NCBI GenBank assembly: GCA_025360565.1
Contig: JANYBY010000061.1
Span: 1-45,140, forward strand
Origin: Bacteroidota bacterium
Lineage (GTDB): Bacteria; Bacteroidota; Bacteroidia; B-17B0; Aurantibacillaceae
Length of the DNA: 45,140 bases
Reading direction: 5' to 3'
Below, piece by piece: positions 1 through 45,140 of this stretch. The translations under genes and the position numbers were made by a program. Position 1 is the first letter of the stretch. The number at the start of each line of letters is the position of its first letter. The notes under the pieces are model-generated. The model was not told the origin of the DNA. It did not search any database and saw only the letters and a program-made list of their open reading frames with translations.

Positions 1-313
1 TAAAAATATGTGTAAATAAACCGCTGCCAATTAAAAATAGCCAGGTTCGTTTTGTCATTAATTGGTTCTTCGAATATTTTGTAAATAACCAGGCCGCAAA
101 AAACATAAAACAAAAATTAAAAACAATAGAGTGGGTAATGCCACGGTGTGTTAGCAGAGCATTAACCGGTGTGGTAAAAAAATTATAAACCACATCAATA
201 TCCGGAAAATTATGGGCGATGGCACCAATGAGCATAGCCTTTTTGCCCATTTTTTTTCCGGCAATTGCTTCGCCCATGCAGGCACCGAGTAAAGTGTGTG
301 TAATAGAGTCCAT
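1..313 (-). CDS. YdjM-like (DUF457) membrane-bound metal-dependent hydrolase, 3' end outside window
   Basis: The frame opens at ATG 313-311 and is still open at the window edge, giving 104 codons. The product begins MDSITHTLLGACMGEAIAGK and continues with HNFPDIDVV and LTHRGITHS. The DSITHTLLGA start, the PDID motif and the HRGITHS motif are hallmarks of the YdjM/DUF457 family, predicted inner-membrane metal-dependent hydrolases whose histidines and aspartates are likely metal ligands; substrates are unknown. Hydrophobic stretches after HRGITHS fit membrane segments. It lies 7 nt after the stop of the CcdC-like gene, so the two are probably co-transcribed. The family call is firm from the motifs; the C-terminal half cannot be seen. 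Confidence 0.85.
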   Translation of the reverse strand, partial: MDSITHTLLGACMGEAIAGKKMGKKAMLIGAIAHNFPDIDVVYNFFTTPVNALLTHRGITHSIVFNFCFMFFAAWLFTKYSKNQLMTKRTWLFLIGSGLFTHIF

Positions 314-320
314 TTTTTTA

Positions 321-854
321 CTAAACGGTGCTGTTTGCAGTTTCAGCCTTTAAAGCCTGCGCTTTTTTTAAGATAAATGCAAAGTAACAAATGTAATAGG
401 TACACAAAATAAAAAATATAGAAGCGGTAAAAGGATTGCTGATGTCTTTTAAGGCGTCACGGTTCTGCTGAAGCTCGTCCATTTTATCAAACACCTGGGA
501 CATTTTAAAAAGACGAAATGCCACCCTGCCAAGAATTAAAAGTAATACAGATAACTCTATCCAAATATGCGTGCGGTAATACATCCCATCGGTTCGCTGT
601 TCAAATTTTGTATTTTTTATGGCAAGGTATACAAGCCCAACACCTAGTGCAATGCCAACTATGTCTGAGATAAATGATATAGGATGAAAAACAGTGAGTG
701 CTAATAACAAAACCGACACGAGCGAAAAAAGAACGATCCTGAAAATTAATTTGCCCTGGGAATATTTTTGAAAACCAATTGTTTTTTTAATTCGTCTGTA
801 AATTAAAAAGCCTATTAAAAGTACCGGGATTAAAAGCTGCTTGTAATGATCCAT
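321..854 (-). CDS. CcdC-like (DUF1453) integral membrane protein
   Basis: A 177-residue protein with about five hydrophobic segments (near residues 7-19, 38-57, 60-79, 97-113 and 143-163). The central DGMYYRTHIWIELSVLLL stretch, a short soluble link followed by a membrane helix, resembles the CcdC/DUF1453 family. In Bacillus this family neighbours cytochrome-c maturation genes, but its biochemical role is not settled. The ATG at 854-852 lies only 1 nt beyond the stop of the upstream T9SS protein gene and its own stop is 7 nt before the YdjM-like gene, so it is the middle of a tight three-gene run. Family assignment rests on general architecture and is moderate; a generic multipass membrane protein is the alternative. 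Confidence 0.75.
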   Translation of the reverse strand: MDHYKQLLIPVLLIGFLIYRRIKKTIGFQKYSQGKLIFRIVLFSLVSVLLLALTVFHPISFISDIVGIALGVGLVYLAIKNTKFEQRTDGMYYRTHIWIELSVLLLILGRVAFRLFKMSQVFDKMDELQQNRDALKDISNPFTASIFFILCTYYICYFAFILKKAQALKAETANSTV

Positions 855-855
855 T

Positions 856-3237
856 TTATTCTTTAACTATTTTTTGTACAAAGCTATTATTTTCACCGGA
901 AATTTTAAGGAAATAAATTCCTTTTGAAAGTCCGTTCAGGTCTACATCAAATTTATTTGAATCGAAGTTTAGTTTTTTTAATTCTTTACCGTTAATATCA
1001 GTCAAAAATAAAATACCTTTTGTAATGGAGCAATTAATGGTTATAACATCGTGTGCCGGGTTTGGAAAAATTTCGGCTTTAAAATTATTTTTATTGATTT
1101 CGTTCAAACCCAGGCAAGGTGATACACTTAGCGAAAGGGTTTTTGTTTTAACGCAGCCTTCAACTGAAGTACCTGTTACCGTATAAATAGTGGTCGTATT
1201 TGGTGTAACCGCAACAGTTGAGCCCGAACCTCCGGGATTCCAGTTATAATTGGCGGCGCCTGTACCCGTTAAGGTAACGGTTTCGCCGGCGCATATTAAA
1301 GTTGGATTTGCTGAAGCATTTAAAGTAAAATTCGGATTTATACTTACTATTCTCACAGCAGTGTTTGTGCATCCGTTTGGTCCTGTTCCGTTAATTGAAT
1401 AGGTGGTAGTAACGGTTGGACTCACCAAAATTGTTGTGCTTGCGGGTCCGGGGTTCCATGTGTACGAATTTGCGCCGGTGCCGCTCAACGTTAAACTTCC
1501 GCCAATACAAATGGTGCCGATGTAAGGCATAATGGTAATGGACGGCACGGCCTTAACCGTTAGGCTCAAAGTCTGCATTGCGCCTGTGCCGCAGCTGTTT
1601 GTTGCCGCTACAGAAACTATTCCGCTTGCCGAAGGAGTAATAGTTATTGTATTCGTAAGGCTATAGCCCGTCCACCCCGGAGGTAATAACCACTGGTAAT
1701 TAGTAGCTCCGCCAACAGGAGAAGCGGTAAATGATTGCGGGGAATTTGCGCACATGAGTGTATTGCCGCTAATTGAAGCAGGTTGTGTAGGGGTGAGGGT
1801 GCAAGAAGAAAGTTTAACAACAAAAACATCGCTTGATCCTAAAGAGGTAAGATTGAAAACGGAAAGGCCCGGATCGAAATCGATTGTGTTCTGAAAGTTA
1901 CCGGTTAAATAAAGTTCCTGGGTGCTTTTTACGGCTAAGCCCGGGCAGATCTCGGTTCCGGCGCTCGCCCAATTTATCATGCCAAGGTAATTTCCGGCAG
2001 GACCAAATTTTTCAATAAAAATATCTTGTCCCAAAGAGGTGAGGGTAGTAGTACCCGGGCCAGGATCAAAATCAACGGTGTTATTATAATAACCGGTTGT
2101 ATAAATATTGCCGGCACCATCAATGCCAACTTTGTTTCCGCAATCAGTTCCAGCACCTCCAATGTTCAAAGCCCATACAAAACCTCCTACCGCATTTAAT
2201 TTCAAAAGAAAAAAATCTTCATTTCCGTTTGATGTTAAGCTAAATGACCCTGGGCTCGGATCAAAATCGCCGGTGCCGGTAAACGAACCTGTAATGAGTG
2301 CGTTATTGGATGCATCTGCTTTAATTGAAATTCCAGCATTACTCAAAGTCATCCCTCCAACCTGCTTTGCATAATAAAAATTTCCGTTATTATCGAGGCA
2401 GCTAATAAAAATATTTATTGTTGGAGCGGGTGTAAATAAATTAAATGTGGCCGGTCCCGGATCAAAATCACCGGTGCTTGTAAAATATCCGGTGGTAAGA
2501 ACATATCCTCCTCCATCAACACAAATTCCATTGCCAATGGCATAAGCGCCCCCTGTGCCTCCCATTTGTTCGGCCCACACATAAGCTCCTGCCGAACTTT
2601 GTTTACATACAAAAACATTTTGTGTGGCGGAAGAAGTAATGGTTGCTGTGCCCGGGCCGCCATCAAAGTCTACGGTTCCGCTAAAAGACCCGGTTGTAAA
2701 AACATTTCCGGAGGCATCAAGGGCAATACCGTTACACTGGTCATTCGCATTGGCATTAGTATATCGGGTAGCCCAAACAAATGAGCCCGAGTTGTTAAGT
2801 TTCATTACAAACATATTTGAACTTCCGGAAGAAAGGGTAAAAGTACCCGGACCCGGATCAAAATCAACTGTGCCGCAAAAAACACCGCAGAAATTTAAAT
2901 TTCCTGAAGCATCCACTGCAAGGGCATTAGCGCTCATTAAACAGCCGGTTCCTAATTTTAAGGCCCATATAAAATTTCCGAAGGGATCAAATTTTGTTGC
3001 GTATAAACAACCCTGTGCCGGGGCATTTAAAGTATAAGAAGATGGACTAGGATCAAAATCAATTGTTCCGGTAAAAGAACCAACTGTATAAACATTTCCT
3101 GTGGCATCAATATCAACGGCGTTGGCTTTGCTAGCTGAACCTGCGCCACCAACTAATTTACCCCAATTAAAATTTGGCTGGGAAAAAATTGTAATTGCTG
3201 AAAATAAAAATAAACTTAGGGTAAATATTTTTTTCAT
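856..3237 (-). CDS. Secreted protein with seven FDPxP-type propeller repeats, Ig-like domains and T9SS sorting domain
   Basis: A 793-residue exported protein. Residues 1-20 (MKKIFTLSLFLFSAITIFSQ) form a signal peptide. Residues about 25-480 hold seven copies of a unit of about 55 residues with the core GNVYTVGSFTGTIDFDPSP, of the SBBP/beta-propeller type; seven copies suit a seven-bladed propeller. The FDPGPGT loop, rich in Asp, recurs in most copies. Residues about 490-705 carry three Ig/PKD-like domains, and the last 80 residues (IFPNPAHDVITINC to KIVKE) are a type A T9SS C-terminal domain that directs export across the outer membrane and surface anchoring. A good promoter lies upstream (3261-3292). 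It starts the run leading to the CcdC-like and YdjM-like genes. The ligand or substrate is unknown. Confidence 0.93.
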   Translation of the reverse strand: MKKIFTLSLFLFSAITIFSQPNFNWGKLVGGAGSASKANAVDIDATGNVYTVGSFTGTIDFDPSPSSYTLNAPAQGCLYATKFDPFGNFIWALKLGTGCLMSANALAVDASGNLNFCGVFCGTVDFDPGPGTFTLSSGSSNMFVMKLNNSGSFVWATRYTNANANDQCNGIALDASGNVFTTGSFSGTVDFDGGPGTATITSSATQNVFVCKQSSAGAYVWAEQMGGTGGAYAIGNGICVDGGGYVLTTGYFTSTGDFDPGPATFNLFTPAPTINIFISCLDNNGNFYYAKQVGGMTLSNAGISIKADASNNALITGSFTGTGDFDPSPGSFSLTSNGNEDFFLLKLNAVGGFVWALNIGGAGTDCGNKVGIDGAGNIYTTGYYNNTVDFDPGPGTTTLTSLGQDIFIEKFGPAGNYLGMINWASAGTEICPGLAVKSTQELYLTGNFQNTIDFDPGLSVFNLTSLGSSDVFVVKLSSCTLTPTQPASISGNTLMCANSPQSFTASPVGGATNYQWLLPPGWTGYSLTNTITITPSASGIVSVAATNSCGTGAMQTLSLTVKAVPSITIMPYIGTICIGGSLTLSGTGANSYTWNPGPASTTILVSPTVTTTYSINGTGPNGCTNTAVRIVSINPNFTLNASANPTLICAGETVTLTGTGAANYNWNPGGSGSTVAVTPNTTTIYTVTGTSVEGCVKTKTLSLSVSPCLGLNEINKNNFKAEIFPNPAHDVITINCSITKGILFLTDINGKELKKLNFDSNKFDVDLNGLSKGIYFLKISGENNSFVQKIVKE

Positions 3238-3260
3238 TCTAATGAATTTTTTTGATCAAT

Positions 3261-3292
3261 TAAATGTACAGTATTTTTTAGATGAAGGCAAA
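3261..3292 (-). promoter_or_regulatory. Bacteroidota-type promoter for the propeller T9SS gene
   Basis: On the minus strand a -33 TTTG (3292-3289) is separated by 20 nt from a -7 box TACATTTA (3268-3261), one mismatch from TAnnTTTG. The start codon is 24 nt downstream. The match is seen directly; activity is inferred. Confidence 0.5.
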
Positions 3293-3314
3293 TAAAAAAA
3301 CCTGTAAGTGAAGT

Positions 3315-3397
3315 GTCATCCTGACGAAGGAGGAATCCGTTCCGGCCGGAAACAGTATCGGATCATTTAGAACGGATGCTTCGTACCTCAGCATGAC
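3315..3397. repeat. Imperfect inverted repeat, dispersed intergenic repeat of GTCATCCTGA type
   Basis: Arms 3315-3342 and 3370-3397 are imperfect reverse complements over 28 nt; both begin GTCATxCTGA when read inward and share ATCCGTTC at the inner end. Arms of this type are widespread between genes in Bacteroidota. It lies between two T9SS genes on the minus strand and could fold into a long hairpin downstream of the leucine-rich-repeat promoter region or act as a passive mobile repeat. No ORF is inside. Confidence 0.7.
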
Positions 3398-3430
3398 CGG
3401 CTGATCTTTGGATAAGAAAATGGCAAAAAC

Positions 3431-4351
3431 CTACTCTTTAATTATTTTTTTAACTACGGAACCGATGCGAATAAAATAAATACCATTTTGCAAATGCGAA
3501 ATGTTGTAGGATGATCTTTCTGAATTTATTTTATCGGTAAATACAATTTGCCCAAAAGTGTTTTCGATTTGGATTTTTAGATTAGAGTAGTATTGATTAT
3601 AAGTTAAACACTCAACATTGATGATGGAATTTGCGGGGTTGGGGAAAATTTTGAGGCTTTGGACAGGATTGCTTTCTTCTTTTATCCCAATAATTCCATC
3701 CGGGCAAGAATTTGAGTTACCGGCAGTGCATATTGGAAATGCTAACAATGAAGAGGTCATTATTGATACATAATTGGGTAAACATGTAAATGGATTGTTA
3801 TTTATATTAAAGCCACACATATATTCTGGAAAAGTAGGGAAACATGAAATATTATTACGATTGCATACCAGACCCGCAAGATAATTTGGCAACGCTGGAA
3901 GATATGTTAATTGATTATAAGCGCAATTCAAACTCTGAAGTGAATTTGGTAGGATAGGAAGGCTAATTAAATTATTGTAAGAACACGCTAAAGATTTAAG
4001 TGAACTTGGTAAAATAGGAAGACTGATTAAAGAGTTATTATAACAGTTTAAATATTGAAGCGAATTTGGTAAAACCGGTAAACTAGTTAAAGAATTCCAT
4101 GGACAATTTAACTGATCGAGTGAAGTAAAGTACTGCACCCCTTCAAGGCTTGTGATGGATTGAGAGGAAACGTCTAATATTTGAGTTGTTGTAACCAATG
4201 TGTTTGTTATGTCTAATGACCATCCGCTCATTGCTGAAGGAAATGTATTTTGCAGATAGACCATAAAATAAATATCAGGAATCAGAACATACGTTTGCGC
4301 GATGGTCGGTTTAAAAAAAAACAATAGAAAAAGAAGAATGAATTTTTTCAT
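3431..4351 (-). CDS. Secreted leucine-rich-repeat protein with T9SS sorting domain
   Basis: A 306-residue exported protein with a signal peptide (residues 1-19, ending TIAQ). Residues about 22-82 look like the N-terminal cap common to such Bacteroidota proteins (IPDIYFMVYLQ, then SITSLEGVQYFTSLDQLNC). Residues about 83-190 hold five near-exact 20-residue leucine-rich repeats of the form LPxLPxSLxxLxCxxNxLxS, the short bacterial class also seen in YopM/IpaH-type proteins. After SCPDGIIGIKEE the last 80 residues (IFPNPANSIINVEC to KIIKE) are a T9SS C-terminal domain. It is likely a surface adhesin or binding protein; the partner is unknown. It stands alone, with repeats on both sides. Confidence 0.92.
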   Translation of the reverse strand: MKKFILLFLLFFFKPTIAQTYVLIPDIYFMVYLQNTFPSAMSGWSLDITNTLVTTTQILDVSSQSITSLEGVQYFTSLDQLNCPWNSLTSLPVLPNSLQYLNCYNNSLISLPILPSSLKSLACSYNNLISLPILPNSLQSLNCAYNQLTYLPALPNYLAGLVCNRNNISCFPTFPEYMCGFNINNNPFTCLPNYVSIMTSSLLAFPICTAGNSNSCPDGIIGIKEESNPVQSLKIFPNPANSIINVECLTYNQYYSNLKIQIENTFGQIVFTDKINSERSSYNISHLQNGIYFIRIGSVVKKIIKE

Positions 4352-4353
4352 AT

Positions 4354-4407
4354 CTGCAATAATAATCTAAGATAATAAAAATGTGCTCAGATACCTAATT
4401 ATTGCAG
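4354..4407. repeat. 10-bp perfect inverted repeat in the leader of the LRR gene
   Basis: CTGCAATAAT (4354-4363) and its exact reverse complement ATTATTGCAG (4398-4407) flank 34 nt directly upstream of the start codon at 4351. It could form a leader hairpin or mark an operator; no function can be read from sequence. Confidence 0.5.
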
Positions 4408-4698
4408 AGGAATAGATTCCGGCGCTTCGAAATGACGCGTTGCCTTAGAATAAAAAAAAGCCCCGGTTTAACCGAGGCGAATTTTTAATTTGTGTTTCGA
4501 ATAACTCTGCATTCAGGTCATGCTTCCCTTTAGTCTTTTCTCTTGCTTCTAATTTAATGGTCTCGCATCTCGACTCCGCTCGATGTGACACGCTCGAACT
4601 GACATCCGTTTCAAATAAAAAATCATATTAAATCATAATCATCCGCGTCATCAGCGTTCCATTTGGTCTCGACTACGCTCGACCCGACAGTAGATTGA
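4408..4698. repeat. Cluster of four dispersed-repeat fragments in the LRR-rny spacer
   Basis: The 347-nt gap 4352-4698 holds no gene. From left to right it has: a CGTCATTTCGAAGCG-type fragment (4408-4437, read on minus); a 35-nt fragment (4516-4550) of the GAAGCAAGAG family that recurs at 41978-42012; a GGTCTCGCATCTCGACTCCG fragment (4559-4590) and a second member of that family (4665-4690); and an AATCATAATCATCCGCGTCA fragment (4631-4660) of the family found whole at 25058-25143. A terminator lies at 4451-4486. The spacer appears to be an accumulation site for short repeats. Confidence 0.7.
4451..4486 (-). terminator. Rho-independent terminator downstream of rny
   Basis: The hairpin GCCCCGGTT-T-AACCGAGGC (4460-4478) has 8 paired positions and one mismatch. 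It is flanked by an A-run (4452-4459), which is a U-tract for minus-strand transcription, and by a T-run on the other side, so it can act in both directions. It is about 220 nt after the rny stop. Confidence 0.65.
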
Positions 4699-6255
4699 TT
4701 ACTTCGCGTATCCCGTTGCCCTCGTTTCTCTTATCACCGTAACTTTTACTTGTCCGGGATAAGTCATTTCGGTTTGGATACGTTGAGAAATATTAAATGC
4801 CAACTCTTCAGTTTGTTTATCGCTTACTTTATCGCTCGATACAATTACGCGAACTTCACGGCCCGCCTGAATAGCATACGTTTTTTCAACGCCTTCGTAA
4901 CTTAACGCTAATGCTTCCAGGTCTTTTAAACGCTTCATATACTGCTCGGCAACTTCACGGCGAGCGCCAGGCCTTGCACCGCTAATGGCATCACAAACCT
5001 GAATGATGGGCGAATACAAACTGGTCATTTCAATCTCGTCGTGGTGAGCACCAATAGCATTTACAACTTCAGGTTTTTCTTTGTATTGTTCTGCCAATTT
5101 CATTCCCAATAATGCGTGTGGCAATTCAGGTTCGTTATCGGGTACTTTTCCAATATCATGTAATAGTCCTGCACGTTTTGCTACTTTAGGATTTAAGCCC
5201 ATTTCACTTGCCATTATGCCACAAAGGTTTGCTACCTCGCGACTGTGCTGTAATAAATTTTGTCCGTAAGATGAACGGTATTTCATACGGCCCACCATAC
5301 GAATTAATTCGGGATGTAAACCGTGAATGCCAAGATCAATACATGTTCTTTTTCCTGTTTCAATAATTTCTTCATCGAGCATCTTCTTGGTTTTTTCAAC
5401 CACCTCTTCAATACGAGCGGGGTGAATACGACCATCGGTTACTAATTGATGTAAAGCCAAACGACAAATTTCTCTGCGGATAGAATCAAAACAAGATAAT
5501 GTGATGGCATCAGGCGTATCATCTACAATTATCTCAACACCGGTAGCGGCCTCTAGGGCACGAATGTTTCGACCTTCGCGCCCAATGATCCTTCCTTTAG
5601 TTTCATCGCCTTCAATATGAAAAACAGAAATTGAATTTTCAATAGCTACTTCGGTGGCAACGCGCTGTATGGTTTGTATCACAATTTTTTTAGCTTCTTT
5701 GCTGGCCGATATTTTAGCCTCTTCCATAATATCTTTTATGTGAGCCATGGCAGCAGTTTTGGCTTCATTTTTTATAGATTCTACTAATTGAACCTTGGCA
5801 TCTTCGGCCTTCAACCCGCTTATTTTTTCAAGCATTTCAACTTGTTTACGGTGTCCTTTTTCTACTTCTTCCTGACGTTGCCTGTAAATTTCTATTTGTT
5901 GTGTTGCCTGGCTTTTAAGGTCTTCGGCTTCTTTATGTTTACGGTTATTGTCCTCAATTTTTTTGTTGAGGTCGCCTTCTTTTTGTTTTAAGCGATTTTC
6001 GGTTTGGGCAATGTGGTTATTTTTTTCGGTAACACTTTTATCGTGTTCGGCCTTTAACTGAAGAAATTTTTCTTTTGCCTGGAGTATTTTTTCCTGTTTA
6101 GTGGCTTCTGCTTTTACCTCTGCCTCCTTAATTAAGTTTTCTTTTTCCTTTTTAGCGCCTTTGTTTAATTTGCTGCCGGCAAGAATAAAGCCCGCTATAA
6201 TTCCTAAAATAAGTGCTCCACCGCCCGCAATCAGTGCTATTGTAATAATGTTCAT
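4699..6255 (-). CDS. rny: Ribonuclease Y
   Basis: A 518-residue endoribonuclease, the normal length for RNase Y, which starts mRNA decay at the inner membrane. Residues 1-28 form one N-terminal membrane helix; residues about 35-200 are a long charged coiled coil; residues about 217-250 contain the KH domain core [20 protein letters not shown], which binds RNA; residues about 330-430 contain the HD domain with the metal-binding residues H337 (QHSRE) and HD366-367 (LLHDIGK). The C-terminus ends [20 protein letters not shown], typical of the family. It is last in the coiled-coil gene - zapA - 6S RNA - rny row. The terminator of the RNA in front suggests it may also have its own promoter, which I cannot place. 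Confidence 0.98.
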
Positions 6256-6300
6256 TTCTTCAAAGTTTTAATCCTGACTTTTTAGGCCTGGATGATTAAT

Positions 6301-6420
6301 AAAAAAACGCACAACATTTACGCGGTTTAACCGTATAAATCCTGTGCGTGAGACCCGATCCGCCGAGGCGGTTTATCGGACAAGCAAACGTTAATGGTTC
6401 GGTTAATTCCTCACCACAAG
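6301..6420 (-). ncRNA. ssrS: Probable 6S RNA (Bacteroidota type), with terminator hairpin at its 3' end
   Basis: The 170-nt gap between zapA and rny encodes no protein but is strongly structured on the minus strand. GTGGTGAG (6417-6410) can pair with CTCACGCAC (6352-6344) as a closing stem. Inside, CCGAT and ATCGG enclose a perfect CCGC-CUCG-GCGG hairpin (about 6358-6380), with poorly paired flanks like the open bubble of 6S RNA. The 3' part is a long hairpin (ACGCACA 6349-6343 with TGTGCGT 6313-6307) followed by seven U (6307-6301), an intrinsic terminator. From memory, relatives carry 6S RNA at this zapA-rny place, and in gammaproteobacteria ssrS also follows zapA. 6S RNA mimics an open promoter and sequesters housekeeping RNA polymerase. 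Ends are approximate; the closing stem and the terminator partly compete for the same bases. Confidence 0.55.
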
Positions 6421-6425
6421 TTTTG

Positions 6426-6734
6426 CTATTCAGTGATCTTGTTAATGTTTTGGACATGTTGTTGTAACATTTCCTCAACACCGGCAAATAGCTGTTTTAA
6501 ATTACTTAATTCTTTTTCTGCTGTGTTAGCCTGTTTGTATAGCTGAGATACAAGTTGCAGCATTACCATAGTTAACACATCTTTTTTATCTTTAATCGCG
6601 TAAGCTTTTTCAAACTCGGCAATTTTAGTATTTATTAAGTTAACGGCCTCTTTAATATTTTGCTCATCAACAGCATTTACCTTTAACGGAAAAATACTAC
6701 CGGCAATTTCAACTTTTATGTTTACTTCGCTCAT
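6426..6734 (-). CDS. zapA: Cell division protein ZapA
   Basis: A 102-residue protein of the ZapA family, which bundles and cross-links FtsZ protofilaments at the division septum. The N-terminal half (VNIKVEIAGSIFPLKVNAVD, then LINTKIAEFEKAYAIKD) is the compact ZapA head; residues about 55-100 form the coiled-coil dimerisation helix (DVLTMVMLQLVSQLYKQA). Length is normal. It begins 18 nt after the stop of the large coiled-coil gene, implying one transcript, and is followed within a few nt by the predicted 6S RNA and then rny. Confidence 0.95.
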   Translation of the reverse strand: MSEVNIKVEIAGSIFPLKVNAVDEQNIKEAVNLINTKIAEFEKAYAIKDKKDVLTMVMLQLVSQLYKQANTAEKELSNLKQLFAGVEEMLQQHVQNINKITE

Positions 6735-6752
6735 TTAAAGAGGGCGTTAAAA

Positions 6753-9305
6753 TTAAGCACTTAACAACGCTATGCACTTATCAATTTCACGCACCAAATC
6801 GTTTATTTGTTTCTTCATTTGAGGTTTTTCTGTATCCCCGCCTGAATTAGATGCTAATATAACATTCTTCCTGTGATTATTCAAATCTGTAACATTAATA
6901 TTCTCACTATCAACCTGTTGCGATAAATTGCTAACCACATCATTCATTTTTAACAGCTGATCGGCCATTAATCCCTTCTCATTCAATAATCCAAATCTTT
7001 CTTCATTCAAAGATTCAATCTGTTGCAATAAGGTATCAATGTATTCTTTTTGTTTCGTTGATCTGGCTTCGTTTCTTACTAAAGCCACTTCAGTTTCTAA
7101 CCCTTTTATTTCGGCATTTAATTGACTTACTGTAGAATTTAAAGTACCGATGGTATTTTGCAATACATTTATTTCGGCCATCAGGTTATTTTTTTCGGTG
7201 CTTAGTATATCGTAATTATGTTGCAAAGCGGTTAATTGCTCACTTGAGTTGGCTGAACTTAACATTTGAATTTTTAAGTCCTCGATCTCGGCTTTTAACT
7301 GTGTAATTTCTTCAGTCATTGCCGCGTTGTTGGCTTCCAAATTTGTTACTTCAAAATTCTTCGAACTTAATAACGCTTTTAATTCATCAACTCGTCCTGC
7401 GCTTTGAGTGGTTGTTTCTTCTAGTTCAGTTTTTAATAGTGTAATTTCAGCTTCGTGCGCTTCAACTTTATCAGATGCAAGATCTATTTCGTTAATTAAA
7501 TTGGAATTTTCTGCCAGTAATTTTTGAAACTCTACATTTTGACTTTCAATTTGCAAAGTGGTAGTTGCGGTGATCTCGGCGCTTAATGCTTCAAAAGCAA
7601 TTTCTTTTTCGGTAAGTGTAGTTTTAAGTGCCGTTATTTCGTTTTGAAGTTCGTTTGTTTTAGCTTCAATAGTTTGTGATAGCGAATTTTCGGTGTCTGT
7701 TTTATAAGCGGAAAAAGCCAATTCTTTTTCAGAAACAGAAGCGTGCAACACATTTATTTCTGAATTTAAATTCTGAATAGATAACAAAGCGCTTTCTAAC
7801 TCAGTAGTTTTTGCTTCAATGGTTGATTCGGCAGTGGCTAAAGTATTATTAGTATTTTCAACAACAGAACCCAGGTTTTGAATTTCGTTGTTCAATGTTT
7901 CAATTTGAGCGTTCAATTCGTTTACTTGTTCAGATGATGATAGAGCTGAAGTTTGTTTAAAGCCTTCAAATTCAGAAGTAACAGTGTTTAATTTTTCAGT
8001 TTCTGATTTTAACAATGCATCAAGGCTTGTTAACTGACTATTAATAGCATCAATATTGGTAGTTTGAGCAGTTATTTGCGCGCTTAATTCGTTTATCTGA
8101 TTTTTAAAAGCCTCATTTTCTGATTGAACTTTTGTAAACTCTTCGGTCAGCTTTGAATTTTGATCGGTTGAATGAATTAAGGTATTTGAAAGTTTAGCTT
8201 CGTAATCGTTTTTTAAAGTTTCAATTTCGGATTGAAAACCTTCTTTTAAGGATTTGGTTTCTTCTATTGAAGATTCTCTTAGATCGTTTAACTCTTTTGT
8301 GTATTCGCCAACAATTTTTTGTTCTTTGTTCGAGAATTCCTGCGTTAACGCATCTAAGTGCGAAGTTAAATTATTGGTTAAAGTATTACGTTGCTCTTCT
8401 AATTCTAATTTTAAAGTGGAGATCTCGGTTTTGTATGTAAACTCAAGCGCTTCAATTTTTTGAGTATAGCTTTCTTCAAGATTGCTGATAGCAGAGTTGT
8501 GTGCTTTGGTTAAAGCTGCAATCTCGGTTTGCTGTGCCAATGTTAAGGAAGTGATTTCGTTTTCTTTAGCTTGAGTTAACGAAGTGATCTCGTTTTCTTT
8601 GGCTTGGGTTAAAGAAGTAATCTCACCTATGTGCTGATTTTTTGTGGCAGTAAGTTCGGCACTTGTTTCGGATGTAATCTTTTGAATTTGCGAAGTGTAT
8701 TCGGTTTTCAAAAAAGTAATTTCCTGTTGCTGTGCGCTTTTAAGGGCGTACACTTCCTGATTGTGTTTTTGCGATACAGCTTCTTCCTTATCAGCCCAAC
8801 CTGCGCTCAATTCGTTAACACGGTTTTCAAACTCTTCTTTTAAACCAATTTCTTTATAATGAATATTCGAACGCAATTCGCTTATTTCCGCTGAGTGTGC
8901 CTGTTTAGTTGACTCAAGCTCTTGACTCGCTTCAGACTTAAGGCTCTCAATTTTTTGTTCGTATAATTCCGCGATCGAATTCAATTCGGTTCTTAATGAA
9001 TCAATTTCAATCAGGCGAGCATCCACTTCTTCTTGTTTAGCGTGCAATTGATCTTTAATGGTGCCGCGTAATTCTTTAAAAGCAGCCAATTCACCTTTGT
9101 AATTGGTGTTGTCGCGTTCGGTAACAGTTAACTTTGTGTTTAAAACATCAATTGTTACCTGAAGGCGTTTGCAATCTTCGTCGCGCAAGATAAGTTGGTT
9201 ACGGTAATCGCTTAATGAGCGTTTTAGCGCAGTAAATTCCTTACGTAACGTTATATCGTTATCTAAAACTTGTTGCAATTCTGTTTTTAAATTTTCAGCA
9301 TTCAT
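6753..9305 (-). CDS. Very long coiled-coil protein with ZapB-like C-terminal motif, upstream of zapA
   Basis: An 850-residue protein with no signal peptide or membrane segment, almost wholly predicted coiled coil (heptads rich in E, K, Q, L, N, T and S, with very few Pro, Gly or aromatic residues). Residues about 227-260 are a tandem run of an 11-residue unit, ITSLTQAKENE. The last part is distinct: a break with SNSGGDTEKP, then KKQINDLVREIDKCIALLSA. From knowledge of the group, the gene directly before zapA in many Bacteroidota encodes a coiled-coil protein of about 95 residues ending in a near-identical INELVREIDKCIALL motif; this looks like the same gene grown about ninefold. A role as a division or nucleoid scaffold working with ZapA is inferred from position. 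BLAST-type hits to SMC or myosin tails would be compositional. Confidence 0.9.
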   Translation of the reverse strand: MNAENLKTELQQVLDNDITLRKEFTALKRSLSDYRNQLILRDEDCKRLQVTIDVLNTKLTVTERDNTNYKGELAAFKELRGTIKDQLHAKQEEVDARLIEIDSLRTELNSIAELYEQKIESLKSEASQELESTKQAHSAEISELRSNIHYKEIGLKEEFENRVNELSAGWADKEEAVSQKHNQEVYALKSAQQQEITFLKTEYTSQIQKITSETSAELTATKNQHIGEITSLTQAKENEITSLTQAKENEITSLTLAQQTEIAALTKAHNSAISNLEESYTQKIEALEFTYKTEISTLKLELEEQRNTLTNNLTSHLDALTQEFSNKEQKIVGEYTKELNDLRESSIEETKSLKEGFQSEIETLKNDYEAKLSNTLIHSTDQNSKLTEEFTKVQSENEAFKNQINELSAQITAQTTNIDAINSQLTSLDALLKSETEKLNTVTSEFEGFKQTSALSSSEQVNELNAQIETLNNEIQNLGSVVENTNNTLATAESTIEAKTTELESALLSIQNLNSEINVLHASVSEKELAFSAYKTDTENSLSQTIEAKTNELQNEITALKTTLTEKEIAFEALSAEITATTTLQIESQNVEFQKLLAENSNLINEIDLASDKVEAHEAEITLLKTELEETTTQSAGRVDELKALLSSKNFEVTNLEANNAAMTEEITQLKAEIEDLKIQMLSSANSSEQLTALQHNYDILSTEKNNLMAEINVLQNTIGTLNSTVSQLNAEIKGLETEVALVRNEARSTKQKEYIDTLLQQIESLNEERFGLLNEKGLMADQLLKMNDVVSNLSQQVDSENINVTDLNNHRKNVILASNSGGDTEKPQMKKQINDLVREIDKCIALLSA
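8525..8625 (-). repeat. 33-bp tandem repeat inside the coiled-coil gene
   Basis: About three copies of a 33-bp unit coding for ITSLTQAKENE or a variant follow each other. Nucleotide similarity between neighbouring copies is high, with synonymous changes such as TTAGCTTGAGTT against TTGGCTTGGGTT, which suggests recent in-frame duplication. Confidence 0.75.
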
Positions 9306-9825
9306 TGAAATACAATTTTAATTTTCATAAAAATACTTAGTCCTTCAGCTTCAATTACATATCAACCTCTATATAAGTAAACATTTAGTTGTTAATTAAG
9401 TTGAAGGTTATTAAAACACTTTTGTTAATTAAAAAAATACCTTGTAAGTCTTAATTCTATTGATAATGTAGCGTTTTTATGGCGAAAAAAAATCACTTTT
9501 TATGAAAAAATAAAAAGAAAACGAGAGATTTAAAAATCAAAAAATGGAGGGAAAAGAGGCGAATCAACTAAAAATTCTTCCGGAAAATTTAGATTGTCTT
9601 TACAAAAAATTAAGGATAGCATAATTTAAGAACGATGTTATGACGGAATAAAATACAGGTCGATAAATCACATTTTTTGCCAAAAAAATATCTTTTTTGA
9701 AACTTTTTACCCTTGTAAGCGTTATATAGTATGAAAGACAGAGAAAGAGCTAAAACCCCAATAATTGTTTAAAAATGAACGTTTTTTTCACTATATTTGC
9801 AAATTAACCAAAACACCCCGGAAGA
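9306..9825. other. 520-nt divergent spacer between the coiled-coil gene and rpoD
   Basis: No convincing gene. A 26-codon plus-strand frame from 9543 (begins MEGKEANQLK) has no supporting context. The spacer is AT-rich and must carry the promoters of both divergent genes; only the rpoD box (9792-9799) is recognisable. The region 9480-9770 may be a long regulatory zone, but I see no clear hairpin or riboswitch. Confidence 0.5.
9792..9799 (+). promoter_or_regulatory. -7 box TATATTTG of rpoD
   Basis: TATATTTG followed by C matches the Bacteroidota -7 consensus TAnnTTTG exactly, 26 nt before the rpoD ATG. The -33 TTG (9765-9767) is set 24 nt away, wider than usual, so the upstream half is uncertain. 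Confidence 0.5.
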
Positions 9826-10689
9826 ATGAGACAGCTTAAAATAACCAAATCGATAACCAACCGCGAAAGTGCTTCATTAGATAAATATCTTCAGGAAATT
9901 GGACGTGAGGAACTTATAACGGCCGAAGAAGAGGTAGTTTTAGCAAAAAAAATTAAAGATGGCGATCAATCTGCCCTAGAAAAATTAACCCGCGCTAATC
10001 TGCGTTTTGTGGTTTCGGTGGCAAAGCAATATCAAAATCAGGGTTTAAGTTTACCCGATCTTATTAACGAAGGAAATTTAGGTTTGATAAAAGCGGCAAA
10101 ACGTTTTGATGAGACCCGTGGATTTAAATTTATTTCTTATGCAGTATGGTGGATCCGTCAAAGTATTTTACAAGCTTTGGCTGAACAAAGCCGTATTGTG
10201 CGTTTACCTTTAAATCAAGTTGGTTCATTAAATAAAATAAATAAAGCTTACAGTAAATTGGAGCAGGAATTTGAGCGCGAGCCAAGTGCCGAAGAGTTAG
10301 CCGATATTTTAGATCTGCCTATAGATAAAGTTAGCGATACCATGAAAGTGAGCGGACGCCATGTAAGTATGGATGCCCCATTTGCAAATGGTGAAGAAAG
10401 TAGTTTATTGGATGTGTTGGTAAATTTAGATTCGCCTAAAGCCGATACAGGTTTAATGAACGAAAGTTTAAGCAAAGAAATTGACCGCGCATTAAGCACA
10501 TTAACCGAAAGAGAACGCGACGTAGTAAAATTATTTTTCGGAATTGGATTGAACCACGGTTTAACCTTAGAAGAAATTGGCGATAAATTTGATCTTACCC
10601 GCGAACGTGTACGTCAGATAAAAGAAAAAGCGATCCGTCGTTTACGCCACAGTAGCAGAAGCAAATTATTACAACAATATTTGGGCTAA
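9826..10689 (+). CDS. rpoD: Primary (housekeeping) RNA polymerase sigma factor, sigma-70 family
   Basis: A 287-residue sigma factor that brings RNA polymerase to housekeeping promoters. It begins [20 protein letters not shown], then region 1.2 ([19 protein letters not shown]), region 2 ([53 protein letters not shown]), region 3 ([20 protein letters not shown]) and region 4.2 with the -35-binding helix-turn-helix ([20 protein letters not shown]). Region 1.1 and the non-conserved insert of E. coli RpoD are absent, as is normal for Bacteroidota primary sigma factors, and the length fits that group. It is monocistronic, with a terminator just behind. Confidence 0.97.
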
Positions 10690-10716
10690 GCCCTTCCTAA
10701 ATCTTCCCAAAGGGAA

Positions 10717-10752
10717 GGACTTGAACCCTCACAGAAATGCTGAGGGTTTTTT
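10717..10752. repeat. Direct repeat copy 1 (36 bp), tRNA T-arm-like on minus
   Basis: Identical over 36 nt to 10869-10904. Read on the minus strand it holds GAGGG-TTCAAGT-CCTTC, a complete tRNA-type T-arm (T-loop consensus TTCRANN; stem paired with one G-U). On the plus strand the same bases form a terminator. The flank 10703-10717 holds a small CTTCCC-AAA-GGGAAG hairpin. Confidence 0.75.
10724..10752 (+). terminator. Rho-independent terminator of rpoD, copy 1
   Basis: AACCCTCA (10724-10731) pairs with TGAGGGTT (10741-10748) around a 9-nt loop and is followed by a T-run to 10752. It is 35 nt after the rpoD stop. Confidence 0.85.
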
Positions 10753-10770
10753 GTTGTAGAAAAATCGGTA

Positions 10771-10816
10771 AAACCATCAAGGTTTTTCCAGACATAAATG
10801 AAAACCTTGAAGGTTT
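10771..10816. repeat. Inverted repeat AAACCATCAAGGTTTT / AAAACCTTGAAGGTTT
   Basis: Two 16-nt arms (10771-10786 and 10801-10816) are reverse complements with one mismatch, about 14 nt apart. This palindrome sits between the two copies of the terminator repeat and resembles short intergenic repeats common in Bacteroidota. Confidence 0.6.
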
Positions 10817-10868
10817 AAATGTGTTCATTGCTCACTATTGTTCCTGATCTGCCGCAGCGGAGAGGGGG

Positions 10869-10904
10869 GGACTTGAACCCTCACAGAAATGCTGAGGGTT
10901 TTTT
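10869..10904. repeat. Direct repeat copy 2, joined to a tRNA-Ser 3'-end-like sequence on minus
   Basis: Second copy of the 36-bp repeat, 152 nt after the first. On the minus strand the T-arm-like part (GAGGG-TTCAAGT-CCCCC) continues into CCTCTCC then G (about 10868-10857), which matches the acceptor 3' strand and discriminator base usual for tRNA-Ser. No matching 5' half (GGAGAGG, D-arm, anticodon) is present upstream, so this is a fragment and not a gene. Confidence 0.6.
10876..10904 (+). terminator. Rho-independent terminator, copy 2
   Basis: Same hairpin as copy 1: AACCCTCA (10876-10883) with TGAGGGTT (10893-10900) and a T-run to 10904. No gene ends between the copies, so it acts, if at all, as a back-up behind rpoD. 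Confidence 0.75.
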
Positions 10905-10973
10905 ATTTGTTGAAAAGTCTCGTTTGATAGAAGGTGGATTTAGGGTGAGGCTGCTTAACTTTACGCACTTAAA

Positions 10974-11927
10974 ATGAAATGGGTTAAAATAATAATTGCT
11001 GTCATAATTTCGATCGCCCTCGGATTGATCTTTTTGTACTCCGGATACAGCAAACTAACTCCGGTAATTGAAACCTTTGAATTTACATTCGTTGATGTTG
11101 GCATTGCCAACTGGTACACCGCGCCTGTTATTGCAAGGCTTTTGATCGGGCTCGAATTTTTTCTTGGATTTTTACTGATCATTAATTATAACCTCCGCAA
11201 ATTTGTTCTGCCTTTCACCATTAATTTATTATTGTTCTTTATTATTTATTTATTGATCCAGATCGCAGGCAATGGTAACACCGGCAATTGCGGATGCTTT
11301 GGCGAGCACGTAAGGATGACACCTTTAGAAGCGATCTTAAAGAACATGGCAATGATAGTTGCAGGCGGCGTGGTTTATTTTTTATTTGAAGGCTGGAAAG
11401 TGAAATACAATAAACTGTTTTTGAGTTTTATTTTTGTAAGTACGGTAGCGCTTCCGTTCATCTTTAATCCTATTGATTACGCTTACACATCAAACAATCT
11501 CGAAGAAAAAATAAACTATCCCTTAGAGCTTAATTTGCTTTACTCGCCTGAAGATACCTCGAAGGTGCAGGTGCCCAAGATTGATCTTAGAAAAGGAAAA
11601 CATGTGGTGGCATTTTTAAGTTTAAGCTGTCCGCATTGCCGCATTGCCGCAAAAAAATTCAGACTTATTAAAAAGGGCAACCCTAACATTTCTGTTTATT
11701 TTATTTTAAACGGTGATAGAGAAAAGTACGCGCCTTTTATTTTAGATACAAAAGCGGATAACATACCTTATTCGTATTGCAACGGCAAAACGTTTGTGCA
11801 GCTGGCTTCGGCACAATTGCCACGAATTTATTATTTAGATAATGGAGTAGTTGTAAAAAAAGTGGACTACTATGAATTGAATCAATACAGAATAGAAGAC
11901 TGGATGAAAACCGGTAAGCCTAATTAA
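10974..11927 (+). CDS. MauE/DoxX-like membrane protein fused to a thioredoxin-like domain
   Basis: A 317-residue protein. Residues 1-150 hold four membrane helices of the DoxX/MauE family (IISIALGLIFLYSGYSKLTP; GLEFFLGFLL), with the loop NTGNCGCFGEHVRMTPLEA that is typical of MauE-like proteins; a fifth helix is near 150-165. Residues about 205-317 look like a thioredoxin fold with CPHC (FLSLSCPHCRIAAKKF), the same redox motif length as DsbA. MauE helps form disulfides in methylamine dehydrogenase; in Bacteroidota such fusions are common and their substrates unknown. A weak -7 box (TAACTTTA, 10956-10963) lies 10 nt before the ATG. It converges with tamB, 4 nt apart. Confidence 0.88.
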   Translation: MKWVKIIIAVIISIALGLIFLYSGYSKLTPVIETFEFTFVDVGIANWYTAPVIARLLIGLEFFLGFLLIINYNLRKFVLPFTINLLLFFIIYLLIQIAGNGNTGNCGCFGEHVRMTPLEAILKNMAMIVAGGVVYFLFEGWKVKYNKLFLSFIFVSTVALPFIFNPIDYAYTSNNLEEKINYPLELNLLYSPEDTSKVQVPKIDLRKGKHVVAFLSLSCPHCRIAAKKFRLIKKGNPNISVYFILNGDREKYAPFILDTKADNIPYSYCNGKTFVQLASAQLPRIYYLDNGVVVKKVDYYELNQYRIEDWMKTGKPN

Positions 11928-11931
11928 TTTG

Positions 11932-14900
11932 TTAGTTTTGGTTCTTTCCCTTTTTCTTGAGTCTTTTAATATAGCGTGAAAATAACTGAGTAAAAGTTTC
12001 AAATTCTTCGCGGTAAAAAACCCCAATTCCCTGAGTAAACGGACCGCCTTTGGCTACCATTTGGGCGTTATCGTTGCTTTGGTTAAAGCCCTTTAATCGG
12101 TAGCGTCCGTCATCGGTAATTTTGTATTCAATATTCACGTCAATAATTCCGCTCGAGTTTCTGTTCGCGTTATTACCATTCACGCCAAAATTCCCGTCAA
12201 TTGAAACTTTATTATTAAATAATTGTTTACTCAAGGCAAGATCAACCGCATCGCCGCTTGTTTGTGAACCCGGGCGGTAATTTACACCAAGTTGAAGATC
12301 TTTTATTCCGGTTAAATTACCTACATAATTATTTAAAAACGAACTTACCTGATTGCTCAGCATTTCGCTGCCGGTGTTTGCAGCCGCGCTGCCCGCCGTT
12401 ACTCCGCCGCCGCTGCTACTGTATATTTGAGGTGTAACAAATGAGCGAAAAAGTAAAAATGAAAAGACCTGCCGGTTAAGTTCGGCTTCATCGCTTAATA
12501 CATTTGCTATCCTGGCCTTGGCCGTAGCATCAACAGTTGGCACTTCTATGCCAAAATCAATATTTGGCGCGAATAACTTCCCGCTTATTTTTAATTTGCA
12601 ATCTACCGGAAATCTTCCTTTGTACGCGGCAGTGGTATCATTTAACAATACCGCTACCGAAGCTTTTTGTTTATAGCTGGTAACAATATTTATTTCGGCC
12701 CCAAGCGGATCGCCGCTCCATGAAATACTGCTTCCGCCATCTATATCAAATTTTTTATTGATCACATTTTCAAGGGTAAAACGATAATCGCCGTTTGAAA
12801 TATAATAATCGCCTATCATTTCAAATTTGCCAAGGGTATTAATTTTTAAGGTGAGGTCACCAACGCCCGACACATTCAGCACATCTCCTGTTTTTTTATC
12901 AAGGATAATTTGCGCGGTCATGTTTGGATTAGCATGAATGATCATTTCTAAATTAAACCCGGTTATACTTTCGGCTTTTTTATTTTTTAGAGTGTCTTTT
13001 TTTACAAAATGAATAAAGTCCGACTCTTCAACGTCTGACGGGCCATCGAGAGGGAAATAAAATTTAGAACGTTTATCCATTTTATTATCAACACTCATGT
13101 AAATATTATTTAAAAAACCCCAAAGGCCAATTTTACCGGTGCCATAAAGTTTACCGTAAAAGGTTTTGTTTTCTTTTTCGGTGGTGTTAAGTACCATCAT
13201 ATTCTTATAACTTATATCATAGTCTAACTGCATTCGTTTAAAGTTGTTGTGAAATATGTTTCCATTGACGGTTCCTTGCGGAACGGCCTTAAGGCCAAGG
13301 CTTTTTTCGCGGAGCAAAAGATCAACAAAACGGATCTGATCGGGCATTATTTCCAGATCACCGGTAATATTGTAAGTTACATTTGTATAATCTACTTTAA
13401 TTTCGCTTGCGAATAATTTTAATTTTCCGTCGATCTTAATATTATCTGAGGTACCATGAATTTTTCCCGCCCCCGTTATCAGTCCGCTATTAATGGTAAC
13501 AATGCCTTCCAAAAGCGGGCCAAGTAATTTTAAATTAGCCGGCTCGGCTTTAAAATCAATATCAATGCTCTCTTCTTTTTTATCTAAAAAGTAATTCCCT
13601 TTAAACGAAATGTTTTTTGTCTGATTTCCATTCATGTCCGGCAAGCCTAAAGATGTATACCCATCCAAAAAAATATTTTTTTCGAGGGCATTGTAATTGG
13701 TTTTAAGTACAACTGTTCCAAGGGTATTATCATTTAATTTAAAATCCGAAAATGTAAGATCGCTCCCTGTTGCAAATGTTTTCGAATTAAAAACAGTTAC
13801 GCTGCCGTTTAATGTGCCTTGTAAATTCAGCTTTATAGCTTTTAAAATGGGATTAAATTGTGCAAGCAAAACCCTGTCAATTACAACTCCTAAATTACTA
13901 TTGGGTTTATCCGATAAAATGCCAGCAATGCCGATGCTTTGATTGCGACTTACAAACAATAACGGGTTAACGTTTATATTGCCGCTTGTATCAAACACCG
14001 CCGGATTGGTAATTGCTAATTTCCAGGTACTATCTTTTGCTGTTATAAAAAAATCGTCGAGATTTAAAGTTGCTTGACTATTGACGAATGAAATTTTTCC
14101 GGCAATTTTTCCGGAATTATTTGGCGCTACTTTATTGTTCCACTCTAAATTGTATTTTGTGTTCTGGTCTTTTGATACGAGGTACATAAAATAGTTTTCG
14201 AGCCTTATGCTATCGGTTACTTGAATGCCGCTACCTTTAAATACAAGGTTAATTTTATCTTTCTGAGAAAAAGATTCGATGGTGTTATTGTATAATTTTA
14301 CTGAGGCAAATTTTACAGTGTCGGATCTTAAATTAATATTAAAGAGGTTCTTAGAAGCGTCGAAATCGCCTGTTAAAACTGTATTGGGCGATACCATCAA
14401 AGCTTTTACAAAAAGTTCGCTAAACACATTAAATTTTTTAACATTGAGCTTAAACTTAAAAGCGTCGGTGTATACTACTTTGCCTTTATTTTTTGTAAAA
14501 AAGGCCGGGTAGTATGAACTTAGGAATTGGTTAAAGGCGGCAGGGATATTGGTTAGATTGAAACGCCCATCGGCTGTTAAATTAAAATAATTTGAGTTGA
14601 GCACTATTTTTTTGTCAATCTCAGATTGGTTCAGATTTAAATCGAGTGTGCTGAATTTAAATTCCTTTTCCGAATTTTTATAGTGCGTATCGTCAAAATT
14701 AAGTGTTCCGCTAATGTTGTTGAGGTTGTTGCCTTTTAAAGTAATTAAGATCTGGGTAGAGATAGTTGCTTCGTCTTTTGTAAAGTTTAATTTTTTAAGA
14801 TTTATTTTGTTAATGGTTGAAATAAAATCCATTTCGGGGATCTTATTTTTAAAACTAATATTGCCGTTAAAATCAAAATTCGCGTTGGGATCTTTACTAA

Positions 14901-16404
14901 TTAGTAAACCATTGAACACTTTTTCTCTGAAGCTTCCGTTCATATCAATATTGGTGTAGTTGTAATTGTTGTAGGTAATATTCAGCAGGTGCCCTTCTAT
15001 TTCGGTATTAAGCGAATTAAGAGACACGCCTTTGCCCTTCAGCTGTGCGTCGAGCGTAAGGTTACTTAATCCTTTAACATCTGCAATTGCCCCCAAATTA
15101 AAGTTTTGTGTTTGTATTTTTCCTCTGTACTCGGTATCGTCAATTTTTTCACCTACCTTAACTCCAAGGTCGGTTTTAATTATGCCAAGTGCTGTAACAA
15201 ATTGTCCTTTGGTTGTAAAATCGTTCATAAACCCATCGAACCGCCCTTTATAGGAAATAGTGCCGAGTTGTTTTAATTGAATCGGAATCTCCAGTTTTTT
15301 TCCTTCGATAAAAGGGTAGTTTGGTATTTTAATCAGATCCTCATAGTTGGTGGCAATTTCTTTCGCGTCTATTTTCAAAAATCCTGTGGTAAGATTGGGA
15401 AGTCCGGTGAGAATTAAATTACCGTCAAAACGTGTAAATTTCCGGTATTTGAGTTTAAAATTACTTAAATGCAGATCAGTGATGTAGCCTTTTATTTTTC
15501 CCGATAAAAAAACAATTTCATCAAAGCCATTCAGCACATCCGCAAAAACCGAAATGTCGCTAAAATGAACGTGTGTATTGTCGAGTTGGGCATTCATTCT
15601 AATTTTATTGGCAAAATCCGAATAATCGCCCCAATCGTTATAACGAAAACTTACCGTGCCCTTAAGTATAGTAAGCGGGGTACGGAGGTATAATTTGTTA
15701 AGCACAAGCTCGCGGTAACTTATATGAGCAATGGTAGTTAAGTTGGTTATTTTAAAACCGCATTGTTCTTCGGTTCTTAAGCCTTTAATATTTGCCGCAA
15801 TGTTTTCACCGTCAATTTTAAGATTGGTTATTTTAGCGTATGTGTTCTTAAAAGCAATATTATTAAAATTCATATTGTGGCTAACGCGTTGGCTCTTATT
15901 TTCGTCCTTATAAATAAAAGCAAGGTTTTCAATAAAAATATCACCAAGCTTCACATCCCATGGTTTTTTAGTACTGCTATCAGTTACAGTTTCGCTGCTG
16001 AAATAATCGTAAATAAATTGATAATTAAGCGTTGAATCTTTGGGATAGGTGATGAGTTTAGCGGTAACATTATTCAGTGTGATTTTTTTTAAGGTCAAAT
16101 TCCGCTTCTCAATATCAAACTGTTTAATGTCCACTAAAATATCGCCCTTAAATAAAGTATCCTTGTGCAGATCCAATACAAAAATATTTTCAAGACTGGC
16201 CTTAGTAAAAAAATCGAGCTTTATTTTATCTACCGAAACGGTGGTCTTTAACTCATCGCTAAGATAACTACCAGCTTTTTTACCCAGCCAGGTTTGGAAA
16301 GAATGTGTTTGAATAGCAAAATACAAAAATGTGCCCAAAAGTAAAACCATTAGTATGAGAATACCAATGGTTTTAAACAATATTCTTGTAATTTTACGAA
16401 TCAT
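11932..16404 (-). CDS. tamB: TamB-like translocation and assembly module protein
   Basis: A 1490-residue envelope protein. Residues about 8-30 are one membrane helix (TIGILILMVLLLGTFLYFAI); the rest is the long beta-rich, AsmA/TamB-type repeat that forms a hydrophobic groove spanning the periplasm. The last roughly 450 residues are the conserved DUF490/TamB domain (GRFPVDCKLKISGKLFAPNI, then NRQVFSFLLFRSFVTP, and a C-terminal segment with VNIEYKITDDGRYRLKGF). Members move outer-membrane proteins or phospholipid between membranes. Length is normal for Bacteroidota. It is divergent from tsaD with 51 nt between starts, a pairing often seen in this phylum. The gene name follows the family; direct partners are not shown. 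Confidence 0.92.
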   Translation of the reverse strand: MIRKITRILFKTIGILILMVLLLGTFLYFAIQTHSFQTWLGKKAGSYLSDELKTTVSVDKIKLDFFTKASLENIFVLDLHKDTLFKGDILVDIKQFDIEKRNLTLKKITLNNVTAKLITYPKDSTLNYQFIYDYFSSETVTDSSTKKPWDVKLGDIFIENLAFIYKDENKSQRVSHNMNFNNIAFKNTYAKITNLKIDGENIAANIKGLRTEEQCGFKITNLTTIAHISYRELVLNKLYLRTPLTILKGTVSFRYNDWGDYSDFANKIRMNAQLDNTHVHFSDISVFADVLNGFDEIVFLSGKIKGYITDLHLSNFKLKYRKFTRFDGNLILTGLPNLTTGFLKIDAKEIATNYEDLIKIPNYPFIEGKKLEIPIQLKQLGTISYKGRFDGFMNDFTTKGQFVTALGIIKTDLGVKVGEKIDDTEYRGKIQTQNFNLGAIADVKGLSNLTLDAQLKGKGVSLNSLNTEIEGHLLNITYNNYNYTNIDMNGSFREKVFNGLLISKDPNANFDFNGNISFKNKIPEMDFISTINKINLKKLNFTKDEATISTQILITLKGNNLNNISGTLNFDDTHYKNSEKEFKFSTLDLNLNQSEIDKKIVLNSNYFNLTADGRFNLTNIPAAFNQFLSSYYPAFFTKNKGKVVYTDAFKFKLNVKKFNVFSELFVKALMVSPNTVLTGDFDASKNLFNINLRSDTVKFASVKLYNNTIESFSQKDKINLVFKGSGIQVTDSIRLENYFMYLVSKDQNTKYNLEWNNKVAPNNSGKIAGKISFVNSQATLNLDDFFITAKDSTWKLAITNPAVFDTSGNINVNPLLFVSRNQSIGIAGILSDKPNSNLGVVIDRVLLAQFNPILKAIKLNLQGTLNGSVTVFNSKTFATGSDLTFSDFKLNDNTLGTVVLKTNYNALEKNIFLDGYTSLGLPDMNGNQTKNISFKGNYFLDKKEESIDIDFKAEPANLKLLGPLLEGIVTINSGLITGAGKIHGTSDNIKIDGKLKLFASEIKVDYTNVTYNITGDLEIMPDQIRFVDLLLREKSLGLKAVPQGTVNGNIFHNNFKRMQLDYDISYKNMMVLNTTEKENKTFYGKLYGTGKIGLWGFLNNIYMSVDNKMDKRSKFYFPLDGPSDVEESDFIHFVKKDTLKNKKAESITGFNLEMIIHANPNMTAQIILDKKTGDVLNVSGVGDLTLKINTLGKFEMIGDYYISNGDYRFTLENVINKKFDIDGGSSISWSGDPLGAEINIVTSYKQKASVAVLLNDTTAAYKGRFPVDCKLKISGKLFAPNIDFGIEVPTVDATAKARIANVLSDEAELNRQVFSFLLFRSFVTPQIYSSSGGGVTAGSAAANTGSEMLSNQVSSFLNNYVGNLTGIKDLQLGVNYRPGSQTSGDAVDLALSKQLFNNKVSIDGNFGVNGNNANRNSSGIIDVNIEYKITDDGRYRLKGFNQSNDNAQMVAKGGPFTQGIGVFYREEFETFTQLFSRYIKRLKKKGKNQN

Positions 16405-16455
16405 TTAGCCTTGCTATAAAGATAAGCCAAAAAAAGGCTTTAACTATTTAAAAAA

Positions 16456-17517
16456 ATGCAAAAAGCAAACACGTATATCTTAGCAATAGAAAGCAGCTGC
16501 GACGATACGTCTTGCGCAATATTAAATAACAATGTTGTACTTGCAAATATCACAGCGAATCAAAGCGTACATGAACAGTATGGTGGTGTAATACCGGAGT
16601 TGGCAAGCCGCGACCATCAAAAAAATATTGTTCCGGTGGTTGATGCGGCCCTAAAAAAAGCGGGCGTTAAATTATCACAAATTAACGCGATTGCGGTTAC
16701 TGTTGGCCCGGGTTTAATGGGCAGTTTATTGGTTGGTTTAACTTTTGCAAAATCTTTGGCACTCGCTTTAAAAATTCCGCTCATCGAGGTAAATCATATG
16801 CAAGCGCATATATTGGCGCACTTTATTAAAGAGGCTGGAGACAAGACAGAAGAGGCGCAAGACAATGAACAAATTAATTTTCCCCAATTTCCATTTCTTT
16901 GTCTAACAGTTAGTGGAGGACATACACAATTGGTAAAAATTAAGGGGCATTTAGAATTTGAATTATTGGGACAAACAATAGATGATGCGGTGGGCGAAGC
17001 TTTTGATAAAGCAGCGAAAGTAATTGGGTTACCATATCCGGGCGGACCGCTGATTGATAAATACGCGAAGGCAGGAAATAAAAATAAATTTAAATTTGCC
17101 GAAAGCAATGTGGCGGGCCTCGACTACAGTTTTAGTGGAATAAAAACTTCTTTTTTATATTTTATACAAAACGAAACTTTAAAGAATAAAAATTTTGTTG
17201 CAGAGAACTTAAACGATATTTGCGCTTCTTACCAAAGCCATTTAATAAAAGTGCTTCTTAAAAAAGTGAAACTTGCTCTCAAACAAACAGGTATAAAGCA
17301 ATTGGCAGTTGCCGGTGGAGTTTCGGCAAATAGTTTACTGAGAGAAGAAATTAAAAATATGGAAAAAGAAATTAACGTAAAAACATTTATCCCTCCGTTT
17401 GAATACTGCACAGATAACGCTGCCATGATAGGCATAGCGGGGTATTACAAATTTTTGCAGGGACAATTTTCTCAGGTTTCTGTTGTTCCGCAGGTAAGGA
17501 TGGAAACGGGGAGCTGA
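16456..17517 (+). CDS. tsaD: tRNA N6-adenosine threonylcarbamoyltransferase TsaD
   Basis: A 353-residue enzyme that transfers the threonylcarbamoyl group to A37 of ANN-decoding tRNAs, working with TsaB and TsaE. The ASKHA fold is visible from the start (ILAIESSCDDTSCAIL). Metal-binding H114 and H118 lie in VNHMQAHIL, the substrate loop is LTVSGGHTQLVKI, and the C-terminal metal/nucleotide motif is YCTDNAAMIGIAG. The length is slightly above the usual roughly 340 because of an acidic insert (GDKTEEAQDNEQ) near residue 130. The ATG at 16456 is preceded by an AT-rich leader that is shared with divergent tamB. Confidence 0.97.
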   Translation: MQKANTYILAIESSCDDTSCAILNNNVVLANITANQSVHEQYGGVIPELASRDHQKNIVPVVDAALKKAGVKLSQINAIAVTVGPGLMGSLLVGLTFAKSLALALKIPLIEVNHMQAHILAHFIKEAGDKTEEAQDNEQINFPQFPFLCLTVSGGHTQLVKIKGHLEFELLGQTIDDAVGEAFDKAAKVIGLPYPGGPLIDKYAKAGNKNKFKFAESNVAGLDYSFSGIKTSFLYFIQNETLKNKNFVAENLNDICASYQSHLIKVLLKKVKLALKQTGIKQLAVAGGVSANSLLREEIKNMEKEINVKTFIPPFEYCTDNAAMIGIAGYYKFLQGQFSQVSVVPQVRMETGS

Positions 17518-17880
17518 TGTACGGATTAGCTGGCACACAAAGCCCGTTCGCGCCGATTTGTAATCACGATTGTACGAAACATTTAAAATATATATCGTGC
17601 CTACGGCACACAATTGTTTATTCTATTTGTCTTCTACTCATATTAGGCTCCGATGGAGCCTCATTCTGAAATTAAACTGTACCGAGAAGAGTGAAACATT
17701 TTTGTTTCGTACACTCCTGATTTGTAATCCGTGCGCGAAAATTTTTACCGCACTGTTTTGCGCTTATATGGGTGGACGTTTAACAAAATTAATAAATAAT
17801 TCTTATTTTTTTTTAGCACGGATTACCTTACACGCACTGCCACTCACAAATCAGCGCTAATTGGTTGGATGCTTGAGTAC
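17518..17880. repeat. Decayed dispersed repeats behind tsaD
   Basis: No gene is convincing here. Three partial copies of a GATTTGTAATCCGTGCGC-like motif are seen (about 17555-17572, 17706-17735 and 17815-17865 in the opposite sense). Between them are triloop palindromes GTGCC-TAC-GGCAC (17597-17609) and AGGCTCC-GAT-GGAGCCT (17645-17661), and a hairpin GAGTG...CACTC (about 17690-17717). Such palindromes are typical of short intergenic repeats in Bacteroidota. The long plus-strand frame over this area appears to be chance. Confidence 0.6.
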
Positions 17881-17954
17881 TGTTACGCAAAACATTGATA
17901 ATACTGAAAGAAGTATTGTTTTATAGACTAAATCTGATCTAAAATAAAGGTAAT

Positions 17955-17982
17955 AAAAAATGGGAAACCATAGGAATCCCAT
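17955..17982 (-). terminator. Rho-independent terminator of the GNAT module
   Basis: On the minus strand ATGGGA (17982-17977) pairs with TCCCAT (17965-17960), helped by inner pairs, and is followed by a U-run (17959-17955). It is about 30 nt after the stop of the 47-residue gene and closes the two-gene unit. Confidence 0.75.
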
Positions 17983-18012
17983 CAATAATAACTGATTTTC
18001 TAAACGAAAAAA

Positions 18013-18156
18013 TTAAGCCGCTTTGCGGTGCTTTTTTTCTTTTAATTTTACTTTTACTTGTTCTATAAATTCAACAAGCTCTTGCTTTTCCTTTTTAGTT
18101 AGCCTTGTGTTATCAACATAAAGGTCTACCTCTTTTGATACTCTACGTAGTTTCAT
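18013..18156 (-). CDS. Small basic 47-residue protein coupled to the GNAT-like gene
   Basis: An ORF from ATG 18156 to TAA 18013. The product starts MKLRRVSKEVDLYVDNTRLT and ends KLKEKKHRKAA; it is highly charged and the middle (KKEKQELVEFIEQVKVKLKE) should form an amphipathic helix. The ATG directly follows the stop of the upstream gene (TAAATG, no spacer), so translation is very likely coupled. A terminator follows. I do not recognise a family. The arrangement, a small charged protein tied to an acetyltransferase-like protein, is compatible with a toxin-antitoxin pair, with this as the antitoxin, but no DNA-binding motif is obvious. Real coding is supported by the coupling and by the terminator position. 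Confidence 0.65.
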   Translation of the reverse strand: MKLRRVSKEVDLYVDNTRLTKKEKQELVEFIEQVKVKLKEKKHRKAA

Positions 18157-18669
18157 TTATTTATTTTTAAAATATTGGTTTATTAATTTTAGTGACTCAT
18201 TACTTCCTATATACATTCTTTGACCAAGCGCAACTTCAGCACCTAATGCTTTTTTGTAATATTCCTTTAAAGCAGTTTTTGCTTTAAAGGAAACATAACC
18301 GCCAAATCCCATGTCAAAAGAAAGTTTACAGGCATAAGCAAACAAATTTCCACCAACACCTTCGTATAATTTTTGTTTGCCCCTGTTAAAGTTTGCATTT
18401 TCAACTAGGTGGACAAATATAAAATTAGAATCGATTTCGTAAGAAATTAAGCCTTGAACAATATTTTTGTTTTCAGTTGTAGTCATCTTGAGAACTTTAC
18501 TTTTTTTATCTTTAATCTCAAAACTCCAATCAAACAACCAATCCTTCTTATTAATTTCCTTACCAGTTACTTTACTAAACTCTGTTTCAAATACCTCGCC
18601 TGAAATAACATTAATAATTGAATTTGTTAGCCTATCAATTTCTATATCAATGCCTTTTTTGCGCCCCAT
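18157..18669 (-). CDS. GNAT-like N-acetyltransferase-fold protein
   Basis: A protein of 170 residues from ATG 18669 (MGRKKGIDIEIDRLTNSI). The frame stays open 22 codons further upstream, but a perfect -7 box (TATATTTG, 18688-18681) lies inside that extension, so the inner ATG is chosen. Residues about 85-150 look like a GNAT core: a beta strand (FIFVHLVENA), the acetyl-CoA loop YEGVGGNLFAYACKLSF in place of the usual R/Q-x-x-G-x-G/A, a second strand (GYVSFKA), then LKEYYKKALGAEVALGQRM like the end of GNAT enzymes. It forms a closed two-gene unit with the coupled 47-residue gene. Substrate unknown; a toxin of the GNAT class and an ordinary acetyltransferase are both possible. Confidence 0.8.
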   Translation of the reverse strand: MGRKKGIDIEIDRLTNSIINVISGEVFETEFSKVTGKEINKKDWLFDWSFEIKDKKSKVLKMTTTENKNIVQGLISYEIDSNFIFVHLVENANFNRGKQKLYEGVGGNLFAYACKLSFDMGFGGYVSFKAKTALKEYYKKALGAEVALGQRMYIGSNESLKLINQYFKNK

Positions 18670-18680
18670 ATTTATAATTA

Positions 18681-18688
18681 CAAATATA
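18681..18688 (-). promoter_or_regulatory. -7 box TATATTTG of the GNAT-like gene
   Basis: Exact TAnnTTTG match with 11 nt to the chosen ATG, so the leader would be only about 5-8 nt. No TTTG is found at the proper -33 distance. Confidence 0.5.
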
Positions 18689-18689
18689 C

Positions 18690-19031
18690 AAAAAAAAGCC
18701 GAATTTTTTGTTGTTTTTGCCTTAGCGAAAACCATTTATTCATCAACTCCCTCTGCTAATCTATTGATGTTTGGCGGTTTTTAATCCGAAAGCAAAGTAT
18801 TGCCTGCTTGCCATATTTAAAAATAACTTTTGAAACTTCTATCCCCCCTTTTTATTAAGACCTTGTTAAACCTTAATGTGTTTATAACCCCACTATTACG
18901 CCAATTGTCATAAAAAAAAATATACTGGCAGGTAAAATGGTTCCTTTTGAAATTTCTCCATAAGCGCCAGTTTGCTTTATGGATTTCATTGTCTGCAAAA
19001 ATACCTTATCCGCACCAATAGTTTTTCTGTC
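18690..19031. other. Spacer between the GNAT gene and the subtilase terminator
   Basis: No firm gene. One minus-strand frame, 18882-18989 (35 codons, MKSIKQTGAYGEISKGTILP then a hydrophobic tail ending GVIVGL), looks like a tiny tail-anchored peptide, but it lacks a recognisable promoter or start signal. A hairpin CCATAAGC...GCTTTATGG (18958-18982) lies within it. It may be a fragment of a lost membrane protein. Confidence 0.35.
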
Positions 19032-19062
19032 AAAAAAGGCCCGACAAATTCTGCCGAGCCTT
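19032..19062 (-). terminator. Rho-independent terminator of the subtilase gene
   Basis: AAGGCCCG (19036-19043) and CGAGCCTT (19055-19062) form a stem with one mismatch. The A-run 19032-19037 gives a U-tract on the minus strand, and T 19061-19065 gives one on the plus strand. It lies about 20 nt after the subtilase stop. Confidence 0.8.
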
Positions 19063-19082
19063 TTTAAATTAATTAAAACTAA

Positions 19083-22000
19083 TTATTCAATAACTAATTT
19101 CTTCCTTAGTTTTTCGTTTCCAAGATCTACAACAATGGTATAAAGCCCTTTTGCAAACTCGGTGGTTTGTATAAAGGCCATGTTTTGGTTAATTGCTTTT
19201 TCTAAAATTAATTGTCCAAGGCTGTTGTAAATTGTATAGCCAAAAGTTAACCCTTGCCCTTCAATCCTTACAAATTCATGTGCAGGATTCGGGTAAATGG
19301 TAAGTGCTTTTATATTTTGGTTTTGTTGTGTTTTAATTCCTGTTGGAACTGAACCAACACCGATACAAATGGTATCTTGTTTCTGACAGCCGTTCCCGCC
19401 TGTAACAATCACAGTATAACAACCATCAGTGGCGCCGTTAACAATACTTTGTGTACCGCCCGCAGGTAACCACTGATAAGTGTAAGGGCCAACTCCTGCT
19501 GTAACAGTAACAGCGGCTATCCCGTCAGGACAGCCAGCGCATGATGCGTTTGTCATTGTCATAACAGTACCGGGTAATGGTTTTATAAACACATTCATTA
19601 GACTGCTGGTAGCACAACCACCCGCGGCAGATCCGGTGACAGTGTAAGTTGTATTAACAACAGGGTTAACTGTTATCGAGTTTGCTACAACCGTTGGGGT
19701 TGCCCAGGTAAATGAACTATAAGATCCACTCGCTGTTAATGTAGTTGTTTGCCCTAAACAAATAGAAACGGAAGGACTAGCACTTAAATTAATTGAAGGC
19801 GTTGCAACAACAGAAATTGTAATAGCGGTTGTTCCTGTACAGGCGCCGTTTGAACCAACAATTGAAAAAGTAATGTTGGAAGTTGGGGTTGTTACTATTG
19901 GATTAGCGTTAGAGTTATTACTCCATGTATAATTTACCGCCCCGCTTGCCGTTAAAGTACTGGCACCGCCCGAACAAACTGTTGCCTGACTAGGTGAAAC
20001 AAATATAGCAAGCATAGTACCAATAGTTACGCTCACCGTATTTGTATTTGTACAACCTAATAAATTTCCTGTAACAGTATAAACTGTATTTGATGGTGGG
20101 CTTACCAATAATGGATTACCGTTAAAGCCGTTGCTCCACGAATACGTACCGGCCCCGCCCGCTGTAATAGTTGCCTGCCCTCCCGCGCAAATAGTTTGAT
20201 TATTAACCGCTATGGTAGGGGTGGAATTCATTGTAAGCGTTTTTGTAACTGCAATAGAAGTAGTTCCGTTAAACGCTGTTTGAATAGCCGTATAAGTTCC
20301 GCCTGCGCTATAGGTAACGACGGGATTGCTTAGAGTGGAAGTGTTTGGTGATGCTCCGGGTAAACTCCACGAATAGGATGCCGCGCCTGTTGTAGTGTTT
20401 GTAAATGTTACCGAAGTGCCTGGGCAAACCGCCGCGGGCACGTTAAAGTTTGCAGTTGGTGCAGGGAAAAATAAATTAATATTATCTACATAAATTCCCT
20501 GTCCAAAATGCCCGTGATTAACAAACTTGAAACTTACATTTCCTTGTCCAGCTGTTGCACCTGTAATATTTACACTATCTTTTGTCCACTGTCCGGCCGT
20601 AGGTACAAATAATGCAAACTGGGTTCCGGTTGCAGTTGCTAACGGAACGCCACCGTTAAAGTAAATTTGGTTCCAAGTGGCTCCGCAATTCGTACTCAGA
20701 TTAACTTCAAGTGAATCTGATTCTACAGGATCAAGGAATTGATAGGCGTGATCCCATCTTATATGCGCAACTGCCACGTTGGTAAAAGTATATCTTGGCG
20801 TTCGCATTTCATCACGGTCTCCCTGCACATCCTGACTTGCATTATCAAATAAGGCCGATGCTCCCGGTACAGTAAATCCACCAACAGCGGTTGTACGCTG
20901 CCAGTATATCGGATCATAGCTGTCTTGCTGCCATCCCGCAGGCAAAAACGCTGCTGCCTGAAAACCCTCATTTAAATTTAAAGGACCTGCATTTGCCACA
21001 TTAATATAAGTAAGTTTAGTTATTGCATTTGTTCCGTTAGGTGTTGTAATGCTCATGCGAACCGAATAAGTTCCGGGAGCAGCCCATTGAACAACCGGTG
21101 CGGAAGAACTTGATGTAGCAGGAATTCCCGCTTGAAATGTCCAGCTCCATGCCGGTACCGGAAATAAATATAAAGAACTATCGGTAAATTTCACAGGTGT
21201 GTTCGGACAGGTAATTCTATCCATTGCAAAAAAGTTTGCAACCGGCGGAGTAGTTGAAAAAGAAGCCGCGCAATTCATCGCGGCAGCGGCATCAATTCTT
21301 CCCGCGCCTAATTGAAGACCGGTAGAATAACTTGCATTTCCGGCAAGCGTATATATATTAGCGGCTGTTGATGAGATACAATTTAAAACATTTTGAGGTG
21401 TCATGTACGGACATTTAGAAAGCATTAATCCGCATAAGCCCGCCACAATTGGCGTTGCCATTGAGGTGCCGTCAAAAAAAGCGTATCCCGTTGGAACCGT
21501 ACTATATATTTGATTTCCCGGAGACATGATGTCTACCCATTGATTTCCGGGTGTTCCGTAATTGGAAAAACTTGATTTTACATTTACTGTTTCGCCTGCA
21601 AGACCGTTAATACCGGTACCACAAGCTGCAACGCAATACACATTGTTATATGCTCCAGGATAATGCGGGGCATTGCTGTTATTGTTTCCGGCTGCAATAA
21701 CAAGAATACAACCTTTGTTCCAAGCGTAAGTAATTACATTTTGTTCTGTTTGCGCAAATGTAGCACCTCCCCATGAACAAGAAATAACACGCGCTTTTGC
21801 TTTTACGGCATAAATAATTCCGCCATAACCATTGTAAATTGAACTAACTGAACCGGTATTAGGCGTACATTTTACAGGAATAATTTTAATATTCCATCCA
21901 ATAGAGGCAATACCCAATCCATTATTATTAACCCCGCCTGCATCACCTGCGCAATGTGTACCGTGGTCCATAGCGTTGTTTGTTGGAATTGGATCGTTAT

Positions 22001-22622
22001 CGTAATCCGCCACATCGTAACCGTGAATATCATCAATATATCCGTTCGCGTCATCGTCAACCCCTGCAACACCTCCAAACTCAGCCATATTAGTATAAGT
22101 GTTTGCCGCTAAATCGGCGTGATTCCACTTAACCGCGTTATCAACAATAGCAACTGTAATATTAGAGTTTCCGTTAAATACATTCCAAGCTGCCGGCGCG
22201 TTTATCTGGTTAAGATAAGCCATTGATACATTATTAAGATCATTAGGAGTAACATCTGTGCTCATAACCGGAACTTTTTCAGCGTATTCAACACCGTATA
22301 CTTTTGATATTTCATTTACAAATTCGTTTACTTTATTTATTTGGTTAAACTCAAATTTTACAACAAACGGTAAATTCGCATCATCGTCGGCCTGGTAAAA
22401 AGGCTTGTAAGCCTTGGTTACACCGTACTTGCTTAATACCTCGCTAACAGTTGATAATTTATTAAGAGGAATGTTGTTAGGGTTCTCCCTCGATGCTTGT
22501 TTTAAAGCCCATGGAATAAATTTAACGTAAACTACGCCATCAACGTAATCTCTGAATACGGTTTGACCGATCAATAAATTTGTTGCAAAACAAATAATAA
22601 GGGTGGATAGAATTTTCTTCAT
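19083..22622 (-). CDS. Secreted subtilisin-like (S8) serine protease with PKD/Ig-like domains and T9SS sorting domain
   Basis: A 1179-residue exported protease. Signal peptide 1-20 (ending LLIGQ), a propeptide region to about residue 125, then the S8 domain about 150-450 with the triad D161 (VAIVDNAV), H220 (DHGTHCAG) and S387 (DGTSMATP), and oxyanion N313 (IAAGNNNS). All catalytic residues are present, although the Asp motif reads DNA where DTG is common. Next are a PKD-like domain (VANFFAMDRITCPNTPVKFT), a jelly-roll-like region (about 550-710) and several PKD/Ig-like domains (to about 1080). The last 80 residues (LTIYPNPAHEFVRIEG to KKLVIE) are a T9SS C-terminal domain. It is monocistronic, with a promoter-like pair TTTG (22673-22670) and TATATTTT (22652-22645) and a terminator behind. 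Confidence 0.95.
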   Translation of the reverse strand: MKKILSTLIICFATNLLIGQTVFRDYVDGVVYVKFIPWALKQASRENPNNIPLNKLSTVSEVLSKYGVTKAYKPFYQADDDANLPFVVKFEFNQINKVNEFVNEISKVYGVEYAEKVPVMSTDVTPNDLNNVSMAYLNQINAPAAWNVFNGNSNITVAIVDNAVKWNHADLAANTYTNMAEFGGVAGVDDDANGYIDDIHGYDVADYDNDPIPTNNAMDHGTHCAGDAGGVNNNGLGIASIGWNIKIIPVKCTPNTGSVSSIYNGYGGIIYAVKAKARVISCSWGGATFAQTEQNVITYAWNKGCILVIAAGNNNSNAPHYPGAYNNVYCVAACGTGINGLAGETVNVKSSFSNYGTPGNQWVDIMSPGNQIYSTVPTGYAFFDGTSMATPIVAGLCGLMLSKCPYMTPQNVLNCISSTAANIYTLAGNASYSTGLQLGAGRIDAAAAMNCAASFSTTPPVANFFAMDRITCPNTPVKFTDSSLYLFPVPAWSWTFQAGIPATSSSSAPVVQWAAPGTYSVRMSITTPNGTNAITKLTYINVANAGPLNLNEGFQAAAFLPAGWQQDSYDPIYWQRTTAVGGFTVPGASALFDNASQDVQGDRDEMRTPRYTFTNVAVAHIRWDHAYQFLDPVESDSLEVNLSTNCGATWNQIYFNGGVPLATATGTQFALFVPTAGQWTKDSVNITGATAGQGNVSFKFVNHGHFGQGIYVDNINLFFPAPTANFNVPAAVCPGTSVTFTNTTTGAASYSWSLPGASPNTSTLSNPVVTYSAGGTYTAIQTAFNGTTSIAVTKTLTMNSTPTIAVNNQTICAGGQATITAGGAGTYSWSNGFNGNPLLVSPPSNTVYTVTGNLLGCTNTNTVSVTIGTMLAIFVSPSQATVCSGGASTLTASGAVNYTWSNNSNANPIVTTPTSNITFSIVGSNGACTGTTAITISVVATPSINLSASPSVSICLGQTTTLTASGSYSSFTWATPTVVANSITVNPVVNTTYTVTGSAAGGCATSSLMNVFIKPLPGTVMTMTNASCAGCPDGIAAVTVTAGVGPYTYQWLPAGGTQSIVNGATDGCYTVIVTGGNGCQKQDTICIGVGSVPTGIKTQQNQNIKALTIYPNPAHEFVRIEGQGLTFGYTIYNSLGQLILEKAINQNMAFIQTTEFAKGLYTIVVDLGNEKLRKKLVIE

Positions 22623-22644
22623 TTTTAGTGTTGTTAATTAGATA

Positions 22645-22673
22645 AAAATATAAAAATTTTGTGAAAATCCAAA
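22645..22673 (-). promoter_or_regulatory. Promoter-like pair of the subtilase gene
   Basis: TTTG (22673-22670), 17 nt, TATATTTT (22652-22645), one base from TAnnTTTG; the start codon is 22 nt further on. Confidence 0.4.
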
Positions 22674-22805
22674 ATAATTTGTCGAAAATCGGTGTAAACA
22701 TCGAAGAAATCCCATTGTTAAAATTTAGTGAAAGATTTAGGTCAATTTAAATGATCGGTAAACGACTTTTTTTTAAAAAACCGGTAAATTCTGTATATTT
22801 AAAAA

Positions 22806-23747
22806 GTGAGATTAGCAGTTATAGATTGTGGTACTAACACCTTTAATATTCTTGTTGTGGATACGCAGCAGGATTGCAAATACACGCGTATATTTAATAC
22901 AAGGATTGCCGTTAAGCTTGGCGAAGGCTCTATAAACAAAGGATTTATTGGCGCTGAACCGTTTAAAAGAGGCATTGATGCCCTAATGACCTTTAATGCA
23001 ATTATTAAGGAGCATAAGGTTGAAAAAGTAATGGCTATTGCTACATCCGCCATAAGAGACGCAGCCAACCGAAAAGCATTTGTTGAAGAAGCTTTTATGA
23101 AAACGGGTATCAGCATAAATGTAATAACCGGTAATAAAGAGGCAGAATTAATTTATTTAGGTAATCAGGAAGCGGTTAAACTTGATGATAACATTTCATT
23201 AATAATGGATATTGGAGGTGGAAGCACCGAATTTATTTTAGCTGATAAAAATAAGATCCATTGGAAACAAAGCTTTAACCTTGGGGCCGCCCGTTTGCTC
23301 GAAAAATTCAATCCATCTAATCCAATTACAAACGGAGAAATTAATTTGATCTTTAATTATCTCTCTCAAAATTTAATTCCGGTATTTCAGGCTCTAAAGA
23401 ATTTTCGGCCAACAGAATTAGTTGGATCCTCGGGCGCGTTTGATTCGGTTGTTGAAATGATAAATGGGGAATTAAAAGGCGAAGCGATCGTGGATACTAA
23501 AACGGGCTATGAAATAAATATGGACAACTACCACAAAATTTCCGCTTTGGTAAAAGGCTCGTCGCTTGAACAGCGAAAAAAAATAAAGGGTTTAGCGCCA
23601 ATGCGTTTTGATATGATTGTTATTTCGTGCCTTCTTATTGATTTTGCATTAAAATATTTTAACCTTAATAAAATGCGGGTATCTACTTACTCTTTAAAAG
23701 AAGGTGCAATTGTTGATCTGCTAAAACGAGAATTAAATACAAAATAA
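22806..23747 (+). CDS. Ppx/GppA family phosphatase (exopolyphosphatase-like)
   Basis: A 313-residue ASKHA-fold phosphatase. Phosphate loop 1 is VIDCGTNTFNILVVD, followed by MAIATSAIRDAANR, phosphate loop 2 LIMDIGGGSTEFILAD and FNLGAARLLEKFNP, all typical of Ppx/GppA enzymes that cut polyphosphate or pppGpp. It is a short form without the C-terminal HD-like domain of E. coli Ppx. The start is GTG at 22806; an in-frame TAA lies two codons upstream, so no longer start is possible. A -7-like TATATTTA (22794-22801) abuts the GTG, which would make the message leaderless or nearly so. The response regulator follows after 3 nt, so the two are one operon. Polyphosphate against pppGpp preference cannot be told. 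Confidence 0.92.
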   Translation: MRLAVIDCGTNTFNILVVDTQQDCKYTRIFNTRIAVKLGEGSINKGFIGAEPFKRGIDALMTFNAIIKEHKVEKVMAIATSAIRDAANRKAFVEEAFMKTGISINVITGNKEAELIYLGNQEAVKLDDNISLIMDIGGGSTEFILADKNKIHWKQSFNLGAARLLEKFNPSNPITNGEINLIFNYLSQNLIPVFQALKNFRPTELVGSSGAFDSVVEMINGELKGEAIVDTKTGYEINMDNYHKISALVKGSSLEQRKKIKGLAPMRFDMIVISCLLIDFALKYFNLNKMRVSTYSLKEGAIVDLLKRELNTK

Positions 23748-23750
23748 ATT

Positions 23751-24902
23751 ATGGCTAAGATCTTAGTAATAGATGATGAAAAAGCCATTCGACGTTCCAT
23801 CAAAGAAATTTTAGAGTTCGAAAAGCACAAGGTAGAGGAAGCCGAAGAAGGACAAATGGGGCTTAACATGGCGCTTAAAGGCGAGTACGATATTATTTTG
23901 AGCGATATTAAAATGCCGAAATTAGATGGCATTGAACTGCTTCAAAAACTAATTGAAAATAATATTGCCAGCACAATTATTATTATGAGCGGCCACGGCA
24001 ACATTGAAACCGCTGTAGATGCCGTTAAGCGCGGGGCGTACGATTATCTTGCCAAACCCATTGATTTAAACCGTTTGTTGGTTTGCGTGCGTAACGCTTT
24101 AGAAAAAGGTGACTTGGTAAGCGAAACAAAAGTTTTAAAAAAGAAAATTACCAAAGCGGTGGATATGGTTGGCAAAGCGCCTGCTATACAAGCCATAAAA
24201 GATATTATTGAAAAAGTGGCGCCAACCGATGCTAAAGTTTTAATTACCGGTGGCAATGGCAGCGGAAAAGAACTAGTTGCAAAATGGCTGCACGAAAAAA
24301 GTAACCGAGCTTTGGGGCCCTTGATAGAAGTGAATTGCGCGGCCATACCGTCTGAATTAATTGAGAGCGAATTATTCGGGCACGAAAAAGGTTCGTTTAC
24401 CAGCGCGGTGGCGCAACGCAAAGGTAAATTTGAAATGGCCGAAGGCGGTACTTTATTTTTGGATGAGATCGGTGATATGAGTTTAAGCGCCCAGGCAAAA
24501 GTGCTGCGTGCTTTGCAGGAAAATAAAATTACAAGAGTAGGAGGGGAGAAGGAAATTAAAGTGAATGTACGTGTGATAGCGGCAACAAATAAAAATTTGG
24601 AAAAAGAGATAGAAAAAGAAAATTTTAGAGAGGATCTTTTTCACCGTTTAAATGTTATCCCAATTCATGTGCCTTCGCTTGATGACCGTAAAGATGATAT
24701 TCCATTATTAGCTGATTATTTTATAGATATGCTTTGCGAAGAAATGGGCATTGCCAAAAAACAAATTGCAGATGATGCTCTACAAGCGCTTAAACAAAGG
24801 AACTGGCCGGGCAATATTCGCGAATTTAGAAATGTAATTGAACGCCTGATTATTTTAGGCGGAAAAGAAATTTCGGCGGGAGATGTGAAAACTTTCGGGT
24901 AA
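23751..24902 (+). CDS. Sigma-54-type response regulator (receiver + AAA+), no DNA-binding domain
   Basis: A 383-residue protein. The receiver (1-120) has the acidic pair D8-D9, phospho-acceptor D52 (LSDIKMPKLDG), S80 and K102. The AAA+ domain (about 140-365) has Walker A GGNGSGKE (167-174), the L1 loop GSFTSA (214-219) where sigma-54 activators have GAFTGA, Walker B LFLDE (near 238) and the arginine-finger region. It stops at GGKEISAGDVKTFG, directly after the AAA+ lid, so the Fis-type helix-turn-helix of NtrC is absent; NtrC-like proteins are usually about 450-480 residues. It may act from solution or through protein contact. Short forms of this type occur in Bacteroidota. No cognate kinase is in the window; the neighbour is ppx. 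Confidence 0.93.
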   Translation: MAKILVIDDEKAIRRSIKEILEFEKHKVEEAEEGQMGLNMALKGEYDIILSDIKMPKLDGIELLQKLIENNIASTIIIMSGHGNIETAVDAVKRGAYDYLAKPIDLNRLLVCVRNALEKGDLVSETKVLKKKITKAVDMVGKAPAIQAIKDIIEKVAPTDAKVLITGGNGSGKELVAKWLHEKSNRALGPLIEVNCAAIPSELIESELFGHEKGSFTSAVAQRKGKFEMAEGGTLFLDEIGDMSLSAQAKVLRALQENKITRVGGEKEIKVNVRVIAATNKNLEKEIEKENFREDLFHRLNVIPIHVPSLDDRKDDIPLLADYFIDMLCEEMGIAKKQIADDALQALKQRNWPGNIREFRNVIERLIILGGKEISAGDVKTFG

Positions 24903-24912
24903 TACGCGTATA

Positions 24913-24960
24913 GAACGCTGATACCGCTGATGGTTATGATGAAGTATGATTTTATCTGTG
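24913..24960. repeat. Degenerate copy of the GAACGC(T/G)GAT dispersed repeat
   Basis: Starts GAACGCTGATACCGCTGATG and continues to about 24960; its reverse complement resembles the right half of the whole element at 25058-25143. It lies just after the response regulator stop. Confidence 0.6.
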
Positions 24961-25057
24961 TCAATCATATCCCGAAGTTTCTCATCTTGTGTCTTTTTAA
25001 TTTGTGTCTTGTCTCCTTTTTTACCTTCCCAAAAAAGCATCCATCATATTCTTGAAC

Positions 25058-25143
25058 GGAACGCGGATACCGCAAATTTGGCATGATTCATTATGATTTT
25101 TCTAATCAGCGCTAATCATAATAACCTGCGTCATCTGCGTTCC
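25058..25143. repeat. 86-bp dispersed palindromic repeat overlapping the stop of the O-antigen ligase gene
   Basis: The outer arms are GGAACGCGGATACCGCAAA (25058-25076) and, as reverse complement at the right end (25125-25143), GGAACGCAGATGACGCAGG. Fragments of the same family are at 4631-4660 and 24913-24960. The right arm supplies the last codons (ERR) and the TGA of the ligase gene. There is no ORF inside, so it is MITE- or REP-like rather than an insertion sequence. Confidence 0.7.
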
Positions 25144-26975
25144 AATAAAAAAGCATCCACCATCCTTTGATAATTTGTTCTTCTTTCCGAATCATGGAAC
25201 AAAGTTTTTAAACAAGAGTCGGCTGCCTTATAGTTTTTTTCATTAATATAAATAGCGGTTAAATTTAATTTTGGGCCGTCAAATCGCGGACTGATGCGTG
25301 AAGCCTCCCGGTAATATTTTTTTGCCTGGAAAATTTCTTTGTTAAACGTAAAAGACGATGCCAGGTCGTTAACTACATTTCGGTTATAGGGATTTAATTC
25401 ACGGGCGTTAATAAAATCCCACCGGGCTTGTTCGTAATTACCAATTGAGGCATAAGCATTACCGGTATACCATAATAAAGGAACGGATGTTGGATCGATG
25501 GAATATGCAAAACTTTGAGCTTTTTTTGCCGCTAAAATAAGTTGATCGTTTTGGCCTTTGTTTTTGTGATCATACATTTTTCGCGTAAAAAATTCACCTC
25601 GGTATCTAAAGATTCCAACTACAACCAAAAATAAAAATAGCGTTATAGGTAAATTAAAACTTTGTTTGCTGGCGGTAAAATGCCAAATAGACCTTAAAAA
25701 ATTATTTTGTTTAATGTAAAAATAAGAAATACCAAAAATTATATTTATCCAAATAATATGCTCCATTCTTTCTTTCGGGAAATCGAAAAAAGAAATCGTG
25801 AAAAAACCAATTATAAATGAAATGGATAGAATTAGATTACGGCCTATTTCTGATCCTTTAGCGGAAAGCCTTAAGGTTTTCTCAAGGAATAAGAGCAAGC
25901 TAAATAAAAAAAGTAAAAACAAATTAAAACCTATAATTCCGGTTTCGCAAAGAATCCATAAAAGATCGTTGTGCGGCCGCTGAAAAGTAAAATTAAGGTC
26001 TTCGGCACGCCACAATCCGTTTAATGTTTGATCGGGAAAATGAATTTGCCAGTTGCCGGGGCCAACACCAATTACAGGATGTTTTTTAAACATGCCGTAG
26101 GATTTATCCCACAAAATTAAACGTTCGTTATCTAATTCTTTTTTACTGCTAAGCGAAGGATCAATTTTCGCGTTGTAATTTATGCCTTTGCTTATAATGG
26201 GTTGTAAAACAAAAAGGAAAAATACATTTGCGATGAGCACACTTATGATCAATACTAAATAAAATTGTACAGCGAATTTTTTTTTGCCGGAAGCATAAAG
26301 ATGTAAAGCAACAGATGCCAATAGCGCAACACCACACCCGATCCAAACAGCTTTGGTTCTTAATAAGGCAATAACTACCAAAGTAAAAAAAATTGTAATG
26401 AAAGCGGCGATCTTCCAGGGTTTTGATAATGTGTAAATGGTTTTAACTAAAAAAAATAAGTTCAAAAATAAAAAACTGGAGTAAAGATTTTTGTGTCCGT
26501 TTAAACCTGTGATTAAATATAGTGATTCTTTGTTAAGGCCCGCGAACTGATAACAGGCGAACGCCAAGCCAATAAAAACAACAATAACCGAAAATTTAAG
26601 AAGGGCGTGTATAAAATAGTCGGGGCTTTGTTTTAACGCAAAATAAGTAAACAAAAAAGCAAACAGCCCCAGTAATAATTTACATACTTCAAAAAGCGAT
26701 TCGGCCGTATTAACGCTATAAAAAATCAGAGCGGTGCAAAAGAGAACATAAAGAATATAAAAGAGTAAAATAAAATCGATGTCTACTTTAAACGCGAAGC
26801 CCGTTCTTGAAAGAAAATATAACGAAAGGCAAATGAAAAGCGAAAAGGTTATAAACCTTGGCGTGAGTGTGAAGTCTAGAACGAAGGGGGAGAAAATGAA
26901 ACAAGAAATAAAGATGCCAAATAAAAACAGTGTATTTACGAGCTTCACCTTAACGTTGTTCGATGAATTTTGCAA
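25131..26975 (-). CDS. O-antigen ligase family (Wzy_C) membrane protein with C-terminal TPR repeats
   Basis: A 614-residue protein. Residues about 10-430 hold 11-13 membrane helices; the large loop near residues 270-340 has the Wzy_C signature HPVIGVGPGNWQIHFPDQT then FQRPHNDLLWILCETGIIG, with the Arg and His residues typical of O-antigen ligases and polymerases. Residues about 475-600 are TPR-like repeats (WYTGNAYASIGNYEQARWDF; ISPRFDGPKLNLTAIYINEK). It probably transfers or polymerises a lipid-linked glycan at the outer face of the inner membrane; in this phylum homologues also modify secreted glycoproteins. It lies 8 nt behind the small T9SS gene. The final ERR and the stop come from a dispersed repeat. 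Confidence 0.9.
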   Translation of the reverse strand: MQNSSNNVKVKLVNTLFLFGIFISCFIFSPFVLDFTLTPRFITFSLFICLSLYFLSRTGFAFKVDIDFILLFYILYVLFCTALIFYSVNTAESLFEVCKLLLGLFAFLFTYFALKQSPDYFIHALLKFSVIVVFIGLAFACYQFAGLNKESLYLITGLNGHKNLYSSFLFLNLFFLVKTIYTLSKPWKIAAFITIFFTLVVIALLRTKAVWIGCGVALLASVALHLYASGKKKFAVQFYLVLIISVLIANVFFLFVLQPIISKGINYNAKIDPSLSSKKELDNERLILWDKSYGMFKKHPVIGVGPGNWQIHFPDQTLNGLWRAEDLNFTFQRPHNDLLWILCETGIIGFNLFLLFLFSLLLFLEKTLRLSAKGSEIGRNLILSISFIIGFFTISFFDFPKERMEHIIWINIIFGISYFYIKQNNFLRSIWHFTASKQSFNLPITLFLFLVVVGIFRYRGEFFTRKMYDHKNKGQNDQLILAAKKAQSFAYSIDPTSVPLLWYTGNAYASIGNYEQARWDFINARELNPYNRNVVNDLASSFTFNKEIFQAKKYYREASRISPRFDGPKLNLTAIYINEKNYKAADSCLKTLFHDSERRTNYQRMVDAFLLERR

Positions 26976-26983
26976 AAGGATCC

Positions 26984-28030
26984 TTATTGAATAACAACAA
27001 TTTTTAATTTAGTTGTTGGGGTTATTATAAAATAAATACCGCCGTTTAATCCGTTAATTTTGATTTCGGCATCGGCAATTAAATTTACGGTTCTTATAAT
27101 TTGTCCAAGCTCATTTGTAATGATCGCAACTTCTGATTTAGCGGAGCGAATATTGAACCAGCCCCAAGCCGGGTTTGGGTAAATGAACAAATGATCTGTT
27201 CCGTTTACAAAATTTTCTCTTAATCCCAATCCGCAAGGAACCACAATTTGTGTAAGGGTGGTTGTGCCAATACAGCCTAAGCCATTACTGCCGCTAATGG
27301 TGTATGTTAAGGTAACAGTTGGTGAAATTACCGCGTTCGTTAAACTGCTTACACCATTTAAGGAATAAGTAATTGCGTTGCCATTAATAGTTAAAGTGGC
27401 ACTATTTCCAAAACAAAGTGAATTTGTATTTGAGAATACTGAAAGTGTTGGAGTAGGCAATACGCTAACCGTTATCTGCGCCGAGTTAGAGCAAATACCT
27501 TTTGTAGCAACAACTGTATAGGTAGTGGTAACCGATGGATTAGCAATTACATTGGGCTGATTGGTAATGTTTAATCCGTAAGCCGCTGACCAGCCGTAAG
27601 AGATAGTTGGGCTTGCCATTAAAATAGTGGAGCTTGCCTGTAAGTTCGTGGAGGAGCCCTGGCAAAAACTATTTGCACCTGAAAAAGTTACACTAGGTGT
27701 TTCAAAAATGTTTACAACAAAAGATGTAGTGGGGCTGGTGCCAAATCCGTTAGATGCTTCACAATATAAAGTGTAAGTAGCGTTAGAGTAAGGAAAACTG
27801 ATAGTGGTTGTTGCATTGATAGGACTGCCTATTATAACACCAACTGAAGGTGTTGAAACATACCATTGATAAGCGGTTGGAGAGTTAATCGCAGAAGCAC
27901 TGAAGCTCATTGGCCATGAAGGAGAAGAGCAAACGTTCGACGGCCCGGAAATAGAATTCATTACCGGAATTTGCGCAACGCAATTAAATAAGGCCAAAAC
28001 AAAAAAGGTGGAATAAAAATATTTTTTCAT
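26984..28030 (-). CDS. Secreted Ig/PKD-like protein with T9SS sorting domain
   Basis: A 348-residue exported protein. Signal peptide 1-19 (MKKYFYSTFFVLALFNCVAQ), then about three Ig/PKD-like domains (SFSASAINSPTAYQWYVSTP; CQGSSTNLQASSTILMASPT; LCFGNSATLTING) built on the usual TYTV and YTLYC strands, then a T9SS domain (LFIYPNPAWGWFNIRSAKSE to KIVVIQ). It has no catalytic motif and may be adhesive or structural. A well-spaced promoter lies at 28054-28084. The O-antigen ligase gene follows after 8 nt, so both are likely on one message; glycosylation of T9SS cargo by the ligase would be a guess. Confidence 0.9.
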   Translation of the reverse strand: MKKYFYSTFFVLALFNCVAQIPVMNSISGPSNVCSSPSWPMSFSASAINSPTAYQWYVSTPSVGVIIGSPINATTTISFPYSNATYTLYCEASNGFGTSPTTSFVVNIFETPSVTFSGANSFCQGSSTNLQASSTILMASPTISYGWSAAYGLNITNQPNVIANPSVTTTYTVVATKGICSNSAQITVSVLPTPTLSVFSNTNSLCFGNSATLTINGNAITYSLNGVSSLTNAVISPTVTLTYTISGSNGLGCIGTTTLTQIVVPCGLGLRENFVNGTDHLFIYPNPAWGWFNIRSAKSEVAIITNELGQIIRTVNLIADAEIKINGLNGGIYFIITPTTKLKIVVIQ

Positions 28031-28053
28031 TTAGTTGGTTTTAAAACCTTAAT

Positions 28054-28084
28054 CAAATATAGCACAATATTTGTGATGTCCAAA
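28054..28084 (-). promoter_or_regulatory. Bacteroidota promoter of the T9SS/O-antigen ligase operon
   Basis: TTTG (28084-28081), 19 nt, TATATTTG (28061-28054): a full match to the consensus. The start codon is 23 nt downstream of the -7 box. Confidence 0.7.
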
Positions 28085-28221
28085 ATTAACGTTGAATTTT
28101 GCAACCTATTGTCCACATATTCAAATTATAAATAAATTGAAAGTATAGCAGGGCTGTAAAAATAAAATAGAATTACAGGTTCAAAAAAAATCAGGTTCAA
28201 CAGCCGCTGAAGGCTGAGGTT

Positions 28222-31200
28222 TTAAAATTCCTTTTTCTTTTTAAATAATCGTATGTTGCCAAAGAAATCCATTATGCGTTTAAACACATCGTAATATAAA
28301 GTAACCATTAGCGTTAAACTCATGATCCAAATTACACACACGTTAAACCAAAATGTAGGATAAAATCTTCCAAGAAATTTTTTACGAGGCGCGAAAAAAT
28401 GTGCGCTTCCTAAGTTAGATTCGAGCGGATCGGCGTAAATTGGATCGGTAGTTTGAATAAAACGTCCGTCTTTTTCCAAACAAGCTTCGCCCCCAAAGTT
28501 ACTTGCATTCTTTACCAGATCAGTAATACTTTGGTTTTCGTAATGTTCTTGAAACTCTACAAATTTTTGATTGCCGCCCAATTCATCCTGCATTTTGTGG
28601 GTGATCAAATCCTTTTGGGCTCTCGCGGCCTTATCCACATCCTGATAATATTTTACAAGTGTTTTTAAATAGTCTTTAATAGCGGCCGAAACGGCAGGAT
28701 TATATTTTTCAACGGTAATATCCTCCACAACCGGACATTTTATTTTTCCATTATTGCTCATCGTTTCGGTAAGGATCCCATTCCTTAGCATATCGATATC
28801 AGATTTAATTTCTGAAAGCTTTTTGCCTTCTTTTATGAGTTTGTCAATTTTTTCTATTTTGGTATATACTTTTGGTTTCCAGTAATTGTTCTTGTAATTG
28901 GCGGTACTCATTCTCTTTTCTACCGTATAAAAATTTTTGCCAAACTTATTTTCTTTGAACTGGTTAACGGCTAAAGCCTCAAACGCCCAGCGGCTGGCCA
29001 TAGCCTCGCCCCATGCCGAAACCCCGCCTTCTTTAATAACCAATGGATTTAATTTATCAAATTTAACAACCACACCTGCTAATAATAGTTGCGGGATAAT
29101 TAAGAAAGGAATTAAAATATAAATGGTTACGGCACTATTGAACGCGGCCGAAATATTTAAGCCCAGCATATTCGCGAAACAGGACGCGCTGAACAATACA
29201 AGCCAATAATCAAAAAACATGCCTTTAATACCCATAATAAGATTGCCCACTAAAATAAAAGTTACGGTTTGCACAGCCGACAAAGTAAACATGATTATTA
29301 TTTTACTCCATAAGTAACTGCCCAGACTTAAATTTAAAAACGATTCGCGCTTACGGATCTTTCGGTCGCGGATAATTTCTTCGGCACTCACCGTTAAACC
29401 AACGAACAATGCAACAACAACCGACATAAACATGTAAGCGGTCATATTTGAATTTTCGCTGAACACATATCCTTTTGATGTTTCATCATCGGTATTGTAA
29501 TACCTCACTAAAAACGCCAGGATCAATGCAAGAAAAGGCGCTTCTAAAAAGCTGATCATCATGTATTGCGTGTTGGTTAATTTGCTTTTAACATCACGCG
29601 TCATGAACACTTTGAACTGTTTCACCACATTCGGGATCCTGAAAATACTTTTTGGAATTTCAGTGTGCTTTCTATCGGTGTGAATATTATTTTCTATCAG
29701 TTCTTTATAATGCACGTTCCATTCAGCGGGTTTGGTTTTACGGGTATAGGTAATGTTACCGTACTCATCCAACACCTTGCTTTCAATTATATTAAAAATT
29801 TGTTCAGGATTTACGTTACCGCAATTAACACACTCGGCCTCTTCGGCATTTACGTGGTTTACCAAACGTTTAAAATAACTTACAGCGTCAACCGGATTAC
29901 CATAGTAGATCGGATAACCGCCAACATCCAGGATCATCAGCTTATCAAACATTTTGTAAATGTCGGATGAAGGCTGATGGATAACCACAAAAATTAATTT
30001 TCCTTTTAACGATAATTCTTTTAAAAGGTCCATAATATTTTCAGAGTCGCGCGATGATAAACCGGAAGTGGGCTCATCAACAAATAACACCGATGGTTCG
30101 CGAATTAATTCCAATGAAATATTTAAACGCTTGCGTTGCCCGCCGCTTATTGTTTTTTCTAATGGTGAACCAACTTTTAAATGGCGCGTTTCGCTTAATC
30201 CAATATCTGCCAATAAATGATTACAGCGTTTTGCAATGTCTTCATCATTTAAATTTCCGAAAACCAATTTGGCATTGTAAAATAAATTTTCGTAAACGGT
30301 CAGTTCCTCTATCAAAAGATCATCCTGGCTCACGTGGCCAATTACACCTGCAATGGCATCACGTTCGGTATGCACATTTTTTCCGTTTATTTTTACCGAA
30401 CCGCCGCTCGGACTTTCCATGCTGTTTAAAACATTTAAGAGGGTAGATTTACCTGCGCCTGAACCGCCCATTATACCAATGAGTTTGCCGCTGTCTTCGC
30501 TAATGTTCACATCGCGTAAGCCAAGTTTACCGCCTTTAAATTTGTATTCCAAATTTTTAACTTCGAAGGTAATTTTCGCCTGCGACTCATCACTTAAAAA
30601 ACGACTTATAACGTCGCTGTAATAAATGGGTTTAATTTTACTTGAGCGCAATGATGAACCCGGCGTAAAAATATGAACCCGGTCGTTATGAATGATCTGC
30701 CCGTTCAACACCAGTTCTGTTGAATCGTATATTCTCAACGCGTACATACTTACGCTTGGGATCTGAACAATTCTTATATCGGCATTAACGTTTTCGTTGA
30801 ATAAATGTTTGGTATGATTTTGATAACCGTTTTCTTTATTATTTATTACCAAAATATTCGGACTATCAGGAATAACCTCTAATTGGTTTTCGATAAACGA
30901 TTTTAATAAATGAAACTCATCGTTAGAGATGTTAAAGGTGTCGGCCACCGTAATTACGAATTCATATTCCTGTTCAGAAATTTCGTTGCTTGAATAAATA
31001 AATTCGAGCAAACGCAGCAATACGATCACTTTTTGTGTTTGTTCAAGTTCCTGATTGATCTGAGTACAGATCTTTAAAACTTTTACTGAGTTTAAAGATG
31101 TGCGTTTTGCTGCACCCTCTTTCTTCTTACTTGCGGCCTGGTTTGATTCAAGGAACTCATCAAAAATATGCAAATAGGTAGCAACCTGATCGGCACTTAG

Positions 31201-31311
31201 CTGCTGCTTTAAAAAGGATTGTACAATTTCTCGTCCGGTATTATTAATGCCATCAACCTTTGCGATGATTGAGAACATTTGCATCAGGGCTCTTAGTATT
31301 CGTTCACTCAT
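28222..31311 (-). CDS. TerB-like domain fused to ABC-2 type ATP-binding/permease (ABCG-like)
   Basis: A 1029-residue fusion. Residues 1-142 have the two-part TerB-like fold (FSIIAKVDGINNTGREIV and LEFIYSSNEISEQEYEFVIT). Residues about 150-235 are a beta-rich, perhaps FHA-like segment (VLNGQIIHNDRVHIFTPGSS). Residues about 247-480 are the ABC ATPase with Walker A GGSGAGKST (282-290), signature ISGGQRKRL (389-396), and Walker B VLFVDEPTSG (near 412). A CVNCGNVNPEQIFN linker follows, then ABC-2-type membrane helices (about 590-780) split by a large soluble loop (about 790-960), and a last helix near 990. It resembles ABCG half-transporters. Such proteins occur in Bacteroidota, substrate unknown. 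It lies 6 nt behind a small exported-protein gene, and the two are likely one operon. Confidence 0.92.
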   Translation of the reverse strand: MSERILRALMQMFSIIAKVDGINNTGREIVQSFLKQQLSADQVATYLHIFDEFLESNQAASKKKEGAAKRTSLNSVKVLKICTQINQELEQTQKVIVLLRLLEFIYSSNEISEQEYEFVITVADTFNISNDEFHLLKSFIENQLEVIPDSPNILVINNKENGYQNHTKHLFNENVNADIRIVQIPSVSMYALRIYDSTELVLNGQIIHNDRVHIFTPGSSLRSSKIKPIYYSDVISRFLSDESQAKITFEVKNLEYKFKGGKLGLRDVNISEDSGKLIGIMGGSGAGKSTLLNVLNSMESPSGGSVKINGKNVHTERDAIAGVIGHVSQDDLLIEELTVYENLFYNAKLVFGNLNDEDIAKRCNHLLADIGLSETRHLKVGSPLEKTISGGQRKRLNISLELIREPSVLFVDEPTSGLSSRDSENIMDLLKELSLKGKLIFVVIHQPSSDIYKMFDKLMILDVGGYPIYYGNPVDAVSYFKRLVNHVNAEEAECVNCGNVNPEQIFNIIESKVLDEYGNITYTRKTKPAEWNVHYKELIENNIHTDRKHTEIPKSIFRIPNVVKQFKVFMTRDVKSKLTNTQYMMISFLEAPFLALILAFLVRYYNTDDETSKGYVFSENSNMTAYMFMSVVVALFVGLTVSAEEIIRDRKIRKRESFLNLSLGSYLWSKIIIMFTLSAVQTVTFILVGNLIMGIKGMFFDYWLVLFSASCFANMLGLNISAAFNSAVTIYILIPFLIIPQLLLAGVVVKFDKLNPLVIKEGGVSAWGEAMASRWAFEALAVNQFKENKFGKNFYTVEKRMSTANYKNNYWKPKVYTKIEKIDKLIKEGKKLSEIKSDIDMLRNGILTETMSNNGKIKCPVVEDITVEKYNPAVSAAIKDYLKTLVKYYQDVDKAARAQKDLITHKMQDELGGNQKFVEFQEHYENQSITDLVKNASNFGGEACLEKDGRFIQTTDPIYADPLESNLGSAHFFAPRKKFLGRFYPTFWFNVCVIWIMSLTLMVTLYYDVFKRIMDFFGNIRLFKKKKEF

Positions 31312-31317
31312 AGTATG

Positions 31318-31812
31318 TTATTTTTTTACAGCAATTTTATCGTAAAAACATTTCGATATTTGTTTTATCTGGCTGCAATCTTGTTTTGAAAAATTTGTTT
31401 CGGCGTGGCCAAATACAATGGCCGTTATTCCGTCGTCTTTTAATGTTCCAATATAATTTCTAAATACTTCAATTAAATAATATCCGGTAAATTTATCTTT
31501 TTGATACTGTTTTGTCTCCAATGTCCAGCTCTGTTTTTTTCCTGATCTTATTTCCAATTTTTCGGTTTGATTAAAATACAGATTTTCGGTAACAGTTAAT
31601 TTTAAAAAAAAACGATTGGTTTCGGTTTTAAAGATCTGCACGGTGGATCTGTTTTTTAAAGCGGTTTGAACGTATTCCACATTCACAACTTTATTGTCTT
31701 TATGGGTTGTTAAAGAAGGAACAGAAAGCGTATCTTGAACAAAAGCGCAATCATTTTGAGAAAAAGCACCCAAACAAAAGGTAATAAATATGAACGTATA
31801 TAGTTGTTGCAA
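31318..31812 (-). CDS. Exported protein of unknown function, upstream of the ABC fusion
   Basis: About 164 residues. The frame has no ATG near its start. An upstream TTG at 31848-31846 overlaps a TAnnTTTG-type box (31853-31846), so the inner TTG at 31812 is preferred; it gives the signal peptide LQQLYTFIFITFCLGAFSQ with Ala-Phe-Ser-Gln before cleavage. The body has two Cys (NDCAF and SKQDC) and a third near the end (SKCFYD), a beta-rich middle and a Lys-rich C-terminus. No family is recognised. Its stop is 6 nt before the ABC fusion gene, so it may be a periplasmic partner of that transporter; this is inference from operon position only. Confidence 0.75.
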   Translation of the reverse strand: MQQLYTFIFITFCLGAFSQNDCAFVQDTLSVPSLTTHKDNKVVNVEYVQTALKNRSTVQIFKTETNRFFLKLTVTENLYFNQTEKLEIRSGKKQSWTLETKQYQKDKFTGYYLIEVFRNYIGTLKDDGITAIVFGHAETNFSKQDCSQIKQISKCFYDKIAVKK

Positions 31813-31873
31813 ATTAATATCTAATTTAATTACCGGTTTTAGATCCAAATCTAATTCAGCAATCTAATATACT

Positions 31874-31903
31874 AAAAAAGGACAAAGTGTAAGCTTTATC
31901 CTT
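31874..31903 (-). terminator. Rho-independent terminator between two operons
   Basis: On the minus strand AAGGATAAAG (31903-31894) pairs with CTTTGTCCTT (31887-31878), one wobble, followed by a U-run (31879-31874). It separates the lipoprotein/142-residue gene pair from the exported-protein/ABC pair. Confidence 0.75.
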
Positions 31904-31957
31904 CAATTTTTTTAATAAACCAATAAAACTGCTGTGAGTTTTTCGGGGGTGTCCCGG

Positions 31958-32386
31958 TTATTTTTGTTTAAATCCTATTAAAATAACAGCGCATCCTGAT
32001 CCCGGGTTTCTATTGCCGTCCAATTGCCCTTCAATAATGGTTTCAAGGGTTGATTTAACTTTAAAATCCCAATACGGGGCGTTTTTTTGAGTACGGTTTG
32101 TAAATAACAAGTTACGATCCTGATCATAAATATTAAAGATCAAATTCCCGTCCGATGTTCCGCTGCAAGCGGCAATACGATAAGTAGTTTCTCCAAAAAA
32201 AGTGGTTTTAAATTCAGCGGTCTCTTCAGAGTTCAATAAAAGCGCGCGGTATTGCTGCCCGTCTGAAATGAAAGAAGAAATAATATGTTTAGCGCAAATA
32301 TTTGCAATAGTATCGCACTGCGCATTGGATCTGGTAGAGCAAAGACCCGCAACAGCAACCGATAAAACAAAAATAAATTTTTTCAT
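31958..32386 (-). CDS. Exported protein of unknown function
   Basis: A 142-residue protein with a signal peptide (MKKFIFVLSVAVAGLCSTRSNAQ, cleavage after NAQ). The mature part has four Cys (CDTI, NICAK, AACSG, SGCAV), compatible with two disulfides, and a beta-rich core (NLIFNIYDQDRNLLFTNRTQ; WDFKVKSTLETIIEGQL). It ends with a hydrophobic strand CAVILIGFKQK. I do not recognise a family. It begins 8 nt after the stop of the lipoprotein gene, so both are co-transcribed, and a terminator follows at 31874-31903. Confidence 0.82.
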   Translation of the reverse strand: MKKFIFVLSVAVAGLCSTRSNAQCDTIANICAKHIISSFISDGQQYRALLLNSEETAEFKTTFFGETTYRIAACSGTSDGNLIFNIYDQDRNLLFTNRTQKNAPYWDFKVKSTLETIIEGQLDGNRNPGSGCAVILIGFKQK

Positions 32387-32394
32387 ATTGAATA

Positions 32395-33300
32395 TTAGGA
32401 TTGAGTAGTGTTAACAATTTTATTTCTGATTTCTTTTATCTTTTCACTTATCTTAATGATCTGCTCATCGGTGATAGAAACCTCGGTAGTGCTGTTAATG
32501 GTGGTTACTTTTTTTATTGTATCTGTTGTTGGTGCAACAAAACTGTATTTAAAAGAAATGCCATCGTAAACCTTTGCCAGATCAGTAAATTGTGCTGTAA
32601 GATCAACTACATCTTTGTTAGTATTATTACCTAAGATCTTTATTAAGCTGGTTAAGGCCAATTTTTGTTCAGCAATTCTAAACTTTACATCATTGGTTGG
32701 TTTTGTTTTGTAGGCTGTAACCGAAAAGTGCATACTCTCGATCCATCCGCCGGTTAAAACCAAACTGCTCACATCTGTTCTTTGATTGTTCTTTAAAAAG
32801 GCATCACTTTGGCGATAAGCGATCCCAACCAAAACCATCATACTATCTTTGTTGGTTACATTTTTTTGAATGCGCTCCATAGTTGTAGCATCAAAGGCCG
32901 CAGAGATACCCAACTTGTCTGCTAATTGTTTTACAGCCGCTAAATAACCCAACGCATCTTGTGTTTGGTTGTATAGCGAAACGTAACCAAGGTCGGCACC
33001 ATAAATACCAAGGTTTAATGAACGCCCATAATCGGTTGAAAATGTATTTACTTTATTTGAAGCATTTAGTGTGGCCTTATCATACGGAATGCCGCTTTTT
33101 TGAATAAGCAAGGCAGTTTGGATAGGTGAAGGCACGCTGAATAACTCGCCGCCAACGTTTAAAACAGAAGTTTTAACGGTGTCAGGAGTTTCAACTAAGT
33201 CTTCTTTAACTTCGTCCTTTTTAGGATCTCCGCACGATGCGAAAAAGCCGGCTGTAAGCAATGCGAAAGCCAACGGGGTAAAAAAATGTTTATTTGGCAT
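32395..33300 (-). CDS. Lipoprotein of unknown function
   Basis: 301 residues from ATG 33300 (MPNKHFFTPLAFALLTAGFF). The frame is open from ATG 33324, but the eight extra residues (MSMIINKN) precede a complete lipoprotein signal, so the inner start is preferred. The lipobox is FFASCGD: lipidation at Cys and, with Gly-Asp next, an outer-membrane or surface destination is plausible. The mature part is mostly helical (TALLIQKSGIPYDKATLNAS; YLAAVKQLADKLGISAAFD), without known motifs. Homologous lipoproteins of similar make-up occur in Bacteroidota but I cannot name the family with certainty. It is first of a pair with the 142-residue exported protein. Confidence 0.85.
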   Translation of the reverse strand: MPNKHFFTPLAFALLTAGFFASCGDPKKDEVKEDLVETPDTVKTSVLNVGGELFSVPSPIQTALLIQKSGIPYDKATLNASNKVNTFSTDYGRSLNLGIYGADLGYVSLYNQTQDALGYLAAVKQLADKLGISAAFDATTMERIQKNVTNKDSMMVLVGIAYRQSDAFLKNNQRTDVSSLVLTGGWIESMHFSVTAYKTKPTNDVKFRIAEQKLALTSLIKILGNNTNKDVVDLTAQFTDLAKVYDGISFKYSFVAPTTDTIKKVTTINSTTEVSITDEQIIKISEKIKEIRNKIVNTTQS

Positions 33301-33473
33301 ATTTTTATTAATAATCATCGACAAATTAATGTTTTTAAGGGATTAATTTTGACGCAAGTAAACAAAAAATACTGAGATGCACAAATAAAAATATGAGCTA
33401 AATCGGGTATATTTTTGTTAAAATGCAAATTTGGCTCAATAAGGGCAAAATCTACTTTTTATAGATTAAAATG

Positions 33474-33914
33474 CTAGTTGGCGTCTCCTCCAAAATAGTT
33501 CATTTCAATAATGTCGGCATTAAAGGCTACATCATAAATTACCTCGTTTAAAATGGTTTCGGTGGTGAGCTCAACCGGCTGTACTGCTTGTACAATAAGA
33601 GTTTCGCAAGGCGAACCATCGGCCCTTTTATCTGTAGTTACCGTTACTTGCGCAAAAGTACCATAACCGCCTTCCTTTAAAAGTTTGTAATGGTTTAAGT
33701 TTGGGTTGTACTCGCCGCAGCGGCTATTCATGTAAACAACGTCTTTTCCAAAATGGCGGCCGGCAATGATCCAAACGTAAACAAACTGATACCTCCAGCT
33801 GTCATCCTTCATTTTAAGGGCTACATCCATTCTGAATACTCCCGGACTGATCTCGTCCACCTTATATTTCCAGCGTTCTGAAATATTGGTTAGTGCCTTT
33901 TTTAAATCAAACAT
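33474..33914 (-). CDS. Conserved-looking cytosolic protein of unknown function
   Basis: 146 residues, no signal peptide or membrane helix. It starts MFDLKKALTNISERWKYKVD and has alternating strands (VFRMDVALKMKDDSWRYQFV; AQVTVTTDKRADGSPCETLI) and a final helix region VIYDVAFNADIIEMNYFGGD. The size and mixed alpha/beta layout recall YbjN- or CesT-like proteins, but no signature proves it. It has its own excellent promoter (33940-33970) and is divergent from the MFS gene. Function is unknown. Confidence 0.82.
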   Translation of the reverse strand: MFDLKKALTNISERWKYKVDEISPGVFRMDVALKMKDDSWRYQFVYVWIIAGRHFGKDVVYMNSRCGEYNPNLNHYKLLKEGGYGTFAQVTVTTDKRADGSPCETLIVQAVQPVELTTETILNEVIYDVAFNADIIEMNYFGGDAN

Positions 33915-33939
33915 ATTTATAGTTTTTAAAAGATTTTTT

Positions 33940-33970
33940 CAAAAATAAAATAAATAAACTGTGAACCAAA
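33940..33970 (-). promoter_or_regulatory. Bacteroidota promoter of the 146-residue protein gene
   Basis: TTTG (33970-33967), 19 nt, TATTTTTG (33947-33940): both boxes match the consensus exactly and spacing is ideal. The start codon is 25 nt downstream. Confidence 0.7.
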
Positions 33971-34038
33971 AAAATGTTTTAAATATTAATTATAACATAA
34001 TAATCAGGTATTAAATAACCTTAACTTCGCCAATTATT

Positions 34039-35238
34039 ATGAAGCGTTCCGAAATTTTTTTATTGCTCACTCTCGCATTTGTTCAGTTTACCTGCATTGT
34101 TGATTTTATGGTGCTTATGCCTCTAAAACCAATGCTTACAAGGCTTTGGGGTATTGATCCCCTGCAATTTGGCATAGCCGTTTTTGCCTATGGTTTTGGC
34201 GCCTTCATTTCATCACTTTTCTGTGTAAATAAGGTAGATCGTTTTGATCGGAAAAAAGTACTGACGGTTATTTACATTGGATTTACCCTTGGCACATTTT
34301 TTTGCGGATTTGCAAATAGTTTTGCTTTACTGGTAACAGCGCGCTTTATTACCGGACTTTTTGGAGGCGTGGCGGGCTCTATCATTCAATCCATTGTGGG
34401 CGATGCAATACCCGCCCAACGCAGGGGGCAGGCCATGGGTATTTTAATGAGCGGTTTTGCTTTGGCTAGTATTGTGGGAGTACCCGGCGGTTTATATTTA
34501 GCCGCAAAGTTTGCATGGTATACACCTTTTTTAGTTTTAGGAGGATTGTGTTTTTTGGTTTTTATCGGCATTTTATTTGTTGTCCCGTCGTTTACCGAAC
34601 ATTTAAAAACCTATAAGCCTCAAACTTTTGTTGGTGTAATGAAAAGCGTTTTTTCTGAAACAAACAGAAGGTGGGCTTTGTTATTGGGCATGGTAATAAT
34701 GCCTTCGCACTTTTTTATTATTCCTTTTTTAACAGATTATTTTACCCAGAATTTAAAATTCGATTATGCATCCACAGTGCCGCTTATTTATATTGTTGGC
34801 GGAAGTATTACTGCGTTCACCTCACCGCTTATTGGTAAACTGAGCGATAAGATAGGACGCTTTAAAGTTTTGTTTGTGTTATCAATTCTTTCTGTAATTC
34901 CTTTAATTGGAATAACTAATTTACAAACCGACAGCAAATTAATTTTATTGTGTTTTACTGCGTCCTTCTTTGTTTTTAGCGGAACCAGAATGATCATTGT
35001 AATGGCGCACACCACATCCACCGCCGAGCCATCCATACGCGGGGCTTTTTTAATTATTAATTCATCCTTCACGCAATTTTCAACTTCCATCGCTTCGCTC
35101 ATTGGCGGTTTTATTGTTGTGCAGAGTGCCGATAAAACATTGCACAATTATCCTTACCTGGGTTATCTCGGGGTTTTGTTTGGAATAATTACACTGCTAG
35201 TTTTTACGAAGGTGAAGGTAACGGAGGTTAAGCGATAA
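34039..35238 (+). CDS. Major facilitator superfamily (MFS) transporter
   Basis: A 399-residue membrane protein with 12 predicted helices. The first helix (LLLTLAFVQFTCIVDFMVLM) with DFMVLMPL, the MFS loop motif after helix 2 (VNKVDRFDRKKVL) and its repeat after helix 8 (IGKLSDKIGRFKVL) identify an MFS drug or sugar efflux type (DHA1-like). The second half includes IIVMAHTTSTAEPSIRGAFL. Substrate cannot be told. A weak -7 box TAACTTCG (34022-34029) lies 9 nt before the ATG, giving a very short leader. It is divergent from the 146-residue gene, with 124 nt between starts. Confidence 0.92.
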   Translation: MKRSEIFLLLTLAFVQFTCIVDFMVLMPLKPMLTRLWGIDPLQFGIAVFAYGFGAFISSLFCVNKVDRFDRKKVLTVIYIGFTLGTFFCGFANSFALLVTARFITGLFGGVAGSIIQSIVGDAIPAQRRGQAMGILMSGFALASIVGVPGGLYLAAKFAWYTPFLVLGGLCFLVFIGILFVVPSFTEHLKTYKPQTFVGVMKSVFSETNRRWALLLGMVIMPSHFFIIPFLTDYFTQNLKFDYASTVPLIYIVGGSITAFTSPLIGKLSDKIGRFKVLFVLSILSVIPLIGITNLQTDSKLILLCFTASFFVFSGTRMIIVMAHTTSTAEPSIRGAFLIINSSFTQFSTSIASLIGGFIVVQSADKTLHNYPYLGYLGVLFGIITLLVFTKVKVTEVKR

Positions 35239-35339
35239 TTTTTTATCAGACCCTGCATTTAATATGCAAAATTAGCCTGTTTGTATATTTTTTATCGGCT
35301 GCAACTATTTACACTATATATTTACTTAAAATAAATACA

Positions 35340-36467
35340 ATGAAATTTAAACTCATTATCGCTTTAATTGTTTTTTCTTTTTCAAAAGCAAAATCTCAAA
35401 CTCCACCCTGGCAATCGGCATTAATGACCTGCACAAGCACCAATGGCGTTAACTTTAGTGTTGCTTCGGTGTTTCAGGATTCATCAGGTGTACCAACAGT
35501 AATAAGAATAGGTACAACAAATAGCGATACGCTTATTTCGGCCTTCCAATGGTTTCCGGCACCAACCGGAAATTCGCATTGGGATAAAGTGGCCGTAAAG
35601 TTTTCATACAACGGAGGAACAACATGGACAGCACCAACAACTTGTACTTTTATAAATTTACCCGTTGGCAATCAAAGGCCTTTCGATCCCTCATTGGTAA
35701 AATTACCGAACGGACAAATAAAGATGTATTTTTCAGATGGTGTAAACGCCCCGCCTACAGGGGGAATTGATACATATTCAGGATTATCGGATGATGGAAA
35801 AACATATACGTTTGAACCAACTGCAAGATTTGATGACCCAACTAAACATGCAATAGATCCATCGGTTGCGATTTTTGGAGGAACATATTATTACAATTCC
35901 TGGACCGGTACAAATAGCGATGGAGCCTTTAGGGCAACATCTTCTAACGGAACAAGTTTTACAACACAAGCCGTTTCTCCATACGACGGTACGCATTTGT
36001 GGCTGGGAAATTATTTGGTTGAAGGAAGCAATTTAAAATTTTATGGATGTGGTATGGGCATGTGGGTAAATTCATCAAGCGATGGCATCACATGGAGCAC
36101 CTATACAAACATACCAATAATGGGGGCAGACCCGGCGGTGGTAAAAAATAAAGCGGGTAATTATAGAATGATCTATACCGGCCCACCAAACGCCACAGGT
36201 ATTAATGCGAATATAAAAGATGATCAAGGCATAACTATTTTTCCAAGTGTTTTTGATGATCATATTTTTATTTTGAACACGGGAAAAGGAGGTGATCGCC
36301 AATTGGAGATCTATGATGTTGCCGGAAAATTTGTACACGGGGCTACACTAAAAAAAGAATTCGAAATAAATAAGATCGACCTGTCTTTTTTAAGTTCAGG
36401 TGTTTATTATTGCAAAATTTTCAACGAGGCAAGTTCAGTTACTAGGAAGATTGTGAAGAATGACTAG
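35340..36467 (+). CDS. Secreted GH43-like five-bladed propeller protein with T9SS sorting domain
   Basis: A 375-residue exported protein. Signal peptide 1-19 (MKFKLIIALIVFSFSKAKSQ). Residues about 40-285 have propeller motifs like family 43 glycosidases or sialidase-type folds (FDPSLVKLPNGQIKMYFSDG; HAIDPSVAIFGGTYYYNSWT; ADPAVVKNKAGNYRMIYTG). The repeated (A/F/I)DP(S/A)V start of each blade is clear; which acids would be catalytic cannot be fixed, so sugar cleavage is not proven. Residues about 295-375 are a T9SS C-terminal domain (TIFPSVFDDHIFILNTGKGG to VTRKIVKND) with a degenerate PNPA motif. A -7-like TATATTTA lies at 35317-35324. It converges with the TonB receptor gene, 18 nt apart. Confidence 0.9.
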   Translation: MKFKLIIALIVFSFSKAKSQTPPWQSALMTCTSTNGVNFSVASVFQDSSGVPTVIRIGTTNSDTLISAFQWFPAPTGNSHWDKVAVKFSYNGGTTWTAPTTCTFINLPVGNQRPFDPSLVKLPNGQIKMYFSDGVNAPPTGGIDTYSGLSDDGKTYTFEPTARFDDPTKHAIDPSVAIFGGTYYYNSWTGTNSDGAFRATSSNGTSFTTQAVSPYDGTHLWLGNYLVEGSNLKFYGCGMGMWVNSSSDGITWSTYTNIPIMGADPAVVKNKAGNYRMIYTGPPNATGINANIKDDQGITIFPSVFDDHIFILNTGKGGDRQLEIYDVAGKFVHGATLKKEFEINKIDLSFLSSGVYYCKIFNEASSVTRKIVKND

Positions 36468-36485
36468 AGTCAAACGAAACGCTTA

Positions 36486-38984
36486 TTAAAACTTAACCTG
36501 CAGTCTTAAATTAATTTGCCGGTTGGTTAAATAATTGGGTATGGCGTAACGGTTGCCGGTTACATCGGTTATCCAGGTAAAGGATACTGTGTTTTGTACC
36601 TGCAGTAAATTAAACACTTCTAAAAAGATCCACATTTCTTTTAAATTATTAAATACATTTTTTCGGCGCACTTCTTTATTCGCTTTAATCACGTTATAAG
36701 CAAAACCCGCGTCAACCCTACGATACGGCGGCATGCGCAAAATCTGCTGCCAGCGTAAATGTGTTGGCGGACCAAAAGGTAAACCGCTGCCAAACTGAAT
36801 GTTTAAATTAAATTTTAAAGCGGGTACTTTTGGTAAATAATCCTGAAAAAATAATCCGAATGTAATTAACTGGTCGGTTGGCCTTGGTATATAACCGGGA
36901 TCAACGCGCATACTATCGGTTTTTACCTGATCAAAAGTATATCCTTTCACTATTTGTTCGCCCCCCTTATTATAATAATCGTAATGAATATTATTTGCAG
37001 AATATTCGTATGTTCTTAAAACACCAATGGTGGCCCAGCTTTCAACGCCTTTTACAAACTCTCCGTTTATCCTTAGATCCATTCCGGTTGCAAATCCTTT
37101 GGTATTATTATTTGCAAAATAACGAATGCGAACATTGTCAACTTCGTACGGCACAATACTGCTCAACTGTTTGTAATAACCCGACATAATAAATTTAAAA
37201 GGGCGGTTCCACATTTTAAAAATATAATCGCTTGTGAATATTACGTGAAGCGATTTTTGCGCTTGCACATTTGTATTTATTTGCCCGTCAATATTTCGAA
37301 TCTCCCTGTAAAAAGGAGGCTGATAATAAAAACCGGTGTTCAATTTAAATAACCAATTGCGTTTCCAATTAGGTTTATAAGCAAGTGTAATTCTTGGCGA
37401 AATAACAAGCTGATTATTCACTGTCCAGTAATTGCCGCGCACACCGGCGGTAATTATTAAGTGAGAAGAATCGCGAAGCATTCTTGTAAAATTATATTGC
37501 GCATAAGCCTGCGAGCGCGTGCTTGGCAGGGTAATATTTGTTTTGTAAACGTCGGTTAAATTAATGGAGGCTGGGCTGTAAGGCACCAAGTAGCCGGCAG
37601 AATCAATGGAGCGCCACTCTCCTAATTTGTCCACAATTTGCTCAAACTGGTGACGCGCGCCCCACAACAACTGATTGTTATCGTTAAACGTTTTTGTACC
37701 CTTGTGTTCAAAATTAAAAACAGTTGCCGTTAAATAATTGCGTCCATTATTAATAAATGTTCCTACTCCGCGGTTGAATGCTTTTTGCCCGAAGTTTGAT
37801 TTGCTAAGATCAGCTTCTAACTGATCAATATAGTATTGCCCTTGCACCGTGTAAAGTTCCTGCTCATTGGCGCGATAAGCCGAAGTAATGAATTTTAATT
37901 TTGTTTTTCGGTTCGGACTATAAGTTGTGGAAATCCCTCCCATAAAAGTAGTGTATTGCATCAGCTCTTGTCCGTCAAAATAAACGGTAAAGCGTAAAGC
38001 GTTATTAACGGTACCAAAATTTGTTTCGCGGTTGCTTGGAATTACGAGATACCGGTTATTGGCGATGTTGCCTAAAAACTCAATTTTTAATTTCGGATTT
38101 ACATCAAAGGTTAAAAACGATTGCACATCAAAAGCGCTGGGGCGGTACTCGCCTTTGGTATCAAGGCTTTTGAGCAAGTATGCATTGGTGCGGTAACGGC
38201 TGCCAACACTCCATGCAACCAGTCTGTTTTTGCTGATGCCTTCTAATTGTAAGTTTCCGCCTAACAAACTGGCCGATGCATTGCCCGCAAATTTTAGTGG
38301 CTTACGATAAGTAATATCTAAAACCGAACTTAATTTATCGCCGTATTTAGCTTCAAAACCCCCTGCCTGAAAATTAATACTCTGCACCATATTGGGGTTT
38401 GCAAAACTAAAACCTTCCTGTTGCCCGCTGCGCACTAAGAACGGACGATACACTTCAATATCGTTTACGTAAACCAGGTTCTCATCAAAATTTCCGCCAC
38501 GCACGCTGTAACCGCTGCTGAGTTCGTTATTGCTGCTTACGCCAATTTGTGTTTTTATCAGATCCTCAATATTTCCGGTGCCCGATGGCAATTGATTAAA
38601 AACTTTTGGATCAAGCCGTCCGCCATCTACCCGCGTTTTCAGATCGGTAACTTCCACTTCAACCAGTAAATTCTTAAATTTTAATTTCGGCGAAAAGCTA
38701 TAAGCCTGATTTGCTTTTGCAATAAGTGTATAGGAAAGCACTTCGTAGCTGATACTTAAAAAAACAACGGTAATAGGTTTTCCGGCATCTACCACAAGGG
38801 TAAAAACTCCTTTTTCGTTTGAAAAGGTGTTTTGGTTAGCGTTCTCTTTAACCCCAATGGTTACGCCCTCCAAAGGCTCATCGTCTGCACCCCTTACAAC
38901 ACCGCTGATCGTAGCCGTTTGTGATCGAAGCAAAAAACCTGTAAAAAGGAGTGTAAATAAAATATGTAGTTTAACGCGGTTCAG
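36486..38984 (-). CDS. TonB-dependent outer-membrane receptor with CarboxypepD-like domain; non-ATG start
   Basis: About 832 residues. After the signal peptide come an N-terminal CarboxypepD_reg-like domain (TISGVVRGADDEPLEGVTIG), a plug (LIKTQIGVSSNNELSSGYSV; VYVNDIEVYRPFLVRSGQQE) and a 22-strand barrel, ending NLRLQVKF with the terminal Phe of outer-membrane proteins. No ATG exists between the in-frame TAA upstream and the domain start. TTG 38933 gives no signal peptide; CTG 38984 gives NRVKLHILFTLLFTGFLLRSQ-type (17 residues more), a perfect signal peptide ending before TATISG. I chose CTG because a receptor needs export; an unusual start or a local mutation are both possible. It likely imports a substrate across the outer membrane; no SusD partner is adjacent, so it is not a standard Sus pair. 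Confidence 0.9.
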   Translation of the reverse strand: MNRVKLHILFTLLFTGFLLRSQTATISGVVRGADDEPLEGVTIGVKENANQNTFSNEKGVFTLVVDAGKPITVVFLSISYEVLSYTLIAKANQAYSFSPKLKFKNLLVEVEVTDLKTRVDGGRLDPKVFNQLPSGTGNIEDLIKTQIGVSSNNELSSGYSVRGGNFDENLVYVNDIEVYRPFLVRSGQQEGFSFANPNMVQSINFQAGGFEAKYGDKLSSVLDITYRKPLKFAGNASASLLGGNLQLEGISKNRLVAWSVGSRYRTNAYLLKSLDTKGEYRPSAFDVQSFLTFDVNPKLKIEFLGNIANNRYLVIPSNRETNFGTVNNALRFTVYFDGQELMQYTTFMGGISTTYSPNRKTKLKFITSAYRANEQELYTVQGQYYIDQLEADLSKSNFGQKAFNRGVGTFINNGRNYLTATVFNFEHKGTKTFNDNNQLLWGARHQFEQIVDKLGEWRSIDSAGYLVPYSPASINLTDVYKTNITLPSTRSQAYAQYNFTRMLRDSSHLIITAGVRGNYWTVNNQLVISPRITLAYKPNWKRNWLFKLNTGFYYQPPFYREIRNIDGQINTNVQAQKSLHVIFTSDYIFKMWNRPFKFIMSGYYKQLSSIVPYEVDNVRIRYFANNNTKGFATGMDLRINGEFVKGVESWATIGVLRTYEYSANNIHYDYYNKGGEQIVKGYTFDQVKTDSMRVDPGYIPRPTDQLITFGLFFQDYLPKVPALKFNLNIQFGSGLPFGPPTHLRWQQILRMPPYRRVDAGFAYNVIKANKEVRRKNVFNNLKEMWIFLEVFNLLQVQNTVSFTWITDVTGNRYAIPNYLTNRQINLRLQVKF

Positions 38985-39034
38985 AAGCTTACAAAATAAC
39001 GGAAATTACCGCTAATTATTACCTTTTAAGTCGA

Positions 39035-39042
39035 TAAATTTG
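39035..39042 (+). promoter_or_regulatory. -7 box TAAATTTG of the WG-repeat gene
   Basis: Exact TAnnTTTG match 43 nt before the chosen ATG. No TTTG at the -33 distance. Confidence 0.4.
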
Positions 39043-39085
39043 AATAAGTAATTGTATTTTGTCCTTGTTTAAATTACATGCCCCG

Positions 39086-41974
39086 ATGAAAAGAATAACA
39101 AAATTAATTGTGCTCCTAACAGTGGCATTAAATTGCGGATTTGCACAAATAAGCATTGAGTACGTAAAAAAAACCAAAACTTACGGTATCAAAAATGTAA
39201 AAACCAGACAATGGTTAACGCAGCCTGTTTATAAAAATATTTCGGAAGTGTCTTCTTTAAGTGGAGAGATAACGGCTATTCGCTACTATATTGCGAACAC
39301 CGGAAAAAAAATGTTTTTTATTTTAGCAAATGGCAGTACATCGATCAGCCCTCAATTTGATGAAATAATTTCAAGTTCTAATCCTGAATTATTTGTTGTT
39401 AAAAACAAAAACGTTTATTGTTTTTTCAACCCCGGATCAGGAATATTGAAAGGCCCAGGAAACTTTACATCTTACAATAATCCCGAAAATAATATGAACC
39501 TATATATCATAAAAAAGGGTGAAAAATATATGATGGTAGATATAAAGAAACAGGGAGTTTGTTCTCCTGAATATGATCAAATAATTGGGATTTTGTCGGA
39601 TTCGGCCTTTGCGGTTAAAAAAAATAATAAATGTGGAGTGGTTAATTTTTCAGGAGATCAAAAACTTGATTTTATATACGATTCGATAGTATTTACAAGT
39701 TTAAGGACGATAGATGAGTTTATTGAATTAAGAAAGGATAAAAAATGGGGGCTGGCAGACTTATCGTATAAGCAAATTATAAACTGTAAATATGAAATTT
39801 TTGACTTAAAGTTTTTAAGAAATTTCTCTGATTCTTTTCCTCAAAAATGTTTCCCGGCAAAATTAAATTCAAAGTGGGGAATGGTTTCACTTACCGGGCA
39901 ACAAATAATTCCGCACGAGTACGATTCAGTTTTAGATTTACGAAGAGACAAGCGTTTAACTGTGGTAAAGAATACTAAAATGGGTTTGATCGATTTAAAC
40001 AACAAGATCTTGTTTCCTTTTTTGTATGATTATTTTGAGTCTGAAAACGATAATTATGTAAATGAATCAAAAGAAAAAAATTATTTTGTTTGTAACAAAG
40101 GTGCGAATGGAAAATTTAAAGGTCAGTCTCTTGGCATGGCCGACAGCACCGGCAAAATTTTGCTTCCCATGAATGCAAATAGTATCCCGATTTTTCAAAC
40201 GTATAATTATAGAATACCTGAAAATTTTGACAAATTTGATGGTCGCAAAGATTCGACCTTAGTTGGTTATTTGTGGAACATAGGCGGGATATTAAAAAAC
40301 GAGATTCAATCAACCGAAACCTTCCAGGAGTCGGTGTTTGACGAACAAGGAAACGAGCGTATAGATGACGTGGTTAGAACTTTTAAGGTGTGGACAATTA
40401 AAGGTGGAAAAACCGGTATTGCCGGAAAGGATGGAAAGATGATTGTTCCTACGGTGTATGATGATATGATCTTTTTTTTTAGCAGAAATGACGATAGGGG
40501 TGATGTGAGGTCATCCATTTCAAACGCGCCGGGTATCCCATCTAATAACGAAACGGATTATCTTGTTAACACCTCCCAGCCCATCATCGCTAAAAAAGAT
40601 GGCAAATGGGGCACGATTGCCTGGAGCGGGAAAGAAATAATTCCCTGTATTTACGATAGTATTTTTTATGAGTACACTTCGAGTATGTTGGACGCGAATG
40701 ATTCGGTATTTGCTGCAAGAAATTATCCAAAATATTTTTACAAGGTTTATAAAAACGCATTGCACGGCTATATTTCAACAAAAGGAAAAATACTAATGCC
40801 GGCTGAAATTGAAAGGGATGTTTGCGATATTACCATATCCAGTATTGATTCTATCGTAAATCCTGCTTATTATCCATATCATGATCACGTGACATACACG
40901 AAAATTTTAGCCAATAACGTTAAAGAAAAACCATACATAATTTGTAAACAGGGATATGTACACAGTCCTGAAACCGGTGAAAATGAAACGGGTCCGGTAA
41001 CTGTTGAATTTAATTATATAGAAAAAGCGAAATTCAGTTTTCAGAATAACAACACTGTTCAATTTATGGCGCCTTCAAAAGCGGAGGATGTAATTCTGTT
41101 GGATAAAAATCTCACCCCGTATTTACTAAGTTCTCTTAAGGGCCAGCTGACTATATCCGGTAATGCCAAAGGTGTTCTAGGATTTGATTCTATTCTTGAT
41201 AAAGCAAGTGGCAAACGTGTTTTTAAGGAAATGTATGTTCGTGGATCGGAAGAAGAATTGTTTTTTATTGACCACATGTTTGCGAAATACGATGGCAAAT
41301 GGTACCTGCAAAATATAACCGGAGTACTGCTAAATAACGGACAGCCATTTGACAGCGTTGAGATTGTAGACAAACAAAAATACAAAGCCTGGCGTCAAGG
41401 AAAGTTTATTTATTATGGATATAAATACAAAGGGCCTTTTGACCGTGAAATGGATCAGGAATATCCGGATAAACCTTTTGCCGAAAGAATATCTTGCCGT
41501 AATTGTAAATACACAATGAAAAAATATCCAAGACAAACTATTCTTGAACAATTTAACGCGGAAGGGAATCAGATCAGGGATTCAATAATTCCATACACTT
41601 TCGATATTCCGGTAATGCAAAAAGGCACATATAATATTATTGATACAACAAATAAACTTTTATTAAAGATCTGGGCCGATGAAATGATCCTTCCTCCCGT
41701 TAACGGGTATAACTTTAATATGGCCGATTCAACCAGCGGAATATATGATGAAAAAAATTTTAATAAACCCGGCTATCCTTTTTTTGGAACACATAAAAAA
41801 AGCATCGCTTTAAAATATGCTCAAACATGGCGACTCACCACCGTTCAAAAGCAAGATGTTTTTATTGACGGATTTACTGAAGTAAAAATTGAAGGAGATA
41901 ATTGGGTTGTTAAAAAAAAGAAAAAGGTTTTGTATTATAGCATTGATGGGCTGAAGAAAGTGAAGAAGGAGTAA
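39086..41974 (+). CDS. Exported WG-repeat (KWG) protein
   Basis: 962 residues from ATG 39086 (MKRITKLIVLLTVALNCGFA, signal peptide ending FAQ); an open TTG start 27 nt upstream would only add residues before the signal peptide. The N-terminal half holds at least seven WG-type repeats of about 50 residues, such as KWGLADLSYKQIINCKYEIF, KWGMVSLTGQQIIPHEYDSV, KMGLIDLNNKILFPFLYDYF, KTGIAGKDGKMIVPTVYDDM and KWGTIAWSGKEIIPCIYDSI. Such repeats form a beta-propeller-like solenoid, in exported Bacteroidota proteins often of unknown role. The second half (from about 560) is less clear, with a CRNCKYTMKK pair and a lysine-rich end (VVKKKKKVLYYSIDGLKKVK). Function is unknown. It is monocistronic and converges with the LTA-synthase-like gene. 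Confidence 0.9.
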   Translation: MKRITKLIVLLTVALNCGFAQISIEYVKKTKTYGIKNVKTRQWLTQPVYKNISEVSSLSGEITAIRYYIANTGKKMFFILANGSTSISPQFDEIISSSNPELFVVKNKNVYCFFNPGSGILKGPGNFTSYNNPENNMNLYIIKKGEKYMMVDIKKQGVCSPEYDQIIGILSDSAFAVKKNNKCGVVNFSGDQKLDFIYDSIVFTSLRTIDEFIELRKDKKWGLADLSYKQIINCKYEIFDLKFLRNFSDSFPQKCFPAKLNSKWGMVSLTGQQIIPHEYDSVLDLRRDKRLTVVKNTKMGLIDLNNKILFPFLYDYFESENDNYVNESKEKNYFVCNKGANGKFKGQSLGMADSTGKILLPMNANSIPIFQTYNYRIPENFDKFDGRKDSTLVGYLWNIGGILKNEIQSTETFQESVFDEQGNERIDDVVRTFKVWTIKGGKTGIAGKDGKMIVPTVYDDMIFFFSRNDDRGDVRSSISNAPGIPSNNETDYLVNTSQPIIAKKDGKWGTIAWSGKEIIPCIYDSIFYEYTSSMLDANDSVFAARNYPKYFYKVYKNALHGYISTKGKILMPAEIERDVCDITISSIDSIVNPAYYPYHDHVTYTKILANNVKEKPYIICKQGYVHSPETGENETGPVTVEFNYIEKAKFSFQNNNTVQFMAPSKAEDVILLDKNLTPYLLSSLKGQLTISGNAKGVLGFDSILDKASGKRVFKEMYVRGSEEELFFIDHMFAKYDGKWYLQNITGVLLNNGQPFDSVEIVDKQKYKAWRQGKFIYYGYKYKGPFDREMDQEYPDKPFAERISCRNCKYTMKKYPRQTILEQFNAEGNQIRDSIIPYTFDIPVMQKGTYNIIDTTNKLLLKIWADEMILPPVNGYNFNMADSTSGIYDEKNFNKPGYPFFGTHKKSIALKYAQTWRLTTVQKQDVFIDGFTEVKIEGDNWVVKKKKKVLYYSIDGLKKVKKE

Positions 41975-41977
41975 AGC

Positions 41978-42012
41978 GGAAGCAAGAGCCAAGACTGAAG
42001 AGAGGCATGACC
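41978..42012. repeat. 35-nt dispersed repeat of the GGAAGCAAGAG family
   Basis: Begins GGAAGCAAGAGCCAAGACTG and ends GGCATGACC. The same sequence with few changes is at 4516-4550 in opposite orientation. A related inverted copy is at about 42030-42061, so the two form a hairpin-like arrangement between the convergent genes. Confidence 0.65.
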
Positions 42013-42029
42013 GAGACGCGAGAGTTAAT

Positions 42030-42061
42030 CTTGCTTCTTTTCAGTCCTGCTTCTTGCCTCC
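42030..42061. repeat. Inverted copy of the GAAGCAAGA repeat, overlapping the stop of the LTA-synthase-like gene
   Basis: Read on the minus strand, GGAGGCAAGAAGCAGGACTG then A belongs to the same family as 41978-42012. It encodes the last residues GGKKQD and the TGA of the LTA-synthase-like gene. Confidence 0.6.
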
Positions 42062-43951
42062 CTTAGAATAAACCCCGCCATTCCAGATCAATGCATGGTT
42101 GTATGTTTGCATAAATGCGCGGTATTGTTCAATATTTAATTTTTCAGCATCAGGGTATTTTTTAAGAACATTTATTTTCTGCAAACTGTCACGCTTTAAA
42201 TTGTTAACCGAATTTAGGTCTGTGCCTTTATAACAAAACAGCATGGTATCGCAAACTGCAAAATTTATCCCGCTCGAATAAAAATAACAATTGTTGTTTT
42301 GTTTTTTTAAATACGATTGGCCAAAAGCGAAAAACGGTTTGTTATACCCCATTAAATTGAGTGCACTGGGCAAAATATCTATTTGCGAAAAAGAGCTGTC
42401 GTTAGTACGCGCTAGACTATTATCGGGTTTAAAAAATAAAATGGGAATAGATTTTAAACCAACCGTACTGCTGTAATAATTATGTTCTGAAATACTACAG
42501 TGATCCGCGCATAAAATAAATAAAGTATTATTATACCAATTTGTTTTTTTGGCTTCGTTAAAAAATTGGTTTAAAGAAAAGTCTGCATAACCTATCGATT
42601 CAGAATTTTCTAAATGCCCTTTTGAAAATTTACCCTTGTATTTTTCGGGAATTAAATAAGGGTGGTGTGAACTTAAGGTAAAAATGGAAGAATGAAAGGG
42701 TTGTTTAAATGCGTTCATCTGTTTAATGGAGTACTGTAAAAAAGGTTCGTCCCAAATGCCCCAAAATCCGTCAAAGTCGGCATCGTTGCCATATTCGTTC
42801 TTACCGAAATATAGATCATAGCCGGCTAATTTTGCGTAAGCGTCAAAATTCATGGTGCCGTTAATGCCGCCGTGAAAAAAAGCGGAAGTATAACCTTCGG
42901 CGTTTAAAATTGTTGGGAATGAAGTTTGAAAATTATTTGAATAGGGCGAATTAATAACGGGATTTTCCATTAACGAAGGTAAAGAAGAAAGTATGGCCGG
43001 AATTCCTTCAATAGATTTTGAGCCGTTGGAATAACCGTTTGTAAAAACCAAACTGTGTTTCATTAAGCTGTCAAAAAATGGCGTGTAACTTACGGTTTTG
43101 CCAAGGGCAGTGTATTCTTTCGAAAAACTTTCTAAAATTAAAACCACCACATTTTGTTTGATAAATTGCCCGTTCGCAAAATGATGAATGGGATCAAATT
43201 TTTCTTTCAAAGTAATTTCATCGTAAAAATTTAATTCGGCGAGGCTTTGTTTACCGGTTGATTTTATGAGTGTGAAAGGTGTGTTTAAAATAATTGGAAC
43301 TTCGACAGGATTTACCATTCCGCCGGCATCCACAATATCAACCGGAATACGCTGCAAGCCTCCGCGAATGCCGAGTACAACCAAGCCGCCGCTGAATAAA
43401 AAAATAAGCCAGATAAAAATACCTTGTTTAAACGAATGCATTTCGTCAGATCTTTTTTGAATTTTTATTTTATTGTAGCTCCAAACTATCAATACGATCA
43501 TCAAGATAAATAACAAAATGATCCACCAGAAATCTTTAGCAAATTGGGGTAGTAATTTGCCAATGTCGGTTTGTCCGCCTAATTGATGGAACAAATCGGC
43601 TCCCGAGCGTTTTTTAGTGAATGGGAAATAGCCCACGTCAATACAATTAAATGCAATAAACACCGTATTGGTAAGGACAAAAATAATTTTTAGAATTTTT
43701 TGATAGCCTGTTTTGTAAAACAAACCCAATGGCAAAATGGAAAGTAGAATAAATAAGCTGTTGGAAACAAAAATACTGAAGGTGTCAAAGCGCAAACCGT
43801 AAAAGCAATCCGCTAAAAAGGAGCCGAAACCAACTGATGAAAAAGCGGACCTGTTAGCTGTGTAAAAAATCAATCTGCATAAAAAATAAATTAAATAGCA
43901 AATAAGTAAACGCTTAATTAATATTTTTATTTGAAACCTGTAATTGTTCAT
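42041..43951 (-). CDS. LTA-synthase/sulfatase-family membrane protein (phosphoglycerol-transferase-like)
   Basis: A 636-residue protein: about five membrane helices (residues about 10-190) and an extracytoplasmic alkaline-phosphatase-superfamily domain (about 260-560). The metal/nucleophile residues resemble LtaS: VVVLILESFSKEY (metal-binding Glu), NGSKSIEGIPAIL with Ser in place of the usual Thr nucleophile, SAFFHGGINGTMNFDAYAKL, DADFDGFWGIWDEPF, and FILCADHCSIS (Asp-His metal ligands). Such enzymes transfer phosphoglycerol or similar groups to glycans or lipids; Gram-negative relatives decorate envelope glycans. Many Bacteroidota genomes have them; the acceptor is unknown. The last residues come from a dispersed repeat. 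It is divergent from recQ with a 100-bp palindrome between. Confidence 0.9.
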   Translation of the reverse strand: MNNYRFQIKILIKRLLICYLIYFLCRLIFYTANRSAFSSVGFGSFLADCFYGLRFDTFSIFVSNSLFILLSILPLGLFYKTGYQKILKIIFVLTNTVFIAFNCIDVGYFPFTKKRSGADLFHQLGGQTDIGKLLPQFAKDFWWIILLFILMIVLIVWSYNKIKIQKRSDEMHSFKQGIFIWLIFLFSGGLVVLGIRGGLQRIPVDIVDAGGMVNPVEVPIILNTPFTLIKSTGKQSLAELNFYDEITLKEKFDPIHHFANGQFIKQNVVVLILESFSKEYTALGKTVSYTPFFDSLMKHSLVFTNGYSNGSKSIEGIPAILSSLPSLMENPVINSPYSNNFQTSFPTILNAEGYTSAFFHGGINGTMNFDAYAKLAGYDLYFGKNEYGNDADFDGFWGIWDEPFLQYSIKQMNAFKQPFHSSIFTLSSHHPYLIPEKYKGKFSKGHLENSESIGYADFSLNQFFNEAKKTNWYNNTLFILCADHCSISEHNYYSSTVGLKSIPILFFKPDNSLARTNDSSFSQIDILPSALNLMGYNKPFFAFGQSYLKKQNNNCYFYSSGINFAVCDTMLFCYKGTDLNSVNNLKRDSLQKINVLKKYPDAEKLNIEQYRAFMQTYNHALIWNGGVYSKGGKKQD

Positions 43952-43970
43952 ATTGGGTATGAATGTGGAT

Positions 43971-44070
43971 AAAACGTTTGTTACAAGGCGCGAAAAAATT
44001 TCAAGCCGGAGCTTACTTTTGTAAGTGAGGATTTGAAATTTTTACGGCAACGTAGTAAGAACGAAGTTTT
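43971..44070. repeat. 100-bp dispersed palindromic repeat between the LTA-like gene and recQ
   Basis: An imperfect palindrome centred near 44019 (GCTTAC-TTTT-GTAAGT). Arms go from AAAACGTTTGTTAC (43971) to the matching end GAACGAAGTTTT (44070), with AAATTTCAAG/TTTGAAATTT inside. It holds no ORF. It resembles a type of repeat found between genes in Bacteroidota. Confidence 0.7.
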
Positions 44071-44105
44071 ATACATATTCTTTAATTGAGTAAATTAGCA
44101 ATTTA

Positions 44106-45140
44106 GTGAACACGAATAGTAAAGAAGATATTCACAGGGTTTTAAAGAAGTATTGGGCTTATGATTCCTTCAGGCCATTGCAGGAAGAAATTATAAACTC
44201 TGTAATTTCCGGAAACGACACGCTTGCCTTGCTGCCAACGGGCGGGGGCAAATCTATTTGTTTTCAGGTGCCGGGTTTATTGGCCGGCGGAACAACTTTG
44301 GTAATTTCTCCTTTGGTGGCTTTAATGAACGATCAGGTTCAAAATCTTAAAAAGAAAGGTATTTCGGCAGTTGCAATAAGTTCCGCCATGAATTTTAAGG
44401 AAATTGAAATAGCCTTAACCAACGCGGCATTAGGGCATGTTCAATTTTTGTATGTATCGCCCGAACGTTTGCAAAACGATGAATTTAAAAAGAAACTGAG
44501 TTATTTACCCATAACCATAATTGCTATTGATGAGGCGCATTGTATTTCGCAATGGGGCTACGATTTCAGGCCGAGTTATTTAAAGATCGCCGAATTAAGA
44601 ACGTATTTTGAAAAAGTAACTTTTATTGCCTTAACGGCAAGCGCCACAAAGGATGTAGAGGAAGATATTCAAGTAAAATTAGAATTTAAAAACCAAAAGG
44701 TTTTTCGACAATCGTTTGTAAGAAAAAATTTGCGCTACGTTGTGCAGTTAGAAGAAAATAAAACGGAACGCCTGTTAAAACTCATAAAAAACATTGGTGG
44801 CTCCGGCATTGTTTACGTAAAAAGCCGAAAGAAAACGGAAGAGGTAGCAATGATCTTAAATCAAAGTTCCATTTCTGCCACTGCTTATCACGCGGGATTA
44901 AAGTATGATGACCGGAATTCGGTTCAACAAAAATGGATCGAGAATAAAACACAAGTAATTTGCGCCACCAATGCTTTTGGTATGGGTATTGATAAACCCG
45001 ATGTGCGTTTTGTGGTTCATTTAGATCTTCCTGAAACCCTGGAAGCGTATTTTCAGGAGGCCGGCAGGGCAGGGCGGGACGGCAAGACAGCCTACGCGAC
45101 TATTTTTTTTACTAAAGCAGATCAGCAACGTTTGCTCGAT
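44106..45140 (+). CDS. recQ: ATP-dependent DNA helicase RecQ family, 3' end outside window
   Basis: 345 codons are present, running to the window edge. Starts at GTG 44106 (MNTNSKEDIHRVLKKYWAYD); an in-frame TAA lies five codons upstream, so this is the first possible start. Helicase motifs in order: motif 0 FRPLQEEII, motif I LLPTGGGKS, Ia VISPLVALMNDQV, motif II IDEAHCISQWGYDFRPSYLK (DEAH plus the RecQ aromatic loop), motif III ALTASAT, motif IV IVYVKSRKKTEE, motif V ATNAFGMGIDKPDVRFVVH, and motif VI QEAGRAGRDGK. RecQ unwinds recombination and repair intermediates 3'-5'. The zinc-binding, WH and HRDC domains would follow but are not visible. A -7-like TAAATTAG (44091-44098) lies 7 nt before the GTG. 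Confidence 0.95.
   Translation, partial: MNTNSKEDIHRVLKKYWAYDSFRPLQEEIINSVISGNDTLALLPTGGGKSICFQVPGLLAGGTTLVISPLVALMNDQVQNLKKKGISAVAISSAMNFKEIEIALTNAALGHVQFLYVSPERLQNDEFKKKLSYLPITIIAIDEAHCISQWGYDFRPSYLKIAELRTYFEKVTFIALTASATKDVEEDIQVKLEFKNQKVFRQSFVRKNLRYVVQLEENKTERLLKLIKNIGGSGIVYVKSRKKTEEVAMILNQSSISATAYHAGLKYDDRNSVQQKWIENKTQVICATNAFGMGIDKPDVRFVVHLDLPETLEAYFQEAGRAGRDGKTAYATIFFTKADQQRLLD

Follow-up and report, generated by a model that had tools for sequence, protein, structure and literature searches.

The window, that is, the whole 45,140-nucleotide stretch of DNA analysed here (contig JANYBY010000061.1 of assembly GCA_025360565.1), belongs to the draft genome of a Bacteroidota bacterium (3.6 Mb in 433 contigs, 91.6% complete) and carries the gene of the primary (housekeeping) sigma factor, rpoD, followed on the same strand by the gene of a MauE/DoxX-type membrane protein (table 1). 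Orthologues of rpoD were found in 36 of the 37 same-genus genomes searched, and the MauE/DoxX-type gene adjoins rpoD in 13 of the 29 same-genus loci read. Between the two genes lie two copies of a 36-nt sequence, a dispersed palindromic repeat that overlaps the first copy, and a second, unrelated palindrome that separates the copies.

Table 1. Features of the region comprising rpoD and its 3′ neighbour (positions in the window).
Feature	Position	Strand	Remarks
rpoD, primary (housekeeping) sigma factor	9826..10689	+	Pfam Sigma70_r1_2, r2, r3, r4
Dispersed palindromic repeat GCCCTTCCTAAATCTTCCCAAAGGGAAGGACTTGAA	10690..10725	+	begins immediately 3′ of the rpoD stop codon
Copy 1 of the 36-nt sequence	10717..10752	+	repeat end, inherited rpoD terminator hairpin, T tract
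Second, unrelated palindrome AAACCATCAAGGTTTT / AAAACCTTGAAGGTTT	10771..10816		between the copies; fold z -5.3
14 nt unique to copy 2	10855..10868	-	minus strand CCCCCTCTCCGCTG; read as T-stem 3′ strand, acceptor strand and discriminator
Copy 2 of the 36-nt sequence	10869..10904	+	apparently duplicated terminator hairpin, T tract; probable back-up terminator
MauE/DoxX-type membrane protein gene	10974..11927	+	3′ neighbour of the pair; co-directional with rpoD

Direct reading of the 36-nt sequence, GGACTTGAACCCTCACAGAAATGCTGAGGGTTTTTT, bears out the original prediction of an identical pair 152 nt apart behind rpoD, and the likeness of the copies reaches 45 nt at 93%. Matches of this kind were absent from shuffled windows, the chance expectation in the window being zero. 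The search for further copies that had been proposed with the prediction returned no third one in the 3.6 Mb of the genome at up to three mismatches, and a gapped search of the contigs for 36-mer-like patterns gave nothing. A large family of identical 36-mers was rejected, the genome having two only.

On the plus strand, both copies contain the hairpin CCCTCACA-GAAA-TGcTGAGGG, with one bulged C, followed by T6. The hairpin alone folds at about -14 kcal/mol, with z values of -1.6 to -2.8 that vary with the stretch folded, so that the intrinsic terminators proposed for this strand are also predicted by folding: in each copy, a stable G+C-rich hairpin located 3′ of a gene is followed at once by a U tract. 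A simple terminator scanner called neither copy, presumably because it allows no bulge. In 29 same-genus genomes, the sequence 3′ of rpoD (about 330 nt each, judged by eye) has either a single hairpin that resembles a terminator or no obvious one, and in no case a second terminator copy; the CAGAAATG loop is common to six of these 29 rpoD terminators (e.g. AAACCCTCTTCAGAAATGTGGAGGGTTTTTTGTTGG in genome G012). The presence of at most one terminator behind rpoD in the relatives, in several of them with the CAGAAATG loop, identifies the hairpin of copy 1 as the inherited rpoD terminator. Copy 2 is probably a back-up terminator in tandem with copy 1, a termination activity that is predicted from the hairpin and T tract. 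The pair resembles known tandem intrinsic (rho-independent) terminators in consisting of two successive units of G+C-rich hairpin and T tract immediately 3′ of a gene, but differs from them in that exactly the same 36 nt are shared, including DNA that does not belong to the terminator, and in the one bulged base of the stem. As a tandem pair of terminators behind rpoD, the arrangement is mostly ordinary.

The repeat that precedes the hairpin of copy 1 is found in about ten copies in the same genome, and those located elsewhere have no tRNA context. The sequence CTTCCCAAAGGGAAGGACTTG occurs seven times in this genome (at up to three mismatches) versus zero in the reversed control, and a longer form, GCCC(A/T)TCCTAAATC(C)TTCCCAAAGGGAAGGACTTGAA, is 91-97% identical to other contigs of the genome. 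The family can be written as CCTAAATCC-arm-NNN-arm′-GGACTT; of 150 relatives from across the class, 31 contain it, and the controls gave no match. The two arms are complementary at all six bases in 41 of the 52 distinct cores, compared with a mean of 7.9 and a maximum of 18 after shuffling. A long upstream open reading frame has its stop codon 9-12 nt 5′ of the core in 10 of 37 repeat copies; the copy behind rpoD, with the stop codon 9 nt 5′ of the core, is one of these 10. Further copies were noted at loci L085, L086, L133, L196 and L197-L227, of which some have an additional hairpin and are enclosed by an outer inverted repeat resembling GAGGC/GCCTC. Just 5′ of the MauE/DoxX-type gene, at window positions 10936-10952, stands GGATTTAGGGTGAGGCT, the outer part of the repeat in inverted orientation, which matches two other contigs at 17 of 17 positions.

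With the REP and BIME-type intergenic palindromes, which bear a terminal GTAG or CGTC tag (PMC3733652), the family shares short palindromes that are dispersed between genes, with arms that vary and remain complementary, as is also true of the part of copy 1 that precedes the hairpin, and sometimes two hairpins per unit (loci L210, L213, L218 and L227). Unlike them, it has no consistent GTAG/CGTC tag, its borders being CCTAAATCC...GGACTT instead, and strongly prefers to begin at stop codons. Indeed, the tag is missing from the repeat part of copy 1, GTAG being absent at rpoD, and GTAG is found directly 5′ of only 4 of the 37 listed repeat copies (L086, L212, L213 and L219), within a TAG triplet. 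The papers available for searching contained no account of precisely this repeat. The class-wide repeat could be an mRNA 3′-end element or a mobile repeat that targets gene ends.

On the minus strand, copy 1 imitates a tRNA T-arm, GAGGG-TTCAAGT-CCTTC. Its 'T-loop', GGACTTGAA, is the end of the dispersed palindromic repeat, here CCTAAATC-arm-AAA-arm′-GGACTTGAA, and this end, together with the hairpin start CCCTC, mimics the T-arm on the opposite strand. The same fusion, GGACTTGAACCCTC, was found on an unrelated Bacteroidetes MAG contig, CAIOTH010000042, within a two-hairpin version of the repeat (locus L227), with no tRNA nearby in the 8-kb locus. Thus, the repeat alone can yield a convincing T-arm imitation. 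In addition, the sequence of copy 1 does not continue into the T-stem and acceptor of a tRNA gene or pseudogene, the dispersed repeat standing in that place, and copy 1 is not among the matches to tRNA 3′ ends at up to 7 mismatches of 27 in the 710 kb scanned. The identity of GGACTTGAA as a repeat end, and its fusion to the same hairpin start in L227 where there is no tRNA, show that copy 1 is not tRNA-derived. The absence of a 5′ tRNA half, noted at the outset, was borne out, since ARAGORN found no tRNA gene in the region and Rfam gave no tRNA match even at E≤5; these negative results rule out a whole tRNA, functional or degenerate.

The minus strand of copy 2 is GAGGG-TTCAAGT-CCCCC-CCTCTCC-G, in which the T-stem contains a single A-C mismatch, so that the T-loop with its stem and the CCTCTCC-G continuation are there as originally described. 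The 14 nt just 5′ of the 36-mer, CAGCGGAGAGGGGG, agree at 14 of 14 positions with the acceptor end of a tRNA-Ser gene at locus L036, in another family of the same class. When CAGCGGAGAGGGGG was aligned head to head with its candidate sources, 33 copies of the repeat and 24 genes for tRNA-Ser, the 14/14 match to tRNA-Ser was equalled by none of 200 shuffles, and the best match to the dispersed repeat, of 9 nt, was attained by 13 of 200; these tests were post hoc, being run when the likeness was already known. A background scan of 47 tRNA 3′ 27-mers against both strands of 710 kb of the 3.6-Mb genome gave three non-tRNA sites with up to 6 mismatches, namely a tRNA-Met end (2 mismatches), copy 2 (4 mismatches, to tRNA-Ser) and a tRNA-Leu 3′ half (6 mismatches), the other non-tRNA matches starting at about 7. 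Almost all of the 4 mismatches in 27 of copy 2 to tRNA-Ser genes fall within the shared 36-mer, and the part unique to copy 2 is clean. A blind BLAST search of all plasmids with the region as query yielded a single weak match (E 0.9), which is a Nostoc tRNA-Ser gene.

The assembly itself lacks a tRNA-Ser with CCTCTCCGC at its acceptor end, and such a gene was found in only one other of 36 same-genus genomes. The tRNA-Ser(GCT) of the genome has the acceptor GGTGAGA and the T-loop TTCGAAT, and all T-loops seen in tRNA-Ser of the genus read TTCGAAT, none TTCAAGT. Thus, of the comparison with the genome's own tRNA-Ser genes that had been suggested, the acceptor match failed in the assembly, and a full 14-nt match was obtained in L036. 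Many tRNA genes, however, are lacking from a draft of this completeness; the 14-nt fragment would have to derive from an unassembled tRNA-Ser of the same genome or from another lineage. Since the tests were post hoc and GGAGAGGG also serves as an arm of the dispersed repeat in this genome, the view that the 14 nt are a scrap of a tRNA-Ser 3′ end, joined to the terminator at T-loop microhomology, is held with somewhat better than even confidence, and is likelier than an origin from a degenerate repeat arm. Of the proposal that tRNA-derived sequence was combined with a terminator, the part concerning copy 1 has to be given up in favour of the dispersed repeat, and the part concerning copy 2, where the likeness exceeds the background, stands as the better reading.

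The two other outliers of the scan are of interest in their own right. L131 (G000:C236, 3010-3423) comprises, in this order, a tRNA-Met gene, an 88-aa GIY-YIG open reading frame (PF01541, 3e-15) and a 27-nt near-copy (25/27) of the tRNA-Met T-arm and acceptor, which together are likely a tRNA-targeting GIY-YIG cassette. At L130 (G000:C420, about 400-470), a tRNA-Leu is represented by its 3′ half alone, starting with the anticodon loop and lacking the 5′ half; nearby are open reading frames resembling an HNH protein, for which no Pfam match was obtained, and a phage lysozyme. This half-tRNA probably marks one boundary of an integrated phage-like element.

Taken as a whole, the locus is read, at a little above even confidence, as an inherited terminator next to a repeat, 36 nt of which were duplicated, with copy 2 joined to a tRNA-Ser scrap. 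The palindromic repeat would have come to sit between the rpoD stop codon and the terminator hairpin, and the fused 36-nt repeat-terminator junction would later have given rise to a second copy 152 nt farther 3′. There, the T-loop-like GGACTTGAACCC would have become the seam between the 36 nt and roughly 14 nt from the 3′ end of a tRNA-Ser, through recombination or template switching at the GGACTTGAACCC microhomology, of which template switching would be the simplest route. The two hairpins may now terminate transcription in tandem in the interval that separates rpoD from the MauE/DoxX-type gene. Neither of the two copies is itself a tRNA, and the locus shows no demonstrable insertion or excision of an element.

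Two other accounts of copy 2 have to be weighed. One, put forward tentatively, takes it as an accidental tRNA-terminator chimera, now a back-up terminator, for which a tRNA-Ser gene, perhaps of a different Bacteroidota lineage, supplied the microhomology through its T-loop. According to the other, which is possible and rather doubtful, both copies are repeat plus terminator, the stretch before the hairpin of copy 2 representing a degenerate form of the right arm (GGAGAGGG, its run of Gs expanded) and its likeness to tRNA-Ser coincidental. Variants with the arm GGAGAGGGACTT do exist in the genome, GCGGAGAGGACTT is present in one relative (G123), the sequence upstream of copy 2, TTCCTGATCT, weakly resembles the TTCCTAAATCT of copy 1 (p about 0.03), and the stretch upstream of copy 2 can fold on itself. 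However, the left arm is missing, four extra Gs would be required, copy 2 does not lie behind a stop codon, and the shuffling comparison given above favours tRNA-Ser. The dispersed repeat as the sole source of both copies is thus unsupported for copy 2 by the alignment and by the scan of tRNA ends.

The original prediction also considered that an element had integrated at a tRNA-Ser 3′ end and had then been almost wholly excised, leaving two attachment cores. The resemblance of copy 2 to tRNA-Ser, and the occurrence in the same genome of duplicated tRNA 3′ ends beside mobile-looking genes (the tRNA-Met with GIY-YIG and the tRNA-Leu 3′ half), speak for such an event, which is nevertheless very improbable, since the core of copy 1 is repeat plus rpoD terminator rather than tRNA, and the spacer has no genes and carries another dispersed palindrome. 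This palindrome, of the AACCTTGAAGGTT type, is strong and unlike the repeat of copy 1, with similar copies in contig C25 and in the same-genus locus L037. Neither an integrase nor any other element gene lies between the copies, an intact tRNA-Ser partner is absent, and no element or integrase is found near the copies; the same-genus loci, inspected for an element between the copies as had been proposed, show none, with at most one terminator and no insert after rpoD (n=29). Nor was such an element found in relatives, viral contigs, phages or plasmids: no phage or viral contig was found to carry the sequence, and matches in the phage collection were at chance level (E 0.03-0.09). With attachment-site remnants at tRNA 3′ ends (attR), copy 2 shares a T-loop-like stretch, a tRNA-Ser acceptor strand and the discriminator, but only about 14 nt of it are convincingly tRNA, and intact tRNA partner, integrase and element are all lacking. 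Integration and excision are therefore unneeded to explain the locus and unsupported by positive evidence. Less likely still is an assembly artefact, in which the metagenome assembler would have joined two contigs at the 36-nt repeat and so created the second copy; the draft is highly fragmented and the junction lies in repeat-rich intergenic DNA, but both flanks belong together, since rpoD and the MauE/DoxX-type gene adjoin in the 13 same-genus loci mentioned above.

A word of caution follows for tRNA-like sequences of this kind, as the end of a palindrome widespread in Bacteroidota, GGACTTGAA, imitates a tRNA T-arm when it stands beside a CCCTC terminator. If the scrap at copy 2 is truly tRNA-derived, it shows a T-loop acting as a recombination junction. 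The dispersed palindrome, which in many genomes of this class is often located right at a stop codon, merits more attention than the likeness to tRNA.
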